Source: Streptomyces liliiviolaceus
GTDB taxonomy: Bacteria; Actinomycetota; Actinomycetes; Streptomycetales; Streptomycetaceae
Direction of reading: 5' to 3'
DNA length: 64,000 nt
NCBI RefSeq assembly: GCF_018070025.1
Contig: NZ_JAGPYQ010000002.1
Coordinates: 1,736,001-1,800,000, forward strand
A model generated the notes under the pieces. That model ran no database searches, was not told where the DNA came from, and saw nothing but the letters and a program-made list of their open reading frames with translations. A program made the translations under genes and the position numbers. Positions 1 to 64,000 of the stretch are shown here, piece by piece (within the stretch, counting starts at the first letter, position 1; each line of letters starts with the position of its first letter).

Positions 1-2315
1 CCAAGGCCACGCCGGACAACTCCGCCGACGCGGGCGGCAACGGCCGGGTCGACGCGGTCGCCGCCACCGGGGGCACGCTGTTCGCCACGGGCACGGTCGA
101 CGCCGGCATCCACACCACCAGCGAGCCGGGCGAGACCGTCGAGAAGACGGTCCGGTGGCGCAACGACGGCGCCGAGCCGGTCACGGTCGACCTGTCCGTG
201 GCCGCCACGGAGACGGCGCCGACCGGCCTGTTCACCGTCGCCGACAAGCAGCTCGTCGTCCCCGCGGGCGGTTCCGCGGCGACGACCGTGACCACCCATC
301 TCGACCGCGCCGCCACCGAGCGGCGCTATACGGCACAGCTCACCGCCGAGGCCTCGGGCAGGACGCTGACCAGGTCGCTCCTCGGGGTCAGCACGTACGA
401 GGAGCCCTTCCATCTGCGTGTTCAGGTGACCGACCGCTCCGGTGTCCCGAGCCCGTCGCTCGTGTTCGTCAACTGGCAGCGGCAGGGCGACGAGTACAGC
501 CAGTCCGCCAACGCGGCCGGCGGCGCCCTCGACGCTCTCGTACGGCCCGGTACGTACACGGTCTGGGTCTGGGCGCCGGTCGAGGGGACGCACGGCGAGT
601 CCTCGCGGGGCCTGGCGCTGCTGAGCGCGCCCACCGTGGAGGTCCGCGGCGACACGGACGTCACGCTCGACGGTACGCGTCTGGTGCAGACCCGCGTGGT
701 GACGCCGAAGGCCAGCACGGACAGCGATGTCCGGGTCGACTTCAGCCGGACGTTCGGGGACGACTCGCCTCCGGTCGTCGACTCCTGGACGGTCGGCAGC
801 GGGTACGACAGCCTGTGGGCCCTGCCGACCGCGAAGCCCGCCTCGGGCGAACTGACCTACACGGCCCGCTGGCGGATGCAGCAGCCCCTCGTCAGCCTGA
901 GCTCCGGGAAGCAGGACTTCGACGACCTGTGGGTCCAGCCCGGGTCCGCCGACCCGGCCGAGGGCGACCGCACCCTGCGTGCCGTCCACGCGGGTGCCGG
1001 TCTGACGGAGGACTACGAGGGGCTGGACGCCCGGGGCAGGATCGCCGTGGTGAACTACCTCCCGGAGGACGAGGAGGACGACGGGGACGAAGAGGATCTT
1101 GCGGCCGGAAAGGCCGCCGCAGCCCCCGACCAGGTGCAGTCCGCCGAGAAGGCCGGCGTCGCCCTGCTGGTGATCGTCAACGACCTCGACGGCAGGCTCC
1201 GCGAGCCCGTCCGCAAGACCCCGCTCACCGTCGTGGGCCTGTCCCGCACCGAGGGCACGGCACTGATCGACCGCATCAAGGCGAGCCCGGACGGCTCCGT
1301 CGCGATGCGCACGGTCACCCACGCGAAGACGGGCTACCTGTACGACCTCGTGCGCTCCTGGCACGACACGATCCCCCAGAAGCCGACGTACGCGCCGACC
1401 GAGCGGCAGCTCGCCCGCGTCGACGTCGACTTCCGCAACGATCCGGCGAAGGAGGTCGACGAGTTCCGCTACGACATCCAGCCCTACCTCGGGGTGAAGA
1501 TCGGCATGCAGCGGCTGTCCCACTCCGGGGCGCGGCGCACCGACTGGGTGACCTCGGACCGCGGGGTCCGGTGGATGGAGGAGGCGACCACTGCCTTCGC
1601 GACGCAGAAGTCCGGTCTGCTCGCCTACCCGGCCGGGCGGAGCACGTACGTGCAGTGGTTCGGGCCCGTGCAGCGGCCCCGGGTCAACGTCAGCGAGACG
1701 CTGCCGCGGCGCACCGGCGACACCGTCGAGGCGAACGTGCCGGGCTGGGGTGACGGTACGAACGGCCATGTGAGCACCTATGGGACCGGTACGACCTCGC
1801 AGCGGACGGAGCTGTACCGGGGCGACGCCCTGGTCGCGGGCTCCGACGGCTACTCCGTGGCAGGCGAGGTACCGGCGGCCAGGGCCGGCTACCGCCTGGT
1901 GACCACGACGGAGCGCACCGAGGGATTCCCGTACTCGACCTCCACCCGTACCGAGTGGGGCTTCGCGTCGGCGACTCCCAAGAAGGGCGAGAGCGGTCTG
2001 CTGCCGCTGGTGCAGCTCGACTACCTGATCCCGACCGCGGCCGACGGGACGGCCCGGCGGACCGCGCCCGTGCTGGTCACGGCCTCGCACGTGCCGGGAG
2101 TCTCCGGCGCCGCCACCCGGGTCGACAAGGTCGAGGTGTCGTACGACGACGGGCGGAGCTGGCGGCGGGCCTCGCTGTCCACGTCGTCCGAGGGCGCGCT
2201 CGCCCGTCTCGCCGCTCCGCGGAAGGCCGAGTTCCTCTCGGTGCGGGTCCATGCGTCCGATGCGCGGGGGAACTCCGTCGTGCAGACGATCGTGCGGGCG
2301 GTGGGGGTCGGCTGA
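1..2315 (+). CDS. S8 family (subtilisin-like) serine peptidase, C-terminal part, 5' end outside window
   Basis: Open from the left edge (frame of position 3) to the TGA at 2313; about 770 residues are visible. The opening GNGRVDAVAAT resembles the segment that closes the catalytic domain of S8 subtilases, so the Asp/His/Ser triad would lie upstream. Beta-rich sandwich-like sequence follows. A protease-associated (PA)-like domain lies near visible residues 325-430 (core VQSAEKAGVALLVIVND) and is interrupted by a very acidic stretch (EDEEDDGDEEDL). The tail is again beta-rich. Known for the family: large secreted multidomain peptidases. The catalytic centre is not visible, so the assignment rests on the linker motif and the PA domain. 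Confidence 0.65.
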   Translation, partial: KATPDNSADAGGNGRVDAVAATGGTLFATGTVDAGIHTTSEPGETVEKTVRWRNDGAEPVTVDLSVAATETAPTGLFTVADKQLVVPAGGSAATTVTTHLDRAATERRYTAQLTAEASGRTLTRSLLGVSTYEEPFHLRVQVTDRSGVPSPSLVFVNWQRQGDEYSQSANAAGGALDALVRPGTYTVWVWAPVEGTHGESSRGLALLSAPTVEVRGDTDVTLDGTRLVQTRVVTPKASTDSDVRVDFSRTFGDDSPPVVDSWTVGSGYDSLWALPTAKPASGELTYTARWRMQQPLVSLSSGKQDFDDLWVQPGSADPAEGDRTLRAVHAGAGLTEDYEGLDARGRIAVVNYLPEDEEDDGDEEDLAAGKAAAAPDQVQSAEKAGVALLVIVNDLDGRLREPVRKTPLTVVGLSRTEGTALIDRIKASPDGSVAMRTVTHAKTGYLYDLVRSWHDTIPQKPTYAPTERQLARVDVDFRNDPAKEVDEFRYDIQPYLGVKIGMQRLSHSGARRTDWVTSDRGVRWMEEATTAFATQKSGLLAYPAGRSTYVQWFGPVQRPRVNVSETLPRRTGDTVEANVPGWGDGTNGHVSTYGTGTTSQRTELYRGDALVAGSDGYSVAGEVPAARAGYRLVTTTERTEGFPYSTSTRTEWGFASATPKKGESGLLPLVQLDYLIPTAADGTARRTAPVLVTASHVPGVSGAATRVDKVEVSYDDGRSWRRASLSTSSEGALARLAAPRKAEFLSVRVHASDARGNSVVQTIVRAVGVG

Positions 2316-2462
2316 CACAGCCGACCGGCTTACGGGTGGCTGTGGCGCCTGGTCCTCAGGCGTGGGCCGCCCTCCGGGGTGACCGGGGTGAGCGCCCTCC
2401 GGGGCGCGGGGATCCGACGTGTGGCGGCTGCCGGTCGGCGGTGGCTGAGCGCGCAGTTCCCC

Positions 2463-2479
2463 GCGCCCCTTCGGGGCGC
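2463..2479. repeat. Short GC-rich hairpin repeat
   Basis: GCGCCCC/GGGGCGC arms of 7 bp around a TTC loop, preceded by GCGCAGTTCCCC. I recall this kind of element as recurring in Streptomyces intergenic DNA, but its copy number cannot be checked here. It lies in the 319-bp gap 2316-2634, which holds no gene. Confidence 0.45.
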
Positions 2480-2492
2480 TCGCCCGCGGTGG

Positions 2493-2538
2493 CCTGGAAG
2501 GGATCCGCCCCCGTTCGGGGAAGCAGATCCCTTCCAGG
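2493..2538. terminator. Hairpin terminator after the S8 peptidase
   Basis: Perfect 13-bp arms CCTGGAAGGGATC (2493-2505) and GATCCCTTCCAGG (2526-2538), with a CCCC-GTTC-GGGG mini-stem inside the loop. There is no T-run, which is usual for actinomycete terminators. It separates the peptidase from the sugar operon. Confidence 0.65.
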
Positions 2539-2594
2539 TCTTGACCGCACGCGGAACCCCTCCTAAAGTCCTCGCACTTCCGCAGGTACATCGA

Positions 2595-2609
2595 TTAACC
2601 ACTCGTTAA
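2595..2609. promoter_or_regulatory. Candidate operator upstream of the sugar operon
   Basis: TTAAC-N5-GTTAA inverted repeat, unusually AT-rich for this DNA, 26 bp upstream of the binding-protein start. It is a plausible site for the LacI-family protein encoded at 5770-6843, but the pairing is inference. Confidence 0.4.
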
Positions 2610-2634
2610 CCGCCTTGGTTGGAGACACCCCGCT

Positions 2635-3927
2635 GTGCGCTCACCGCTGACTCGGCGCGGCTTCCTCGCCGCCGGTTCCGGCCTCACCGCCGCGACCGCC
2701 CTGCCCGCTCTGTCCGGCTGTTCCGCGCTGGCCGCGGCGGACTCCGATCCCGACACGCTCGTCGTGCACAGCCAGCTGGGCACGACCGCGCCGGGATCGC
2801 CCACCTATCTGGACTCCCTGGACCGCTTCCGCAAGGAGAACCCGGGGCTCAAGGTCAAGAACCTCGTCAACGGCGACGACCTCGCCCAGGTCTACGAGAC
2901 CTCCCGGCTGGCCCGTAAGGAGCCGGACGTCGTGATGGTCAACCTCTACGACAAGACCCTGGCCTGGACGGATGTCGGCGCCACGGTCGACGTCAAGGAC
3001 TATCTGGACGACTGGGGGCTGCGCGAGCGCGTGCTGCCCGTGGCCCTGGACGCCTGGACCGACGGCGAGGGCAGGCTGCGGGCCTTCCCCTATTTCGCCA
3101 CCAACTGGCCCGTCGCCTACAACCGCTCGCTCCTCGACAAGGCGGGCGTGGACGAGATCCCGGTGACCGGCGACCAGCTGATCGCCGCGGCCCGCAAACT
3201 GCGGGCCAAGGGCATCGCCCCCGTCACCACCGGCGGCAACGACTGGACCGGGCAGAAGCTCCTCGCCCAGATCATTCAGACCTTCCTCAGCGAGGACGAG
3301 GCCCGGCACGTCTACTCCACCGGTGACTTCAGTGGCAGCAGGGGCGCCATGGAGGGCATCGAGTACTTCGTGGCGCTGCGCGACGCCGGGGTGTTCGTCG
3401 ACAAGGCCCAGGGTCTGACCTCCGACCTGATGACCACGCAGTACAACACGCAGTCCGCCGCCATCCAGTCGGCGATGTCGTCGGCGCTCGCGAAAGTGCC
3501 CGAGTCCGTCGCGCGGCACACGGACGTGGGCGGCTGGCCGCTCGCCGAGGGCGCCGCGCACAAGCTGCCGACGATCCTGCGGACGTACACGCTCATCGGG
3601 TTCTGGATCAGTCCGAACGGTACGAAGAAGATCGACGCCGTCGAGAAGTTCCTGCGGTTCATGTACCGCCCCGACACCGTGTCCCGGTTCATCAAGGAGA
3701 GCGGCCGCGACATGGCGCTGCGCTCCGGCACGGTCAGTACGGACTTCCCGCTGGTCGCGGCGGCCCAGCGGCTGGGGGACGACGTCAGCCAGGTCCTGCT
3801 GCCCGACGTGTACGTGCCGCCGGCTGCGACCCAGCCGCTGATCACCGCGACCAGTACGTCCTTCACCCGGGGTACCGGCGCCGCGAAGGTCCGCGCCGCG
3901 CTCGAAGCCGCGTACCGCTCCGCATGA
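2635..3927 (+). CDS. Extracellular sugar-binding lipoprotein of an ABC importer (Tat type)
   Basis: 430 aa, GTG start with GGAG 10 nt upstream. The N-terminus has a twin-arginine motif (TRRGFLAAG) and a lipobox (LSGC, Cys about residue 29), so it is predicted to be exported folded by Tat and lipidated. The remainder is a family 1 extracellular solute-binding protein (SBP_bac_1 / UgpB-like), with the conserved mid-protein signature FPYFATNWPVAYNRSLLDKAG. It captures an oligosaccharide for the two permeases directly downstream. No ATPase gene is present; Streptomyces sugar importers of this type usually share the MsiK ATPase. The two downstream glycosidases point to a beta-linked oligosaccharide. 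Confidence 0.85.
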   Translation: MRSPLTRRGFLAAGSGLTAATALPALSGCSALAAADSDPDTLVVHSQLGTTAPGSPTYLDSLDRFRKENPGLKVKNLVNGDDLAQVYETSRLARKEPDVVMVNLYDKTLAWTDVGATVDVKDYLDDWGLRERVLPVALDAWTDGEGRLRAFPYFATNWPVAYNRSLLDKAGVDEIPVTGDQLIAAARKLRAKGIAPVTTGGNDWTGQKLLAQIIQTFLSEDEARHVYSTGDFSGSRGAMEGIEYFVALRDAGVFVDKAQGLTSDLMTTQYNTQSAAIQSAMSSALAKVPESVARHTDVGGWPLAEGAAHKLPTILRTYTLIGFWISPNGTKKIDAVEKFLRFMYRPDTVSRFIKESGRDMALRSGTVSTDFPLVAAAQRLGDDVSQVLLPDVYVPPAATQPLITATSTSFTRGTGAAKVRAALEAAYRSA

Positions 3928-3991
3928 GCCTCTCCCCGCCCCCTCCCCCGTGTCCCCCGCGTCCCTCGCCCCAGTCCATCGGAGTCACCGC

Positions 3992-4930
3992 ATGACGACG
4001 TTGACGCCCACACCGGGCGACACCACGGTCCGCCGCCCCGGCCCGCCGTCCGCCACCGCGGAGCGGCGCCCGCCCCGGCAGGGCGGCACCGTCCTCGCCG
4101 TGCCGGCCCTGATCTGGTACCTGGTCTTCATGGTCGGGCCGATGATCGCGATCTTCGTGGTCGCCGCCCTGCACTGGCCCGGCATGCTGCAGCCGGTGTC
4201 GTTCGCCGGCCTCGGCAACGTGCGCACGGTCATGGACGACCCGGTGTTCTGGGACGCGGTGCGCAACACCGCCGTCCAGCTCGCCGTCGCCCTGCCCATC
4301 ATGATCGTGTGCGCCTACATGCTGGGCTACTACGTGGCGCAGAAGCCGCCGGGGCACCGGGTCATCCGCTATCTGCTCTTCATCCCGGGGCTCATCTCGA
4401 CGCCGGCGAAGGCCATGGTCTTCTACGCCGCGCTCTCCCCGGACGGGCTGGCCAACGGCGCGCTGGAGTCCGTCGGACTCGGCTCGCTGACCGACGCCTG
4501 GCTCGCCTCGCCGTCCACCGCGCTGGCCTGTCTCATCGCGCTGGACGTGTGGGCGGGCATCGGCTTCACGGCCGTCCTGTTCGCGGCCCGGCTCGGCAGT
4601 GTGCCCGACGAACTCGGTGAGGCCGCACAACTCGACGGCGCCGGGCACTGGCGCACGATGTGGCTCATCCACTTCCCCGTGATCCGCGACTACGTCGGTG
4701 TCGTGACGATGCTCCAGTTCCTGTGGACGCTCTTCGGGTCCGCCCAGCACGTCCTGCTGCTCACCCAGGGCGGACCGGGCAGCTCGTCCACCACCCTGTC
4801 GTTCCTCGTCTACCAGAAGGCGTTCATCGCGGCCGACCTGGGCTACAGCCAGACCGTCGGCGTCATCCTCTTCCTCGCCGGGCTCGTCGGACTGCTCACC
4901 ATCCGCCGCGCATTCCGCCAGAACTACTGA
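3992..4930 (+). CDS. Sugar ABC transporter permease, MalF/UgpA type
   Basis: 312 aa from ATG 3992, which has GGAG 7 nt upstream; an in-frame GTG at 3950 lacks a site and is less likely. Cytoplasmic N-terminus, then six predicted membrane helices starting near residue 35 (VLAVPALIWYLVFMVGPMIA). The ATPase-contact EAA loop is visible as ELGEAAQLDGAGHWRTMWLI. The first TM domain of the importer, it pairs with the next gene, which begins 15 bp after its stop. Confidence 0.88.
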   Translation: MTTLTPTPGDTTVRRPGPPSATAERRPPRQGGTVLAVPALIWYLVFMVGPMIAIFVVAALHWPGMLQPVSFAGLGNVRTVMDDPVFWDAVRNTAVQLAVALPIMIVCAYMLGYYVAQKPPGHRVIRYLLFIPGLISTPAKAMVFYAALSPDGLANGALESVGLGSLTDAWLASPSTALACLIALDVWAGIGFTAVLFAARLGSVPDELGEAAQLDGAGHWRTMWLIHFPVIRDYVGVVTMLQFLWTLFGSAQHVLLLTQGGPGSSSTTLSFLVYQKAFIAADLGYSQTVGVILFLAGLVGLLTIRRAFRQNY

Positions 4931-4945
4931 TCGGAGCCGCTCACC

Positions 4946-5773
4946 ATGAAGCTCGGCAAGCGCTGGCTGCCCGCGCACATCCTGGTGTGGTCCTACGCCG
5001 TCCTGCTGATCGTGCCGCTGTACTACTTCCTCGCCTCGGCCTTCAAGACGAACGACGAGATCTTCGCGCATCCCTTCGCCCTGCCCACCTCGTTCGGGTT
5101 CGGCAACTTCCGTACCGCCTTCGACAGCGCCGACCTGGGGCTCGCCGTCGTCAACTCGACGCTGGTGACGGTTCTCGCGCTCGTCCTGACGTTGGGGCTG
5201 GCGCTGCCCGCCGCGTTCGCGCTCGCCCGTTCCACGGGTCGGCTCGCGTCGGTCATGGAGAAGGTGTTCTCGCTCGGCTTCCTCATCCCCACCTTCGCGG
5301 CGCTCTTCCCGACGTTCCTGCTGGCCGCGGCGACGGGACTGTTCCACACCCGTACGTTCATGGTGCTGTTCCTGCCCGCGACCGCGATGCCGCTGTCCGT
5401 GGTGATCCTGGTGCAGTTCATGCGGACCATCCCCAAGGAGATGGAGGAGGCCGCGCGGATGGACGGCGCGTCCACGTTCGCGGTCCTGCGACACGTCTAC
5501 GTCCCGATGTGCATGCCCGGCATCGCGACGGTGCTGCTGCTGAACTTCCTGACCTTCTGGAACGAGTACCTGTACTCGCTCGTGATCATCGGGCCCGATC
5601 CCGCCCAGCGCACGGTCCAGGTCGCCCTGCCCACCCTGAAGTCGATCACCGGCACCGACTACGGCGTCCTCACCGCGGGCACGGTCCTCACCCTCGTACC
5701 CGTGTGGGTCGTCTACACCGTGCTGCAGAAGCGCATGCAGCAGGCGCTCGTCAGCGGGGCGGTGAAGATGTGA
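4946..5773 (+). CDS. Sugar ABC transporter permease, MalG type
   Basis: 275 aa, six predicted membrane helices, EAA loop EMEEAARMDGASTFAVLRHV, and the typical C-terminal GAVKM ending. ATG with GGAG 9 nt upstream. Its stop overlaps the GTG of the LacI regulator (GTGA), so regulator and transporter are probably translationally coupled. Confidence 0.88.
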   Translation: MKLGKRWLPAHILVWSYAVLLIVPLYYFLASAFKTNDEIFAHPFALPTSFGFGNFRTAFDSADLGLAVVNSTLVTVLALVLTLGLALPAAFALARSTGRLASVMEKVFSLGFLIPTFAALFPTFLLAAATGLFHTRTFMVLFLPATAMPLSVVILVQFMRTIPKEMEEAARMDGASTFAVLRHVYVPMCMPGIATVLLLNFLTFWNEYLYSLVIIGPDPAQRTVQVALPTLKSITGTDYGVLTAGTVLTLVPVWVVYTVLQKRMQQALVSGAVKM

Positions 5774-6843
5774 GCACGTCCACCGAAGAGCCCGGCACGC
5801 CGGACAGGGCAGGACGGCGTCCCACCATCAAGGCCGTCGCGGCGGCAGCCGGCGTGTCCACCGCGGCTGTCTCCCAGGCCTTCAACGACAAGGGGCGGCT
5901 GTCCTCGACGACCCGCCGCCGCATCCTGGACACCGCGCTGGAGCTGGGCTGGTCGCCGAGCGCGCCCGCCGCGGCCCTGCGCAGCGCCCGCACCCGGACG
6001 CTCGCCCTGGTCGTCCGGCGCCCCACCGACGTCCTCGGCGCGGACCCCCACTTCAGCGAACTGATCACCGGTATAGAGGGCGAACTCGCCCCGCGCGGTT
6101 ACGGGTTGCTGCTGCACCTGGTCGCCGGCGCGCAGGAGGAGAACGTCCTCTACGAACGGCTGGCCGCCGAGGGCCGGGTGGACGGTGCGGTGCTCACGGA
6201 CGCGCGTGCCGTCGACCCCCGCCCCGCGCTGCTGGCCCGCCTCGGCCTGCCCGCGGTGCTGCTCGGCGCTCCCGACCGCGCGGCGGCGGTGCCGAGCGTC
6301 GGCCTCGGTCAGCAGGGCGCCGGCGTCGAAGAAGTCGTCGCCCATCTGCTGGAACTCGGCCACCGGCGCATCGCCTATGTGGCGGGTCCCGAGGAGTTGC
6401 AGCACACCAGACTGCGGCACGGCGCCTTCGACGCGGCCCTGCGCGCGGCGGGGGTACGGCCGGTCGCCGTGCTGCACACGGACTTCTCGGAGGTGTCGGC
6501 CGTCGCCGCGACGGTCGCGCTGCTCGACACCGCCGACCGCCCCACTGCCATCGTCTATGCCAACGACTCCATGGCTGTGTGCGGCATGGGCGCCGCGCAG
6601 CGCGCGGGGCTGCGCGTCCCTCGCGATCTCTCGGTCGTCGGCTACGACAACCTGCCGCTCGGCCGTTGGCTCCATCCGCGGCTGACCACCGTCGACCAGC
6701 AGGTGCAGCGGGTCGGCGCGGCTGCCGCGCGGGTCCTGCTCGCCCGGTGCGGCGAGGACGTCGAGGCCGAGCGGCTCGACGACCGGCCCCGCCTGGTCGT
6801 CCGGGAGTCCACCGGCCCGGCTCCCCGAAGACCCGCCTCCTGA
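5770..6843 (+). CDS. LacI-family transcriptional regulator
   Basis: 357 aa; GTG start overlapping the permease stop. N-terminal LacI HTH (TIKAVAAAAGVSTAAVSQAF) with hinge helix, then a periplasmic-binding-protein-like effector domain. The recognition helix has AAVSQAF in place of the common TTVSRVL, so its operator may differ from standard CG-centred LacI sites. Located inside the operon, it is expected to repress it and respond to the imported sugar. Confidence 0.88.
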   Translation: MSTSTEEPGTPDRAGRRPTIKAVAAAAGVSTAAVSQAFNDKGRLSSTTRRRILDTALELGWSPSAPAAALRSARTRTLALVVRRPTDVLGADPHFSELITGIEGELAPRGYGLLLHLVAGAQEENVLYERLAAEGRVDGAVLTDARAVDPRPALLARLGLPAVLLGAPDRAAAVPSVGLGQQGAGVEEVVAHLLELGHRRIAYVAGPEELQHTRLRHGAFDAALRAAGVRPVAVLHTDFSEVSAVAATVALLDTADRPTAIVYANDSMAVCGMGAAQRAGLRVPRDLSVVGYDNLPLGRWLHPRLTTVDQQVQRVGAAAARVLLARCGEDVEAERLDDRPRLVVRESTGPAPRRPAS

Positions 6844-6915
6844 CCCGGCCCCGGTGTGCCGCACGCCCGCACCTGCCACCGCACCACCGATCGATCCGAG
6901 AAGGACCAAAGGACC

Positions 6916-8850
6916 ATGCGACGCCACAGCGCCCACCTGACCCACGACTCCGCCGTACTGCCCTGGCTCGGCGCCAACTTCTGGTCCCGCACCGGCGGTC
7001 CGCTGATGTGGCGCGACTATGACCCCAAGACGGTCCGCGAGGAACTGGAGGTGCTGCGCGAGCACGGTCTGACCATGACGCGCTCCTTCTTCTACTGGCC
7101 CGACTTCCACCCCGAGCCGCACCGGATCGACGAGACCCTGTGCGAGCGTTTCGCGGACTTCCTCGACGCCCATACCGAGGCAGGCATGGGCACGGTGCCC
7201 ACCTTCATCGTCGGTCACATGTCCGGCGAGAACTGGGACCCCGTGTGGCGGGGCGGCCGGGACCTGTACGAGGACGTGTGGATGGTCGGCCGCCAGGCGT
7301 GGTTCGCCTCGCAGATGACCCGCCGCTTCAAGGACCACCCGGCGGTCACCGGCTGGCTCATCACCAACGAGATGCCCGGCTACGGTCGCGTCTACCAGGA
7401 GAACCCGCCCTCCTCCGACGTCGTCACGGCCTGGGCGCAGGCCATGTGCAACGCCGTACGGGCGGCCGGCGGCACCCAGCCCGTCTCCCTCGGGGACGGC
7501 GCCTGGGGCATCGAGGTGACCGGCCGCGACAACGGCTTCTCGCTCCGGGACACCGCCGAGTACGTCGACTTCGTGGGCCCGCACGTCTACCGCTCGGACA
7601 CCGACCGGCCCCGCCAGCACTACCGGGCCGCCTTCGAGTGCGAGCTGGCCTCGGTGACGGAACAGCCCGTCGTCCTGGAGGAGTTCGGGCTGTCCACCGA
7701 CACCGTGTCCGCCGAGAACGCCGGGATCTACTACCGGCAGACCCTGCACAACTCGCTGCTCGGCGGTGCCACGGGCTGGATCGCCTGGAACAACACCGAC
7801 TACGACGACCTGTGGGACCGCTCGCCGTACGACCACCACCCCTTCGAGATGCACTTCGGCATCACGGACAGCGAAGGCGCGCCGAAGGCTCCGTTGCTCG
7901 AACTCGCCGCGTTCGCGGATGTGTTGGAGGCGGTGGACTTCGCCCGCTGCCGGCGGGCCGACACCGACGCCGCCCTGGTCGTGCCCGCGTTCCTGGAGCG
8001 CGGCTACCCCTACAGCAGGCCCGCCGACCGACCGCTGATCTTCACCTCGCTGCACCAGGCGTACGTCGCCGCCCGCGCCGCCGACCTGCCGGCCGGACTG
8101 GTCCGCGAGGCCGACCACCTCCCCGGCCACGCCAAGCTCTATCTGCTCCCCGCCACCCGGCAGTTGACCGCCCGTACGCGGCGCGAACTGGCCCGGCGGG
8201 CACAGGAGGGGGCGACGGTCTACCTGTCGTTCTGCTCCGGTGAACACCCCGGCACGCGCGGCCCGTGGTTCGACGACCTCGACGGCCTCTTCGGGGTCGA
8301 GCTGCAACTGTCGTACGGGGTCGCCGAGCCCATCACCGACGACGTACTGGAGATGACCTTCACCGAGGACTTCGGTCCGCTCGCGGCCGGTGAGACCCTT
8401 ACGTTCCCGGTGGCGGGCAACGAGGACAGCCGGGCCTACCTGCCGGTGGTCCCGCGCGACGCCCGGGTGGTCGCCGTCGACGGGCACGGCCGCCCCGCCC
8501 TCCTCGTGCGCGAGACCGGCAGCGGACGCACGGTCCTCGCGACCTACCCGCTGGAGCACATGGCCGCCCGCACCGCCCGGATCAATCCGGAGCAGACACA
8601 CCGTCTGTACGGGGCGCTCGCCGACCTCGCGGGCGCCGCGCGTCCGGTGACCGTCGACAGCCCGTACGTGGGCGCGGACCTGCTCGTGCACGAGGACGGA
8701 CGGCGCTTCGTGTGGCTGGTCAGCCAGTCCGCCGAGGAACTGACCGTACGCCCGGACGCGGTCGGCACCCTGCACGACCTGACGTCCGGCGAGCAGGTGA
8801 CGGACGTGCGGCTCGCGCCGTACGGGGTCGTCGTCCTGGAGCTGACATGA
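6916..8850 (+). CDS. Cytoplasmic glycoside hydrolase, GH5/GH42-like TIM barrel with GATase-like domain
   Basis: 644 aa from ATG 6916 (AAAGGA upstream); an earlier in-frame start at 6856 has no site. The TIM barrel occupies about residues 15-330, with acid/base Glu152 in LITNEMPGYG and likely nucleophile Glu256 in VLEEFGLS, as in endo-beta-mannanase/cellulase-like proteins. Residues about 400-500 (LYLLPATRQLTARTRRELAR, then FDDLDGLFGVE) resemble the glutamine-amidotransferase-like domain of GH42 beta-galactosidases. There is no signal peptide, so it acts on sugars already imported. It overlaps the next GH3 gene by ATGA. Exact substrate unknown. Confidence 0.75.
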   Translation: MRRHSAHLTHDSAVLPWLGANFWSRTGGPLMWRDYDPKTVREELEVLREHGLTMTRSFFYWPDFHPEPHRIDETLCERFADFLDAHTEAGMGTVPTFIVGHMSGENWDPVWRGGRDLYEDVWMVGRQAWFASQMTRRFKDHPAVTGWLITNEMPGYGRVYQENPPSSDVVTAWAQAMCNAVRAAGGTQPVSLGDGAWGIEVTGRDNGFSLRDTAEYVDFVGPHVYRSDTDRPRQHYRAAFECELASVTEQPVVLEEFGLSTDTVSAENAGIYYRQTLHNSLLGGATGWIAWNNTDYDDLWDRSPYDHHPFEMHFGITDSEGAPKAPLLELAAFADVLEAVDFARCRRADTDAALVVPAFLERGYPYSRPADRPLIFTSLHQAYVAARAADLPAGLVREADHLPGHAKLYLLPATRQLTARTRRELARRAQEGATVYLSFCSGEHPGTRGPWFDDLDGLFGVELQLSYGVAEPITDDVLEMTFTEDFGPLAAGETLTFPVAGNEDSRAYLPVVPRDARVVAVDGHGRPALLVRETGSGRTVLATYPLEHMAARTARINPEQTHRLYGALADLAGAARPVTVDSPYVGADLLVHEDGRRFVWLVSQSAEELTVRPDAVGTLHDLTSGEQVTDVRLAPYGVVVLELT

Positions 8851-11120
8851 CCGGCCCCCTCTACCGGGACCCGGACGCACCGGTCGAGGCCCGGGTGCGG
8901 GACCTGCTGGGCCGCATGACCCTCCAGGAGAAGGTCGGCCAGGTCAACCAGCGCCTCTACGGCTGGGACGCCTACGAGCGGACGCCGTCCGGCGAGTACC
9001 GGCTCACCGACGCCTTCCTGACCGAGGTCGCCGACGGTGACGGCATGGGCGCCCTCTACGGGCTCCAGCGCGCCGACCCCTGGTCGGGGGTCGGGTTCGC
9101 GGACGGCATCACGGCGGCCGACGGCGCCCGGGTCTCGGACGACGTGCAGCGGCACGTCGTGGAGAACACCCGCCTGGGTGTCCCGGTGCTGTTCGTGGAG
9201 GAGGTACCGCACGGCCATCAGGCCCTCGACGGCACCCTTCTGCCGGTGAACCTCGGCGTGGGCGCCACCTGGGACCCCGACCTGTACGAGGCCGCCGCCG
9301 AGGCGGCGGGCGCCGAACTGCGCTCCCGCGGGGGCCATGTGGCGCTCGTGTCGGCCCTCGACCTGGTGCGCGACCCGCGCTGGGGCCGCGCCGAGGAGTG
9401 CTTCGGCGAGGACCCGTACCTGGCGGCCCGGTTCACGGAGGCGCTGGTACGCGGTATGCGCAGGGCGGATGCCGCGGTCGTCCTCAAGCATTTCGCCGGG
9501 CAGGGTGCCACGGTCGGCGGACGCAACAGCGCGGCCACCGAACTCGGGCCCAGGGAACTCCACGAGATCCACCTCGCGGCGGCACGCGCGGGCATCCGGG
9601 CCGGTGCGGCCGGGGTGATGGCCGCGTACAACGAACTCGACGGCCTGCCCTGTGTCGCGAACCAGCCTCTGCTGACCGGACTGCTGCGTGAGCAGTGGGG
9701 TTACGAGGGGATAGTCATGGCGGACGGCGGGGCCATCGACCGTCTGGTGCGGCTCACCGGCGACCCGGTGGCCGCGGGCGCCATGGCGCTGTCGGCCGGC
9801 TGCGACCTCGGCCTGTGGGACGCGTGCTTCCCACAGCTGGCCGAGGCCGTCTCCCGTGGACTCGTTCCCGAGGCGACGCTCGACACCGCCGTCGCCCGGG
9901 TCCTGACCCTCAAGTTCCGGCTCGGCCTCTTCGAGCGGCCGTACACGTCCGGGCGGCCCACTCATGAAACGCCCTTCCCGGTAAGGGAGTTGAGCGAGCG
10001 GATCGCCAGAGCCTCCGTCGTGCTACTCGAACACGACGGCGACACCCTACCGTTGTCGGCGGCGGCCCGGCGGATCGCCGTCCTCGGGCCCAACGCCGAC
10101 TCCGTACCGCAGCAGATCGGGGACTACACCGCGCCCCAGCGACCCGGGACGGGAATCACGGTGCTGCAAGGCATCCGCGAAGTGGCTCCCGACGGCGTGG
10201 AGGTCACCCATGCCGCCGGGTGCGCGCTGACCGGCGCCGATCTGTCCGCGCTCCCCGAGGCGGTCGCCCTGGCCGCCGCGGCCGATGTGGCCGTGCTGGT
10301 CCTGGGCGGTTCCAGCGCCCGCGACGGTGGGACGACCTTCGACGACAACGGGGCCGCGCGGGTCGGTGCGGCCACGCCGAGTGGCATGACCTGCGGCGAG
10401 GGCGTCGATCTGGCCGACCTCGCGCTGCCCGTCGCGCAGTTGAAGCTGATCGACGCCGTGGTCGCCACCGGTACGCCGGTCGTCGTGGTCCTGGTCCAGG
10501 GACGTCCGCATGCCTTGCCGGACCTCTCCTCAACCGCGGGCGCCGTACTCAGCGCGTGGTATCCGGGACCCTGGGGCGGCCGGGCCGTCGCCGACGTCCT
10601 GTTCGGCCGGGCCGAGCCGGAGGGACGGCTCCCCGTGTCGGTACCGCGCTCGGCGGCCCAACTGCCCGTCTTCTACAACGGCAAGGACCACCGCTACCGG
10701 GGATACGTCGACCAACCGGCCTCCGCCCGCCACCCGTTCGGCCACGGACTGTCGTACACGTCGGTGTCCTACGGCGAGCCGAAGCTGTCGCGTACGTCCG
10801 TGCCCCTGGACGCGCCCACGCTGACCTGCGCGGTCACCGTCACGAACACGGGGCGGCGGCCGGTGTGCGAGACCGTGCAGCTTTATGTGCGGCGGCTGTC
10901 CGGCGGCTCCTCGTGGCCCAGGACGAGAGAGCTGCGCGGGTTCACCCGGGTGCGGCTGGCCCCGGGCGAGAGCGCGGAAGCCGTGTTCGGCATCGACGCG
11001 GACACGCTCGGTTCGGTGACCCGTGATCTGACCGTGGGTGTCGAGGCGGGCGAACTCCGGCTGGAGACCGGCCCGTCGTCCGACCGGACCAGCGGGGTCT
11101 CCCTCACGGTGGGGCCCTGA
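8847..11120 (+). CDS. Glycoside hydrolase family 3 beta-glycosidase
   Basis: 757 aa, no signal peptide. Full GH3 plan: (beta/alpha)8 domain with LGRMTLQEKVGQV and VVLKHFAGQGATVGGRN, catalytic nucleophile Asp293 in IVMADGGAID, the alpha/beta sandwich domain, and a C-terminal fibronectin-III-like domain (YNGKDHRYRGYVD, HPFGHGLSYTSV). Family members cleave terminal beta-glucose, xylose or arabinose. Start ATG overlaps the stop of the upstream hydrolase, and the gene ends the operon. It probably trims the products of the GH5/GH42-like enzyme. Confidence 0.88.
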   Translation: MTGPLYRDPDAPVEARVRDLLGRMTLQEKVGQVNQRLYGWDAYERTPSGEYRLTDAFLTEVADGDGMGALYGLQRADPWSGVGFADGITAADGARVSDDVQRHVVENTRLGVPVLFVEEVPHGHQALDGTLLPVNLGVGATWDPDLYEAAAEAAGAELRSRGGHVALVSALDLVRDPRWGRAEECFGEDPYLAARFTEALVRGMRRADAAVVLKHFAGQGATVGGRNSAATELGPRELHEIHLAAARAGIRAGAAGVMAAYNELDGLPCVANQPLLTGLLREQWGYEGIVMADGGAIDRLVRLTGDPVAAGAMALSAGCDLGLWDACFPQLAEAVSRGLVPEATLDTAVARVLTLKFRLGLFERPYTSGRPTHETPFPVRELSERIARASVVLLEHDGDTLPLSAAARRIAVLGPNADSVPQQIGDYTAPQRPGTGITVLQGIREVAPDGVEVTHAAGCALTGADLSALPEAVALAAAADVAVLVLGGSSARDGGTTFDDNGAARVGAATPSGMTCGEGVDLADLALPVAQLKLIDAVVATGTPVVVVLVQGRPHALPDLSSTAGAVLSAWYPGPWGGRAVADVLFGRAEPEGRLPVSVPRSAAQLPVFYNGKDHRYRGYVDQPASARHPFGHGLSYTSVSYGEPKLSRTSVPLDAPTLTCAVTVTNTGRRPVCETVQLYVRRLSGGSSWPRTRELRGFTRVRLAPGESAEAVFGIDADTLGSVTRDLTVGVEAGELRLETGPSSDRTSGVSLTVGP

Positions 11121-11144
11121 TCCTCCGTCCCGCGCGGTACGCGC

Positions 11145-11924
11145 CTACTCCACGCCGGCCGTGACGTCACCGTTGACGGTGGTGAGCGTCATGCTGCGGT
11201 CGTCGTCCCCGTCGCCGGTGGGGACGGTGACCGAGGGGCGGCCGTTGTCGGTGGTCGCCGCGACCCGGTAGGCGGGCGCGTCGTGCGGCAGCATGACCCG
11301 GACCGAGCCGTTGGTGGTGAGGGCACCGACGCCGTCCGGCGAGGTGGCGCAGTCGAGCGTCACGTCGCCGTTCACCGTCTCGGCGTGCAGGTCGTCGGCT
11401 CGCAGGGTGCCCGCGCGTACGGATCCGTTGCGGGTCTCTAGGCGGACGGGGGCGTCCTTCCGGCCGGACCTGGTCACGGTGACGTCGCCGTTGACGGTCG
11501 TGAGGTCCAGCGCGGCAGAGACGCCGGCCACGTCGATTCCGGCGTTGCGGGCGGAGACGGTGACGGACGCGCCCTTCGGGACGTCGACCTCGGGCATCCG
11601 GGCGCACTCCTCGCCGGACTCCTGACCGTCGGTGTCCTGCTTCGGGCACGACAGGTCGAGCACCCAGGTGTCGTCCCGGTGGGACCACTCGTGCCGGATG
11701 TGGCCTCCGACGCCGACCCGGTCGCCGTCCGCGGGGCGCAGCCGCACCCCGTTGTCGGTGGTGATCACCAGGTCGGCGCCCCGGGCCACGGCGGGCAGTG
11801 CCGCGGCTCCCCATCCGCCTTCGTCGTGGTTCCCGTCGTGCCCTCCGCCGCATGCCGCGACGAGGGGGACGACAGCCAGCAGGGCAACCAGGCTCCGTGC
11901 GCGCGTCGTTGTCGTTGCGTCCAT
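11145..11924 (-). CDS. DUF4097 family lipoprotein (putative adhesin-like beta-helix)
   Basis: About 259 aa from ATG 11924, which places a lipoprotein signal at the N-terminus (SLVALLAVVPLVAACGGG, lipobox VAAC). An ATG at 11957 would add 11 residues. Repeating TTVNGDVTV / ETRNGSVRAG / ETVNGDVTL / TTNGSVRV units are typical of the DUF4097 right-handed beta-helix. It lies 94 bp after the GH13 gene on the same strand and may be the last gene of that operon. Function unknown; cell-surface location is inferred. Confidence 0.75.
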   Translation of the reverse strand: MDATTTTRARSLVALLAVVPLVAACGGGHDGNHDEGGWGAAALPAVARGADLVITTDNGVRLRPADGDRVGVGGHIRHEWSHRDDTWVLDLSCPKQDTDGQESGEECARMPEVDVPKGASVTVSARNAGIDVAGVSAALDLTTVNGDVTVTRSGRKDAPVRLETRNGSVRAGTLRADDLHAETVNGDVTLDCATSPDGVGALTTNGSVRVMLPHDAPAYRVAATTDNGRPSVTVPTGDGDDDRSMTLTTVNGDVTAGVE

Positions 11925-12018
11925 GCCCGGTCGGTTTCCCCCTGCCCGCGCATCCATGACTCCTGAGGCCTCGCGAGAACATGACCTCAACGCCTCGCGG
12001 GAACCGCTGCCGTGCGCG

Positions 12019-13782
12019 TCAGGCCACCGCCGTGACGGCAGCCTCCGCCCGGTCCGGCTCCCCCGTGGTGAACCAGACCGTGGCGTCCGGAGGCACGTGG
12101 GTCGTCACCGGCTCGGACGCGGCCAGGACTCGTGCCCCGGGTGGCAGTGGGACGGGCTGCGCGCCGAGGTTGGCGACGACTTCGACGGAGCCGTTGGCGA
12201 GGTGCAGGACGGCGTCGGGAGAACTCAGCCATTTGAGGGTCCCCTCCCCCAGCCGGTAGCGGCGGCGCAGGTCCAGCAGGGTGCGGTACAGCTCCAGCGT
12301 CGACCCCGGACGGCCCCGCTGTGCGGCCACGGCGTACGAGCCGTAGTCGGGCGGCTGGGGCAGCCAGGTGTCGGAGCCGCTGCGGGTGCCGAAGCCGAAG
12401 GCGGGGTCCGTCTCGGTCCACGGCAGGGGCACCCGGCAGCCGTCGCGTCCTCGGATGCGGTGTCCGGACCGTTCCCACACCGGGTCCTGGCGTGCCGCGT
12501 CCGGCAGGGCGGTCGCCTCGGGCAGGCCCAGTTCCTCGCCCTGGTACAGGTAGGCGGACCCGGGCAGGGCCAGCATGAGCGCGGTGGCCGCGCGCGCCCG
12601 GCGCAGACCCAGCGGCCGGTCGGGCTGCGGGTCGTCGGCGCCCACGCCGTGTTCCAGCTCGACCTGTCCCTCGTACCCGAAGCGGCTCGCGTGCCGCATC
12701 ACGTCGTGGTTGGACAGGACCCAGGTGGTCGGCGCGCCGACGCCGTCGTTGGCCGCCAGCGACTCGGCGATGACGTTCCGCAGCGGGGCCGCCTGCCAGG
12801 GCGTCTCCAGGAAGCGGAAGTTGAAGGCCTGGTGCATCTCGTCGGCGCGGATGATCCGCGCGGCGCGCTCCGGCGGCAGCCATGCCTCGGCGCACAGGAT
12901 GCGCCGGCCGTCGTAGGTGTCCAGCAGCCGGCGCCAGCTCCGGAAGATCTCGTGGATGCCCTCCTGGTCCCACATGGGAGGCATCACGCCGTCGACGGGC
13001 TCGATCACGCCGTGGGTCGGCCGGGGCCAGTCGGGCAGACCGGGAGCCTTGACGAGGGCGTCGCAGACATCGACGCGGAAGCCGTCGACATCGCGGTCGA
13101 GCCAGAAGCGGAGCGTCCGTTCGAAGTCCTCGCGGACGGCGGGGTTGTCCCAGTTCCAGTCGGGCTGGGAGGCGTCGAACAGGTGCAGGTACCACTGCCC
13201 GGGGCGGCCGTCGGCCTCGGTGACCCTGGTCCAGGCGGGCCCTTCGAACATCGACGTCCAGTCGTTGGGCGGCAGGGAGCCGTCCGGTCCGCGGCCGTCA
13301 CGGAAGTGGAACAGGGCCCGCTCGTCGCTGCCGGGGGCGGCGGCGAGCGCGTCACGGAACGCGAGGTGTTCCGAGGAGCAGTGGTTGGGCACGAGGTCGA
13401 CGATCACGCGAATGCCCACGTCGTGCGCCCGCGCGAGGAGTTCGTCGAAGTCGGCGAGCGTGCCGTAGCGCGGGTCCACCGCGCGGTAGTCGGCCACGTC
13501 GTAGCCGCCGTCGCGCTGCGGCGAGGGATAGAAGGGGGAGAGCCACAGGGCGTCGACGCCGAGGTCCGCCAGGTGGTCGAGCCGTCCGGTGATGCCGGGC
13601 AGGTCACCGGTGCCGTCACCGTCGCCGTCGGCGAACGAGCGCGGATAGATCTGGTAGATGACGGCGGTCCGCCACCAGTCGTCGTCGGCCGCCCCGGACG
13701 GCGGACCGGCCTGAGCGACAGCGGCTGCGGAGGTGGCTGCGGGAGTGGCAGCGGCTGCGGGAGTGGAGTCTGCCGTGGTCAT
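12019..13782 (-). CDS. GH13 alpha-glucosidase / oligo-1,6-glucosidase
   Basis: 587 aa; ATG with AGGAG about 10 nt upstream, overlapping the stop of the nitrilase gene. GH13 signatures in order: WWRTAVIYQIYPRSFADGDG, nucleophile Asp238 in DGFRVDV, acid/base Glu299 in ILCAEAW, and stabiliser Asp360 in LSNHD. The start is preceded by an Ala/Thr-rich stretch of about 35 residues without a signal peptide, so the enzyme is cytoplasmic. It hydrolyses alpha-glucosides brought in by the adjacent ABC importer. The nitrilase neighbour suggests the substrate may not be a plain maltodextrin. Confidence 0.88.
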   Translation of the reverse strand: MTTADSTPAAAATPAATSAAAVAQAGPPSGAADDDWWRTAVIYQIYPRSFADGDGDGTGDLPGITGRLDHLADLGVDALWLSPFYPSPQRDGGYDVADYRAVDPRYGTLADFDELLARAHDVGIRVIVDLVPNHCSSEHLAFRDALAAAPGSDERALFHFRDGRGPDGSLPPNDWTSMFEGPAWTRVTEADGRPGQWYLHLFDASQPDWNWDNPAVREDFERTLRFWLDRDVDGFRVDVCDALVKAPGLPDWPRPTHGVIEPVDGVMPPMWDQEGIHEIFRSWRRLLDTYDGRRILCAEAWLPPERAARIIRADEMHQAFNFRFLETPWQAAPLRNVIAESLAANDGVGAPTTWVLSNHDVMRHASRFGYEGQVELEHGVGADDPQPDRPLGLRRARAATALMLALPGSAYLYQGEELGLPEATALPDAARQDPVWERSGHRIRGRDGCRVPLPWTETDPAFGFGTRSGSDTWLPQPPDYGSYAVAAQRGRPGSTLELYRTLLDLRRRYRLGEGTLKWLSSPDAVLHLANGSVEVVANLGAQPVPLPPGARVLAASEPVTTHVPPDATVWFTTGEPDRAEAAVTAVA

Positions 13783-14672
13783 AGCAGCGGGGTCTCCTGT
13801 GCGTAGATGTCGGGCCGGCGGTCGCCGAGCAGGTCGTTGTGCGGGGAGATGGCCTTGTCGCGGGACAGGTGGAGGAAGAGGTCGGCCGCGGCCCGCTGCT
13901 CCGAATCGCCCGGATTGCTCGAAGTGGTGGGAGCGGTGACGGCGGACGTGAGCCAGCCGAACTGGTCGATGACCGCAGTCCCCTGCGTCCACTCCTGTCC
14001 CCGCTCGACGCCGCTGCGGTCCGCGCACGCGATGAAGACACCGTTGGCGCGTGCGGCGGACTGGGCCTGGATGATCTCCGCCGGATACTGGCCCGCCGGA
14101 TGCTCGACCAGCGGCCAGTTGGTCGGAACGGCTATCAGGTCGGCGCCGGCGAGTGCGAGCCGGCGGGGCATCTCGGCGAATTCGAGGTCGTAGCAGATCA
14201 GTACACCGATACGGCCGTGTGCCGTGTCGACCACCGGCGGGGTCCGGTCCCCGGGCGTGAAGAACAAGGTCTCCCGGTCCCACAGGTGTGTCTTGCGGTA
14301 GACCGCCCGCACACCACTCGCGTCGACCACGGCGGCGCTGTTGTACAGCGTGTCGTCCGCGTCGTCCGCGTGCTGGCAGAAGCCCAGCACGACGACACTC
14401 CGCGTACCGGCGAGCACCGCGCTCAGTTCGGAGAAGAAGGGGTCCTCGACGGTGATCGCCGTAGTCCGGGCCTCCTCGGCGGTCTCGAAGACATAGCCGG
14501 AGGTGACCAGTTCGGGCAGGACGACGATGTCGGCCCCGTCCGCCAGGGCCCGCCGGACGGCGTCCAGGGCCATCGACTTGTTGTAGGACAGATCGCCGAC
14601 GCGTGGCGCCAGTTGCTCGCACACGACACGGGTCACGCCGGTCTTCGCGGCGGACGAACGGCCGGCGGTCAT
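13779..14672 (-). CDS. Carbon-nitrogen hydrolase (nitrilase superfamily amidase)
   Basis: 297 aa. The catalytic triad is visible: Glu54 (VVLPELV), Lys127 (VYRKTHLW) and Cys160 (VLICYDLEF). Members hydrolyse amides, carbamoyl groups or nitriles to acid plus ammonia. It overlaps the genes on both sides by 4 bp, so it is co-translated with sugar transporter and GH13 genes. This is an unusual setting that suggests the imported molecule carries an amide or similar C-N bond (inference). Confidence 0.82.
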   Translation of the reverse strand: MTAGRSSAAKTGVTRVVCEQLAPRVGDLSYNKSMALDAVRRALADGADIVVLPELVTSGYVFETAEEARTTAITVEDPFFSELSAVLAGTRSVVVLGFCQHADDADDTLYNSAAVVDASGVRAVYRKTHLWDRETLFFTPGDRTPPVVDTAHGRIGVLICYDLEFAEMPRRLALAGADLIAVPTNWPLVEHPAGQYPAEIIQAQSAARANGVFIACADRSGVERGQEWTQGTAVIDQFGWLTSAVTAPTTSSNPGDSEQRAAADLFLHLSRDKAISPHNDLLGDRRPDIYAQETPLL

Positions 14673-15469
14673 TTCACCGCTCCTTCCGTGAGGCCGGAGA
14701 TCAGGCGCCGTTGCAGGACCGTGTACGCCAGCAGCACCGGAAGGGCCACGAGGACGGCGGCCGCGGCGGTGACCGCGGGGTCGCTGGAGCGGGCGGCCCC
14801 GGAGAAGAAGGACAGCGCCAGCGGAACGGTCTGCACCGCCGCGTTGTCGGGGACCAGGATGAGGGCCAGCAGGAACTCGTTCCAGGTGAACAGGAAGAGC
14901 ACGGTGCCGAGGGTCGTGAGGGCGGGCCCGGCGATGGGCAGCACCACCAGCCGCAGGGTCTGGAACCTGCTGGTGCCGTCGATGCGCGCCGCTTCGAGCA
15001 GTTCCTGCGGGACCGAGGCGAAGAACGTACGCATCCAGAGCACCCCGAGCGGCACCGACAGGGCGATCTGCGGGAGGATCAGCGCCCAGTAGGTGTCGAT
15101 GAGGTTCCAGCCCGCGAGCAGTTCGTAGAGCGGCAGCACGGTGACCTCGTACGGCAGGACGAGGCCGAGCAGGAGCAGGCCCAGGATGACCTTGCCGCCG
15201 GGGACGCGCATGGTGGCCAGGGCGTACCCGGCGAGGCTCGCGAGGAGCACGGTGACCACGACGACGGTGACGGACACCAGCGCGCTCGACAGCAGTGCGG
15301 AGCCGAAGCGGCCCTGGGTCCAGGCCGTCGAGTAGCTGTCCAGGGACAGTCCGCCGGAGGAGCCGTCGAACGAGGAGACGACGATCGACACCAGCGGGAA
15401 GACGGCGACGACGGACGCGAGGACGAGCAGCGCGTGCGTGGTGACGCTCTCGGTACGGGCGATCCTCAT
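14669..15469 (-). CDS. Sugar ABC transporter permease, MalG type
   Basis: 266 aa, ATG at 15469, six predicted membrane helices. EAA loop ELLEAARIDGTSRFQTLRLV; C-terminal SGLTEGAVK as in MalG proteins. Four-base overlaps join it to the MalF-type gene before it and the nitrilase gene after it. Confidence 0.88.
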   Translation of the reverse strand: MRIARTESVTTHALLVLASVVAVFPLVSIVVSSFDGSSGGLSLDSYSTAWTQGRFGSALLSSALVSVTVVVVTVLLASLAGYALATMRVPGGKVILGLLLLGLVLPYEVTVLPLYELLAGWNLIDTYWALILPQIALSVPLGVLWMRTFFASVPQELLEAARIDGTSRFQTLRLVVLPIAGPALTTLGTVLFLFTWNEFLLALILVPDNAAVQTVPLALSFFSGAARSSDPAVTAAAAVLVALPVLLAYTVLQRRLISGLTEGAVK

Positions 15470-16473
15470 GGCTGCACCTTCCTGGCCGGTCGGACGGGAC
15501 CGCGTCGTAGGAGCCCGCGGCCCCTGCCGTCGCGTTCGCGCAGGAGGAGCTGTACGGCGACCACGACGGCGAGGATGACCACGGTGAGGACGATGGCCAG
15601 GGCGGAGGCCCGGCCGAGCATGCGGTTCTGGAACGCGTCCTGGTAGACGTACAGGCTGGGGACGGTGGTGGAGGTGCCGGGTCCGCCGCGGGTGGTGTTC
15701 CAGATGAGGTCGAAATTGCGCAGGGCGAAGGTGACCGTGAGGATCAGCGCGATCGAGATCTGGGGGCGCAGGGCGGGCAGCGTGATGGAGAAGAACTCCC
15801 GCACCGCTCCGGCGCCGTCCAGCCGGGCCGCCTCGTAGGTCGACCGGTCGATGGCCACGATGCCGCTGAGGAAGAGCACCATGCACAGGCCGTACTCGAC
15901 CCAGGTGCCGACCACTCCGATCGAGGGCAGGGCGGTGTCGAAGTTCCCGAGCCAGCTCGTCGTGAAGCGGCCCAGGCCCACCGACCGCAGCAGCGCGTTG
16001 ACCGGTCCGTCCTCGGCGAGGAGGTTCCGCCAGGCCACGGCGACGACGACGCTGGACAGGATCTGCGGCACGAACAGCAGGGCCCGGAACAGCGTCAGGC
16101 CGTACACGCGGATACGGGACATGGCTCCGGCGAGCAGCAGGCCCACGGCCACCGGCAGGGCGGCGTAGAAGAACAGCAGGACCAGTGAGTGCAGCAGGGC
16201 CGCGCGCAGGTCGGGGTCGGTGAAGACGGCCGTGTAGTTGTCGAGGCCGACCGGCGTGCCCTCGGTCAGGCCGTCGTAGGCGTAGAAGGAGTACCAGACG
16301 GAGATGCCGATGGGGTACACCACGAAGACGGCGAAGAAGGCCAGGGCCGGAGCCACGTACAGCAGCGAGGACCAGGAGAGGGAGGTCAGATGGCGGCGTG
16401 GCCGACTGCTGCGGCGTATGCCGGTCGGTGTGGGCGCGGTGTCGCGTTCCCGCGCGGGGGCGACGGTGCTCAC
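15466..16473 (-). CDS. Sugar ABC transporter permease, MalF/UgpA type
   Basis: 335 aa from a GTG start that overlaps the stop of the binding-protein gene (GTGA). A basic cytoplasmic N-terminus (RRSSRPRRHL) is followed by six predicted helices beginning at LLYVAPALAFFAVFVVYPIG. EAA loop STYEAARLDGAGAVREFFSI. It forms the transmembrane pore with the MalG-type partner. Confidence 0.88.
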   Translation of the reverse strand: MSTVAPARERDTAPTPTGIRRSSRPRRHLTSLSWSSLLYVAPALAFFAVFVVYPIGISVWYSFYAYDGLTEGTPVGLDNYTAVFTDPDLRAALLHSLVLLFFYAALPVAVGLLLAGAMSRIRVYGLTLFRALLFVPQILSSVVVAVAWRNLLAEDGPVNALLRSVGLGRFTTSWLGNFDTALPSIGVVGTWVEYGLCMVLFLSGIVAIDRSTYEAARLDGAGAVREFFSITLPALRPQISIALILTVTFALRNFDLIWNTTRGGPGTSTTVPSLYVYQDAFQNRMLGRASALAIVLTVVILAVVVAVQLLLRERDGRGRGLLRRGPVRPARKVQP

Positions 16474-17867
16474 TCGGACTCCCTCGCCTTCCGCCAGGAG
16501 TCCTGGACCGCCTTGGTGAAGGCGGCGCTGCTCGTGCGGCCCGCCATGACCTCCTGGAGTCGGCCGCCCATGACGGAGAGCATGTCGGTGGCGCTCCAGT
16601 CGTAGTAGCCGACCTGGGTGCCCGCGGCGATGGTGCGCTTGAGCACGTCGAGGGTCTGGCTCTGCAGGCTGTTCGCGCCCTTCGCGCCGTCGGTGACGAC
16701 GGGCAGGCGGCCGGTGTCGAGGATCTCCTGACCGGCTTCGGGGGTGTGCAGGGCCGCGAGGAAGGCGACGGCGGCGGGGGTGGCCTTGGAGGAGGCGGCG
16801 ATGTGCCACGGCGAGGCGGTGGCTCCGGCGCCGCCGGTGGTGAGCGCGCCGAAGCCGAACTTCTCGGGGTCGAGCTTGGCGCCGTTCCATGAGCCGCCGA
16901 CGAAGAAGGCGCCCGAGCCCTTGGCGAAGCGGGCGATGGCGTCCTCGTTGCTGAGACCGTCGTAGCCGGAGCCGAAGTAGCCCTTCTTCGCCCAGTCGGC
17001 CATGGTGTCGGCCGCCTTCTCGTTGCCGGTGGTGGCGAAGGTCGTGCCCGCCTTGCCGCCGATCCAGTCGCTGATCGAGGCGGGGCTCTGCTCGGTGACG
17101 GCGAGGTCGGAGAAGATGTGGGTGGCGGCGTACTGGTCGCTGTTGCCCAGCATGATCGGCTGCTTGCCTGCCTCCTTCACGACCGGGAGGTCCTTCTCCA
17201 GGTCGCTCAGGGACTGCGGCGGTTCGAGGTCCAGGGACTTGAGCAGGGCCTTGTTGTAGTAGATGCCCTGGACCTCGCTGATCGGGGACATCCCGTAGAG
17301 GTTCCCGTCGCCGAAGGCGGTGCCCGCGCTGTTCCAGCGGGCCGGTGCCAGGGTGCTCGCGCCGGTGCCGGTGAGCCAGCCGTAGGTCGCGGCCACGTCG
17401 TCGAGGGGGCGGACGAGCTTGGCCTTGACCAGGGCGCCGTCGACCGCGTACCCGATGTTGCCCTGGAACAGGTCGGGCGGGGTGCTGCCGGAGGCGGCGT
17501 TGACGACGGTGGCGATGAGGTCGTCGAAGCTCTTGTAGGTGATGTCGACGGTGACGTTCGGGTACTTCTTCTCGAAGGCCGGGACGACCGACTTCATCAG
17601 TGGCTTCTCCGCCTGGTCCGCCCACATCCGCAGGGTGACGTCACCGAGGTCGGCGACCTGTTCGGTGGTCACCGGCTCGGTGATGAAGGACTGCGTCCCG
17701 GCGGTGGCGGACTTGCCCGCGCCGGGCGCGCTGCACCCGGCGCAGGCGAGGACGGCGGCCACCGCGACGGCCGCGGCGGCGCCCCAGGCACGCCGGGGCG
17801 CGCCCGCTCTCCCGCCCGTTCTCTCACGGAGTACGCGACGGCGTACCTCACGACGTACGGATTTCAT
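16470..17867 (-). CDS. Extracellular sugar-binding lipoprotein of an ABC importer
   Basis: About 465 aa from ATG 17867 (AGGA about 12 nt upstream); a GTG at 17876 is possible but sits only 3 nt from that site. Long Arg-rich n-region, hydrophobic core and lipobox (LACAGC). Family 1 solute-binding fold with DVTLRMWADQAEKPLMKSVV at the mature N-terminus. First gene of the coupled operon; its promoter region contains the phased repeats at 17881-17975. Confidence 0.85.
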   Translation of the reverse strand: MKSVRREVRRRVLRERTGGRAGAPRRAWGAAAAVAVAAVLACAGCSAPGAGKSATAGTQSFITEPVTTEQVADLGDVTLRMWADQAEKPLMKSVVPAFEKKYPNVTVDITYKSFDDLIATVVNAASGSTPPDLFQGNIGYAVDGALVKAKLVRPLDDVAATYGWLTGTGASTLAPARWNSAGTAFGDGNLYGMSPISEVQGIYYNKALLKSLDLEPPQSLSDLEKDLPVVKEAGKQPIMLGNSDQYAATHIFSDLAVTEQSPASISDWIGGKAGTTFATTGNEKAADTMADWAKKGYFGSGYDGLSNEDAIARFAKGSGAFFVGGSWNGAKLDPEKFGFGALTTGGAGATASPWHIAASSKATPAAVAFLAALHTPEAGQEILDTGRLPVVTDGAKGANSLQSQTLDVLKRTIAAGTQVGYYDWSATDMLSVMGGRLQEVMAGRTSSAAFTKAVQDSWRKARESE

Positions 17868-17880
17868 CCGGTGCACCGTT

Positions 17881-17975
17881 CCTGTGTGGGCCTGTAAGGG
17901 TCTGTATTTTTCTGTATTGGTATGTGCGTATCTGTGCGGGTCTTCTTGGATCTGTACGTACGGATCTGTACGTAC
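17881..17975. repeat. Phased CTGT decamers followed by a perfect 14-bp tandem repeat
   Basis: Consecutive 10-mers begin CCTGT, CCTGT, TCTGT, TCTGT, TATGT, TCTGT at 17881, 17891, 17901, 17911, 17921 and 17931. These are followed by GGATCTGTACGTAC twice in perfect tandem (17948-17961 and 17962-17975), each with the palindrome GTACGTAC. The region is much more T-rich than its surroundings and forms the leader of the minus-strand binding-protein gene. A multi-site operator is the simplest reading. Confidence 0.7.
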
Positions 17976-17993
17976 GGACCTGTGCGGGAGAGG

Positions 17994-19313
17994 TCAGCCG
18001 GCGTAGGAGCGCAGGCGGAGGGTGGCCGTGGCCTGGTGGGCGGTCATGCCCTCGCTCGCGGAGATGACCTCCACCGCCTCGGCGAGCGACGGCGTGGCCT
18101 CACGGGCGATGCGCTGGTACGTGAGCGGCTTCAGGTAGCGGGAGACGGAGAGCCCGGCGCTGTGCTTGGCACCTCCGGCGGTCGGGAGGGTGTGGTTCGT
18201 CCCGGCCATGCCCTTGTCCGAGTACGCGACCGTGCTCCAGTGCCCGAGGAACAGGGAGCCGTAGTTGCGCAGCGTGTCGTGGTACCAGTCGTCGTCGGCC
18301 GTGTGCACCTCCAGGTGCTCCGGGGCGAGTTCGTCCATGACCGCGACCGCGTCCTCCTTGCTGTCCACCAAGATCACGGAGCCGAAGTCGTGCCAGGCAG
18401 GTCCGCAGATGTCCTGTGTGGACAGGGTCGGCAGCTGGCGCTCGACGGCGGCGATTACGTCACGGCCGAGCCGCTCGGAGGTGGTGACCAGGGCGGCCGG
18501 CGAGTTGGGGCCGTGTTCGGCCTGGCCGAGCAGGTCCGCCGCGACGGCCTCGGCGTCGGCCGTCCCGTCGGCGATGACGGCCACCTCGGAGGGCCCCGCG
18601 AGGAGGTCGATGGCGACCGTGCCGAACAACTGGCGCTTGGCCTCGGCGACATAGGCGTTCCCGGCGCCGACGAGCATGTCGACGGGCGCCCGGCCCAGCA
18701 GCCCGAAGGCCATGGCCGCGAGGGCCTGGACCCCGCCGACGACGAAGAGGTGGTCGATGCCGGAGAGGTGCGCGGCGTAGGTGACGGCGTCGTTGGCGCG
18801 CCCGTCCGGCTGGGGCGGGGTGCAGCCGATCACCGTGGGTACGCCCGCGACCTTGGCCACGCCCACGGTCATGAAGGCGCTGGCGGTGAGCGGGAAACGG
18901 CCCGCGGGGAGGTAGGCGCCGACGGCGGAGACCGGTACGTAACGCTGGCCGACCACCAGCCCGGGGGCGATCTCCTCCTCGAAGTCCGCCAGATGGTCGC
19001 GCTGCAGGGCGGCGAAGCGCTGGGTGCGCTCCGCGCCGAGCTCGATCGCCGCACGCAGGTCCTTCGGCAGCCGGTCGCCGCTGCGCGCTATGTCGGCCGC
19101 GTCCAGCTCGATCGCGCCGTCGGTCTGGCCGTCGAGGGAGCGTGCGTAGCGGCGGACGGCGTCGAGGCCGTCGCGCTCGATCTCGGACAGCATGCGGCTG
19201 ACCGTCTCGATCACCTCGGGGTCGCGCTGGGCGGGCGGAGCGTCGACTGCGGGAGCCTTCAGCAGGGTGTAGCGGTCGGAGAAGGCAGCGGTGAAGCGGG
19301 AGCTCAATTTCAT
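17994..19313 (-). CDS. Histidinol dehydrogenase paralogue (HpsN-like alcohol dehydrogenase)
   Basis: 439 aa from ATG 19313. It has the histidinol-dehydrogenase fold: zinc-ligand segment DLLGQAEHGP, catalytic APEHLE, and LLAGPSEVAV. The region VPVSAVGAYLPAGRFPLTA departs from true HisD (usually VGVYVPGGTA). Such paralogues, for example HpsN, oxidise (R)-2,3-dihydroxypropane-1-sulfonate or other small alcohols to acids in two NAD-dependent steps. It stands alone without his genes, divergent from a LysR regulator, which also argues for catabolism. The actual substrate is not determinable from sequence. Confidence 0.75.
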   Translation of the reverse strand: MKLSSRFTAAFSDRYTLLKAPAVDAPPAQRDPEVIETVSRMLSEIERDGLDAVRRYARSLDGQTDGAIELDAADIARSGDRLPKDLRAAIELGAERTQRFAALQRDHLADFEEEIAPGLVVGQRYVPVSAVGAYLPAGRFPLTASAFMTVGVAKVAGVPTVIGCTPPQPDGRANDAVTYAAHLSGIDHLFVVGGVQALAAMAFGLLGRAPVDMLVGAGNAYVAEAKRQLFGTVAIDLLAGPSEVAVIADGTADAEAVAADLLGQAEHGPNSPAALVTTSERLGRDVIAAVERQLPTLSTQDICGPAWHDFGSVILVDSKEDAVAVMDELAPEHLEVHTADDDWYHDTLRNYGSLFLGHWSTVAYSDKGMAGTNHTLPTAGGAKHSAGLSVSRYLKPLTYQRIAREATPSLAEAVEVISASEGMTAHQATATLRLRSYAG

Positions 19314-19343
19314 ACTGATGAGCCTGAAGGACGGTTTGCCCCG

Positions 19344-19362
19344 GGACAACCTCGAATTGTCC
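19344..19362. promoter_or_regulatory. Secondary dyad in the divergent promoter
   Basis: GGACAA-N7-TTGTCC, 31 bp upstream of the HisD-like start. Together with the LysR box it may form an activation site; inference only. Confidence 0.4.
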
Positions 19363-19370
19363 TCGCCACC

Positions 19371-19389
19371 CCATAGGGCGACCCTATGG
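19371..19389. promoter_or_regulatory. LysR-type operator box
   Basis: CCATAGGG-CGA-CCCTATGG, a perfect 8-bp-arm palindrome containing TAGGGCGACCCTA, which is T-N11-A, the LysR-type recognition form. It sits directly upstream of the LysR gene, whose candidate -10 (CAGAGT, 19390-19395) abuts it, so the LysR protein probably represses itself and controls the divergent dehydrogenase. Confidence 0.75.
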
Positions 19390-19402
19390 CAGAGTGGGCG
19401 GC

Positions 19403-20320
19403 ATGCCACCTTCGTCCGCTCCGGCGATCACGCTCAACCAGCTGCGCGCCTTCCTCGCCGCCACCCGGCTGGGCACGTTCTCGGCCGCCGCGGCGGAGCT
19501 GCGCACCACCCAGCCCTCGGTCTCGGAACTGATCAAACGCATGGAGGACCACTACCGGGTGCCCCTGTTCACCCGGGGAGCGCGCCGGCTCGTCCTGACC
19601 GCGGCGGGCGAGGAACTGCTGCCCTATGCCGAGCAGGCGGCGGAGGCGGCCGAGGGCGCCGACCGGGCACTGCGCTCCCTCACCTCGCTCGACGGCGGAG
19701 TGGCCACCTTCGGCCTGCTGCGCAACGCCGACTACTACCTGCTGTCGGATCTGCTCGAAACGTTCCACGCCCGGCATCCCCGGGTGCGGCTGCGGATCGT
19801 GGGCCTGAACTCGGTGGAGGTCGCGGAGGCCGTCACCGCGGGTGATCTGGAGGCCGGTCTGGTCGTCCTGCCCATCGACGCCGAGGGCCTCGACATCACG
19901 CCGCTCATGCGCGACGAGGTCGTCTACGCCTCGGCGGACCCGGCGCGCACCGCCCGGCCCGTGACGATGGCCGACCTCGCCGAGGCGCCGCTGATCCTGT
20001 ACGACGCCCACTACGGCTGGCGGGATCCCACCCGGCGCCAGCTGGCCGAGCGCGCCCAGGTGGAGGGCATCACCCTGTCGCCGGTGGTCGAGGTCGAGCA
20101 GGTCGACTCCGCGCTGCATCTGGTCGCCCGGGGCGCGGGAGACACCATCGTGTCCCGGGCGGTCGCGGGCAGCCGCACGTTCCCGGAGAACCTGCACACC
20201 GTCGGGTTCGCCGAGCCGCTGTACGACACCATCGCCGTGGTCCGGCGCCAGGGAGCCGTGCTGTCCCCCGCGACCCGGGAGATCGCCCGCCTGGCCCGGC
20301 GCATGCTGCTGGAACACTGA
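19403..20320 (+). CDS. LysR-family transcriptional regulator
   Basis: 305 aa from ATG 19403. N-terminal winged HTH (TLNQLRAFLAATRLGTFSAA, then TTQPSVSELIKRME), then the LysR substrate-binding domain. No ribosome-binding site is visible, but CAGAGT lies exactly 7 nt before the ATG, so the message may be leaderless. A GTG at 19394 would add three residues. Divergent from the HisD-like gene, its likely target. Confidence 0.87.
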   Translation: MPPSSAPAITLNQLRAFLAATRLGTFSAAAAELRTTQPSVSELIKRMEDHYRVPLFTRGARRLVLTAAGEELLPYAEQAAEAAEGADRALRSLTSLDGGVATFGLLRNADYYLLSDLLETFHARHPRVRLRIVGLNSVEVAEAVTAGDLEAGLVVLPIDAEGLDITPLMRDEVVYASADPARTARPVTMADLAEAPLILYDAHYGWRDPTRRQLAERAQVEGITLSPVVEVEQVDSALHLVARGAGDTIVSRAVAGSRTFPENLHTVGFAEPLYDTIAVVRRQGAVLSPATREIARLARRMLLEH

Positions 20321-20623
20321 TCCGGACATCGGCCCGCACACCGACCGCGCCCCTAGGGACAGAAGGTGTCGGGAGGTGTTCCGTACCGGTGTGTGCGTCG
20401 GTGCGCTGTCCCCTGCCGCGGTCCGCCCGGTGTGCGCCGCCGCGCCGGGCACCCGTGCCCCTCTACAGTGGTGGGCGGTGGCAGGTACCCGTGCTGACAG
20501 CCCGCAGGGTCACCGCGCCGCTCGGCTCCCGGACCCCGCGCCGCTCATCGGAACAGGCAGAACGGCCGCGAGACGGCCGGGGTCCTCAGATCCTCGCAGC
20601 GGACACCGGGGCCCCGGCATTTC

Positions 20624-20674
20624 GTCCTCCCCCGTCCTCGGAGCGATTCCCGCTCGCTCCGACAGGGGGAGGAC
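20624..20674. terminator. Large two-tier hairpin between convergent genes
   Basis: Outer arms GTCCTCCCCC (20624-20633) / GGGGGAGGAC (20665-20674) are perfect over 10 bp; inner arms CGGAGCG (20639-20645) / CGCTCCG (20655-20661). It sits in the 463-bp gap 20321-20783 between convergent LysR and DUF5133 genes and probably terminates both. I see no credible gene in the rest of that gap. Confidence 0.65.
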
Positions 20675-20783
20675 AAACCGGCGCGGGGACACCTACGGAT
20701 GGGGAGCCGCTGTGCCCCCGCGTCGGCACGGCCCGTCACCGGGCCCCGTCCTCACCCGGCCGGTGCCTCACGCCTCTTCGGCC

Positions 20784-21029
20784 TTACGCGGCCAGCGTCT
20801 CGTCCTCCTGCACCACGCCCTCTCGGGCGGTGCGGTACTGCTCGATCAGCAGGTCGGCCGTACGCAGGGCCTCTTCCGCGGTGCGTGAGGCGGTCATGAC
20901 GCAGAGCGTGTAGGTGACGTTCTCCAGTGCGCGGCTGGTGCGGCCGGTGGGGCGCACGTCGTGCTCGATCCGCACCTCCGCGAACCGGGCCAGGACCGTA
21001 CGCAGTTCCTTCTCCGCCGGCACCATCAT
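20784..21029 (-). CDS. DUF5133 domain protein
   Basis: 81 aa from ATG 21029, preceded by GAGAGGA. Sequence MMVPAEKELRTVLARFAEVR, then NVTYTLCVMTASRTAEEALR matches the Streptomyces DUF5133 family pattern (about 80-100 aa, YTLCV core). Soluble, helical, no catalytic motif. Stop codon is TAA, uncommon in this DNA. Function unknown; paralogues are numerous in Streptomyces genomes. Confidence 0.75.
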   Translation of the reverse strand: MMVPAEKELRTVLARFAEVRIEHDVRPTGRTSRALENVTYTLCVMTASRTAEEALRTADLLIEQYRTAREGVVQEDETLAA

Positions 21030-21242
21030 GGTGATTCCTCTCCCACACACAGCACAGCTCGCACGTGGGCAGACGCCACCGCGAGAATCCGGACCTCATC
21101 AGTGGCGTCGTTGTCACTGGGCGACACCGAAGGTGTCGGGTACACCTCGGGTGCCCCGTCCCGGTGCGTCCATGCCTGCGCATGCCTCACTTCCGTCGCA
21201 CGGGTCAGCGCGGTCCGGGCGCGCGTGCGAGGGCGGACCGGC

Positions 21243-22697
21243 TCAGCGCTCGCCCCCTCCGTCCGGCAGGAGGCCGGTGCGGGCCACGTCGGCGTACCAT
21301 CGCGCGCTGGCCTTGGGGATGCGCCTGCCGGTCGGATAGTCGACGTAGACGGCGCCGAAGCGCTTGCTGTAGCCGTAGCCCCACTCGAAGTTGTCCAGCA
21401 GGGACCACAGGAAGTAGCCCCGTACGTCGACGCCGTCCTTGATCGCCCGGTGCACCGCGGACAGATGGCCGCGCAGGTAGGCGATACGCTCGGGGTCGAC
21501 CACCTCGCCCTCCGGGTTCACGTAGTCGTCGAACGCCGCCCCGTTCTCGGTGATCATCAAGGGCATGGCGGGGAAGTCCGCCTTGAGGCGCAGCAGCAGG
21601 TCGTACAGGCCGCTGGGGTCGACCGCCCAGCCCATCGCGGTCGTGCTGCCCTCAGGACGGTGGAAGGCGACTTCGGCCCCCGGCCAGGGGCTGTGCTCGC
21701 TCTGCCCGTGCCCGTCGGAGCCGTGGCTGGCCCCAGCCGTGGCGGCGGAGACGAGGGTGGGCGTGTAGTAGTTGACGCCCAGGAAGTCCAGCGGCTGGTG
21801 GATCTCGGCGAGGTCGCCGTCCCGCACGAAGGACCAGTCGGTGAGGCCGGCCGTGTCCTGGAGGAGGTCCTGCGGGTACCGGCCCTCCAACTGCGGTCCG
21901 GTGAAGACCCGGTTGGCCAGCGCGTCGATCCGGCGGGCCGCGTCCACGTCCTCGGCGGACTCGGTCAGCGCCCGGACGTGGTGGATGTTGAGCGTGATGG
22001 ACGCCCGCGCGGAGGACGGGAGTTCGGCGCGCAGTGCCTGTACGGCCTTGCCGTGGGCGAGGTTGAGGTGGTGCGCCGCGCGCAGGGCGGCCACCGGGTC
22101 GGTGCGGCCGGGGGCGTGCACACCGGAGCCGTAGCCGAGGAAGGCGCTGCACCAGGGCTCGTTGAGGGTGGTCCAGGTCTTCACCCGGTCCCCCAGCGCG
22201 CGGGCCGCGAGGGTCGCGTAGTCGGCGAACCGGTCGGCGGTGACGCGCTCCGGCCAGCCGCCCGCGTCCTCCAGGTGCTGCGGCAGGTCCCAGTGGTAGA
22301 GGGTGACGACCGGTTCGATGCCCTTCTCCAGCAGGGCGTCGGTCAGGGCGCGGTAGAAGTCGAGCCCCTTCTGGACGGCCGGGCCGCGGCCTGTCGGCTG
22401 CACCCGTGACCACGACAGGGAGAACCGGTAGGCGCTCACCCCGAGGTCGGCCATGATCTCGACGTCCTCGCGCCAGCGGTGGTAGTGGTCGGTGGCCACG
22501 TCACCGGTGTCGCCGTTGCGCACCCTGCCGGGCGTGTGCGAGTAGGTGTCCCAGATCGAGGGGGTGCGTCCGTCCGCGGTGGCGGCGCCCTCGATCTGGT
22601 AGGCGGCGGTCGCCGTGCCCCAGGTGAAGTTCTGCGGGAACCGGACGGCGGTGGAGTCTTCCGGGGTGGGCGCGACGCGTCGGGTAACGGTGGTCAC
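21243..22697 (-). CDS. Glycoside hydrolase family 1 beta-glucosidase
   Basis: 484 aa, GTG start with AAGGA 5-6 nt upstream. GH1 signatures: [15 protein letters not shown] near the N-terminus, acid/base Glu180 in TLNEPW, nucleophile Glu384 in ITENG, and the C-terminal [20 protein letters not shown]. No signal peptide: it cleaves beta-glucosides inside the cell. Lies 91 bp downstream of the cognate permease, in the same order as bglC in cebEFG-bglC cellobiose systems. Confidence 0.9.
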
Positions 22698-22787
22698 GTG
22701 AGTCCTTCCAGAGTGCTGCGGGACGGGAGGGGTGGAGCGAGGACGTGCACGCCGGAGGACCCCGGCACCGCGGGGACGGCGGGTCGG

Positions 22788-23732
22788 TCATCCCTTGACC
22801 GCTCCCTGCATGATGCCGCCGACGATCTGACGGCCGAAGACGACGAACATGGCGAGCAGGGGCAGTGTGCCGAGGAGGGCGCCGGCCATGATCAGCGACT
22901 GGTCGCGCACGTATCCCGCGCTCAGCTGAGTCAGGGCGACGGGCACGGTCGGGTTGGACATGTCGAGCACGATGAACGGCCAGAAGAAGTCGTTCCAGGC
23001 GTGCACGAACGTGATCATGAAAAGGACGGCCATGGGCGCCCGTGCGATCGGCAGCACGATGCTCCAGAAGATGCGCAGGGAGTGCGCGCCGTCCACCCGG
23101 CCGGCCTCGACGAGTTCGTCGGGCAGCGCCTCGCTCAGATACTGCCGCATGAAGAACACCCCGACGGCGCTGACGAGCGTGGGGAAGATGACGGCGGGCA
23201 ACTGCTGGCCCCAGCCCAGCTCGGTCATCATCATGAACAGTGGTACGACGCCGAGTTGGGGCGGCACCATCATCGTGCCGATCACGAGCATCAGCAGGAT
23301 GTTGCGGCCCTTGAAACGGAGTTTCGCGAAGGCGAAACCGGCGAGGGTGGCGAACAGCACCGTGGACAGGGCGATCACACCGGCCACGATCAGGCTGTTC
23401 AGCATGGCCTTGCCCAGCGCGGCGTCCTGCCAGGCCTTGCCGAGGTTGTCCAGCAGGTGAGGGCCGGGCAGGAACGGCGGGGGCGTCTGGGTGACGCGCG
23501 TGTTGTCGGTCGAGGCCGCCACCATCGTCCAGTAGAGCGGGAAGAGGGAGAAGAGCGCCGCGATCCCCAGCAGGATGTAGGCGAGGGGGCCCGCGTGATG
23601 CTGACGTCCGGCACCTGGGTGCCGGAACAGCTGCCGGCTCCGGCCGCCGGGCGGGGCGTTCTTGCGTGTCTTCTTCTGTACGGTCCCGGGGCGTGCGTCC
23701 GCCGTCTCGACCGGGATGCTGTCTGTGGTCAT
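22788..23732 (-). CDS. Sugar ABC permease, MalG type (CebG-like)
   Basis: 314 aa, ATG with GGGAG 6 nt upstream. A basic cytoplasmic N-terminus of about 45 residues precedes six predicted helices. EAA loop DELVEAGRVDGAHSLRIFWS, with Gly in place of the second Ala of EAA. Terminal GGIMQGAVKG. Thirteen bases separate it from the MalF-type gene. Confidence 0.87.
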   Translation of the reverse strand: MTTDSIPVETADARPGTVQKKTRKNAPPGGRSRQLFRHPGAGRQHHAGPLAYILLGIAALFSLFPLYWTMVAASTDNTRVTQTPPPFLPGPHLLDNLGKAWQDAALGKAMLNSLIVAGVIALSTVLFATLAGFAFAKLRFKGRNILLMLVIGTMMVPPQLGVVPLFMMMTELGWGQQLPAVIFPTLVSAVGVFFMRQYLSEALPDELVEAGRVDGAHSLRIFWSIVLPIARAPMAVLFMITFVHAWNDFFWPFIVLDMSNPTVPVALTQLSAGYVRDQSLIMAGALLGTLPLLAMFVVFGRQIVGGIMQGAVKG

Positions 23733-23745
23733 GGGGGTCTCCCGG

Positions 23746-24735
23746 TCAGGCCCTGCGCGCCAGGACGCGCTTGACGAGTCGTTGGACGACGAAGAGGACG
23801 ATGAGCAGCAGGAACATCGCCCAGGCGACCGTGGCGGCCCGGCCCATCTGGTAGTTCTTCCAGCCCTCCTCGTACAGGAGCAGTCCCAGGGTCTGGTACT
23901 GGTTGTCCGCTCCCCCGGTGATGCCGTTCGGGCCCTGGCCGAAGATCAGGGGCTCACCGAAGAGCTGGGTGGCGCCGATCGTGGACAGGACGATGGTGAA
24001 CACGATGGTGGAACGGATTCCGGGAACGGTGACCTTGAGGAACTGCTGCCAGCGCGAGGCCCCGTCGATGGCCGCGGCCTCGTAGCGGTCGCGCGGGATC
24101 GCCTGCATCGCCGCGAGGTAGAGCAGGGCGTTGTAGCCGGTCCAGCGCCAGATGACGATCGTCGAAATGGCCGTCTGCGCGGCCCACTTGTTGTTCTCGA
24201 AGTCGATGTTGTCGATGCCGACCAGGCTCAGCATCCAGTTGATCATGCCGAAGTCGCGTTCGAAGAGCATCGTGAACACGAGGGCCGCAGCGCCCACCGA
24301 GGTGGCGTACGGGGTGAGGGCGGCGACACGGAAGAACGTCGAGCCCCGCAGCTGGTAGTTGAGCAGGTGCGCGAGACCGAGCGCCATCATCAGCTGCGGC
24401 ACGGTCGACAGGACACCGATGGTGAACGTGTTGAGCAGCGCGTTCCAGAACCGGTCGTCGTCCCACAGAGCCGTGTAGTTGTCGAAGCCGACCCACTCCA
24501 TGACGTTCAGGGTCGACAGTTCGACGCGGTGCAGCGAGATCCACGAGGTGTAGACGAGCGGGTAGAAGCTGAAGGCCGCGAAGACGACGAAGAACGGGGC
24601 GACGAAGGCGTACGGGGCGCCGCGCACGTCGAGGCGGTGGAGCAGCGTACTGCGGCGCTCGGCGCCGGAACCGGACCCGTCCGGCGCGGCGGTGCCGGGC
24701 GCACCGTCTGGGGGTGTCGAGGTGGAGATGGCCAC
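23746..24735 (-). CDS. Sugar ABC permease, MalF type (CebF-like)
   Basis: 329 aa from GTG 24735, chosen because AAGGA lies about 11 nt upstream; an in-frame ATG at 24825 would add a low-complexity Pro/Ser tail. Six predicted helices from PYAFVAPFFVVFAAFSFYPL; EAA loop DRYEAAAIDGASRWQQFLKV. The long periplasmic loop (FERDFGMINWMLSLVGIDNI) is typical of CebF proteins. Confidence 0.86.
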   Translation of the reverse strand: MAISTSTPPDGAPGTAAPDGSGSGAERRSTLLHRLDVRGAPYAFVAPFFVVFAAFSFYPLVYTSWISLHRVELSTLNVMEWVGFDNYTALWDDDRFWNALLNTFTIGVLSTVPQLMMALGLAHLLNYQLRGSTFFRVAALTPYATSVGAAALVFTMLFERDFGMINWMLSLVGIDNIDFENNKWAAQTAISTIVIWRWTGYNALLYLAAMQAIPRDRYEAAAIDGASRWQQFLKVTVPGIRSTIVFTIVLSTIGATQLFGEPLIFGQGPNGITGGADNQYQTLGLLLYEEGWKNYQMGRAATVAWAMFLLLIVLFVVQRLVKRVLARRA

Positions 24736-24795
24736 CGGAAGGCGTCCTTCCTGGAGGGTGGGAGCGGGGGTGGTGCTCGGGGGTGACGAGGAGGC

Positions 24796-24936
24796 AAGGC
24801 CCGGCGGCCCGTACGGGCCTTCCATGGGACGCCGGGCACTGCTACGGAAGCGTCAACGGGCGGTGAGTCGTGCACTGCGGGCCGTCCGTCGGCCAAGGGC
24901 CCCAGGCTGTCGAGCCCTGAGCCGTGGGCCCTGGCC
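24796..24936. promoter_or_regulatory. Intercistronic hairpins between binding protein and permease genes
   Basis: AAGGCCCG...CGGGCCTT (24796-24821), containing the 14-bp palindrome GGCCCGTACGGGCC, and a second stem GGCCAAGGGCCC...GGGCCCTGGCC (24891-24936, one bulged A). The 230-bp gap between SBP and permease genes holds only these. Such structures typically reduce read-through or protect the SBP message, giving excess binding protein. Confidence 0.55.
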
Positions 24937-24965
24937 GAGTGGGCCGTGGGCGAAGGGAGCCCAGG

Positions 24966-26279
24966 TCAGCCCGCGGCCTTCTCGATGCGCTTGTCCGTGG
25001 TCTTCCACGCCTCGTTCGGGCTCTTGTTCTGCGCCTCGATCAAGGTCAGACCCTGCGAGAAGATGTCCTTGATCGTGCCGTCCTTGCGGCCGAGCACCTG
25101 CTCGTCGGGGATCTCCTTGGCCGCCGCGCCGAAGATCTGCCCGATGGGCGCACCGGCGAAGTAGTCGGACTTGGCGTCGACTACTTCGGGCATCTCCAGC
25201 GCCGTCTGCGACGACGGGAAGTTGCCGATCTCCTTGAACAGGTAGGCCTGCTGCTCGGGAGCGGTCAGCCAGGCCACGAGTTCCTGCGCCTCCTTCTTGA
25301 CCGGGCTCTTCTCCATCACCCCGAGGAAGGACCCGCCCCAGTTGGCGCCCTGGGGTGCCTTGGCCACGTCCCACTTGCCCTTGTTCTTCGGTCCGGCCTT
25401 CTCGCTGATGTGCGCGAGCATCCACGCCGGGCAGACGGTGGAGGCGAAGGTGCTGTTGGCCAGACCGGGGTCCCAGCCGGGCTGGAACTGGCGGAGCTTG
25501 GCGGTCAGATCGGACGTGGCCGCCTCGGAGGCCAGCTTCCAGGCGTCCTTCACGACAGGGTTCGTCTCGTAGATGAGCTTGCCCTGCTTGTCGTAGAACT
25601 GCTGGGAGTTGCCGTAGATCATGGCGTTGAACAGTCCGCTGGAGCTGTCCATGAAGGCGACCTTGTCGTCCTTGGACTCGGCCTTGAACTTCTTGCCCGC
25701 CGCCACGTACTTCGACCAGTCGCCCTCCCACAGCTTGGCGACCTTCTCGCGGTCGGTGGGCAGACCGGCCTGCTCGAACAGGTCCTTGCGGTAACAGACG
25801 GCCATCGGGCCGATGTCGGTGCCGAGCCCGATGACCTTCTTGTCCGAGGTGGTCACCTGGCTCTGCTTCCACGGAAGGAAGTGGTCCGTCCCGGGCGCGC
25901 CGGCCAGGTCGACGAACTTGTCCTGCTGCGTGTCGGACAGCTCCTTGGCCCTACCAATTTCTATGCCCTGGATGTCCTTCAGCCCGCTGCCGGCCGCCAA
26001 GTGGGTCTGCAGCGCGGTGTAGTACGTCTGCTCGTCGCCCGCGACGTCCGCCTTGATGACGACATCCGGGTGCTCCTTCATGTACTTGTCGAGGAGGCCG
26101 GTCTCCTTGAAGCCCATGACGCCGAACAGGCCCATGGTGATGGTGGTCTTGCCGTCCTTCTTCCCCCCACCGGTCCCCCCGCTGTCACTGCCTCCGCAGC
26201 CCACGACCAGGCCGAGAGCCGACACAACCGATACGGCGGCCACGGCTCGTGTACGCAACTTCTTTCGGACCTTGCCCAT
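24966..26279 (-). CDS. Extracellular sugar-binding lipoprotein (CebE-like)
   Basis: 437 aa, ATG with a near-perfect AGGAGG site 5 nt upstream. Lipoprotein signal with lipobox LVVGC, then a Gly/Ser linker and a family 1 solute-binding fold (ITMGLFGVMGFKETGLLDKY). Its first-gene position with permeases and GH1 enzyme following matches cellobiose/cellotriose systems of Streptomyces. The ligand is inferred from the GH1 neighbour, and the operator differs from the known CebR site, so another beta-glucoside is possible. Confidence 0.85.
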   Translation of the reverse strand: MGKVRKKLRTRAVAAVSVVSALGLVVGCGGSDSGGTGGGKKDGKTTITMGLFGVMGFKETGLLDKYMKEHPDVVIKADVAGDEQTYYTALQTHLAAGSGLKDIQGIEIGRAKELSDTQQDKFVDLAGAPGTDHFLPWKQSQVTTSDKKVIGLGTDIGPMAVCYRKDLFEQAGLPTDREKVAKLWEGDWSKYVAAGKKFKAESKDDKVAFMDSSSGLFNAMIYGNSQQFYDKQGKLIYETNPVVKDAWKLASEAATSDLTAKLRQFQPGWDPGLANSTFASTVCPAWMLAHISEKAGPKNKGKWDVAKAPQGANWGGSFLGVMEKSPVKKEAQELVAWLTAPEQQAYLFKEIGNFPSSQTALEMPEVVDAKSDYFAGAPIGQIFGAAAKEIPDEQVLGRKDGTIKDIFSQGLTLIEAQNKSPNEAWKTTDKRIEKAAG

Positions 26280-26354
26280 TTCGTCCTCCTAGCGGCGGCG
26301 CTGACGCACCGGAGTTCGAGCCCCGCGGTCCGCTCCGCAGGCCCGATTTGTCCG

Positions 26355-26392
26355 GTGGGTACGTTCCCAAACGTCGATGGGAACGTGCCCAC
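26355..26392. promoter_or_regulatory. Twin LacI-type operators
   Basis: GTGGGTACGTTCCCA (26355-26369) and TGGGAACGTGCCCAC (26378-26392) are inverted copies with one mismatch in 15. Each core, GGGNACGTNCCC, is itself a CG-centred palindrome, and the two centres are 22 bp apart, two helical turns. They lie between the binding-protein gene and the divergent LacI gene. This resembles but does not equal the CebR box TGGGAGCGCTCCCA. Confidence 0.8.
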
Positions 26393-26562
26393 TCGGTGGC
26401 CCAGAGCGTGGCCGCCGTCACAGGGTCCTGTCAAGAAGTTGAAACCACTTCGTTGCCGGAAGATGTCGTGCGGCCCCGCCCGGGCCCTTCGGGCGCTCTT
26501 CGCGGGTCTGGCACAATGCGCAGGTGGCAGCCGCTGGGGCGGCGCGTGGGCGAGGAGGCGAC

Positions 26563-27579
26563 ATGCGGGGCGGACAGCGTCCGACCATCAAGACCGTGGC
26601 CGCGCGCGCCGGTGTCGGACGCACCACGGTTTCACGAGTCATCAACGGCTCGGAGCTGGTCAGCGAGAAGGCCAGGGCCGCCGTGCTCGCCGCCATCGCC
26701 GAGCTGAACTACGTGCCGAACTCGGTCGCCAGGGGCCTGGTGACGAGCCGGACGAACTCCGTGGCACTGGTGATCCCCGAGTCGGAGAGCAGGCTGGGCT
26801 CCGAGCCGTACTTCTCGGCGGTCATCCGCGGGGTCAGCACCGCTCTGGCGAAGACCCGCACCCAGCTCCAACTGGTCCTCGTCCGCGACCAGGCGGAACG
26901 GGACCAGCTCACCGAGTCGGTGGCGGAACGCCGGGTCGACGGGGTCCTGCTGGTCTCGGTGCACGAACACGACCCACTGCCGGGCCTGCTGGAGGACATG
27001 GGGCTGCCCACGGTGCTCGCCGGGCGCCGCTCCCCCGACGAGTCGCTCAGCCATGTGCACTCCGACAACGCGGGCGGAGCCGCGACGGCCGTCGGCCATC
27101 TGCTCGCGCAGGGGCGGCGGACCATCGCCACGATCAGCGGCCCCCTCGACATGGACGTGGCACGCAGCCGGCTCCAGGGGTGGCGTGAGGCCCTTGAGAA
27201 GGCGGGGCACGAAGCCACGGACCGGCTGGTGGCCTCCGGCGACTTCACCGAGGAGGGCGGCGAGGCCGCGATGCGTTCACTCCTTGAACAAGTCCCGGCG
27301 CTCGACGCCGTGTTCGTCGCCTCGGACGTGATGGCCGCGGGGGCGCTGGTGGAGTTGCGCAGGCAACGGCGCGCCGTGCCCGACGACGTGGCGGTGGTCG
27401 GCTTCGACGACTCCATCATCGCCCGGCACACCAACCCGCCGCTCACCAGTGTGCGCCAGCCGGTCGAGGAGATCGGCGAGACGATCGCGCGCCTGCTCCT
27501 GGAGGAGATCGGCAACCCCGAGGAGCCGCGCAGGCAGGTCGTGCTTCCCACGGAACTCGTCGTGCGCGAATCGTCCTGA
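26563..27579 (+). CDS. LacI-family repressor of the beta-glucoside operon (CebR-like)
   Basis: 338 aa from ATG 26563 with GAGGAGG 5 nt upstream; the in-frame GTG at 26524 has no site. HTH TIKTVAARAGVGRTTVSRVI and LacI effector domain (PDDVAVVGFDDSIIARHTNP). Divergent from the transporter operon, with twin operators between them, so auto- and operon repression relieved by the sugar is the expected logic. Confidence 0.88.
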   Translation: MRGGQRPTIKTVAARAGVGRTTVSRVINGSELVSEKARAAVLAAIAELNYVPNSVARGLVTSRTNSVALVIPESESRLGSEPYFSAVIRGVSTALAKTRTQLQLVLVRDQAERDQLTESVAERRVDGVLLVSVHEHDPLPGLLEDMGLPTVLAGRRSPDESLSHVHSDNAGGAATAVGHLLAQGRRTIATISGPLDMDVARSRLQGWREALEKAGHEATDRLVASGDFTEEGGEAAMRSLLEQVPALDAVFVASDVMAAGALVELRRQRRAVPDDVAVVGFDDSIIARHTNPPLTSVRQPVEEIGETIARLLLEEIGNPEEPRRQVVLPTELVVRESS

Positions 27580-27592
27580 GCCGGGGGTTCGT

Positions 27593-27655
27593 GCGGTGCA
27601 TGCGGTCCGTACGGACCGTGCAGTCCGTACGGTCCGTGCGGTCCGTGCAGTCCAT
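27593..27655. repeat. Seven tandem copies of a 9-bp unit
   Basis: Units at 27593, 27602, 27611, 27620, 27629, 27638 and 27647, consensus GCGGTCCGT; several include the palindromic junction CGGTCCGTACGGACCG. The array sits between the stops of the convergent LacI and epimerase genes and may fold into alternative hairpins that terminate both. It looks like a variable-number tandem repeat. Confidence 0.75.
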
Positions 27656-27687
27656 GTGCTCAACGCGAAGGACCCCCTACCGCCCGC

Positions 27688-28677
27688 TCAGCAGGTCGGC
27701 GTCGGCTTGCTCACCAGGTCGGCGTCGCGGCCGGCACGCCGGTGCCTGGCCCGCTCGACGAGAGAAACGGCGGCACTCCCCCACTCAGGATGTGCGAACG
27801 CGAACCCGGCCTCGTCCAGCCGACCCGGCACTACCCGGCGGCTCTTGAGCAGCAGTTCCGTGTCCGAGCGCAGCGCGAACGCCCCCAGCTCGGCCATCCG
27901 GCGCGTCGCCGGCAGCCCCACCGGGACACGCCACGCGGTGCGCAGCGCCCGCATGAAGTCGCGGTGCGGAAGTGGTCCGGGCGAGGCGAGGTTCACCGGT
28001 CCCTCGATGTCGTCCCGGTCGATCAGGAACTCCACCGCGCGCACGAAGTCCTCGTCATGGATCCAGGAGACGTACTGCGCGCCGCCCGCCACCGGCCCGC
28101 CCAGTCCGAGGCGCACGAGCCGCGACAGTACGTGGAAGACGCCACCCCGGTCCGGACTCATGACCATCGCCGCACGCAGGGCCACTTTGCGGGTCGCGGG
28201 TGTCGGCGCCTCGGTCTGCGCCCGCTCCCAGTTCTTCGCGATCTCGACGCTGTACGCCCAGTAGTCCGGCACCCCGGTCTCCGAACCGCCGATCACCCCG
28301 GTCGCCTCGTCGTTCGCCGCGTCGAAACTGTGGGCGTAGACCGTCGCCGTACTCATCTGCAGCCAGACGCGCGGTGGTCGTGCCGCGGCGGCGATCGCCT
28401 CGCCGACCACGCGCGCCGAGTCCACTCGGGAGTCCATCATGGCGCGCAGGTTCTCCTCGGTGTACCGGCAGGAGACGCTGCGTCCGGCCAGGTTGATGAC
28501 GACATCGCAGCCGTCGACCGCCTCGGCCCAGGGTCCGAGCGTGGTCCCGTCCCAGCGGATGTCGTGGGCCCTCGACGGGTTCCGGGTGACCACCGTGACC
28601 TCATGTCCGGCCGCGGTCAGCGCACGGTCGAGAATCGCGCCCACCTGTCCGGTTCCCCCGGGCAGCACTACCTTCAT
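27688..28677 (-). CDS. TIGR01777-family NAD(P)-binding epimerase/reductase-like protein
   Basis: 329 aa, ATG with a GGGGG-rich upstream sequence. Rossmann motif at the N-terminus (MKVVLPGGTGQVGAILDRAL; usual form GxTGxxG), Tyr in YSVEIAKNWERA, and a C-terminal DUF1731 segment (MAELGAFALRSDTELLLKSR). Annotated relatives are often called sugar epimerases or SulA-like, with unproven function. A 14-bp palindrome lies 45 bp upstream. Confidence 0.82.
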   Translation of the reverse strand: MKVVLPGGTGQVGAILDRALTAAGHEVTVVTRNPSRAHDIRWDGTTLGPWAEAVDGCDVVINLAGRSVSCRYTEENLRAMMDSRVDSARVVGEAIAAAARPPRVWLQMSTATVYAHSFDAANDEATGVIGGSETGVPDYWAYSVEIAKNWERAQTEAPTPATRKVALRAAMVMSPDRGGVFHVLSRLVRLGLGGPVAGGAQYVSWIHDEDFVRAVEFLIDRDDIEGPVNLASPGPLPHRDFMRALRTAWRVPVGLPATRRMAELGAFALRSDTELLLKSRRVVPGRLDEAGFAFAHPEWGSAAVSLVERARHRRAGRDADLVSKPTPTC

Positions 28678-28722
28678 CGAACACCCCCTCGGCTTCGTTC
28701 GACGACAGCGTATCCCGCATTT

Positions 28723-28736
28723 TTGAACATGTTCAA
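28723..28736. promoter_or_regulatory. Palindromic operator TTGAACATGTTCAA
   Basis: Perfect 14-bp AT-rich palindrome 46 bp upstream of the epimerase start, within the 307-bp gap 28678-28984. The form is typical of TetR- or MarR-type sites, but no such gene is adjacent. The rest of the gap shows only an imperfect direct repeat (ATATGCGTCAGC near 28866 and 28882). Confidence 0.55.
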
Positions 28737-28984
28737 CTAGGAGTCGGGGTGAGCTGTGGGCTTCGCGGCCCCGACCTGCCCGGTTGCTGGTTTCCTGGAC
28801 TCATGATCTGTGTGACATCGCCGCTCGGCCCAGGCGCAAGCACAGGCGCAGGCCTTCGCACCGGTATATGCGTCAGCGCCGATATGTGCGTCAGCAACGC
28901 ATCCTGCGTCGGAGCTGTACCGGACTCAGGTCGACGGCTCGGCGGGGCCCAGGTGCGTCGTTTCGGTCGCCAGGGGCGCACGTC

Positions 28985-30034
28985 ATGACAGGGCGTCAGG
29001 GCCCTGCGGCCTCCGAGCAGGTCGACGCGAGCATCGTCGGCTCCGTGCGACCGGCCCCGCCGCTCGATGCCGAACTGGCCGCCGCTCTGGCCGCCTTGGG
29101 TGACCTGTCCGGGGCCCGGCTCACCGCGGAGAACCTCGCCGTCCAGCGGGCCCGGGACACGGCGAGCAGGCCCCGGCCCACCGCGGACGAGCTGCGGGCC
29201 GACGGCCGCTTCTCCGTCGAGGAGCTGAGCGTGCCCGGTACGGAGAACCGGCCGGACGTGACGCTCGTGTACGCGCGGCCCGCCGACGCCACCGGACCGC
29301 TGCCGGTCCTGTACTACCTCCACGGCGGCGGGATGATCATGGGCAACGCATGGTCCGTGCTGCCGAGGATCCTCCGCGACTGGTCCGGCCCGCTCGGCCT
29401 GGCGGTCGTGTCCGTGGAGTACCGGCTCGCTCCGGAGACGCCCTACCCGGGACCGCTGGAGGACTGTCACGCGGGCCTCCTGTGGACCGTGGACCGGGCG
29501 GACGCGCTCGGGATCGACGCCGGGCGCGTGGTCATCGGGGGCAAGAGCGCCGGGGGCGGGCTCGCCGCGGCTCTGACGCTGCTCAACCGGGACCGGGGCG
29601 ACGGGCCGGCACCCGTCGGGCAGCTCCTGCTGTGCCCGATGCTCGACGACCGCCTCGACAGTCCCTCCGCCCACCAGTTGGCCGGCGTCGGTCTGTGGGA
29701 CAGGGCCTCGACCGCCGTCGCCTGGCAGGCCTACCTGGGAGACGGGTACGGCGCGTCCGATCTGCCGCCCTATGCCGCCCCGGCCCGCGCCACCGATCTC
29801 GGCGGACTGCCGCCGACCTACATCGACGTCGGCTCGGCGGAGACCTTCCGTGACGAGAACGTCGACTACGCCCACGGGATCTGGCGGGCCGGCGGCGACG
29901 CCGAACTGCACGTCTGGCCCGGCGCGTTCCACGGCTTCGACTCCGTCGCCCCGGCCGCGGCACTCTCCCGCGAGGCCCGCGACGCCCGAACCCGGTGGCT
30001 CGGCCGCATACTCGGACGGGCCCGCCCGCAATGA
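28985..30034 (+). CDS. Alpha/beta hydrolase, HSL-type carboxylesterase
   Basis: 349 aa from ATG 28985 (AGGGG 9 nt upstream). Oxyanion-hole motif HGGG (LYYLHGGGMIMG), nucleophile elbow GKSAGGG (Ser in G-K-S-A-G), and His in AFHGFDS near the C-terminus: the hormone-sensitive-lipase/BD-FAE layout. Cytoplasmic esterase on small acyl esters; substrate unknown. Confidence 0.85.
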   Translation: MTGRQGPAASEQVDASIVGSVRPAPPLDAELAAALAALGDLSGARLTAENLAVQRARDTASRPRPTADELRADGRFSVEELSVPGTENRPDVTLVYARPADATGPLPVLYYLHGGGMIMGNAWSVLPRILRDWSGPLGLAVVSVEYRLAPETPYPGPLEDCHAGLLWTVDRADALGIDAGRVVIGGKSAGGGLAAALTLLNRDRGDGPAPVGQLLLCPMLDDRLDSPSAHQLAGVGLWDRASTAVAWQAYLGDGYGASDLPPYAAPARATDLGGLPPTYIDVGSAETFRDENVDYAHGIWRAGGDAELHVWPGAFHGFDSVAPAAALSREARDARTRWLGRILGRARPQ

Positions 30035-30167
30035 GGCGGAGCATGCGCCCCCTCTCCGCGCAGTGTGCCGCAGCCGAAAATCGCGTGCCGCGGCACCGGT
30101 CGCGTGCGAAGATCTCCAGGCCCTAGCGGGCCCCACCCCACCGCAGTGACGATTTCCCGGAGAGCCG

Positions 30168-30968
30168 ATGCGCCACGCCCACCTCCTCTCCACCGCCGTC
30201 CTCCTGCTCTGCACCGCCTGTTCCGGCGGCGCGGGCGGTGACGGCGACACGGGAGAGAGCGCGAAGAAGGCCGCGGCCGACGCGGCGGCCGTACGCGCCG
30301 CGATCGCGAGGACGAGCGCGGCCAGCGCCCGCGTGGACGAGACGATCGAGATGCGGTCCACCGACAGCCCCAGGACGTACGTGTTCGCGATCGCCGGCGC
30401 CTTCGACCTCGGGGATGACAGGGGCCGGCTCACGGTGGACCTTGAGGACAGCGGCATGGACACCGTCGAGGAGGTCTTCGTCGGTGACACGGTCTATGTC
30501 CGGGGCTCGCGGGCTGTGGACGAGGACAAGTGGGCCGCGGCCGACCGGAGCGAGGCCCAGACCCGTTACTTCCTGCGGTCCCCGCTGAACGACCCCGAGC
30601 ATCTGCTCCGCCAGATGAAGGCGATGCGGCAGGTGTCGAACGAGGGCGAGGAGCGGGTGAACGACGCTCCGGCGGTGCACTACCGGGGCACGATCGACCA
30701 CGCCACGGCGACGCTCCGGATGACGACGAGGACCAGACAGGGTCTGGACGAGGTGCGCGAGAAACTGGGCGACGACGTGCCTGTCTACGCGGATGTGTGG
30801 GTCGACGGGAAGGGGCGCGCGGTCCAGGTCAGGCTGTCCTACTTCGGCGGTATGAAGGCCGTGACGACGATGACGCTGTCGGACTTCGGGACGCCGGTGA
30901 AGGCCGAGGCGCCGCCGGACGACGAGATCGTCCCCGTGACGGCGGGCGAGGACGTCATGCTGGCCTGA
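30168..30968 (+). CDS. Secreted lipoprotein, LppX/LprG-like
   Basis: 266 aa; GGAGAG just before ATG. Lipobox CTAC at about residue 18, then a Gly/Asp linker and one beta-rich domain of about 200 residues (VDETIEMRSTDSPRTYVFAI ... VYADVWVDGKGRAVQVRLSY), resembling actinobacterial LppX_LprAFG-like proteins that hold lipids. Not linked to neighbours by overlap. Function inferred only at family level. Confidence 0.7.
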   Translation: MRHAHLLSTAVLLLCTACSGGAGGDGDTGESAKKAAADAAAVRAAIARTSAASARVDETIEMRSTDSPRTYVFAIAGAFDLGDDRGRLTVDLEDSGMDTVEEVFVGDTVYVRGSRAVDEDKWAAADRSEAQTRYFLRSPLNDPEHLLRQMKAMRQVSNEGEERVNDAPAVHYRGTIDHATATLRMTTRTRQGLDEVREKLGDDVPVYADVWVDGKGRAVQVRLSYFGGMKAVTTMTLSDFGTPVKAEAPPDDEIVPVTAGEDVMLA

Positions 30969-31004
30969 GCGGCGGCTCGGACGCCGGTGCCCGGTCGGCG
31001 TCCG

Positions 31005-31532
31005 TCAGGTGCCGGTGACTCCGTCGACCCCCTCCCGGATGAGGTCGGCATGACCGTTGTGACGCGCGTATTCCTCGATCATGTGCACCAGGATCCAGCG
31101 CAACGAGACTCCCTGATCGCCGACGTGTTCCGCGTCCTGTTCCGACAGGCGGCCGGAGTCGTCCAGGGTCGCGTCGGCGATCAGCTCACGGCCCCGGGCG
31201 ATCTCCGCCTGCCAGACGGCGGTGACCTCGGCCAGTCCCCGGCCCGGTTCAAGGGCGAAGCCGTCGTGATTGCCCCGTCCGAAGACAGGTGGCACGTCCT
31301 GTCCCGCGAAGATGCGTTGGAACCAGTTGCGCTCCACCTCGGCCAGGTGCTGGACGAGGCCGAGCAGTGTCATCGACGACGGCGCCGCCGCTGCCCGTCG
31401 TAACTGATCGTCCTTCAGGTCCGCACACTTCAGGGCGAGCGTCGCACGGTGGAAGTCCAACCAGGCTTCCAGCATGGCGCGTTCACCGGCATGGGCGGGC
31501 GGGACGGGTCGTCCGTCCGGGGTCGTATGCAT
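31005..31532 (-). CDS. DinB/DUF664 family protein with a TTA codon
   Basis: 175 aa from ATG 31532 (GAGGG upstream). Four-helix DinB-like bundle with metal-ligand histidines visible at [17 protein letters not shown] and [15 protein letters not shown]. Often used as thiol-dependent S-transferases (for example mycothiol). Leu44 is encoded by TTA (31401-31403), within the folded core, so a bldA tRNA requirement cannot be avoided by choosing another start. Confidence 0.82.
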
Positions 31533-31579
31533 GGGCCCACCCTCGCAGGGGCTGCCCGCGTCCCACAGCCCTGTGCCGG

Positions 31580-32365
31580 TCAGGAAACGGGTGCGAAGGC
31601 GACGATCGCCTCGACCAGGCCGGCCGGGGCTTCCAGCGGGATCAGGTGACCCGTGTGCGGGAGCACCACGAAGTCGGCTTCGGAAAGGTAGGGCAGCAGG
31701 TTGTCGCGGAGCACGTCGACGGGTTCGACCCGGTCGTTCTCTCCGGCGACGACGAGGGTGGGGACACCGATCCGGCGGGTGTGCCCGGTGATGTCCTCCG
31801 CGATCCCCCGCAGCGGCCACTCCGTGCGGGCGTCGTCGGCACTCGCACGGGAGTCGGTCACGATCCGCGACTTGATCGACGCGGGCAGCTCGGTCGCCGT
31901 CAGGACGTGGTCCCGTGCGCCGGCGACGGACTCGTCGGAGTCGTAGGCGTGGGACAGGCCCTCCCGGTACTCGGGAGTGATCTCCGCGGCGGGCCTCGCC
32001 GGACCGGGACCGACCAGGACGAGCCCGCGAAGGCCGGCGGGCCGGGTCGCCGCGATCAGTTGTGCGACCTTGCCGCCCATGGAGTGGCCGACGAGGACGA
32101 AGTCGGTGACGCCCGCGTCGGCGAGCACGGCGAGCGTGTCGTCGGCGAGCCGCCGGAGCGTGTACGGGCCGGGCAGAGCGCTTGAGCGGCTCCATCCACG
32201 GAAGTCGAGAGTGAGCAGGTCGTGCCCCACGAGGCGGTCGACGACGAGATCCCAGGTGCGGGCGGAACCACCCCAGTAGTGCAGGAACACCAGGGTCGGT
32301 CCGGTCCCGGAGCGGTGGTCGTAAACGGGCAGCGGTGTCGGCAGCGTCTGGGGTGTACGGGTCAT
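31580..32365 (-). CDS. Alpha/beta hydrolase
   Basis: 261 aa from ATG 32365 (GAGGAA about 6 nt upstream); ATG 32407 would add 14 residues. Nucleophile in GHSMGG, acid in [11 protein letters not shown], base in [12 protein letters not shown]: a complete triad of the epoxide-hydrolase/haloperoxidase-like group. Divergent from the AraC gene at 32458, a possible regulator. Confidence 0.84.
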
Positions 32366-32457
32366 CGCGACTTCCTCGATCAGTGTGCTGAGCTCTTCTT
32401 CCTGCATCGATTGAAGCTCCGTGGCCGCTCCAGGACATCGGCACGACCGGTCGTCCC

Positions 32458-33315
32458 ATGGTGGAAACTGGACACGTGCGTGTGATCCGGCAGATGACCT
32501 ATCAGCCCATCGGGGGCGACGGCGGCGCCGTCGAGACGATGACGGTCGACCGCCTGCGCGAGCTCAACGACGGCGGCACACAACGCGCCGACTTCCATGT
32601 CCTGGCTCTCGTCGACGCCGGGCGGGGAGCCGTCACGGTCGACTTCCTGCGGCATCCGCTCGGGGAGCGGTCCGCGGTGTGGGTCGCTCCCGGCGCGGTG
32701 CACCGATGGGACGACATCGCGGATGTGGCAGGGCACGTCGTGCTGTTCACGCCGACCGCGCCGGTCACCCGTGCCACGCGCGAACTCGTCGCGTCCGCGG
32801 ACCGGGTCGCGCGGTGGCGCGTTCCCGACGCCGACTGGCCGTTCGTCGACGCCGCGCGGAGACATCTCCTCCTCGAAGCGTCCGCCCCGCCCGAAGACAG
32901 GGCGACCGAACTGCCCGAGATCCTGCTCTCCGCGCTCGTCGCCCGGCTGCGGCCGCCGCACGGTGGGACGGGGGCGACGAATCCGACGTTCCGGCTGTTC
33001 AGGTCCGGCGTCGAAGCTCACTTCCGGGAGCATCACGACGCCGCGTACTACGCCCGGGCGCTGGGCTACGCGCCCCGCACGCTTTCGAGGGCGGTGCAGC
33101 AGGCCACCGGTCGCACCGCGAAGGCGTACATCGTCGACCGGATCGTCCTGGAGGCCCGGCGGCTCCTCGCCCACGACCGGCTCACGTCGGCCGGTTGTGC
33201 GCGCGCACTCGGCTTCCCCGACGCGTCCAACTTCTCGGTGTTCTTCCTCAACGCGACGGGTGTCCGCCCGGGTGCGTGGCAGGCGATGACCGCCATCGAC
33301 CGATCGAGCACCTGA
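32458..33315 (+). CDS. AraC-family transcriptional regulator
   Basis: 285 aa. N-terminal cupin-like sensing half (about 1-150) and C-terminal double HTH ([40 protein letters not shown]). The ATG start lacks a strong ribosome site; a GTG at 32476 is an alternative. It is divergent from the alpha/beta hydrolase (92-bp gap) and 97 bp upstream of glpF, so either could be its target. Confidence 0.83.
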
Positions 33316-33412
33316 AATGCCCTGATATGCACTTTCCGGTGAACCGTCCTAGCCTGACGGATATCGCTCGGGGCGGTCGACGGCCGGTACAGCCGGCGGA
33401 GGGTGAGCTTCC

Positions 33413-34258
33413 ATGGCTGAGCGACGTATACGGTCCGGTCTGGTCGGCGAGTTGTCGGCCGAGTTCGCGGGCACCCTGATCCTCATCCTCTTCGGATGCG
33501 GTGTGGTGGCCCAGGTGTCCGCGGGAGGCGCTCTCACCGATCCCGCCGGTGGCCTGGGTGACCACGACAGCATCGCCTGGGCATGGGGCCTGGGTGTCAC
33601 CCTGGGCGTCTATGTGGCGGCGAGGCTGAGCGGCGCCCACCTCAATCCCGCGGTGACCGTCGCACTCGCGGCGTTCAAGGGCTTCCCGTGGCGCAAGGTG
33701 GCTCCCTACGCGCTGGCCCAGACGGCCGGCGCCTTCGTGGCCGCGCTCCTCGTCCGCTGGAACTACAGCGAGGCGCTGGCGAAGGCCGACCCCGGACACA
33801 CCATCAAGACGCAAGGCGTGTTCTCGACGCTGCCCGGCAACGGCAACCCCGCCCTCCCCGTCCACGAGTGGGGCGCGTTCCGTGACCAGGTCATCGGCAC
33901 CGCCATCCTGCTGCTGCTGATCATGGCCATCACGGACATGCTGAACACACCGCCGGGCGCGAACCTGGGCCCGTTCGTCATCGGCCTGGTCGTCGTCGCG
34001 ATCGGTATGGCCTGGGGGACGAACGCGGGGTACGCCATCAACCCGGCCCGTGACTTCGGACCGCGGCTGGCCAGCTTCTTCACCGGATACGGCGGAGCGT
34101 GGCGGGATCAGTACGGGAACCTGTACTTCTGGGTGCCGATCATCGGCCCGCTGGTCGGCGGCCTGCTCGGCGCCGGTCTGTACAAGGTCTTCATCAGCCG
34201 CTTCCTGCCGTCCGCGGAACCCGAGCCGCCGGGACGCGTCCCGGCATCCAAGGACTGA
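33413..34258 (+). CDS. glpF: Glycerol facilitator (MIP/aquaglyceroporin)
   Basis: 281 aa, ATG with GGAGGG upstream. Six predicted helices with the two pore motifs NPA at 78-80 (GAHLNPAVTVAL) and 210-212 (YAINPARDFG); Asp after the second NPAR is the glycerol-channel signature. Passive glycerol entry, trapped by the kinase 27 bp downstream. Confidence 0.92.
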   Translation: MAERRIRSGLVGELSAEFAGTLILILFGCGVVAQVSAGGALTDPAGGLGDHDSIAWAWGLGVTLGVYVAARLSGAHLNPAVTVALAAFKGFPWRKVAPYALAQTAGAFVAALLVRWNYSEALAKADPGHTIKTQGVFSTLPGNGNPALPVHEWGAFRDQVIGTAILLLLIMAITDMLNTPPGANLGPFVIGLVVVAIGMAWGTNAGYAINPARDFGPRLASFFTGYGGAWRDQYGNLYFWVPIIGPLVGGLLGAGLYKVFISRFLPSAEPEPPGRVPASKD

Positions 34259-34285
34259 CCCGACCGGCCGGAGAGGCGGAAACCC

Positions 34286-35803
34286 ATGGCGGACTTCATC
34301 GGCGCGGTGGACCAGGGAACCACCAGCACCCGATTCATGATCTTCGACCACAGCGGCAACGAGGTGGCGAAGCACCAACTGGAGCACGAACAGATCCTGC
34401 CGCGGTCGGGCTGGGTGGAGCACGACCCGGTGGAGATCTGGGAGCGCACCAACTCGGTGATCCAGAACGCCCTGCGCCACGGCGGCCTGTCGGGGACCGA
34501 CCTGGCCGCGATCGGCATCACCAACCAGCGCGAGACCACGGTGGTCTGGGATCCGCGCAACGGCCGCCCGTACTACAACGCCATCGTGTGGCAGGACACC
34601 CGCACCGACAAGATCGCGGCGGCCCTGGAACGCTCGGGGCAGGGCGACGTCATCCGCCGCAAGGCCGGGCTGCCGCCGGCCACGTACTTCTCCGGGGGCA
34701 AGATCCAGTGGATCCTGGAGAACGTCGACGGCGTACGCGAGGCGGCGGAGCAGGGCCATGCCCTGTTCGGCAACACCGACGCGTGGGTCCTGTGGAACCT
34801 CACCGGCGGGCCCGACGGCGGTATCCACGCCACCGACGTGACCAACGCCAGCCGCACCATGCTGATGAACCTGGAGACCCTCGACTGGGACGACGAACTG
34901 CTGGGCTTCTTCGGCGTCCCGCGGGCCATGCTGCCGGCCATCAAGCCCTCGTCGCACCCGGAGGCGTACGGCGTCACCCGCGCCTCCCGGCCGCTGCGCG
35001 CGGCCGTTCCCATCGGGGGCGTCCTCGGCGACCAGCAGGCGGCGACCGTCGGACAGGTCTGCTTCGCGCCGGGCGAGGCGAAGAACACCTACGGCACGGG
35101 CAACTTCCTGGTGCTCAACACCGGCACGGAGCTGGTCCGCTCCGAGCACGGGCTGCTGACCACCGTCGCGTACAGGTTCGGTGACGAGCCGGTGGTCTAC
35201 GCGCTCGAAGGCTCCATCGCGGTGACCGGCTCCGCGGTGCAGTGGCTGCGCGACCAGATGAAGATCATCAAGACCGCCGCCGACAGCGAGGAGCTGGCCC
35301 GCAGCGTCGAGGACAACGGCGGGATGTACTTCGTGCCCGCCTTCTCCGGGCTATTCGCGCCCTACTGGCGCTCCGACGCGCGCGGGGCGATCGTCGGTCT
35401 CGCCCGGTACAACGACAACGCGCACCTGGCGCGGGCGACGCTGGAGGCCATCTGCTACCAGAGCCGGGACGTCGTGGATGCCATGGAACAGGACTCCGGG
35501 GTCCACCTCGACGTGCTCAAGGTCGACGGCGGGGTCACCGCCAACGACCTCTGCATGCAGATCCAGGCCGACATCCTGGGCGTGCCCGTGAGCCGTCCCG
35601 TCGTCGCCGAGACGACCGCGCTGGGCGCCGCGTACGCGGCGGGTCTTGCCACCGGATTCTGGCGGGACACCGACGAACTGCGCACCCACTGGAACGAGTC
35701 GAAGCGCTGGGAGCCGCAGTGGTCCGACGACCGGCGCGCGGAGGGCTACGACGGGTGGAAGAGGGCCGTGGAACGCACCCTCGACTGGGTACGCGTCCCC
35801 TGA
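34286..35803 (+). CDS. glpK: Glycerol kinase
   Basis: 505 aa, usual length. FGGY-family signatures [39 protein letters not shown], and [20 protein letters not shown]. Phosphorylates glycerol to glycerol-3-phosphate. Co-transcribed with glpF. No glpD or IclR-type gylR gene lies nearby, so this is probably a second glycerol set or needs a remote dehydrogenase. Confidence 0.95.
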
Positions 35804-35817
35804 CGGCACACATGCGC

Positions 35818-35853
35818 GGAGCGCGGCACCGGCTGTGTCCGGTGCCCCGCTCC
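35818..35853 (+). terminator. Hairpin terminator after glpK
   Basis: GGAGCG-C-GGCACCGG, loop CTGTGT, CCGGTGCC-C-CGCTCC: a 14-bp stem with one symmetric C-C mismatch, 14 nt after the glpK stop. The rest of the 343-bp gap to the SARP gene shows no gene; TTGACA at 35871 lacks a matching -10. Confidence 0.75.
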
Positions 35854-36146
35854 GCCGCCGCTGACCCCCGTTGACAGCGGCGACGGGCGAAGCCCCACAA
35901 CAGGTTCCGTGCCGAACCTGCGGCTGATCCGGTTGACCGTCCCGGCGCGAAGGGGGGTCCGATCGCCGGGCCGGCCAACCGGCTGTTCGAAGACTGCAAG
36001 AGGAACCTTGTGAAAACCTTGCCGGGCTCGGGCGAACCTAGATCACGGGGCGTACCGGAACCATCACCATGACGGCACCACCGGCCTCCCATGTGTGGAA
36101 TCCTGGGCAAGATCGGGGGAGTTCGTGAACGACAGAGCGGCCGATC

Positions 36147-39100
36147 GTGGGTGGGGACGTGGATCTTCGATTACTGGGCTCGTTGGAACTGTGGGCCGAC
36201 GGCCGTCATATCGAGCTGGGACAGCCCAGGCAGCGCATGGTCCTTGCCGCGCTGGCGGCCAACGCGGGCCGGTTGATGACGGTGGACGCCCTGGTGGACC
36301 GGGTGTGGGACGACACCCCTCCCGACACGGCCCGTTCGACGCTGTACTCCCATGTGAGCCGGGTCCGGCGTGTGCTGGACGAGGCGGCGCGCGGTGAGGA
36401 CGGGACGGCGGACCGTCCGTCGATCCAACTGGCCCGGGTGTCGGGCGGCTACCTGCTGCGGGCGGCGGACGACAGCATCGACCTCCTTCGTTTCAGGGCG
36501 CTGGTGGCCCGGGCCCGTGAGCTGCGTCCGGACGACGCCGAGTGCGGCCGGCTGCTGCGCGACGCCCTCGATCTGTGGCGGGGCTCGCCGCTGGCCGACC
36601 TGCCGGGCGCCTGGGCCGAGCGGACCCGGACGGCCTGGCTGAACGAACGGCTCGAAGCCGCCCTCCACTGGGCCCGGGCCGAGACCGCGACGGGCCATGC
36701 CTCGCAGGCGATCGGCCGGATAAGGGCCCTGTCCGACGAGTTCCCCCTGGCGGAACCGCTGGCCGCCCTGCTCGTCAGATCCCTGGCCCAGGCGGGCCGG
36801 ACCGCCGAGGCGCTGGACCACTACGCCGAGGTCCGCCGCCGACTGGCCGACGAGCTGGGTTCGGTCCCCGGGGTGGAACTGCGCACCGCCTACAAGGAGG
36901 CCCTGCGCGACCGCCCCCTGCCCGCAGGCGGCACGGAGTCGGGACCCGCTCCGGGCGGCACACGGACCTCACCCTCCCGGCCCGCGCAACTGCCCTTCGA
37001 CGTACGCGCGTTCACCGGCCGCAGGGAACAACTGGACGAACTCTCGCAGCACTTGCTCGCCACCGACGAGGGGGCCGACGCCACCAACACGGTCGTGGTG
37101 TCCGCCGTGTCCGGCACCGCCGGAGTCGGCAAGACCGCCCTCGCCGTCCACTGGTCCCACCGGATCCGCGAGCAGTTCCCCGACGGCCAGCTCTACGCGG
37201 ACCTGCGCGGCTACGACACGGACGAACCGGTGCCCGCGGCCGACGTCCTCACCGGCTTCCTCGTGGCCCTCGGAGTCCCGGGCCCGGAGATCCCGCTGCG
37301 CCTCGACGACCGTTCCGCCCGCTACCGCACCGAGCTGAGCGAGCGCCGCATGCTCGTCGTGCTCGACAACGCCTCGTCCAGCGAGCAGATACGCCCGCTC
37401 CTGCCCGGCGCGAGCCGCTGCAGGACCGTGGTGACGAGCAGGGACGTCCTCAGCTCCCTGGTGTCCCTGCACGGCGCCCACCGGCTCGTGCTCGACGTGC
37501 TCCCCCTGGAGGACGCCGTACGCCTGCTGAGCAGGCTCATCGGCCCCCGGGCCACGGCCGAACCACAGGCCGCGGCCGTCCTCGCCGAACAGTGCGGACG
37601 GCTCCCCCTCGCCCTGCGCATCGCCGCGGAGCTGGCGCTCGCCCGTCCCGCGTCGCCCCTGAGCGCCCTCACCGCCGAACTGGACGACCGGCGCGGCCGG
37701 CTGGAACTGCTGGACTCGGACGACGATCCCCGGGCGGCCGTACGTGCCGTCTTCTCCTGGTCCTACGACCGCCTGCCCCCCGAGGCCGCCGCCGCCTTCC
37801 GGCTGCTCGGCCTGCACCCGGGACCCGATGTGGACGCGTACGCGGCGGCCGCCCTGTGCGGACGCCCCGTCGACGACACCCGGCGGACACTGGAGCTGCT
37901 GGCCCGCAGCCATCTCATCCAGCCCACCCGCGCCGGCCGCTACGGCATGCACGACCTGCTGCGGGTGTACGCGGCCTGGCAGGCCGAACGACACGACGGG
38001 CCGGCCGACCGCGAGACGGCGCTCGACCGTCTCCTGACCCACTATCTCGCGGCGTCCTGCGCCGCCATGGACGTGCTGTTCCCGGCCGAGAGACATCTGC
38101 GGCCCCGGATCCCGGCGCCCCGGACCGAGCTGCCGCCGTTTCCCGAAGAGGCCCACGCCAAGGAGTGGCTGGCGGCCGAGCACGCCGTGCTCACGGCCGT
38201 CACCGCGACCGAGGCCGGGCGCGGCAGGGCCGAGCACGCCGTCGGCCTGTCCACCACGCTCCACCGCCACTTCGACAGCCGTGGACTGTTCACCGACGCA
38301 CTCGTCATCCACGGCAACGCCCTGCGTGCCGCCCGCGCGGCGGGCGACCGGCGGGGCGAGGCCGAGGTGCGCACCTGTCTCGGCACCACCCACCGACGGC
38401 TGGCGCAGTACGACGAAGCGGTCCGGCACCACACGGAGTCGCTCGCCCTGTGCCGGCGGATCGGACTGCCGGTGACCGAGGCCCGCAATCTCACCAACCT
38501 CGGTGTCCTGCACGAACTGCGCGGACAGTACCGCGAGGCCGCCGAGCGGCACGGCGAGGCGGTCGTCCTCTTCCGGAAGGTCGGGGACATCGGCGGCGAG
38601 GCCGACACGCTCAACAACCTCGGCATCGTGCACGAACTGCTCGACGACTACGAGACCTCCGCCGAACAGCACCGGCAGGCGCTCGCCCTCTTCCGCTCCC
38701 TCGGTCATGCCTTCGGTGAGGCCAGCGCGCTGGGCAACCTCGGCATCGTGCTGTCCCGGCTCGACCAGCACGCGACGGCGGCCGAGCACTTCGAGCAGGC
38801 CCTCGCCCTGTTCCGGCGGCTCGGCCACCGCGGGGGCGAGGCGCACGCCCTCAGCAATCTCGGTGACGCCCACAACCGCCTCGGCCACCACCGGGAGGCG
38901 GCCACCCGACAGAGGGAGGCGCTCGCCCTGTTCCAGCGGACCGGCGAGCGGTACGGCGAAGCGGGCAGCCTCAACGGTCTCGGCGAGGCCCTGCACGGCT
39001 CGGGCACACCGGACGAGGCCGCGACCGCACACCGTGCCGCCCTCGCCCTGGCCATGGAGATCGAGGAGAAGGAGGAGCAGGCCCGGGCCCACATCGGCCT

Positions 39101-39272
39101 GGCCCGCATCCACCAGGACCGCGACGACCTGCCGACGGCCCGAGGGCACTGGCAGGACGCGCTCGCCCTGTACAGCGCCATCGGCTCACCGCGCGCCGCG
39201 GGCGTGAGCGAGTCACTGGCCGCGCTGGAGGCACGACAGCAGCAGGACACGCACAGTCCCGACTGCGCCTGA
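36147..39272 (+). CDS. AfsR/SARP-family regulator (OmpR-like HTH, BTAD, NB-ARC, TPR) with an early TTA codon
   Basis: 1041 aa from GTG 36147 (GTG 36159 also possible; weak ribosome sites). Winged HTH about 5-95 (LRLLGSLELWADGRHIELGQ), BTAD about 100-245, NB-ARC ATPase with P-loop GTAGVGKT (Lys329), and C-terminal TPRs about 730-1010 with repeated LNNLGIVHELL / LGNLGIVLSRL. This is the AfsR-type architecture controlling secondary metabolism. Codon 9 is TTA (36171-36173), inside the first strand of the HTH, so translation should depend on bldA tRNA. No biosynthetic cluster is adjacent. Confidence 0.93.
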   Translation: MGGDVDLRLLGSLELWADGRHIELGQPRQRMVLAALAANAGRLMTVDALVDRVWDDTPPDTARSTLYSHVSRVRRVLDEAARGEDGTADRPSIQLARVSGGYLLRAADDSIDLLRFRALVARARELRPDDAECGRLLRDALDLWRGSPLADLPGAWAERTRTAWLNERLEAALHWARAETATGHASQAIGRIRALSDEFPLAEPLAALLVRSLAQAGRTAEALDHYAEVRRRLADELGSVPGVELRTAYKEALRDRPLPAGGTESGPAPGGTRTSPSRPAQLPFDVRAFTGRREQLDELSQHLLATDEGADATNTVVVSAVSGTAGVGKTALAVHWSHRIREQFPDGQLYADLRGYDTDEPVPAADVLTGFLVALGVPGPEIPLRLDDRSARYRTELSERRMLVVLDNASSSEQIRPLLPGASRCRTVVTSRDVLSSLVSLHGAHRLVLDVLPLEDAVRLLSRLIGPRATAEPQAAAVLAEQCGRLPLALRIAAELALARPASPLSALTAELDDRRGRLELLDSDDDPRAAVRAVFSWSYDRLPPEAAAAFRLLGLHPGPDVDAYAAAALCGRPVDDTRRTLELLARSHLIQPTRAGRYGMHDLLRVYAAWQAERHDGPADRETALDRLLTHYLAASCAAMDVLFPAERHLRPRIPAPRTELPPFPEEAHAKEWLAAEHAVLTAVTATEAGRGRAEHAVGLSTTLHRHFDSRGLFTDALVIHGNALRAARAAGDRRGEAEVRTCLGTTHRRLAQYDEAVRHHTESLALCRRIGLPVTEARNLTNLGVLHELRGQYREAAERHGEAVVLFRKVGDIGGEADTLNNLGIVHELLDDYETSAEQHRQALALFRSLGHAFGEASALGNLGIVLSRLDQHATAAEHFEQALALFRRLGHRGGEAHALSNLGDAHNRLGHHREAATRQREALALFQRTGERYGEAGSLNGLGEALHGSGTPDEAATAHRAALALAMEIEEKEEQARAHIGLARIHQDRDDLPTARGHWQDALALYSAIGSPRAAGVSESLAALEARQQQDTHSPDCA

Positions 39273-39274
39273 GC

Positions 39275-39304
39275 CGGTCCGTGGGCCCCGCGGCCCACGG
39301 ACCG
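39275..39304. terminator. Strong hairpin terminator after the SARP gene
   Basis: CGGTCCGTGGGCC (39275-39287), loop CCGC, GGCCCACGGACCG (39292-39304): 13 perfect base pairs three nt after the stop. Confidence 0.8.
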
Positions 39305-39316
39305 TACAGGTGTCCG

Positions 39317-39345
39317 TTGACAGCATCGAGGGCTCCTCCCACAAT
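39317..39345 (+). promoter_or_regulatory. Sigma-70-like (HrdB) promoter for the tauD-type gene
   Basis: TTGACA (39317-39322), 17-bp spacer, CACAAT (39340-39345). This is one of the best consensus promoters in the window. The expected start of transcription is about 39352-39353, at the A of the small ORF beginning at 39353. Confidence 0.7.
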
Positions 39346-39352
39346 GATCAGC

Positions 39353-39433
39353 ATGACCTGGCACTGTTGCGGCACGATGACGGGGCCTCTGCGCGCCCCG
39401 AATCGGACCGGCTGCGAGCGCTCCGGCCTCTAG
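39353..39433 (+). CDS. Possible leaderless Cys-Cys leader peptide (26 aa)
   Basis: ATG 39353 to TAG 39431 encodes MTWHCCGTM... with adjacent Cys codons at positions 5 and 6 and a third Cys at 21. The ATG coincides with the predicted transcription start, so translation would be leaderless. It precedes a TauD-type dioxygenase, a sulfonate-sulfur enzyme, in the way Cys-rich leader peptides precede sulfur genes in some actinobacteria. A small stem (CGAGCC/GGCTCG, 39452-39467) follows the stop. It could be chance: 26 codons, no homologue checked. The rest of 39273-39609 holds no other gene. Confidence 0.4.
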   Translation: MTWHCCGTMTGPLRAPNRTGCERSGL

Positions 39434-39609
39434 CGGGTTCCTCCCCCAGGCCGAGCCGTGAGGCTCGCCGCGCCGCAGTCCACGTCGTGCTGGTCGACTC
39501 TCCGACTCTCCTCACGTCTCGTGGCTGCTGCCCTCCCGCACTTCCGCATTCCTGCACTTCCGCACTCCTGCCATCGAGCTGTCGAGCCATGCGAACGAGG
39601 AGCATTTCC

Positions 39610-40551
39610 ATGACCGTGACCATTCCGCAGGCCGGCGTACCGACGCTGCGTGAGGCCCGCGTGCCGACGGGCGGCATCTACGAGGGCGCCCGTGAGCTGC
39701 GGCGCCTGCCCGAGGGCGGGTCCGACCGCCCCTACGATCTCTTCGAACTCGTCCCTCAGGCGGCCACGATCGGCGCGGAGATACGAGGCGTCGATCTCTC
39801 ACGACCGCTGGACCCCGCCCTGCGCGAGGAGCTCGACCGGGCGCTGCTGGAGTGGAAGGTGCTCTTCTTCCGCGCCCAGCACCTCACCTCCGAGCAGCAG
39901 AGCGGCTTCGCCCGCAACTGGGGCGAGCTGGAGACCAATCCCCTGCTCGCCCGCGGCTCCAGCGCCGACGTGGTGCGCTTCGACAAGAGGGCCGGCGCCA
40001 CACCGACCTTCGAGAACGTGTGGCACGCGGACGTCACCTTCCGGGAGCGGCCCGCGCTCGGTGCCGTGCTCCAGCTGCGCGAGGTGCCGCCCTTCGGCGG
40101 AGACACCATGTGGGCGGACATGGCCGTCGCGTACGACAACCTCTCGCAGGAGGTGAAGAACCGTATCGACGGGGCCACGGCCGTGCACGACTTCATCCCC
40201 GGCTTCGCCCGCTTCTACGGCCCCGAGCGGCTCGCCCCGTTCCAGGACGCCTTCCCGCCCGTGGAGCACCCGGTCGTGCGCACGCATCCGGAGACCGGCA
40301 GGAAGCTGCTGTTCGTGAACACCTCCTTCACCACCCGTATCACCGGCCTGCCCCGCGAGGAGAGCGACCAGCTGCTGCGCCACCTCGTACAGCAGGCGCA
40401 TGTTCCGGAGTACCAGGTGCGTTTCCGCTGGCAGGCCGGGGACGTCGCCTTCTGGGACAACCGTGCCACCCAGCACTACGCGGTGAACGACTACGGCTCG
40501 CACCGCCGCGTGGCGGAACGCGTCGCCATCGCCGGCGACCGCCCGTTCTGA
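39610..40551 (+). CDS. TauD/TfdA-family Fe(II)/2-oxoglutarate dioxygenase
   Basis: 313 aa from ATG 39610 with GAGGAG 7 nt upstream. The iron facial triad is visible: His139 and Asp141 (WHADVTF) and His289 (ATQHYAV), plus the 2-oxoglutarate-binding Arg in HRRVAERVAI. Relatives hydroxylate taurine, alkylsulfonates or alkyl sulfates to release sulfite or sulfate. Monocistronic between a terminator and the GH2 promoter. Substrate among sulfonates and sulfate esters is not resolvable. Confidence 0.86.
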   Translation: MTVTIPQAGVPTLREARVPTGGIYEGARELRRLPEGGSDRPYDLFELVPQAATIGAEIRGVDLSRPLDPALREELDRALLEWKVLFFRAQHLTSEQQSGFARNWGELETNPLLARGSSADVVRFDKRAGATPTFENVWHADVTFRERPALGAVLQLREVPPFGGDTMWADMAVAYDNLSQEVKNRIDGATAVHDFIPGFARFYGPERLAPFQDAFPPVEHPVVRTHPETGRKLLFVNTSFTTRITGLPREESDQLLRHLVQQAHVPEYQVRFRWQAGDVAFWDNRATQHYAVNDYGSHRRVAERVAIAGDRPF

Positions 40552-40638
40552 GGCGGGAGAGCGCCCGTACCGAGCACGTCACCCGGCCCTTGGACCAGGA
40601 CGGTCCAGGGGCCGGTGCCGTGGCTCTTCCGAAATGTT

Positions 40639-40711
40639 CTTGTCATGTACCTGTACAGACCTTCGGTGTCGTGCTGTCATGCCAACCATCACCCTTTCCA
40701 ACGTTGTACAG
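40639..40711 (+). promoter_or_regulatory. Promoter-operator module, copy 1 (GH2-AbfB gene)
   Basis: CTTGTCAT (40639-40646), TGTACA (-35, 40652-40657), 17-bp spacer, TGTCAT (-10, 40675-40680), then CTTTCCAACGTTGTACAG (40694-40711) around the palindrome CAACGTTG. The operator would lie just downstream of the transcription start, a repressor-block position, 72 bp before the ATG. The same 18 bp and the same -35/-10 spacing recur at 55778-55849. Confidence 0.72.
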
Positions 40712-40783
40712 GCTGGGAAGCCGAGCCGCCAGCCTTCTCTCCGTACGTGTACGTCCTTGCCCCACGACACCCAAGGAGTCACG

Positions 40784-43150
40784 ATGCGCAGCACCACCCC
40801 GGACCCGCGCCCCTGGGCAGTCTGGCTGAGACGGCGGGCGAGGCGGATCACCACCGTGCTCGCCACCCTCGCGCTGGTCTGCACGGCCGCCCTGACCGCC
40901 ACGGGCACCGTGCAGGCCGCACCGGCCGCGTGGACGCCCAAGCCCTCTCCCATGACGACCCCGTGGACCAACCAGGTATCGGTGGACAATCCGCTGCCGG
41001 AGTACCCGCGTCCGCAGCTCACCCGTCCCGACTGGGCCAATCTCAACGGCATCTGGGACTTCGCGGTCACCTCGGCGGACGCGGGCCAGCCCGCGTCGTT
41101 CTCCGAGCAGATCCGGGTGCCGTTCGTCGCCGAGTCGGCGCTGTCCGGTATCCAGCGCAAGATCACCCAGAACGACAAGCTCTGGTACAAGCGCACCTTC
41201 ACGGTCCCGGCCGGCTGGAACGGCCGCCGCGTGCAGCTCAACTTCGGTGCCAGCGACTGGCGTACGACGGTCTGGGTCAACGGCAGCCAGGCCGGCGCCA
41301 CGCACAGCGGGGGCTACGACTCCTTCTCGTACGACATCACCGGTCTGCTCAACGGCGGCACCAACACGATCGTCGTGTCCGTCTGGGACCCCAGTCAGAC
41401 GGGCATCGGGGCGGTCGGCAAGCAGCGCATCAGCGACGTGGCGCCGCACCCCGGGGGCGGCATCTTCTACACCGCGGCTTCCGGCATCTGGCAGACGGTG
41501 TGGCTGGAACCGACGGCGGCGGCGCACATCACGCGTCTTGACATGGTGCCCGACCTCACGAACAACACCCTCAAGGTCACCGTCAGGGGCGACGGAATCT
41601 CCGGGCAGAGCGCCCGGGTGACCGTGTCCTCCGGCTCGACCACGGTGGGCACGGCGACCGGCGCGGTCGGCGGCACGATCACCGTGGCCATCCCGAATCC
41701 GCATCTGTGGACCCCCGAGGATCCGTTCCTGTACGACGTGAAGGCCGATCTGCTCTCCGGTTCGACCGTCGTCGACTCCGTCGGCGGCTACAGCGGGATG
41801 CGTTCCGTGGGGGTCGCACGGGTCGACGGCGTCCTGCGTCCCGTCCTCAACGGCAAGTTCGTCTTCCAGACCGGCACGCTCGACCAGGGCTACTGGCCGG
41901 ACGGCATCTACACCGCGCCGACCGACGACGCCCTCAAGTACGACCTGCAGAAGCACAAGGACCTCGGCTTCAACATGGTGCGCAAGCACATCAAGGTCGA
42001 GCCGCAGCGCTGGTTCTACTGGGCGGACAAGCTGGGGCTGCTGGTCTGGCAGGACATGCCCGCGATGGACACCCGCACCCCCGACAGCGCCGCCCGCACC
42101 CAGTGGGAGGCCGAGTACGACCGGATCATCGACCAGCACCGCAGCTCGCCTTCGCTGGTGATGTGGGTCGACCAGAACGAGGGCTGGGGGCAGTACGACC
42201 AGGCCCGGATCGCCGACCACGTGAAGGCGTACGACCCTTCACGGCTGGTGAACAACATGAGCGGCATCAACTGCTGCGGCGCGGTCGACGGCGGCAACGG
42301 CGACGTCCTGGACCACCACGTCTACGTCGGGCCCGGCACGACCGTGCCCAGTGCCACCCGCGCCGCCGTTCTCGGTGAGTACGGCGGTCTGGGCTTCAAG
42401 GTCTCCGGCCACGAGTGGTATCCGGGCGGCGGCTTCAGTTACGAGGACCAGGCGGACCAGGCCCATCTCAACAACCGCTTCGTGGGACTCCTCGACGCGC
42501 TGCGCGAGGTGCGGATGCCCGCCGGACTCTCGGCCTCCGTCTACACGGAGATCACCGACGTGGAGAACGAGGCGAACGGCCTCCTCACCTATGACCGGCA
42601 GGTCGTCAAGGTGGACGCGGCCCGCGTGCAGGCCGCCAACCGCGCCCTCATCGACGCCTCCCGGGCCACGACCTCCCCGGTCGTCCTGCCCGCGAACCAG
42701 TACAAGTCCCTGCGGGTGACCACGTCCGGCTACACGGACCGCTATCTGCGGCACCGGGACGGGGCCGCCTACACCGACGTGGTCGACGCGAACAGCGCGG
42801 CCCTGCTCAAGAACGACGCCACCTGGAAGATCGTGCCGGGCCTCGCGAACAGCGCCTGCTACTCCTTCGAGTCGCGCAACTACCCCGGTCAGTATCTGCG
42901 GCACCGTGAGTACCGCGTCTACAAGGAGTCGGGCAGCGGAGCCCTGTTCAACGCCGACGCGACCTTCTGTGCCGTGCGCGGCGCGAACGGCGGCGTCCGG
43001 TTGTCCGCGTCCAACTTCCCCGAGCAGTATCTGCGGCACTACAACGCCGAGTTGTGGCTGGCCACCCCGGGTGGCTCCCATGCCTGGGACAACCCCGGCT
43101 CCTTCACCGAGGACACCACCTGGGCCGTCGAAGCACCCTGGGCCCCCTGA
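40784..43150 (+). CDS. Secreted GH2 glycoside hydrolase with C-terminal AbfB (CBM42) domain
   Basis: 788 aa, AAGGAG 5 nt before ATG. Long n-region and hydrophobic core end in VQAAPA: Sec-type signal with Arg pairs, possibly Tat (RRRARRITTV). GH2 sugar-binding, Ig-like and TIM-barrel domains follow; acid/base Glu466 in WVDQNEGWG and nucleophile Glu532 in VLGEYGG. Residues about 650-788 hold three YLRH repeats (DRYLRHRD, QYLRHREY, QYLRHYNA), the beta-trefoil AbfB domain that binds arabinofuranose. Likely acts on an arabinose-bearing glycan outside the cell. Confidence 0.88.
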   Translation: MRSTTPDPRPWAVWLRRRARRITTVLATLALVCTAALTATGTVQAAPAAWTPKPSPMTTPWTNQVSVDNPLPEYPRPQLTRPDWANLNGIWDFAVTSADAGQPASFSEQIRVPFVAESALSGIQRKITQNDKLWYKRTFTVPAGWNGRRVQLNFGASDWRTTVWVNGSQAGATHSGGYDSFSYDITGLLNGGTNTIVVSVWDPSQTGIGAVGKQRISDVAPHPGGGIFYTAASGIWQTVWLEPTAAAHITRLDMVPDLTNNTLKVTVRGDGISGQSARVTVSSGSTTVGTATGAVGGTITVAIPNPHLWTPEDPFLYDVKADLLSGSTVVDSVGGYSGMRSVGVARVDGVLRPVLNGKFVFQTGTLDQGYWPDGIYTAPTDDALKYDLQKHKDLGFNMVRKHIKVEPQRWFYWADKLGLLVWQDMPAMDTRTPDSAARTQWEAEYDRIIDQHRSSPSLVMWVDQNEGWGQYDQARIADHVKAYDPSRLVNNMSGINCCGAVDGGNGDVLDHHVYVGPGTTVPSATRAAVLGEYGGLGFKVSGHEWYPGGGFSYEDQADQAHLNNRFVGLLDALREVRMPAGLSASVYTEITDVENEANGLLTYDRQVVKVDAARVQAANRALIDASRATTSPVVLPANQYKSLRVTTSGYTDRYLRHRDGAAYTDVVDANSAALLKNDATWKIVPGLANSACYSFESRNYPGQYLRHREYRVYKESGSGALFNADATFCAVRGANGGVRLSASNFPEQYLRHYNAELWLATPGGSHAWDNPGSFTEDTTWAVEAPWAP

Positions 43151-43163
43151 CCGCTGACCGCGC

Positions 43164-43199
43164 GCGGGGGACGGCAGCCGCCGGGCCGCCGTCCCCCGC
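43164..43199. terminator. Bidirectional terminator between GH2 and GH16 genes
   Basis: GGGGGACGGC (43166-43175) pairs with GCCGTCCCCC (43188-43197), extendable by two bases on each side, between two convergent stops 61 bp apart. Confidence 0.75.
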
Positions 43200-43211
43200 C
43201 CTCTCTTCCGC

Positions 43212-43910
43212 TCACAGGTCCGCCCGCTCCTCCGCCTCGGCCGCCCGGGGCGACACCACGGTCGGACGGCGCACGGTCAGGCTCTCCACGGCGAACGACA
43301 TCTCCTTGGTCCCGGCCGCGGGACGAGGGTGGTAACGCCCGGCGCTCACCGACAGGTTGACGATGAGGTAGGCGTGCCAGCCCTTCCCCACCCCGCGCCT
43401 GTCGGCGAAGATCCGTGTGCCGTTGAGCCACCAGATCACCGAACGGGCGCCGAACTCCACCCGCAGGTCGACATGGCCACCGGGGCGCACGGCCTCATCG
43501 TGGTGATAGAGGTTCCCGCCGCGCACGTGGTTGGAGAATTCCAGCAGGTCGGGGTTGTCGGGGTGGTACTCGAACACGTCGATCTCCTGGCCCCCGTCCC
43601 GCCAGGTCCAGATGGCCGGCCAGGCCCCCACTTCGACGGGCAGGCGCACGCGCGCCTCCAGCACGTCCCCCGCGCGCACCATGAAGTCGTCCTCGCTCCC
43701 CTCGGTGGTGAGCAGGCCCGCACTCCACAGGCCGTCCTTGCGGCGCGTGGCCCGGAACGTGCCGGTGCGGGAGTACGCCGGGTCGGAGACCAGGTAGTCC
43801 AGCTTGTTGTCGGTCGGATTGACCGGACCGCCCTCGGGATAGGCCCAGGAGCGGCCGGCCACCCACTGCCTTCGCGAACTGAAATCGGCTGTGAAGACGA
43901 CGTCGGACAC
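43212..43910 (-). CDS. Glycoside hydrolase family 16 protein lacking a signal peptide
   Basis: 232 aa from GTG 43910, chosen because AAGGAG lies 8 nt upstream; an in-frame TTG at 43943 has no site. GH16 jelly-roll with catalytic motif EIDVFEY (Glu-x-Asp-x-x-Glu), preceded by WPAIWTW. Family members are endo-beta-glucanases, agarases or transglycosylases, nearly always secreted. Here the sequence starts directly with the fold (VSDVVFTADF), so cytoplasmic location or non-classical export is implied. Confidence 0.8.
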   Translation of the reverse strand: MSDVVFTADFSSRRQWVAGRSWAYPEGGPVNPTDNKLDYLVSDPAYSRTGTFRATRRKDGLWSAGLLTTEGSEDDFMVRAGDVLEARVRLPVEVGAWPAIWTWRDGGQEIDVFEYHPDNPDLLEFSNHVRGGNLYHHDEAVRPGGHVDLRVEFGARSVIWWLNGTRIFADRRGVGKGWHAYLIVNLSVSAGRYHPRPAAGTKEMSFAVESLTVRRPTVVSPRAAEAEERADL

Positions 43911-44098
43911 AGTCCGGCTCCTTGCGATGGAGGAAAGGGACAAATGCGCGCAGTCCGTTTCTCCCCAGTCGGTCGGCGCTCATGCGTCGGCCGGTCCCAC
44001 CCGCCGTGCAAACAACCCGCCCGGGTGAACTCGCCCGTCGGACAAGGGGTCCCGGGCGGACCAGGGGCCCCGGGCGGGCAGCGGCTGTGCGCCGGGTC

Positions 44099-45304
44099 TC
44101 AGGGACGAGCGGGCCGGCCGCCCCAGTCGAGGCGGAGCACGGCCAGATCGTCGGAGTGCCGGCCGGCGTTCAGCGCATGGGTCTCCTTGATGAGGAGGTC
44201 CACATGGGCGGCCGGGTCCGCCGACGGCAGTCTGCGTATCAGCGCGAGCAGCCCTTCGACGCCGAGCCGCTCCTCCTTCGTCCCGTTGTGGCCTTCGGTG
44301 AGGCCGTCGGTGTAGAGGGTCAGCGCGCCGGTGGCCGGGAGCGGGACGACCGTGGAGGGCCAGCTGTGGACCCCGGGGAAGATACCCAGCGCGATGCCGT
44401 GCGCGGCGGTCACCTCCCAGGTCCCCTCGGGTGAGGTGAGAAGGGGCTCGTGGTGGCCCGCGAGGTGGAGGGTCGCGGTGGCGGCCTCCTGGTCCAGGGT
44501 GAGCAGGGTGCAGGTCGCGAACAGCTGCTGGCTGCCGCGTTCGGCCATGAGTATGCGTTCCATCAGATGCAGCAGGTCGTCCCCGCGATGCCCGCCGAGC
44601 ACGAGGGAGCGCCAGGCGATGCGCAGGCAGACACCGAGCGCGGCGGCGTCGGGGCCGTGGCCGCTGACGTCTCCGACGACGGCGTGCAGCAGCCCGTCGT
44701 CCCCCTCGACCACATCGAGGAAGTCCCCGCCGAGCAGGGCCATCGTGGCGCCGGGCAGGTAGCGGGACGTCACCCTGATCATGGAGGTGTCGAGGATCGG
44801 CTGCGGCAGCAGACCGCGTTCCAGACGGGCGTTCTCCTCGGCCCGCAGTTGCGCGGCCTGGGCCGCGGCGCTCGCGCGCTCGGTCTGGCTCCGGTAGACG
44901 GCGTAGCGCAGCGTCCGCTGCAGGAGGTCGGCTTCGACCTTTCCCTTGACGAGGTAGTCCTGGGCTCCGGCCGCCATGGCGTCGGTGCCCGCCCGGTCCT
45001 CGGACAGCCCGGTGAGGACGATCACCGCGGTGTGCGGGGCGATCCCTCGGACGGCGGTGACCGCGTCGATGCCCGACACGTCGGGCAGGTGCAGATCGAG
45101 GAAGATGCAGTCGATCGGGCTGCCGGCGAGTTCGGCGCGCGCCTCGGCCAGCGTGGTCCGGATGGTCAGCTCGAATCCCAGTCCGGTGTCGTACAGGAGT
45201 TCCTCGACCAGCAGCGCGTCGCCCGGGTCGTCCTCTATCAGGAGGATGCGGTACATCGGCTTGTCGGAGGCCGCGCCCGGGGCGGCCGTCGTGGGTCCGG
45301 TCAT
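44099..45304 (-). CDS. Response regulator with SpoIIE/PP2C phosphatase output
   Basis: 401 aa; start overlaps the kinase stop (ATGA). Receiver domain about 17-140 with acidic pocket EDD and phospho-acceptor Asp70 (IFLDLHLPD), a coiled linker rich in Ala/Glu, then a SpoIIE phosphatase domain about 190-395 with metal-binding motifs GGDFLDVV, DVSGHGPDAAAL, TDGLTEG and DDLAVL. Expected to dephosphorylate an anti-sigma antagonist when activated by the kinase, linking the signal to a stress sigma factor (family inference). Confidence 0.9.
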   Translation of the reverse strand: MTGPTTAAPGAASDKPMYRILLIEDDPGDALLVEELLYDTGLGFELTIRTTLAEARAELAGSPIDCIFLDLHLPDVSGIDAVTAVRGIAPHTAVIVLTGLSEDRAGTDAMAAGAQDYLVKGKVEADLLQRTLRYAVYRSQTERASAAAQAAQLRAEENARLERGLLPQPILDTSMIRVTSRYLPGATMALLGGDFLDVVEGDDGLLHAVVGDVSGHGPDAAALGVCLRIAWRSLVLGGHRGDDLLHLMERILMAERGSQQLFATCTLLTLDQEAATATLHLAGHHEPLLTSPEGTWEVTAAHGIALGIFPGVHSWPSTVVPLPATGALTLYTDGLTEGHNGTKEERLGVEGLLALIRRLPSADPAAHVDLLIKETHALNAGRHSDDLAVLRLDWGGRPARP

Positions 45305-46908
45305 CGTGCCTGCTCCGCCTCCGCGCGGGTGGCCTCGGGGGTGGTGTCCTCGCCGGGGCTCTCCGGCGGCCGGGGCGCGAGCGTGAAGACGATGCGGGCG
45401 CCGTCGTGGTAGGCCGGGTCGACGGCGATGGTGCCGCCGTGGAACTCGACGATCTTCTTGCACATCGCGAGGCCGATCCCGCTGCCCGAGTAGGTGTCCT
45501 TGGTGTGCAGCCGCTGGAAGATCACGAAGATCTTGTCGGCGTACTCCGGTGCGATTCCGATGCCGTTGTCGGTGACGGTGAACCGCCACAGGTCGCCTTC
45601 CCGGTCCGCCGTGACGTGGATCTTCGGCGCCTCGCCCGGGCGCCGGAACTTGACGGCGTTGCCGATCAGGTTCTGCCAGAGCATGCCCAGCTGGGTGGGG
45701 TCCGCGACCAGGGTCGGCAGCGGGTCGTGGGTGATCGTCGCGCCGGCCTCCTCGATGCCGACGCTCATCGTGGACAGGGTCCTCTCCAGCACGTCGTCCA
45801 GGTCGACGCCCTGGTGGGCGTTGTGGAGCCGTCCGACCCGGGAGAAGTCGAGCAGGTCGTTGATGAGGATCTGCATGCGGTTCGCCCCGTCGACCGCGAA
45901 GTCGATGTACTGGTCGGCCCGGCTGTCGAGCTGCCCCCCGTAGCGCCGCTGGAGGAGCTGGGTGAAGCTGGAGACCTTGCGCAGCGGCTCCTGCAGGTCG
46001 TGGGAGGCCACGTACGCGAACTGTTCCAGCTCGGCGTTGGAGCGCTGGAGGTCCGCGGTCTGCGCGTCCAGCCGCAGCCGGGTCTCCTCACTGACGGCCA
46101 GTTCCCGTACGAGCCGCCGGCGCATGAAGTCGATCTCACCGCTCAGGCGCCGAAGGTCCGCGGGGCCGGTGGGAGTGATGGGGTGGTCGAAGTCGCCGCC
46201 GGAGATGGCACGGGCGTCCGCGCCGAGCTGCTCCAGGGGCCTGTTGATACCGCGCCGCAGCCCTTCGAAGATCAACGCCGTGAGGACGACGATGAGCACC
46301 GCGATGGCGCTGAACACCCAGTTCCGCAGGGCCATCGTGGACATCAGGTCGTCCCTGGCCTGTACCCGGTCCGCGCGCAGCCGTTCCTGCTGCCTGTCGA
46401 GGGCCTCGCGGACGTCGTCGAACAGGTCCTTGCCCTCCGCGGCCCGTGCGGTGGCCAGCGGCGAGGGCACGCCGGACGGCGCGGCGGCGACGGGCCGGGC
46501 GAACCTCTCCTGCCATGTCGTCACGGCGTCCTGCACGGTCTTGAGGTCCTTCAGACGTGCGGAGTCGCCCCGGAGCAGTTCGGTGAGCTGCTTGCGGTTC
46601 GTCTCCTGTTCCTCGACCCCCTGCTCGTAAGGGGTGACGAACCCCTTCTTGCCGGTGAGCCCGTAGCCGCGGATCCCGGTCTCCTGGTTGAGCACGGCTG
46701 CTTCCAGGCGGACCGCGACGGTGAACGCGGGAGACCGGACATCCACGAGATCACGGCTGATCGACTCGGTCCGCCCCAGGACGTAGGCGCCCGCCACCCC
46801 GAGCACGGCCAGAACCACCAGGGACGCGGCCACCCCTACACGAAGCCACCGCCTGGTCGTCCACGCGGAAAGCCCTCGCGTACGCGATTGCCTCTCATCG
46901 CCGGTCAT
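45301..46908 (-). CDS. Membrane sensor histidine kinase (CHASE3-HAMP-HisKA-HATPase)
   Basis: 535 aa from ATG 46908 with GAGGAG 8 nt upstream. First TM at about 24-45 (VGVAASLVVLAVLGVAGAYV), CHASE3-like extracytoplasmic domain about 50-190 (NQETGIRGYGLTGKKGF), second TM about 205-225, HAMP about 225-275, phospho-acceptor His303 in YVASHDLQEPLRKV, ATPase motifs WQNLIGNAVKF, DNGIGI, GSGIGLAMCKKI. The HDLQEPLRKV box is typical of phytochrome/cyanobacterial-type kinases. Cognate outputs are the adjacent receiver proteins. Confidence 0.9.
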   Translation of the reverse strand: MTGDERQSRTRGLSAWTTRRWLRVGVAASLVVLAVLGVAGAYVLGRTESISRDLVDVRSPAFTVAVRLEAAVLNQETGIRGYGLTGKKGFVTPYEQGVEEQETNRKQLTELLRGDSARLKDLKTVQDAVTTWQERFARPVAAAPSGVPSPLATARAAEGKDLFDDVREALDRQQERLRADRVQARDDLMSTMALRNWVFSAIAVLIVVLTALIFEGLRRGINRPLEQLGADARAISGGDFDHPITPTGPADLRRLSGEIDFMRRRLVRELAVSEETRLRLDAQTADLQRSNAELEQFAYVASHDLQEPLRKVSSFTQLLQRRYGGQLDSRADQYIDFAVDGANRMQILINDLLDFSRVGRLHNAHQGVDLDDVLERTLSTMSVGIEEAGATITHDPLPTLVADPTQLGMLWQNLIGNAVKFRRPGEAPKIHVTADREGDLWRFTVTDNGIGIAPEYADKIFVIFQRLHTKDTYSGSGIGLAMCKKIVEFHGGTIAVDPAYHDGARIVFTLAPRPPESPGEDTTPEATRAEAEQAR

Positions 46909-46966
46909 TCTGTGGGCTCCTCGCTGTGAGCATCGCCTTGCTTGTGTGGCCAGCACACTTTAGAGG

Positions 46967-47009
46967 GCGACAACCCTTGTTGTCGCGGGCCTCCTCGGGG
47001 ACCTAGAGT
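46967..47009 (+). promoter_or_regulatory. Dyad and leaderless-type promoter of the HTH-receiver gene
   Basis: GCGACAA-N6-TTGTCGC (46967-46986) overlaps the -35 TTGTCG; 18 bp later is TAGAGT (47004-47009), ending 7 nt before the ATG at 47017. That is the TANNNT-N7-ATG arrangement of leaderless actinobacterial messages. The dyad is a likely regulator site shared with the divergent kinase promoter. Confidence 0.55.
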
Positions 47010-47016
47010 GCCGGGT

Positions 47017-47787
47017 ATGCCAGGCAAGGACTTCGCACCGCGGATCACTCCGCAGGAGACGGCCACCATCGCGGACGCGACGGTCGGCGATCTCGCGCAG
47101 CGCCTCGCCCGCCGGCTGGTGGAAGCCCCGTCGTCCTCCTCGGCGGACGACCCGGCACAAGCCCTGGCCCTGCTGCACGTGCTGGATCATCTCAAGCAGG
47201 CCACCGAACGACTGCAGCAGGAAGCGGCCGTGGCCGCCGCACGCGCGGGTGCCGGATACCCGCAGATCGGCGCCGCCTGCGGGATGACCCGGCAGGGAGC
47301 CCGACGCCGCTGGCCCGGGCTCTTCCACCACTCCAACGAGAAACCCACGGAGCAACCGACGATGACCACCCCCGCCCGCCCCTTCGACGTCCTGCTCGTC
47401 GAGGACGACATGGCCGACGCCATGCTCATCGAGGAAGCCCTTTCCGAGCGCGGGGCCCGCAATCTGGTCCAGGTCACCGACGGGGTCGCCGCGCTGGAGC
47501 ATCTGCGGACGCCGGGCACCCCGCGCCCCGACCTCATCGTGCTCGATCTGAACATGCCGCGGATGAACGGCCGCGACCTGCTGAAGGTCCTCAAGACCGA
47601 TGACGACCTGCAGACGATCCCCGTGGTCGTCCTGACGACGTCCACCGCTCCGGACGACGTCACGGGCGCGTACAGCAGTCACGCCAACGCCTATGTGACC
47701 AAGCCCGTCAATCTCGACGAGTTCGAGCAGGCCGTCCAGAGCATCGACGCCTTCTACCTCGACACCGCCACCCGGCCCCGCCCCTGA
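47017..47787 (+). CDS. HTH-like domain fused to a single receiver domain (Rcp1-type)
   Basis: 256 aa. The N-terminal half includes an HTH-like segment (AGAGYPQIGAACGMTRQGAR, about 78-97); residues about 124-245 form a receiver with EDDMADAML, phospho-acceptor Asp177 (IVLDLNMPR) and VTKPVNLDEF, closest in style to phytochrome-linked Rcp1. An in-frame ATG at 47362 (residue 116) has GGAG 9 nt upstream and would yield the receiver alone. Divergent from the kinase operon, its likely partner. Confidence 0.82.
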   Translation: MPGKDFAPRITPQETATIADATVGDLAQRLARRLVEAPSSSSADDPAQALALLHVLDHLKQATERLQQEAAVAAARAGAGYPQIGAACGMTRQGARRRWPGLFHHSNEKPTEQPTMTTPARPFDVLLVEDDMADAMLIEEALSERGARNLVQVTDGVAALEHLRTPGTPRPDLIVLDLNMPRMNGRDLLKVLKTDDDLQTIPVVVLTTSTAPDDVTGAYSSHANAYVTKPVNLDEFEQAVQSIDAFYLDTATRPRP

Positions 47788-47800
47788 AGCACGGGACGCG

Positions 47801-49348
47801 TCACGACGGCCGTGCCAGGTGCGCCAGCACCGTGCGCACCGCCCCGGCCACGGCCTCGCGTGATGCGTCCGTCGGTTCGTCGGTCTCGAAGCCGTGCCGG
47901 CCGTGCGGGACGTCGATGATCTCGACCGGGGCCTTCGTCTCCTTCGCGGTGGTCACGAACTCCCGTACCGTGGCCGCGATCTGCGGTGTCTCCAGGCCCG
48001 CCCGGGTGAGGACGACGGGCGGCGCCGGCTTCCCGGCGGCGGTGCGGAGCGCGCCGACCGGGTCGAAACGGGGGCCGACCGCGCCCCAGCCCGGCAGCGG
48101 GGCCAGGATCGGGTAGGTGAGGGCGAGGCAGCGCAGCCACGGCGGCGGCGCGGCGATGAAGTCCGCGGCAAGCAGTCCGGCACCGGAGAAGATCCACAGG
48201 GCGATACGCCGCTCGTCCATCCTGGGGTCGGCCCGCAGCAGGTCGACGGCCTCCGCCACGTCGTCCGCCGCGCGCGCGTAGTCGGTGATGCCGTGCAGCC
48301 GGTGCTCCACGACGGCACCCACCGCGCCGAGGCTCGCCGTGTACCGGGCGTAACCGAGGTAGAACGGCGAGTCGCGCGGCGCCGGGACGAGGTCCGCGGG
48401 CACGGGCCCGCCGTGCACGAACAGCACCGCGGGCCAGGGACCTCGCGCCCCTCCCCCCGCCCCCGTCCGGCCCGCTCCGGTCTCCGGCAGGTGCAGGTCC
48501 ACCCGCCCGCTGCGCACCCGCGGACGCTCCGGAGCGTCGAGCAGAAACGGCCGGGCGTACGAGGACTCCTCCTCGGGTACGGTCAGCCGGCGCCCCTCGC
48601 CGGCCGCCGCGCGGAGCAGTACCCCGGCCAGTTCGTCCGGGCGGGAGAGCATCGGCCAGTGGCCGGTGGCCAGTTCGAAGAAGCCCACCCTCGGATCGGC
48701 CAGCTTCCGCAGATACGGCGGCCCGGTGCGTACCAGCGCCTCGACCAGTTCCACGGTCGTGCCGCCGGCCGTGCACAGGATGCCGGTGGTGGGTATGTCC
48801 GCGGCGGCGCCGGTCAGGCGCAGGGGCTGGGTCAGCGTGCGCGAGGGCTGCGGGGCGGCCAGCCCGCTCAGCAGCTCCAGGTGCCCCGCCGACAGACCCT
48901 CCGTGCTGCCCCACCGCTGCCACTGCGCCGGCTCCGGGGGCGGGACGGGCCCGGAATCGCCGTTCGCGCCCAGCAGTTCGTGCACCGACGGGTCCGGCAC
49001 CAGGGCGAGGGCCGCGTCGCCGTCCTGCGGTATCCCGGCGTCCAGGTGAACGACCCGTGCGACCCGCTCCGGGCGGCGGTCCGCCGCGCCCAGGACGGGG
49101 TGGATGGCGTAGTCGTGGCCGACCAGCACCACCTCCCCCGCCGGATCTCGGGGATCGAGGGGATCGGGCAGATCGAGGGAATCGAGTCTCCGGACCACGT
49201 CCTCGACGTGCGTCTCCAGATCGGCCCCGGGTCGCCTGCTGAGCGACACCGGGTGCGCCTGGGCGCCCGACTCCCTCAGCCGCCCGACGACTTCGCTCCA
49301 GATCCGTCCGTCGGTGAACGGTCCCGAGACCAGGACGAACACGGACAT
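47801..49348 (-). CDS. Tandem alpha/beta hydrolase fusion protein
   Basis: 515 aa; GGAGG 5 nt before ATG. Residues about 1-255 form a MenH/esterase-like domain (MSVFVLVSGPFTDGRIWSEV) in which the nucleophile elbow reads VLVGHDYAI, Asp in place of Ser. Residues about 275-515 form a second hydrolase (VLFVHGGP, elbow WIFSGAGLL, base PHGRHGFE). The first half is therefore probably non-hydrolytic or mechanistically different, the second active. Expressed from a MerR-type promoter and probably induced by the MerR effector. Confidence 0.78.
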   Translation of the reverse strand: MSVFVLVSGPFTDGRIWSEVVGRLRESGAQAHPVSLSRRPGADLETHVEDVVRRLDSLDLPDPLDPRDPAGEVVLVGHDYAIHPVLGAADRRPERVARVVHLDAGIPQDGDAALALVPDPSVHELLGANGDSGPVPPPEPAQWQRWGSTEGLSAGHLELLSGLAAPQPSRTLTQPLRLTGAAADIPTTGILCTAGGTTVELVEALVRTGPPYLRKLADPRVGFFELATGHWPMLSRPDELAGVLLRAAAGEGRRLTVPEEESSYARPFLLDAPERPRVRSGRVDLHLPETGAGRTGAGGGARGPWPAVLFVHGGPVPADLVPAPRDSPFYLGYARYTASLGAVGAVVEHRLHGITDYARAADDVAEAVDLLRADPRMDERRIALWIFSGAGLLAADFIAAPPPWLRCLALTYPILAPLPGWGAVGPRFDPVGALRTAAGKPAPPVVLTRAGLETPQIAATVREFVTTAKETKAPVEIIDVPHGRHGFETDEPTDASREAVAGAVRTVLAHLARPS

Positions 49349-49407
49349 CGATACCTCCAGGGTGGGTTCGTGACGGCCGACCGTCCTGGCCGGCCACCGC
49401 CCTGGCT

Positions 49408-49438
49408 AACCTAGGAACTCCCCCTGAGGGAGGTTCAA
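49408..49438 (-). promoter_or_regulatory. MerR-type promoter with 19-bp spacer
   Basis: Read leftward: -35 TTGAAC (complement of 49433-49438), 19-bp spacer, -10 TAGGTT (complement of 49408-49413). The spacer holds the perfect dyad CTCCC-N5-GGGAG (49418-49432 on the plus strand). Overlong spacer plus central dyad is the hallmark of MerR-activated promoters. It drives the hydrolase gene at 49348, and the dyad lies 10 bp upstream of the merR-type start. Confidence 0.8.
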
Positions 49439-49441
49439 CCC

Positions 49442-50395
49442 TTGCCACCCGACGTCACGGACGACGCGAACGCCATGGACGGCATGAGCGGCATGAGCGG
49501 CATCGACGGCACCCTGAGCATCGGTGAGCTCGCCGCGCGGGCGGGGACAACGGTCAAGACCGTCCGCTTCTACTCCGACCGGGGCCTGCTGCCCGAGGCC
49601 TCGCGCAGCAGCGGCGGCCACCGGCGTTACGGTCCCGGGGCGCCGGAACGGCTGCGCACGATCCGCGCGCTGCGCTCGCTCGGCGTGCCCGTCCCGGAGA
49701 TCGGGCGCGTCCTCGACCGCGGCGCCACCCTGGAAGCCGTGCTGGCACGCCGGTTGGCCGACCTCGGCAGCGAACTCGCCGCCCTGCGCTGGCGTGAGGC
49801 CGCGCTGCGGGCGGTGCACGAGGGTGACCCGGAGCGGCTCGCGGAGCGCCTGGAGCTGATCGGGGCGGTCAGCGTCCCGCCCAGCACCTCCGCCCTCGCG
49901 CACTACTGGCGCCGGGTGCTGCCGGTCCGCCTCTCCGCCCGGCTGCGCGGCGCCGTCACCGAGGCGGCCGTGCCACAGCCCCCGGCCGATCCGACCGCGG
50001 ACCAGGTCCTCGCCTTCGCGCGCCTCCACGCCCTGGCGACGGCCGCCACCGATCACTGCCTCGTGTCCCACCGGCCCGCCACCGCCGCCCACCCGGACCT
50101 GCTCTACGACGGTCTGCACGAGGCGTACCTCCTGGTGGCCGCCGCCCTGCGGGCCGAGCGCGCCCCGGGCCCGGGCGAGGCGCTGGACTGTTACGTCGCC
50201 GCCCACGCGCGCGACGCCGGAACCCGGGACAGCCCCGCCTTCCGTCGCGCCCTCACGGTCCGTCTCGCCGCGGCGGATCACCCGGTGATGGCCCGCTACT
50301 GGCAGCTGGCGGCGGAGTTGACGCCCGATCCGACCCTCGGCGGGGCGGACTCCTGGCTCCGTGAGGCGTTGACCACGAGCGTGGCGGCGGCCTGA
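49442..50395 (+). CDS. MerR-family transcriptional regulator
   Basis: 317 aa if begun at TTG 49442; ATG codons at 49475 and 49484 are alternatives and the N-terminal 25 residues are low complexity. Winged HTH LSIGELAARAGTTVKTVRFY, then the dimer helix, then a large C-terminal domain about 130-317 that probably senses an organic effector; there is no Cys metal site. The last 100 bp overlap the convergent AraC gene. Confidence 0.83.
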   Translation: MPPDVTDDANAMDGMSGMSGIDGTLSIGELAARAGTTVKTVRFYSDRGLLPEASRSSGGHRRYGPGAPERLRTIRALRSLGVPVPEIGRVLDRGATLEAVLARRLADLGSELAALRWREAALRAVHEGDPERLAERLELIGAVSVPPSTSALAHYWRRVLPVRLSARLRGAVTEAAVPQPPADPTADQVLAFARLHALATAATDHCLVSHRPATAAHPDLLYDGLHEAYLLVAAALRAERAPGPGEALDCYVAAHARDAGTRDSPAFRRALTVRLAAADHPVMARYWQLAAELTPDPTLGGADSWLREALTTSVAAA

Positions 50396-51198
50396 TCCCC
50401 GCTCGCCGTGGTGCTGCGGTGGCGGAACTGACGCGGTGAGCAGCCGTGGGCGCTGCGGAAGACCTGGCTGAAATGCGCTGGGCTGGTGAACCCCCACCGG
50501 GCCGCGATCGCGCGGATCGGGCGCTCGGACAGGGCGGGGTCGGCCAGATCGCGTCGGCACTGCTCCAGGCGGCGTTCGCGGATCCAGGCGGCGACGGTGC
50601 GCCCCTCGGCGTGGAACAGCTTGTGCAGATAGCGCAGGGAGATGTGGTGCGCCGCCGCGATCGTGTCCGGGGTCAGTCCCGGATCGCCCAGGTTCTCCCG
50701 GATGAAGGCGTGGATCCGGGCCGACAGCGCCCGTCGGCCGGTGTGGGGCGGCACGGTGTTCCGGACGTCCAGCGCGTCGGCCAGCGCCGCGGTCAGCACA
50801 TCCAGCGTGCGGCCGACCAGCCGGGCGGTGTCGAGCGGTCCGAGTCCGCGCAGATGCCGCGCCAGCAGAAGCAGGAACTGCGACGACAGCGAGCCGATAA
50901 CCCCGTCGCCCGCGGTGCGGACCGCGGTCAGGCCCCGCAGATCCAACGGCGGCAACGGCGGTGACGAGCGCCCGAACTGCAGCACGAGCAGCTGACTGGT
51001 CGGAAGGTCCGTCGCCAAGGTCGCCGTAGTGGCCGAATTCGTCGCAGACACCGCAGACGCCACAGCCGCCGACGCTGCCGGGTACGGTCTCGCGGTGTCG
51101 TCGAGAGGGCCGTGGGGCACCCAGATCTTCGAGCCGGCCTCGCGCCGGAAGGCGAGTCGCCCCCGCGTCGGTAATCCGCCGGTACTGACCGCGTCCAT
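50296..51198 (-). CDS. AraC-family regulator with an early TTA codon
   Basis: 300 aa from ATG 51198, where the AraC_binding_2-like domain starts (TRGRLAFRREAGSKIWVPHG). That sensing domain is shorter than usual; C-terminal HTHs are intact (TPDTIAAAHHISLRYLHKLF, AIAARWGFTSPAHFSQVFRS). Codon 9 is TTA (51172-51174), suggesting bldA control. The open frame continues upstream to 51510 but that part is low complexity. The final 33 codons overlap the convergent MerR gene, so the non-conserved tail is read from MerR antisense DNA. Confidence 0.82.
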   Translation of the reverse strand: MDAVSTGGLPTRGRLAFRREAGSKIWVPHGPLDDTARPYPAASAAVASAVSATNSATTATLATDLPTSQLLVLQFGRSSPPLPPLDLRGLTAVRTAGDGVIGSLSSQFLLLLARHLRGLGPLDTARLVGRTLDVLTAALADALDVRNTVPPHTGRRALSARIHAFIRENLGDPGLTPDTIAAAHHISLRYLHKLFHAEGRTVAAWIRERRLEQCRRDLADPALSERPIRAIAARWGFTSPAHFSQVFRSAHGCSPRQFRHRSTTASGDQAAATLVVNASRSQESAPPRVGSGVNSAASCQ

Positions 51199-51228
51199 GA
51201 CCTCCACCCCCGTGTCGCCTGCCGTCCT

Positions 51229-51258
51229 GTCCCTGTTGCCGTCCCTGTCCCTGTCCCT
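51229..51258. repeat. Hexanucleotide GTCCCT tandem repeat
   Basis: Five consecutive hexamers, four exact GTCCCT and one GTTGCC, just upstream of the AraC start. They lie in the 415-bp gap 51199-51613, which has no supported gene. Confidence 0.6.
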
Positions 51259-51552
51259 GTCATGCTCGGCGAACGCCTCGGTGCCGTCGTCCGCCGCTCG
51301 GCGCAAGCACGCGTGCTTCCGCCGGAGTAGCCACGGGCCGTTCGGCCGCGCCCATGGGCTCCACCCTGGGACGGGCGAGGAGCGGGCAGCAGTGCCGAAA
51401 GCCCATCGGCGGCAGTGGGAACGGCCTTCGAACCGGTGACATCCGTCATGCGGCGGGGGCGCGCCGACATCCGGGCCCTTGGTCGTCGGACACACGACCG
51501 ACTCGTTCATTCGGAGGCCTGATCCGGCGACAGGCTGGCCGCGGCAAACGTC

Positions 51553-51571
51553 AACTACCTAAGATGTAGTT
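51553..51571. promoter_or_regulatory. Dyad upstream of the methyltransferase
   Basis: AACTAC-N7-GTAGTT, perfect 6-bp arms in an AT-rich patch 43 bp before the methyltransferase ATG. Candidate operator; no regulator assigned. Confidence 0.4.
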
Positions 51572-51613
51572 CCTGTTACGGATGCAGCTGGTGCCGATCG
51601 AGCCGGGGGAACC

Positions 51614-52432
51614 ATGAACACCGACAGGCCGCTGTCCAAGAAGATCGACGCCAGTGTTCCGACCGCTGCCCGTATGTACGACCACTATCTGGGCGGCAAG
51701 GACAACTACTCCGCGGACCGCGCGGCCTGCGAGGAACTCGACAAGGTGGTGCCCAGCACCCGTCGGCTGGCCCTCAACAACCGGCGCTTCCTGCAGCGGG
51801 TGGTCAGGACGCTGGCGACGGACTACGGGATACGGCAGTTCCTGGACCACGGATCCGGCCTGCCCACCCAGGACAACGTGCACCAGGTCGCGCAGAGCAT
51901 CGACCCCGACTCACGCGTGGTCTATGTCGACAACGACCCCATGGTGCTCGTCCACGGCCGGGCGCTGCTGGACCAGAACGACCGCACCGCGGTCATCCAC
52001 GCGGACATGCGCAACACCGAAGAGATCTTCGCCCATCCCGACACCCGGCGTCTGATCGACTTCTCGCAGCCGGTCGCCGCGCTGTTCAACTCGGTGTTCC
52101 ACTGCATCCCCGACAGCGACACCGACGGCCCGCAGGCCGTGGTGGGGCGCGTCACCGAGCGGCTCGCGCCCGGCAGCTTCATGGTGATCTGCCAGCTGGT
52201 CAGCGAAGACGCCGAAGTCCGTTCGTTCGTCACCGACTTCATGGACCAGGCGACGCAGGGCCACTGGGGGCGCGTACGCCAGGAGAAGGACGTGGCGGCG
52301 CTGTTCGACGGCATGGAGATCCTGGATCCCGGGCTGGTGGAGGTCTCCACCTGGCGCCCCGACAGTGAGGTACAGACCCGGCAGCTCTCCCAGGAATGGA
52401 TCGAGTTCGGCGGTCTGGGCCGGCTTCCCTAA
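51614..52432 (+). CDS. SAM-dependent methyltransferase, DUF574 family
   Basis: 272 aa, GGGGG-rich ribosome site. Typical family opening (SVPTAARMYDHYLGGKDNYS), SAM pocket QFLDHGSGLPTQDNVHQVAQ, and YVDNDPMVLVHGRALL. Very common in Streptomyces in many paralogues with unknown acceptors; several sit near XRE/DUF397 genes, as here. Confidence 0.87.
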   Translation: MNTDRPLSKKIDASVPTAARMYDHYLGGKDNYSADRAACEELDKVVPSTRRLALNNRRFLQRVVRTLATDYGIRQFLDHGSGLPTQDNVHQVAQSIDPDSRVVYVDNDPMVLVHGRALLDQNDRTAVIHADMRNTEEIFAHPDTRRLIDFSQPVAALFNSVFHCIPDSDTDGPQAVVGRVTERLAPGSFMVICQLVSEDAEVRSFVTDFMDQATQGHWGRVRQEKDVAALFDGMEILDPGLVEVSTWRPDSEVQTRQLSQEWIEFGGLGRLP

Positions 52433-52468
52433 AGCACTGTCCGGCCATTCCCGTCCGCCGCGCGCGGG

Positions 52469-53389
52469 TCACTCCGGCCCGTAGCGCTGCTCCATCGTGG
52501 TCCGCAGCATCTCCAGGGAGTCACGTGGTGTCAGGGCCTCGTCGGCCAGCCGGTCGAGCGTGAGCCGGTATTCCTCGGTCTCGTCGCGGTCCTCAAGGAA
52601 GTGCGCGCTTCTGATGTGTTCCAGGTAGACGACGTCCGGCAGGTCGAGTCCGCCGAACCGCAGATATGTGATCGGTATGGCGGGCGCCGAGGCGTTCGTG
52701 ACGTCCAGGGGCACGGTCTGCAGGACCACATGGGGCTTTTGAGCCATGTCGATGAGGTGGGCGAGCTGCTCGCGCATGGCCGCCCGGCTGCCCAGTACCC
52801 GCAGCAGGACGGACTCGTCGATGATGGCCCACAGCTGCGGGGCGTCCTCGCGGTGCAGCAACTGGGCGCGGCGCATCCGCAGTTCGACCCTGCGGTGCAC
52901 CTCGGCTGCCGGTGCGTTCGGCAGGCCCCGCTCCACCACGGCCCGGGTGTACGCCGACGTCTGCAGCAGGCCGGGCACGTACTGGATCTCGAAGGTCCGG
53001 ATGGCGGCGGCCGCCTCCTGGAGGCCGACCAGCCGCTCGAACCATTCGGGCATGAGGCGCTTGTCGTAACGCTGCCACCAGCCCGGTTCACCGGCCCGGT
53101 GCAGCAGCTTGAGGAGCACCGAGGCTTCGTACTCATCGGTGCCGTACAGCCGCAGCAGGGCGCGTACGTCGGTCTCGGTCGGTGGTTTGCGGCCCTTGCC
53201 CGACTCGATGCGTGAGAGCTTCGCCCCGCTGAAGCCCAGGGAGCGCGCGGCCTGGTCCTGAGCGAGGCCGGCGTCCTCCCGGAATCCCGAGAGCTGGACG
53301 CCGACCAGCATCTTCAGCAGGGTCGGAGCCGGCTCCGAACGCTCCAGATAGGATTCGAGCCGTGCGACGCGCGGCGACTCGGTGACCAT
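52469..53389 (-). CDS. XRE-family HTH regulator with DUF5753 domain
   Basis: 306 aa from ATG 53389 (GGGGGAG 6 nt upstream). HTH about 36-80 (AGLAQDQAARSLGFSGAKLS), DUF5753 about 110-290 (IRTFEIQYVPGLLQTSAYTR). Members pair with DUF397 proteins as regulator/partner sets resembling toxin-antitoxin pairs and affect development and antibiotic production. The partner gene lies 108 bp upstream. Confidence 0.88.
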   Translation of the reverse strand: MVTESPRVARLESYLERSEPAPTLLKMLVGVQLSGFREDAGLAQDQAARSLGFSGAKLSRIESGKGRKPPTETDVRALLRLYGTDEYEASVLLKLLHRAGEPGWWQRYDKRLMPEWFERLVGLQEAAAAIRTFEIQYVPGLLQTSAYTRAVVERGLPNAPAAEVHRRVELRMRRAQLLHREDAPQLWAIIDESVLLRVLGSRAAMREQLAHLIDMAQKPHVVLQTVPLDVTNASAPAIPITYLRFGGLDLPDVVYLEHIRSAHFLEDRDETEEYRLTLDRLADEALTPRDSLEMLRTTMEQRYGPE

Positions 53390-53497
53390 CTTCGGCTCCC
53401 CCGCAATCCGGCACAAGGACGGCAACAGTATCGCACCGGACCGCCCGGCATCCCATCCCCCTTCAGGTTTCGGGTAGTTGGGCCGGTGACCGGCGGC

Positions 53498-53725
53498 TCA
53501 CAGCAGATGGTCGAACTCGCCGTCCTTGGCTCCCGCCAGGAAAGCCGCCAGCTCCGCGGACGTGTAGACGAGCGCGGGCCCCTCGGGATCACGGGAGTTG
53601 CGCACGGCGATGCCCCCGTCGATCCGGGCGACCTCGACGCAGTTTCCCTCGGCATTGCTGTGGCGGCTCTTGGTCCAGCTGACGTCCAGCGCGCTGGCCC
53701 GTATCCCGTTCTCCACCTGTGGCAC
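53498..53725 (-). CDS. DUF397 domain protein, partner of the XRE regulator
   Basis: 75 aa from GTG 53725 with a clear AAGGAG 6 nt upstream. Typical DUF397 motifs: WTKSRHSNAEGNCVEVA, IAVRNSRDPEGPALVYTSAE and a C-terminal FLAGAKDGEFDHLL. Small soluble protein that is thought to bind its neighbouring XRE/DUF5753 protein. A 20-bp palindrome lies about 100 bp upstream. Confidence 0.9.
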   Translation of the reverse strand: MPQVENGIRASALDVSWTKSRHSNAEGNCVEVARIDGGIAVRNSRDPEGPALVYTSAELAAFLAGAKDGEFDHLL

Positions 53726-53822
53726 CGCATCTCCTTGCTGTTCCCGTTGTCGCCCCGCGCCGAATCGAGCCGGTGGCCCGGCGGCCCTCGACCAAGCGTC
53801 TTCGGCCAAACTTCACGCAATT

Positions 53823-53862
53823 TCGCGTGCAATTGCACGCGACCGTGTTCAGTGTGGATAAT
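53823..53862. promoter_or_regulatory. 20-bp perfect palindrome with rightward promoter
   Basis: TCGCGTGCAATTGCACGCGA (53823-53842) is fully palindromic, with another half-site (CACGC...GCGTG) overlapping on its left. TTGCAC (53833-53838), 18 bp, GATAAT (53857-53862) makes a rightward promoter whose -35 is inside the palindrome. Probably the binding site of the XRE protein, controlling DUF397/XRE leftward and the HEAT-like gene rightward. The remainder of the 443-bp gap 53726-54168 shows no convincing gene. Confidence 0.65.
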
Positions 53863-54168
53863 AACTGCAGCGCCGACAACCCCAGCCAGGACATTGAGTC
53901 CTGACGTCACATCAGGGAGATGACGTGTTGTCACCCGCGCGTCCAGAGCCCTCGTCGCTGCGGCCGACCGCAGCAACGGCAGGAGGCCTGGGCAGGTTCA
54001 CCGGACTTCCGGCGCGACCGCCTCTGATGGCCGGCGGGGCAGTCGTATCGGCAGTCGCATCCCTGCGTGAACACCCGGGGCGCGGTACGTCCCTCCGGAC
54101 CCCCGCTCCGGACGGATGCGCCGCTCTCGCCATCGGACCGATACGACACGCCGGAAAGGCCTTACGCC

Positions 54169-54723
54169 ATGCATAGCGTTCCGCCGCAGCAGCCGAGGAC
54201 CGGGCAGCGAGGGCACGAGCCGGCCCGGACAGGAAAGGCGCCGACCACACCGCTCACCGCCATGGGCCACATCCCGTGGAGCGAGATGCGGGACTCCACG
54301 GGCTCGGCGACCGCCATCCCCCTGCTCCTCAGCAATGTCGCATGGGGCGACGCGGAGACCGCCGCGACGGCCCTCAAGGAACTGCGCGAACGCGTCTGCC
54401 AGTACGGCTTCGTCGTGGAGCAGGCGACCGCCGCCACGGTCCCCTTCCTCTGGGAGCTCGCGCAGCTGCCCCAGGTGACGTGCCGGGCATCGATCCTGCA
54501 CCTGCTCAAGAACATCGCCGACACCCGGCAGTGGGAGAGCATCGCGGACGCCTATCCGAAGCTGCTCAACCACCGCGAGAACCCCGCCGTGTGGGAGCGT
54601 GCGGCGAGGGAGGCCGTCCATGCCCATCAGGACGCGCTCGACGTGCTGGAGTCGGAGGACGACACGGAGATCGCGCACGCCACGACGGAACTCGCGCGCA
54701 CACTGGGCAGACAGCCCTGCTGA
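54169..54723 (+). CDS. HEAT-like repeat protein
   Basis: 184 aa from ATG 54169 (GGAAAGG upstream). All-helical, with PWSEMRDSTGSATAIPLLLS, then ATAATVPFLWELAQLPQVTC. This matches the HEAT-repeat group often encoded as accessory or immunity-like proteins. No catalytic residues. Divergent from the DUF397/XRE pair across the palindrome. Confidence 0.65.
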   Translation: MHSVPPQQPRTGQRGHEPARTGKAPTTPLTAMGHIPWSEMRDSTGSATAIPLLLSNVAWGDAETAATALKELRERVCQYGFVVEQATAATVPFLWELAQLPQVTCRASILHLLKNIADTRQWESIADAYPKLLNHRENPAVWERAAREAVHAHQDALDVLESEDDTEIAHATTELARTLGRQPC

Positions 54724-54743
54724 GCGCGCGTCCGGCGGTCCGG

Positions 54744-55103
54744 TCAGGTGTACTTCCGGGCCGCCTCGCGCCGCTGCCGCTTGCCCAGCGGGGCCTGTGA
54801 GAGATCCTCGGCGGTGGACCGCAGGTTCTTGAAGCCGTAGCCGCGTGCCGTCAGCCAGGCCTCGGCCGCCGTCTCGGCGCGTTCGGTCGCGTCGAGGATG
54901 TCCTCCTCCGCTTCCCCCGTGTCCGCGAAGCGGAAGGTGAAGGCGGACCGTGCGGCGATGTCGTAGCTCAGATGCCCTTCCGGGGTGAAGGCCGCGCGCA
55001 GCACGTCGTGCTCGGCGGCGTCGGCCAGCAGGGCGGCCCGCTGATCGGCACCGAGCCCGTCGAAGACGCCTCGGACGGTGATGCGGAAGGTACGCGTACT
55101 CAT
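54744..55103 (-). CDS. DUF6204 family protein
   Basis: 119 aa; opens STRTFRITVRGVFDGLGADQ, contains YDIAARSAFTFRF and GYGFKNLRSTAEDLSQ, features of the DUF6204 family. Alpha/beta, soluble. Function unknown. Separated by 20 bp from the convergent HEAT-like gene. Confidence 0.72.
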   Translation of the reverse strand: MSTRTFRITVRGVFDGLGADQRAALLADAAEHDVLRAAFTPEGHLSYDIAARSAFTFRFADTGEAEEDILDATERAETAAEAWLTARGYGFKNLRSTAEDLSQAPLGKRQRREAARKYT

Positions 55104-55173
55104 CGGGCGACCTTAACGAGCCGGATGGGCGGCGCTCCACCGTATTTCCGAGCGCGCGCCCAGGTCCGCGGTC

Positions 55174-55620
55174 TCAGGAGGCCTCCACGGCCGCCTTGAT
55201 GCGCTGTCCGAAAGCAGGGGCGTCCTTGCGGGCCGCACCGCCCGCGACAGGCAGCAGCAATTTGCCGATGCCGTGGCCCTCCAGCACGTTGAAGATCCGG
55301 ACGCGGGTTCCGCCGCTCGGCGTCGGCTCCAGGTCGTACCCTCCGTCGGCCGCGGTGATCAGGTTCTTGGACCGCTCGCTCCAGCGGATCCTGCTCGGGG
55401 AGACGAGTTCGGTGATCTCGAACTCGCGGCCCGTCGTCATGCCGGCGTCCTTCACCGTGCTGCGGAAGACCGTGCCGACGGCCGTCGGCCCGTCCGGAGT
55501 CTTCTCGATCTTCTGTACACGGGGGCTGAACTCGGGGTCGTTGGTGCCGTCGGCGAGGAAGGCGAAGACCTCGTCGATCGGGCGGTCGATGTCGACAGTG
55601 GCCTCGAACTGGGTACCCAT
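55174..55620 (-). CDS. SRPBCC (START-like) family protein
   Basis: 148 aa from ATG 55620, with GGGAGAG upstream. Begins TQFEATVDIDRPIDEVFAFL, the polyketide-cyclase/Aha1-like opening, and ends with a long C-terminal helix. Helix-grip fold that binds small hydrophobic ligands; no specific substrate visible. Same strand as DUF6204, 70 bp apart. Confidence 0.85.
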   Translation of the reverse strand: MGTQFEATVDIDRPIDEVFAFLADGTNDPEFSPRVQKIEKTPDGPTAVGTVFRSTVKDAGMTTGREFEITELVSPSRIRWSERSKNLITAADGGYDLEPTPSGGTRVRIFNVLEGHGIGKLLLPVAGGAARKDAPAFGQRIKAAVEAS

Positions 55621-55777
55621 GGGCTCTCCCGGGGATGGCGGTGGCCGGCGGTGGACGGTCGGGCGCTGCCGAGGCCGCGGGTCCACACGTCAGAACAGGC
55701 GGCTCAACCATACGCCGCCGCGCCGGGACCCGCAGGCCCAACGGGACAGGCCGCAGACGCGACAGAACAGGCATGTC

Positions 55778-55849
55778 CTTGTCATTTCTCTGGACAGCCG
55801 CCGTACGCCGTGCTGTGATGCCGCAAGCCTACTTTCCAACGTTGTACAG
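55778..55849 (+). promoter_or_regulatory. Promoter-operator module, copy 2 (GH127 gene)
   Basis: CTTGTCAT (55778-55785), TGGACA (-35, 55791-55796), 17-bp spacer, TGTGAT (-10, 55814-55819), then CTTTCCAACGTTGTACAG (55832-55849), identical over 18 bp to the site before the GH2-AbfB gene. The box CGTGCTGT(C/G)ATGCC around the -10 is also shared. Lies 90 bp upstream of the ATG. Confidence 0.72.
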
Positions 55850-55939
55850 CCTCTGTTCCGCCGCTCACGGCCGACGTCCGAACGTCCTCCACGGCAGCCG
55901 TCGGTGGCACCTTCCTCTCCCCCAACAGGAAGCAGTGAC

Positions 55940-58360
55940 ATGCCGATCAACAGACGCCACCTGCTGCGCACCGGCACCCTCGCGCTCGGTGCGGGCACAC
56001 CCCTGATGAACACCGGACTCGCCGCCGCCACATCCCGGGTGGCCGCAGCCGAAGCCGGGGCCGGGGCCGCCGACAGCGTGGCCGCCGACGCCTTCCTCCG
56101 GCTGAAACCGGGCAGCATCGTCCCGCGCGGCTGGCTCGCCGGTCAGCTGCGGCTCCAGCTCGACGGACTCTGCGGCCGTCTCACCGAGAAGTCCCACTTC
56201 CTGGACTTCGCCACGAGCGGCTGGGTCCACCCCGAGAACAGCGCCTGGGAGGAACTGCCGTACTGGCTGCGCGGTTACGTGCCGCTGGCCGTCGCCACCC
56301 GCGACACCGCCGCGCTGGACCGGGCGCGGCGCTGGATCGACGCGATTCTCACGACCCAGCAGAGCGACGGCTTCTTCGGGCCGCGCGCACTGCGGACCGC
56401 ACTCAACGGCGGACCCGACTTCTGGCCCTTCCTCCCGCTGCTGCAAGCACTGCGCACCTTCGAGGAGTTCACCGGCGACACCCGTGTCGTGCCCTTCCTC
56501 ACCCGGTTCCTGCGGTACATGAACACGCAGGGCAAGGGCGCCTTCGACACCAGTTGGGTGTCGCAGCGGTGGGGCGACTGCATGGGCATCGCCCTGTGGC
56601 TGTACCGCCGGACGCCCGAGCCCTTCCTCCTCGACCTGGTCGACAAGATGCACACCTGGGGTGCCGACTGGACCGGCGCGCTGCCGAACGCCCACAACGT
56701 CAACATCGCGCAGGGCTTCCGCGAGCCGGCCCAGTACGCGCAGCGCTCCGGCTCGGCGGAGCACACCCGCGCCAGCTATCGCACGTACACGGAACTCCTC
56801 GCGGCGCACGGCCAGTTCGCCGGTGGGGGCTTCGCGGGCGACGAGAACATCCGGCCCGGTTTCGGTGATCCGCGGCAGGGCTTCGAGACCTGCGGTGTCG
56901 TCGAGTTCATGGCCAGCCACGAACTGCTCACGCGGGTCACCGGCGATCCGCTCTGGGCCGACCGGTGCGAGGAGCTGGCCTTCAACATGCTGCCCGCGTC
57001 CCTGGACCCGGACGGCAAGGGCGTGCACTACGTGACCAGCGCCAACAGCGTCGACCTGGACAACTCCCGCAAGACGCAGGGGCAGTTCCAGAACGGCTTC
57101 GCCATGCAGTCCTTCCAGCCCGGCATCGACCAGTACCGCTGCTGCCCGCACAACTACGGCATGGGCTGGCCCTACTTCGCCGAGGAACTCTGGCTCGGCA
57201 CACCGGACGGCGGCCTCGCCGCGGCCATGTACGCGGCCTGCCAGGTCACGACGGAGGTGGCCGGGGGCACCTCCGTCACCGTCACCGAGACCACCGACTA
57301 CCCGTTCGGCGAGACGGTCGACTTCGTCGTCTCCACACCGCGTTCCGTCAGCTTCCCGCTGCTGCTGCGGATACCCGGCTGGTGCGCGGCGCCCCGGCTC
57401 CAGATCAACGGGCAGAGCGTGCCGGCACGGAGCGGACCGGCCTTCGTACGCGTGGACCGCACCTGGGCCGACGGCGACCGGGTCTCCCTGCGTCTGCCGC
57501 AGAGCACGACCGTGCACACCTGGCCCGGAAACCGCGACTCGGTCAGCGTGAGCCACGGTCCGCTCACCTACGCGCTGCGCATCGGCGAGCGATACGTCCG
57601 CTACGGCGGCGACACGACCTTCCCCGAGTACGAGGTCCATGCCACGACCCCCTGGAACTACGGGCTCGTGCCCGGCGGGAACCTGGTGGTGCGCCGTGCC
57701 TCGGGGCCGGTCGCCGCCAACCCGTTCACCCAGTCGGCCACCCCCATCTCCATCACCGCCGACGCACGCCGTGTCCCCGAGTGGATCGCCGACGACGAGC
57801 ACGTGGTGGCTCCGCTGCAGCAGAGCCCGGCCCGGTCCGCGGGTGCGGTGGAGCAGGTCACGCTGATCCCCATGGGCGCGGCCCGGCTCCGTATCGCGTC
57901 CTTTCCGACCGCCTCCCCCGACGGCACGCCCTGGCAGCCCGAGGCCCCGTACCGGCGGATCCGTAACAAGCACAGCGGGAAGGTGCTCGCCGTGGACGGG
58001 ATGTCCACCGAGAACAGCGCGCACGTGGTGCAGTTCGACAACTCGGGGACCGGGGACCATGCCTGGCAGGTCGTGGGCCGCGGCGACGGGTGGTCCCTGA
58101 TCCGCAACGGGCACAGCGGGAAGGTCCTGGGCGTCGACCTCATGTCGACGCAGAACAGCGCGCACGTCGTCCAGTTCGAGGACAACGGCACCGACGACCA
58201 CCTGTGGCAGTTCGTCGACGCCGGCAGCGGCTGGTTCCTGATCCGCAACAAGCACAGCGGGAAGGTCCTGGGCGTCGACGGCATGTCCACCCAGAACAGC
58301 GCCCATGTCGTCCAATTCGAGGACAACGGCACCGACGACCACCTGTGGCAGTTCGTCTGA
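55940..58360 (+). CDS. Secreted GH127 beta-L-arabinofuranosidase with ricin-type lectin domain
   Basis: 806 aa; AGGAAG before ATG. Tat-like signal NRRHLLRTGTLALG. The GH127 (alpha/alpha)6 barrel has the Zn/Cys site: Glu316 and Cys318 (GFETCG), Cys401-Cys402 (CCPHNYGMGW), Cys402 corresponding to the catalytic Cys region of HypBA1. Residues about 674-806 are three ricin-B/trefoil repeats (IRNKHSGKVLxVDxMSTxNS). It probably releases beta-L-arabinofuranose from plant glycoproteins or arabinan-like chains and is lectin-anchored to substrate. Followed by a strong terminator. Confidence 0.88.
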   Translation: MPINRRHLLRTGTLALGAGTPLMNTGLAAATSRVAAAEAGAGAADSVAADAFLRLKPGSIVPRGWLAGQLRLQLDGLCGRLTEKSHFLDFATSGWVHPENSAWEELPYWLRGYVPLAVATRDTAALDRARRWIDAILTTQQSDGFFGPRALRTALNGGPDFWPFLPLLQALRTFEEFTGDTRVVPFLTRFLRYMNTQGKGAFDTSWVSQRWGDCMGIALWLYRRTPEPFLLDLVDKMHTWGADWTGALPNAHNVNIAQGFREPAQYAQRSGSAEHTRASYRTYTELLAAHGQFAGGGFAGDENIRPGFGDPRQGFETCGVVEFMASHELLTRVTGDPLWADRCEELAFNMLPASLDPDGKGVHYVTSANSVDLDNSRKTQGQFQNGFAMQSFQPGIDQYRCCPHNYGMGWPYFAEELWLGTPDGGLAAAMYAACQVTTEVAGGTSVTVTETTDYPFGETVDFVVSTPRSVSFPLLLRIPGWCAAPRLQINGQSVPARSGPAFVRVDRTWADGDRVSLRLPQSTTVHTWPGNRDSVSVSHGPLTYALRIGERYVRYGGDTTFPEYEVHATTPWNYGLVPGGNLVVRRASGPVAANPFTQSATPISITADARRVPEWIADDEHVVAPLQQSPARSAGAVEQVTLIPMGAARLRIASFPTASPDGTPWQPEAPYRRIRNKHSGKVLAVDGMSTENSAHVVQFDNSGTGDHAWQVVGRGDGWSLIRNGHSGKVLGVDLMSTQNSAHVVQFEDNGTDDHLWQFVDAGSGWFLIRNKHSGKVLGVDGMSTQNSAHVVQFEDNGTDDHLWQFV

Positions 58361-58377
58361 GCGGCACCCCGCCGATT

Positions 58378-58405
58378 CCGAGCGGTTCGAACGAGAACCG
58401 CTCGG
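58378..58405 (+). terminator. Terminator after the GH127 gene
   Basis: CCGAGCGGTTC, loop GAACGA, GAACCGCTCGG: 11 perfect base pairs, 17 nt after the stop. Confidence 0.8.
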
Positions 58406-58442
58406 CTCCGCGCGCCGTCTTGATGGTCGAGGCGGAACTGGG

Positions 58443-58458
58443 ACGAGAGATGACTCGT
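58443..58458. promoter_or_regulatory. Small dyad upstream of the TTA-lipoprotein
   Basis: ACGAG-N6-CTCGT, perfect 5-bp arms, 44 bp before the start. Candidate operator only. Confidence 0.3.
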
Positions 58459-58501
58459 GGGGCCGCTGAGGCACAAGTGTGTTCACAGGAAAGGCTGTTG
58501 A

Positions 58502-59131
58502 GTGGTGTTAGTGGATCAGAGGACGAGACGGATCAGCTCGATCGCGGGAGCGACGCTGGCGGCGGTCGTGGCTCTCGGAGGATGTTCGGGCGACTCGGAC
58601 TCCGACTCTAAGAAGAAGTCGAACGCGAGCGCCTCGCCCGCGGCCGACGAGAAGAAGCCCGACTCGGACGCCTCGGCGTCGTCGCCGGCCTCGGCCGCCG
58701 ACCAGTCCACCCCCGAGGGAGCTGTCGCCGCGTGGGTCACCGCGGTCATCAAGCAGCAGCCCAAGGAGGCCTGCCTGGTGATGGCGGAACCGGCCGAGGG
58801 CTCGAAGCCCGCCAAGGTCGGCAGTGAGGAGACCTGCGGCGACGACGCGCCCGACCGGAAGCAGATCGACTCGACCGTCGAGCAGCTCGGTGAGTCGTTC
58901 ACACCGGAGCCGCCCTCCGCGGACCCGAAGGTGGAGGTCGCCAAGGCCGAGGCCACCGGCGACACCGTCGAGTACCCCGCCGACAAGATCACCGTCGACG
59001 GACAGACCCTCGAAAAGATCATCCTGTCCCACTCCACCGGAGTGACGGCGGACCAGCTGGACATCAAGGTCCACTCGGGCAGGATCGAAGACTCCTGGTA
59101 CGTGACGAATCTCGACTTCGACATCGGCTAG
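58502..59131 (+). CDS. Small secreted lipoprotein with a TTA codon at position 3
   Basis: 209 aa from GTG 58502 (AGGAAAGG 7 nt upstream). Signal with lipobox LGGC, a Ser/Asp/Lys-rich linker, then a compact domain (STPEGAVAAWVTAVIKQQPK). GTG at 58502 and 58505 both precede TTA (58508-58510). A GTG at 58511 avoids it, but its ribosome site would be about 16 nt away, so bldA dependence is likely. Function unknown. Confidence 0.7.
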   Translation: MVLVDQRTRRISSIAGATLAAVVALGGCSGDSDSDSKKKSNASASPAADEKKPDSDASASSPASAADQSTPEGAVAAWVTAVIKQQPKEACLVMAEPAEGSKPAKVGSEETCGDDAPDRKQIDSTVEQLGESFTPEPPSADPKVEVAKAEATGDTVEYPADKITVDGQTLEKIILSHSTGVTADQLDIKVHSGRIEDSWYVTNLDFDIG

Positions 59132-59339
59132 GACCCGTCGGGCCGACCGTGTGCCCGCCTCTGCCCGCGCCCCTCATGGCGGGCGTGAGGCGGGCATGTC
59201 CGACGTCTGCGAGGCCCCGCGCCTGCGGGCGTGCAGCCGGGGCGCGCGGCGGATTCCGTGATGGCCGGTCCACGACTACGCGATGGCCGATGCGGGAAGG
59301 TCGCTTCTGGAGAACTGCCCTTCGAAGAAGGAGCACAGG

Positions 59340-60365
59340 ATGCACAACCGGCCCGAAGACATCCCGGCGCAGCCCGAACCGCAGGCATCGCCTCCCCCCG
59401 GCTCCACGGCTGCGACCGACTCCGGCACGGCGCCCGGTTCCACCGCCCCACCCGGCCCTGCTGCTCCGCCGGCGGACCAGGTCGCACCCGCAGCGCAGAC
59501 GGACACGCAGACACAAACACAGGCACCGGTCCAGGCGCAGACACACCAGTCGCAGGCGCAACACCCGCCGTCCTCGCCACCCTCACCGCCCAGACCCGAG
59601 CCGCCGATGGTGCCGTACCAGAGCACACAGCCGACGAGCGGCTACGGCTACGGGCCGCCTCCCGCCTTTCCTCCGGGCCGGCAGTACCCGTACGGGCCAC
59701 CGCCGGGGTCTCCCCCGCCGTCCGGCGGCAAGGGCACCGCGGGGCGCGCGGTGCTGTGGGCCGCGGTGGGCGCGGTGGCCGCCTCGGCCCTGTGGGCCGG
59801 CGGGCTCTTCCTCTTCGGTCCGCTCGGCGACGACCCGGATCTGGCGGGATACCGGGCCAGGGCCAACCTCTGCTCCTCGGTCGACTACGACTCGCTCAAG
59901 ACCGAGTACCCCGAGGACGGCAGCGCGCCCACGCACAACGCGCTGAAGCACAAGGCCCTCGATCAGAGCTACTGCAGCATCTCGCTGAAGAAATCCTCGA
60001 CGTCCTCCTATTCGGACGCGTATCTCTCCGTACAGATGGATCTCCACAAGGAGACCGACCCGTCCGCCGAGTTCACCGCTCTGTGGTCCGAGTACGGCCA
60101 GCGGTACGACGACTACGAGGTGGCGAAGGTGTCCGGCTTCGGTGACGAGGCCTATCTGGTGACCGAGGACACCACGACCGGGTCGGGGGTCGGCGGCAGC
60201 CGGGCGGTGATTCTCGCGGTGCGCGACGGCTGGATGACGTACCAGATGAGTTGGAACGTCTACACGACCTCCTACGAGACGACCTCACCGCCCGAGATAG
60301 ACGAGGTCTCACGATGGGTGAAGTCCGACACCCGGTCGACCCTGGAGAACCTGCGGTCCGAGTGA
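59340..60365 (+). CDS. Proline-rich single-pass membrane protein
   Basis: 341 aa from ATG 59340 (AAGGAG 6 nt upstream). Cytoplasmic tail of about 135 residues, very rich in Pro, Gln, Thr (QTDTQTQTQAPVQAQTHQSQ), one TM helix about 138-160 (AVLWAAVGAVAASALWAGGL), then an extracytoplasmic domain of about 180 residues with two Cys (LCSSVDY, SYCSISL). Common Streptomyces design of unknown role. Follows the lipoprotein gene on the same strand by 208 bp. Confidence 0.75.
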   Translation: MHNRPEDIPAQPEPQASPPPGSTAATDSGTAPGSTAPPGPAAPPADQVAPAAQTDTQTQTQAPVQAQTHQSQAQHPPSSPPSPPRPEPPMVPYQSTQPTSGYGYGPPPAFPPGRQYPYGPPPGSPPPSGGKGTAGRAVLWAAVGAVAASALWAGGLFLFGPLGDDPDLAGYRARANLCSSVDYDSLKTEYPEDGSAPTHNALKHKALDQSYCSISLKKSSTSSYSDAYLSVQMDLHKETDPSAEFTALWSEYGQRYDDYEVAKVSGFGDEAYLVTEDTTTGSGVGGSRAVILAVRDGWMTYQMSWNVYTTSYETTSPPEIDEVSRWVKSDTRSTLENLRSE

Positions 60366-60423
60366 CCGCATTGCGTGCGGCCGCCCAAGCGCCGAACCAC
60401 AGCCCGCGGGGCCCGGTGACTGA

Positions 60424-60903
60424 CTACTGAACCGCGCCTCCGGGATCCGGTACGCCCGCGGACGGCATCCGAAGCGTGGGCGGGTCGCCCCGAGGCGCCT
60501 CCAGCGCGGCGCGCAGGGAGTCTACGGGGCCGCGGCCGATACGCAACGCGAGTTCCCCTTCGAGCGCCGCCAGGACGGAGACGGCTTCGAGGTGCGCCGC
60601 CGCGCCCTCGCCGGTGCGGCGGATCAGCCGCCGGCGGGCGGAGGACGGATCGGGGACCTGTTCGAGCAGTCCCATACCGATGAGGCTGTGCACGGCCTGA
60701 TGCGCGGTCTGCCGGGTGACACCCATGCGCCGGGCCAGCTCGGAGACCGTGGTGCCCTTCTCGTCCAGCGCGGCGAACAGCTGCGCCTGGGTCGGAGAGA
60801 TGGGCGCCATTCCCGCCTGCTCCAACGTCGCCACCAGCGCCTCGTCGAACCAGCGGCGGGCGTCGAGGAGCAGCTGCGGGAGGGGAGTGCCGACGGACTT
60901 CAT
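60424..60903 (-). CDS. MarR-family transcriptional regulator
   Basis: 159 aa; GAGGAA 3-7 nt before ATG. Winged HTH TTVSELARRMGVTRQTAHQA, wing SSARRRLIRRTGEG. Divergent from queD, with a 33-bp operator in the gap, so it is the expected repressor of the flavonol operon, released by flavonol or a phenolic product (inference). Confidence 0.86.
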   Translation of the reverse strand: MKSVGTPLPQLLLDARRWFDEALVATLEQAGMAPISPTQAQLFAALDEKGTTVSELARRMGVTRQTAHQAVHSLIGMGLLEQVPDPSSARRRLIRRTGEGAAAHLEAVSVLAALEGELALRIGRGPVDSLRAALEAPRGDPPTLRMPSAGVPDPGGAVQ

Positions 60904-60964
60904 GGGTTCCTCAAGAAAGACGCACAGGGGGTCCGAGCTTAGGTCGGGGGATTGTCACGCAGCC

Positions 60965-60997
60965 AATCCCTATGTCAGGCTACCTGACATAGGGATT
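60965..60997. promoter_or_regulatory. MarR operator, 15-bp perfect arms
   Basis: AATCCCTATGTCAGG (60965-60979), spacer CTA, CCTGACATAGGGATT (60983-60997). Centred between the MarR and queD starts, 37 bp from the queD ATG. Length and symmetry suit a MarR dimer or two stacked dimers. Confidence 0.85.
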
Positions 60998-61033
60998 CGA
61001 CCGTGTCCTCCGCGAGCCACCCCGGGAGAGAAC

Positions 61034-61594
61034 ATGACCGCTGAATTCGCCGCCCGACACCGTTCCGTCTCACACATCCCCTCCGATCCGGGCAGGCCGT
61101 ACTTCATCGAGAAGGGGATGGGAGACCGCGCCCATCTGTTCGGTGACCTGTTCACCGTCTACGCGGGCGGTGAACAGACCGAGAACACGTTCAACTTCTT
61201 CACCGCCGAGGGCCCCAGGGGCGGCATCATCCCGGCCCACTCGCACCCGGACACCTACGAGGTCTTCTACATCGCCGACGGCGCGGTGCGCCTGTTCGTC
61301 GAGGACACCGGGGGCGAGCAGTACGAGAAGCTGCTGACCGCCGGCGACTTCGGCTTCGTCCCCAAGAACTGTCCGCACGCCTACCGCATCGAGCGGCACC
61401 ACAGCCGCATCGTGGGAGTGGCGGCCGGACCCGGTGGCACCTTCGAGCGGTTCTTCGAGAATCTGGGCACTCCCACGGAGGAACTCGGCCTGCCGCAGCG
61501 GCCGTTCGTGCCCGAGCCGCAGAAGTTCGGCTCCGTCCCCCAGCAGTACGACGTGCGCTTCCTGCCCGATCACCAGTGGCGTACGCGGGGATGA
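61034..61594 (+). CDS. queD: Quercetin 2,4-dioxygenase, mono-cupin (QueD)
   Basis: 186 aa, matching the small mono-cupin quercetinase of Streptomyces sp. FLA in length and motifs from memory. The metal ligands fall at His69, His71, Glu76 (PAHSHPDTYE) and His115 (KNCPHAY), the same numbers as in that Ni/Co enzyme. It opens the flavonol C ring with O2, releasing CO and a depside. First gene of the operon, controlled by the palindrome at 60965; its stop overlaps the next ATG. Confidence 0.88.
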   Translation: MTAEFAARHRSVSHIPSDPGRPYFIEKGMGDRAHLFGDLFTVYAGGEQTENTFNFFTAEGPRGGIIPAHSHPDTYEVFYIADGAVRLFVEDTGGEQYEKLLTAGDFGFVPKNCPHAYRIERHHSRIVGVAAGPGGTFERFFENLGTPTEELGLPQRPFVPEPQKFGSVPQQYDVRFLPDHQWRTRG

Positions 61595-61746
61595 GCGGCG
61601 TGTCCTACCTCAAGGCGCTCGCGGCCGGTCTGCTCGTCGGCGCTCTCTACGCGACGATGCGCGTCAGGTCGCCCGCGCCGCCGCCGGTCGCGCTGTCCGG
61701 TCTGCTGGGCATGCTGCTCGGCCAGGCCCTCCTGGCGGCACTGTGA
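61591..61746 (+). CDS. XapX (DUF1427) small membrane protein 1
   Basis: 51 aa, ATG overlapping the queD stop. Two hydrophobic segments: SGVSYLKALAAGLLVGALYA, then the family core RSPAPPPVALSGLLGMLLGQ. XapX proteins are tiny membrane proteins of unknown role, often next to hydrolase or amidohydrolase genes. Its TGA overlaps the GTG of the next gene. Confidence 0.82.
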   Translation: MSGVSYLKALAAGLLVGALYATMRVRSPAPPPVALSGLLGMLLGQALLAAL

Positions 61747-62108
61747 ACACCCCGAAGGCCGTACCGAAGGACGCTCCGACGGGCGTGCCGGAGGACGTGC
61801 CGACGTCCGTACCGAAGGGCGCTCCGGAGACTGCGCCGAGGGGCGCTCCAAGCATCGTCCGCGCCGGGCACTTCACCCGACACGCCGCGCTCGCCTTCGT
61901 CGCGGGAGCGCTGATGGGTGCCGTCTACTGGGCGTTGTCCGTGCCCTCCCCCGCGCCTCCGCTGCTCGGTCTGACCGGCCTCGCCGGCATCGTCGCGGGT
62001 GAGCGGATCATCACCGCGGTCCGCGACCGGCGCTCGCGCCGCCGCGCGGAGTCCTCCGCCGCCGACTCGACCCCCACCTCCCAGGAGCCCACTCATGACA
62101 GCGCCTGA
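61743..62108 (+). CDS. XapX (DUF1427) membrane protein 2, with repeat-rich N-terminus
   Basis: 121 aa from GTG 61743. Residues 1-35 are a Pro-rich repeat (VPKDAPTGVPEDVPTSVPKG), then two hydrophobic segments with the same core as the preceding protein (PSPAPPLLGLTGLAGIVAGE), then a basic tail. The tandem pair suggests a heteromeric membrane component; transport of the aromatic substrate is possible but unproven. The end overlaps the next gene by 14 bp. Confidence 0.8.
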   Translation: MNTPKAVPKDAPTGVPEDVPTSVPKGAPETAPRGAPSIVRAGHFTRHAALAFVAGALMGAVYWALSVPSPAPPLLGLTGLAGIVAGERIITAVRDRRSRRRAESSAADSTPTSQEPTHDSA

Positions 62109-63126
62109 CGCTCCGCGACTCATCGACGTGCACGCCCACTTCGTCACCGAGTCCTACATCCGGCAGGCCAGGGCCGCCGGGCACGAACGGCCCGACGGCA
62201 TGCCCGGCTGGCCCACCTGGTCGCCCGCCGCCCACCTGGACCTGATGGACCGCTGCGGCATCGGCACGGCGATGCTGTCGCTCTCCTCCCCCGGCGTGCA
62301 CTTCGGTGACGACGCCGCGGCCCGGCGGCTGGCCCGCGAGGTCAACGAGGAGAGCGCCCGGGTGGTACGCGAGCACCCGGGCCGCTTCGGCCTGTTCGCC
62401 TCGCTGCCGCTGCCCGACGTCGACGGCGCCCTCGACGAGATCGCGTACGCCTTCGACACCCTCGGCGCCGACGGGGTGGTCCTGGAGAGCAACACCCATG
62501 GCGTCTACCTCGGTGACGCGAGACTGGAGCCGGTCTTCGCGGAACTCGCCCGGCGCGACGCGGTGGTCTTCCTCCACCCCACCTCGCCCGTGTGCTGGGA
62601 ACAGTCCGCGCTCGGACGGCCGCGCCCCATGGTGGAGTTCATCTTCGACACCGCGCGGACCGTCACGGATCTGCTGTTCGCGGGCACCCTCGAACGCCAC
62701 CCCGATCTCAAGGTCGTCGTCCCGCACTGCGGCGGCGCCCTGCCCGTGCTCGCCGACCGCGTCAACGGCTTCATGAGGCTGTTCAGCCCCGAGGACCAAG
62801 GCACTCCCGACGTGATCGCGCACCTGCGCCGTCTGCACTACGACCTCGCCGGCACCCCGTTCCCCCGCCAGGTCCCGGCGCTCCTGAACCTGGTCGACCC
62901 CGACCGGCTGCTCTACGGAAGCGACTACTGCTGGACGCCGCCGGCCGCCGCCGAGGCCCATGTCGCCTCGGTCGACGCGGCTCAGGTCCCGGCCACGATG
63001 ACGGGCGCGGTGCCGGGCACGGTGACTGGCGCAGTGCCGGGCGCGGTGCCGGGCGAAAGCGTGACCTGGCGGTCCCTCACCACCGCCAACGCACAGCGTC
63101 TCCTGCCCCGCCTCGCCGCCCGCTGA
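62095..63126 (+). CDS. Amidohydrolase-2 family decarboxylase-like enzyme (ACMSD/gamma-resorcylate type)
   Basis: 343 aa, AGGAG before ATG. Metal-site residues: HAH in IDVHAHF, His in VFLHPTS, His in VVPHCGGALP, Asp in LYGSDYCW. Members decarboxylate aromatic or enol acids (ACMSD, 2,6-dihydroxybenzoate decarboxylase) without an oxidant. In this operon the natural substrate is 2,4,6-trihydroxybenzoate, released from the quercetin depside (inference). A GAVPG repeat near the C-terminus (about 305-320) is low complexity. Confidence 0.8.
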   Translation: MTAPDAPRLIDVHAHFVTESYIRQARAAGHERPDGMPGWPTWSPAAHLDLMDRCGIGTAMLSLSSPGVHFGDDAAARRLAREVNEESARVVREHPGRFGLFASLPLPDVDGALDEIAYAFDTLGADGVVLESNTHGVYLGDARLEPVFAELARRDAVVFLHPTSPVCWEQSALGRPRPMVEFIFDTARTVTDLLFAGTLERHPDLKVVVPHCGGALPVLADRVNGFMRLFSPEDQGTPDVIAHLRRLHYDLAGTPFPRQVPALLNLVDPDRLLYGSDYCWTPPAAAEAHVASVDAAQVPATMTGAVPGTVTGAVPGAVPGESVTWRSLTTANAQRLLPRLAAR

Positions 63127-63234
63127 CGCCCTTTCGCCCAGGCCTCGCTCACCCGAGCCCCGTTCACCGAAGTCCCGCTCGCCCAGGCTCGTTCACCGAA
63201 GCGCCGCTCCCGGCTCCGGATCCCGAAGGAACCC

Positions 63235-64000
63235 ATGTCCCTGCCGCCCGACCTCGCCGCGCTGCTCGCCCCGCCGGACCCGGCCCGGCTGCCCCTGCCG
63301 CCCGCGGCACTGCCCTCTCCCGGCGTACGGCTGCTGCGAGGCGTCCCCTACCTGGTGCCCGACGGCCACCGTCCCCTGGAGTTGGACCTGTGGCTCCCCG
63401 AGAAGCCGACAGGTCCGCTCCCCGTCGTCGTCTTCGTCCATGGCGGCGCCTGGCGCACCGGGCTGCGCGGCGATCCGGGCCCGGCGTTCCGCTCCTGGCG
63501 GCCCGGCCCGTTCGCCCGCCTCGTCCAGGCCGGATTCGCCGTCGCCTGCCCCGGCTACCGGCTCAGCGGCGAAGCCGTGCATCCGGCCCAGGTCGACGAC
63601 CTGTCCGCCGCCTTGGCCTGGCTGCACGTACGGTCCGGTGAACTCGGGCTCGACACCGCCCGGACCGTCCTGTGGGGCGAGTCCGCGGGCGGTCATCTGG
63701 CCGCCCTGCTCGCTCTCACCTCCCGCCGCCGCACCCCGTCCACCCCCTCCGTCCCGCCCGTGACCGGCTGTGTCACCTGGTACGCCCCCACGGATCTCCT
63801 CGCACTCGCCGGGGACCCGGCGGACGGGCACACCTTCGAGGCGCTGCTGGTCGGAGGCGCGCCGGCCGACGTGCCCGACCGGACCCGGGACGCCAGCCCC
63901 GTCCACCACGTCACCGCCGACGCGCCGCCCTTCCTCGTCCTGCACGGCACCGAGGACCACATCGTCCCCGGCGACCAGGGCGTGCGGCTGGCCGCCGCGT
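63235..64000 (+). CDS. Alpha/beta hydrolase (esterase), 3' end outside window
   Basis: ATG 63235 with AAGGA 5 nt upstream; 255 residues visible, open at the right edge. Oxyanion motif HGGAW (VVVFVHGGAWRTG), nucleophile elbow GESAGGH, and an acidic/basic pair near HGTEDHIVPG: the BD-FAE/hormone-sensitive-lipase type. Located 108 bp after the decarboxylase gene, it is the natural candidate for hydrolysis of the depside ester. The full triad needs the missing C-terminus. Confidence 0.8.
   Translation, partial: MSLPPDLAALLAPPDPARLPLPPAALPSPGVRLLRGVPYLVPDGHRPLELDLWLPEKPTGPLPVVVFVHGGAWRTGLRGDPGPAFRSWRPGPFARLVQAGFAVACPGYRLSGEAVHPAQVDDLSAALAWLHVRSGELGLDTARTVLWGESAGGHLAALLALTSRRRTPSTPSVPPVTGCVTWYAPTDLLALAGDPADGHTFEALLVGGAPADVPDRTRDASPVHHVTADAPPFLVLHGTEDHIVPGDQGVRLAAA

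Follow-up and report, generated by a model that had tools for sequence, protein, structure and literature searches.

Background

Streptomyces QueD is a well-studied nickel enzyme, and the aerobic breakdown of flavonols is known from fungi, in which rutin gives quercetin, quercetin gives a depside, and the depside gives protocatechuate and phloroglucinol carboxylic acid. Phloretin hydrolase and PhlG also yield a product of the phloroglucinol type, that is, the same kind that a flavonol operon would yield. To our knowledge, no function has been assigned to the small XapX (DUF1427) proteins, which in a 2005 census of proteobacterial genomes were reportedly present only in plant-associated species. 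The solved structures 5fli, 5flh, and 5flj are presumably those of the quercetinase of Streptomyces sp. FLA.

This strain name is the one used in an excerpt of PMC11069340, and the primer list of a Streptomyces QueD study (PMC4416304) includes H69, H71, and H115 among the residues exchanged. A term search of the main text of the latter returned neither operon, gene cluster, nor esterase, and among the matches listed from the openly licensed literature we found no account of the surroundings of queD in Streptomyces.

Here, we describe such surroundings at the end of a window of 64,000 nt (the whole stretch of DNA that was analysed) from a soil-dwelling Streptomyces. The gene identities, the conserved neighbors, the operator motif, and the XapX association reported below were computed. 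The operon very probably breaks quercetin, a plant pigment, into smaller pieces, and we consider it likely that the locus as a whole is a MarR-controlled flavonol catabolic operon with a depside esterase, a trihydroxybenzoate decarboxylase, and XapX-mediated movement of a product.

Gene calls and layout

The sequence-only reading had named a divergent MarR gene and, in order, queD, two XapX genes, an amidohydrolase, and an esterase, with overlaps among the first four operon genes, and family scans (MarR_2, Cupin_2, DUF1427/XapX twice, Amidohydro_2, and BD-FAE) recovered every one of them. The regulator gene (60424..60903, minus strand; MarR_2, E 3.7e-13) lies opposite to the operon, which runs on the plus strand through queD (61034..61594; 186 aa), xapX1 (61591..61746; 51 aa), xapX2 (61743..62108; 121 aa, with a GTG start), an amidohydrolase-superfamily gene (62095..63126; 343 aa; Amidohydro_2, E 1.1e-29), and a BD-FAE alpha/beta-hydrolase gene, the predicted depside esterase (63235..64000 and on past the window; BD-FAE, E 1.8e-47). 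The latter stops 146 bases beyond the window, at the equivalent of position 64146, and encodes 303 aa in full (L004:5236-6147).

Overlaps of 4 nt (queD/xapX1), 4 nt (xapX1/xapX2), and 14 nt (xapX2/amidohydrolase) were measured, and a gap of 108 nt separates the end of the amidohydrolase gene from the start of the esterase gene. Such a gap could house a promoter of the esterase's own, which would speak against a single operon; a pattern scan of the gap, for sigma-70-type sites only, found none. The same arrangement was found again in other genomes; this recurrence, together with the match of QueD to a solved quercetinase (below), goes beyond coincidence. A convergent FAD monooxygenase gene (L004:6152-7390) was considered as a further operon member and was not supported, as a high-identity copy lies beside queD in just one of 80 loci. 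This locus, L005, is a close relative which retains the monooxygenase next to the operon.

Residues 69, 71, 76, and 115 of QueD, for which quercetinase ligands had been claimed, read H, H, E, and H, and this set is kept in 80 of 80 related loci. The same four ligands are found in the solved Streptomyces enzyme (5fli, 5flh, and 5flj), and residues 1-184 align with it at an E of 1.7e-104 (5fli/5flh). Judged by this alignment, QueD is related over its full length to the solved quercetinase and retains each of the four metal ligands, which places it among the monocupin quercetinases (flavonol 2,4-dioxygenases); it is predicted to cleave quercetin with the release of CO.

Regulator and operator

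Of the 80 loci, 58 have a MarR relative in the vicinity of queD; its gene is upstream and divergent at 49 of them and downstream at the other 9. The present locus has the features of a MarR-type local regulator, i.e., a divergent gene and a palindrome in the shared promoter. The palindrome, a putative MarR operator (60966..60996, unstranded), is a perfect 14-3-14 repeat, ATCCCTATGTCAGG-CTA-CCTGACATAGGGAT. When its core (TGTCAGG-N3-CCTGACA) was counted with at most one mismatch, it preceded queD in 51 of 58 MarR-type loci versus 0 of 15 AraC-type loci, with no site elsewhere in 1,461,684 bases. The palindromic operator before queD is a new observation, as are the distribution of XapX and its tandem pairing at queD described below.

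The exact operator is a single site in the whole 11.1 Mb genome. A wider MarR regulon in this genome is not supported: apart from the one exact operator there are three one-mismatch sites, and the one of these that was examined lies inside a coding frame. We propose that the MarR protein would sit on the palindrome at 60966-60996 until a flavonol, or one of its breakdown products, releases it.

Conserved neighbors and the fate of the products

Neighbors were counted in the 72 queD loci, out of 80, with enough downstream sequence. The esterase is present in 57, the XapX pair in 25, and the amidohydrolase in 23, so the conservation with queD on which the sequence-only reading had staked its proposal is there; 12 loci have none of the three beside queD. 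Every one of the 25 XapX loci also has the esterase, as do 22 of the 23 amidohydrolase loci. As for the operon with the full set, its neighbors are conserved, but the core is smaller than had been proposed, with QueD and the esterase occurring without the amidohydrolase in 35 of 72 loci and without XapX as well in 26 of those 35. Parsimony on a weakly supported QueD tree requires 15 changes for XapX, 10 for the amidohydrolase, and 11 for the esterase, and because just one independent pair lies on well-supported branches, a test for correlated gain and loss is without power.

For the catalytic steps after QueD, the binding and inducer of the regulator, and the function of XapX, we infer the following scheme. 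QueD would open the central ring of quercetin-type flavonols to give CO and a depside, the ester of protocatechuate and 2,4,6-trihydroxybenzoate, which the esterase would then cleave. The amidohydrolase would decarboxylate 2,4,6-trihydroxybenzoate to phloroglucinol, and protocatechuate would pass to the separately encoded protocatechuate 3,4-dioxygenase of the same genome, both subunits of which score over curated cut-offs.

One might instead suppose that the operon serves mainly to detoxify plant flavonols or to quench their signals, the products being exported via XapX and left unused, which we regard as possible though somewhat doubtful. The 26 compact loci and the single exact operator are in keeping with such a role, as is the lack of any phloroglucinol-using gene recognizable by eye in the 40 commonest neighbor clusters, few of which were scanned for families. 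Against it stand the genes for a rhamnosidase, a beta-glucosidase, and an MFS transporter next to some copies of the operon which, together with the genome's own protocatechuate dioxygenase, argue that the sugar and protocatechuate portions, at least, are used as nutrients. An alpha-rhamnosidase (GH78; assigned by Pfam in the L008 copies) lies within the 10-kb flanks of 6 of 80 queD loci, five of which carry a GH1 gene as well. The two glycosidases fit flavonol glycosides, and the rhamnosidase fits those of the rutin type.

The XapX pair

The XapX pair is the most novel part of the locus. Both proteins exceed the NCBIfam TIGR03510 cut-off of 27.8 bits (XapX1, 55.9; XapX2, 46.1). XapX1 has two helices, predicted by eye, and a near-balanced charge, and XapX2 has a long N-terminal tail, an Arg-rich C-terminus, and a strongly biased charge. 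Two copies are present at every one of the 29 XapX-bearing queD loci, as a tandem pair with one strongly charge-biased and one balanced member. By the SMR formula, and with start codons assumed, the mean Arg/Lys charge is +7.8 for XapX2 and +0.5 for XapX1, the latter being exactly 0 in 21 of 30 (the L014 row holds one copy twice, leaving 29 informative pairs). A strictly opposite bias within the pair was also considered and fell on this count, XapX1 being balanced.

Within 392 Streptomyces genomes, XapX is present in 17, 13 of them with XapX beside queD, and queD is present in 58 (Fisher p 7e-9 for the association). Two of the remaining four XapX loci adjoin a DAPG/phloretin-hydrolase gene: in G575, a phloretin hydrolase/PhlG-family gene directly follows the XapX pair, and in G640, remnants of XapX and of a PhlG-family gene lie side by side. 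XapX is associated with genes of families that release phloroglucinol-type compounds. Five PhlG-family loci were found, however, and the three of them that have no adjoining XapX count against the scheme. A tblastn search for XapX on plasmids gave no match, perhaps owing to the low-complexity filter, and the XapX profile matched no PDB sequence at E up to 1.

Most likely, the two proteins would assemble into a small complex in the membrane and carry either the trihydroxybenzoate or the phloroglucinol half across it, probably outward, because no conserved phloroglucinol-using gene was recognized at this locus. A narrower version, which we offer as a rather improbable guess, is a minimal two-component carrier or channel for phloroglucinol-type polyphenols, built of two-helix subunits, one fixed and one free in orientation. 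If true, this would be the first function for a widespread family, of which at least 7044 proteins in the database score above threshold.

XapX may also have no role in transport; the proteins may instead anchor an operon enzyme in the membrane, serve it as chaperones, or be mere passengers, a view to which we lend some credence short of an even chance. It agrees with the lack of a known function, with the absence of the amidohydrolase from 9 of 25 XapX loci and of XapX from 7 of 23 amidohydrolase loci, and with G562, where the pair has no recognizable neighbors of this kind. That they are passengers is made less likely by the paired copies at all 29 loci and by the other association of XapX, namely with a hydrolase family that releases phloroglucinol. 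For the transport reading, the locus ties paired XapX to the release of phloroglucinol-type compounds and offers a concrete hypothesis for XapX/DUF1427.

The esterase and the amidohydrolase

Both remaining enzymes come from broad families, which should be kept in mind when assigning substrates. The esterase belongs to BD-FAE (PF20434; 162 bits, cut-off 26.8), its GxSxG nucleophile motif reads GESAG (residues 148-152), and it is predicted to split the flavonol depside.

The amidohydrolase has the Amidohydro_2 domain, the family fold, and the HxH / H / H / D set, whose residues we take to have metal and acid roles. These putative residues (H13, H15, H161, H211, and D277) are kept in 27 relatives wherever aligned, with the exception of one residue at one locus. 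The closest fold is that of 2f6k (an uncharacterized hydrolase), followed by 2dvt (a 2,6-dihydroxybenzoate decarboxylase). An ACMSD-type enzyme had been suggested; this was abandoned as the best guess, as 2f6k and the decarboxylases 2dvt and 4icm are better matches in sequence, and 2f6k and 2dvt in fold as well. The enzyme hit no NCBIfam model at E 0.001, and its closest relative on a plasmid (68%) is unannotated. Several of the 120 relatives listed are named 6-methylsalicylate decarboxylase in the database. These names, together with the fold, make an aromatic o-hydroxy acid a better guess than the substrate of ACMSD, and we predict a decarboxylase of 2,4,6-trihydroxybenzoate.

That the enzyme has a different aromatic acid as its substrate, or cleaves the depside as a second hydrolase, with the esterase doing the rest, appears unlikely. 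In favor of this view, its nearest solved structure is an uncharacterized hydrolase, its family is broad, relatives at about 51-55% identity occupy unrelated neighborhoods, and the 35 loci with the esterase but without it suggest a dispensable step. Against it, decarboxylases of carboxylated rings come next in both fold and sequence, and the esterase already at 22 of 23 amidohydrolase loci would make a second depside hydrolase redundant.

Comparison with known systems

The conserved operon and its clear operator would open a whole bacterial flavonol pathway to testing, including the predicted phloroglucinol-making enzyme. The amidohydrolase resembles 2,6-dihydroxybenzoate (gamma-resorcylate) decarboxylase (2dvt) and the 5-carboxyvanillate decarboxylase LigW (4icm) in fold and in the conserved putative metal residues, but differs from 2dvt in its identity (~21% in the structural alignment), and its first motif is HxH. 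Two loci of the phloretin hydrolase/PhlG family (5xe5 and 3hwp) share an adjoining XapX with the flavonol operon, intact in G575 and as a remnant in G640, but their chemistry is another one, and no match to the family is found in the genome described here.

The XapX pair recalls the paired SMR proteins and Fluc channels, which are likewise tiny homologous membrane proteins with tandem genes and unequal charge bias. Adjacent genes have an opposite Arg/Lys bias in over 95% of SMR pairs, according to a section of PMC9574504, whereas the XapX biases are unequal and not opposite, the proteins have two predicted helices, and the PDB holds no match.

The predicted order of chemical steps is identical to that of the fungal aerobic flavonol pathway; the difference is that the predicted bacterial steps sit in one operon, together with a MarR-type operator and an XapX pair.

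Gene set at the right end of the window

We regard the flavonol gene set at the end of the window as a real finding and its reading as a pathway, which is drawn from gene context, as well founded; the enzymatic steps that follow QueD, and what XapX does, are predictions. A MarR gene (60424-60903, minus strand) diverges from queD (61034-61594), which is followed by xapX1 (61591-61746), xapX2 (61743-62108), and the amidohydrolase gene (62095-63126). The last member, an esterase gene beginning at 63235, exits the window and ends in the adjoining contig stretch at the equivalent of 64146 (303 residues). Residues 1-184 of QueD were matched to the solved Streptomyces quercetinase, and the metal ligands that the sequence-only reading had placed at positions 69, 71, 76, and 115 are indeed H, H, E, and H. 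Both XapX proteins pass the curated cut-off for their family. No description of this operon was found among the matches listed in the open literature on quercetinase, the depside and phloroglucinol, rutin and rhamnosidase clusters, and flavonoid degradation; the first report of a Streptomyces queD (2007) may mention the neighbourhood.

The esterase gene is followed by a convergent FAD monooxygenase gene and then by other kinds of genes. The monooxygenase (6152-7390 of L004, the stretch of the same contig running past the window; window equivalent 64151-65389) resembles 3-hydroxybenzoate 6-monooxygenase, below the cut-off, and might act on phloroglucinol; a high-identity copy lies beside the operon only in one other locus, L005. 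At L004:8259-13997, Pfam matches to a GntP permease, a DRL-type oxidoreductase, an SBD_N/NBD_C kinase, and a class II aldolase, together with a regulator gene that we take from its sequence to be DeoR-type, look like an acid-sugar utilisation cluster. Within the window, 55196-58360 encodes a large protein that looks secreted: by eye, it begins in a TAT-like manner and has repeats at its C-terminus, which presumably resemble a ricin-type lectin domain.

Conservation of the queD neighbourhood

A survey in which each species was represented by one genome yielded 150 confirmed relatives of queD, the best 80 of which were kept for all locus counts; neighbours were counted in the 72 with at least 2.6 kb downstream of queD. 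The neighbours on whose conservation the sequence-only reading depended do recur: the esterase lies beside queD in 57/72 loci, the XapX pair in 25/72, and the amidohydrolase in 23/72, counts that hinge on length and identity limits of our own setting and come from loci related by descent, hence not independent observations. From these proportions, the esterase appears to be the core partner of queD, and the XapX pair and amidohydrolase to be additions. The most frequent arrangement is queD with the esterase alone (26/72), followed by the full set (16), queD with the XapX pair and esterase (9), and queD with the amidohydrolase and esterase (6); none of the three kinds of neighbour was found beside queD in 12 of the 72.

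The amidohydrolase occurs without the esterase at one locus, and as a fragment, with the esterase absent, at two. The match at L060, one of the 23 amidohydrolase loci, spans only 177 residues and may be decayed. In L059 (10605-12951), QueD and the amidohydrolase are followed by a cobalamin-independent methionine-synthase-like gene in place of the esterase. In L006 and L057, the amidohydrolase gene beside queD was matched as fragments only, suggesting gene loss. Every one of the 29/80 loci that bear XapX has two copies, one of them decayed in L014 and one partial in L056.

MarR and a putative operator

The MarR-queD promoter contains a perfect 14-3-14 palindrome (60966-60996); a sigma-70-like match in the MarR direction (60978-60951, minus strand) overlaps the palindrome. 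The palindrome's core, TGTCAGG-N3-CCTGACA, with up to one mismatch allowed, was found no more than 200 bases before queD in 57/80 loci, a descriptive count since the motif was derived from the same loci; the control is its absence elsewhere, with no match in their remaining 1,461,684 bases. The source genome (11.1 Mb) holds the core once exactly and at three one-mismatch sites, and a reversed control pattern has no match there.

The core is present in 51/58 loci that have MarR close to queD (divergent, 42/49; downstream, 9/9), in 0/15 loci where an AraC-type gene replaces it, and in 6/7 where neither regulator was seen. The Fisher value for MarR versus AraC loci (1.2e-10) is too optimistic because the AraC state represents only three changes on the tree. 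Among the seven MarR loci failing the limit, three (L023, L043, and L081) have a diverged palindrome in the promoter, and the promoter listing of the other four (L016, L032, L047, and L078) has none. The operator is doubled before queD in L038, L050, L051, L057, L064, and L083.

Amidohydrolase, possible link to flavonol glycosides, and product outlet

The AlphaFold model of the amidohydrolase (20 sequences; mean pLDDT 79.8) is nearest to 2f6k, an uncharacterised hydrolase, and then to 2dvt, a 2,6-dihydroxybenzoate decarboxylase. A PDB profile search also placed 2f6k first, followed by uracil-5-carboxylate and 5-carboxyvanillate decarboxylases. Residues H13, H15, H161, H211, and D277 are kept, wherever aligned, in 27 relatives of more than 50% identity (fragments included, unaligned positions set aside), save for R at H15 in one locus. 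Several of the 120 relatives listed carry the database name, and only the name, of 6-methylsalicylate decarboxylase. Since 2,4,6-trihydroxybenzoate, like 2,6-dihydroxybenzoate, has hydroxyls flanking the carboxylate on both sides, its decarboxylation by this enzyme, as proposed earlier, is plausible by analogy.

In L008, L013, and L019, the operon adjoins genes that fall into the gene clusters represented in L008 by GH1, GH78 alpha-rhamnosidase, TetR, and MFS genes; the Pfam assignment rests on the L008 copies. Flanking sequence of up to 10 kb contains GH78 in 6/80 loci (these three plus L020, L022, and L024), a descriptive count, and GH1 accompanies it in five of the six. In the source genome, proteins matching both subunits of protocatechuate 3,4-dioxygenase score above their curated cut-offs, which provides an outlet for one half of the product.

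Distribution and topology of XapX

XapX is present in the control genomes of E. coli and Haloferax volcanii. Above the cut-off, it occurs in 1/396 genomes of a phylum-wide sample (the source genome itself; one further genome has a match below the cut-off) and in 17/392 Streptomyces genomes, 15 of which have two matches; some genomes of this survey are apparently of the same species as those of the 80-locus survey, so there is overlap between the two. The pair directly adjoins queD in 13 of the 17, and queD occurs in 58 of the 392 (association, Fisher p 7e-9).

Of the four remaining genomes, G575 carries an intact pair between a gene for an S15-type hydrolase and a phloretin hydrolase/PhlG-family gene that scores below the NCBIfam cut-off for diacetylphloroglucinol hydrolase itself, and in G640 a XapX fragment adjoins a PhlG-family sequence interrupted by a stop codon. 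Because PhlG-family genes occur in only 5/295 genomes, chance is an unlikely explanation for these two finds, albeit a small number; no XapX turned up next to the remaining three PhlG-family genes (G495, G514, and G671). Thus, 15/17 XapX loci adjoin enzymes that, judged by their families, release phloroglucinol-type compounds. The last two genomes contain a pair (G562) and a single interrupted copy with an unknown base in it (G591); inspection by eye revealed no such enzymes around either.

Charge was counted in 30 rows (the window and 29 loci; start codons assumed by script), of which 29 are informative pairs, as in the L014 row one copy was entered for both proteins (XapX1 value +10). The ends of XapX2 carry a strong Arg/Lys excess that averages +7.8 and ranges from 3 to 13, and XapX1 is in balance (0 in 21/30 rows, mean +0.5). 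Under the positive-inside rule, XapX2 would have both ends inside and XapX1 would be free to insert either way, which suggests an asymmetric XapX1-XapX2 heterodimer. By a cruder count, 93 other XapX proteins, taken irrespective of pairing, are mostly near balance. One 101-residue database protein, P0161, has two SPAPP/APAPP motifs in a single chain, resembling a fusion of two XapX units.

Comparison with known systems

In paired small multidrug resistance proteins, the biases are opposite in more than 95% of pairs, according to excerpts of PMC9574504, whereas those of the XapX pairs are not opposite. In the open literature on XapX/DUF1427, only PMC554113 treats the family by title, and one bacterial genome study names XapX once. 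A role with plant compounds fits the 2005 census, which, in the excerpted text of PMC554113, recorded DUF1427 in Proteobacteria associated with plants and, among the organisms known at that time, nowhere else; here, XapX is found in Actinobacteria.
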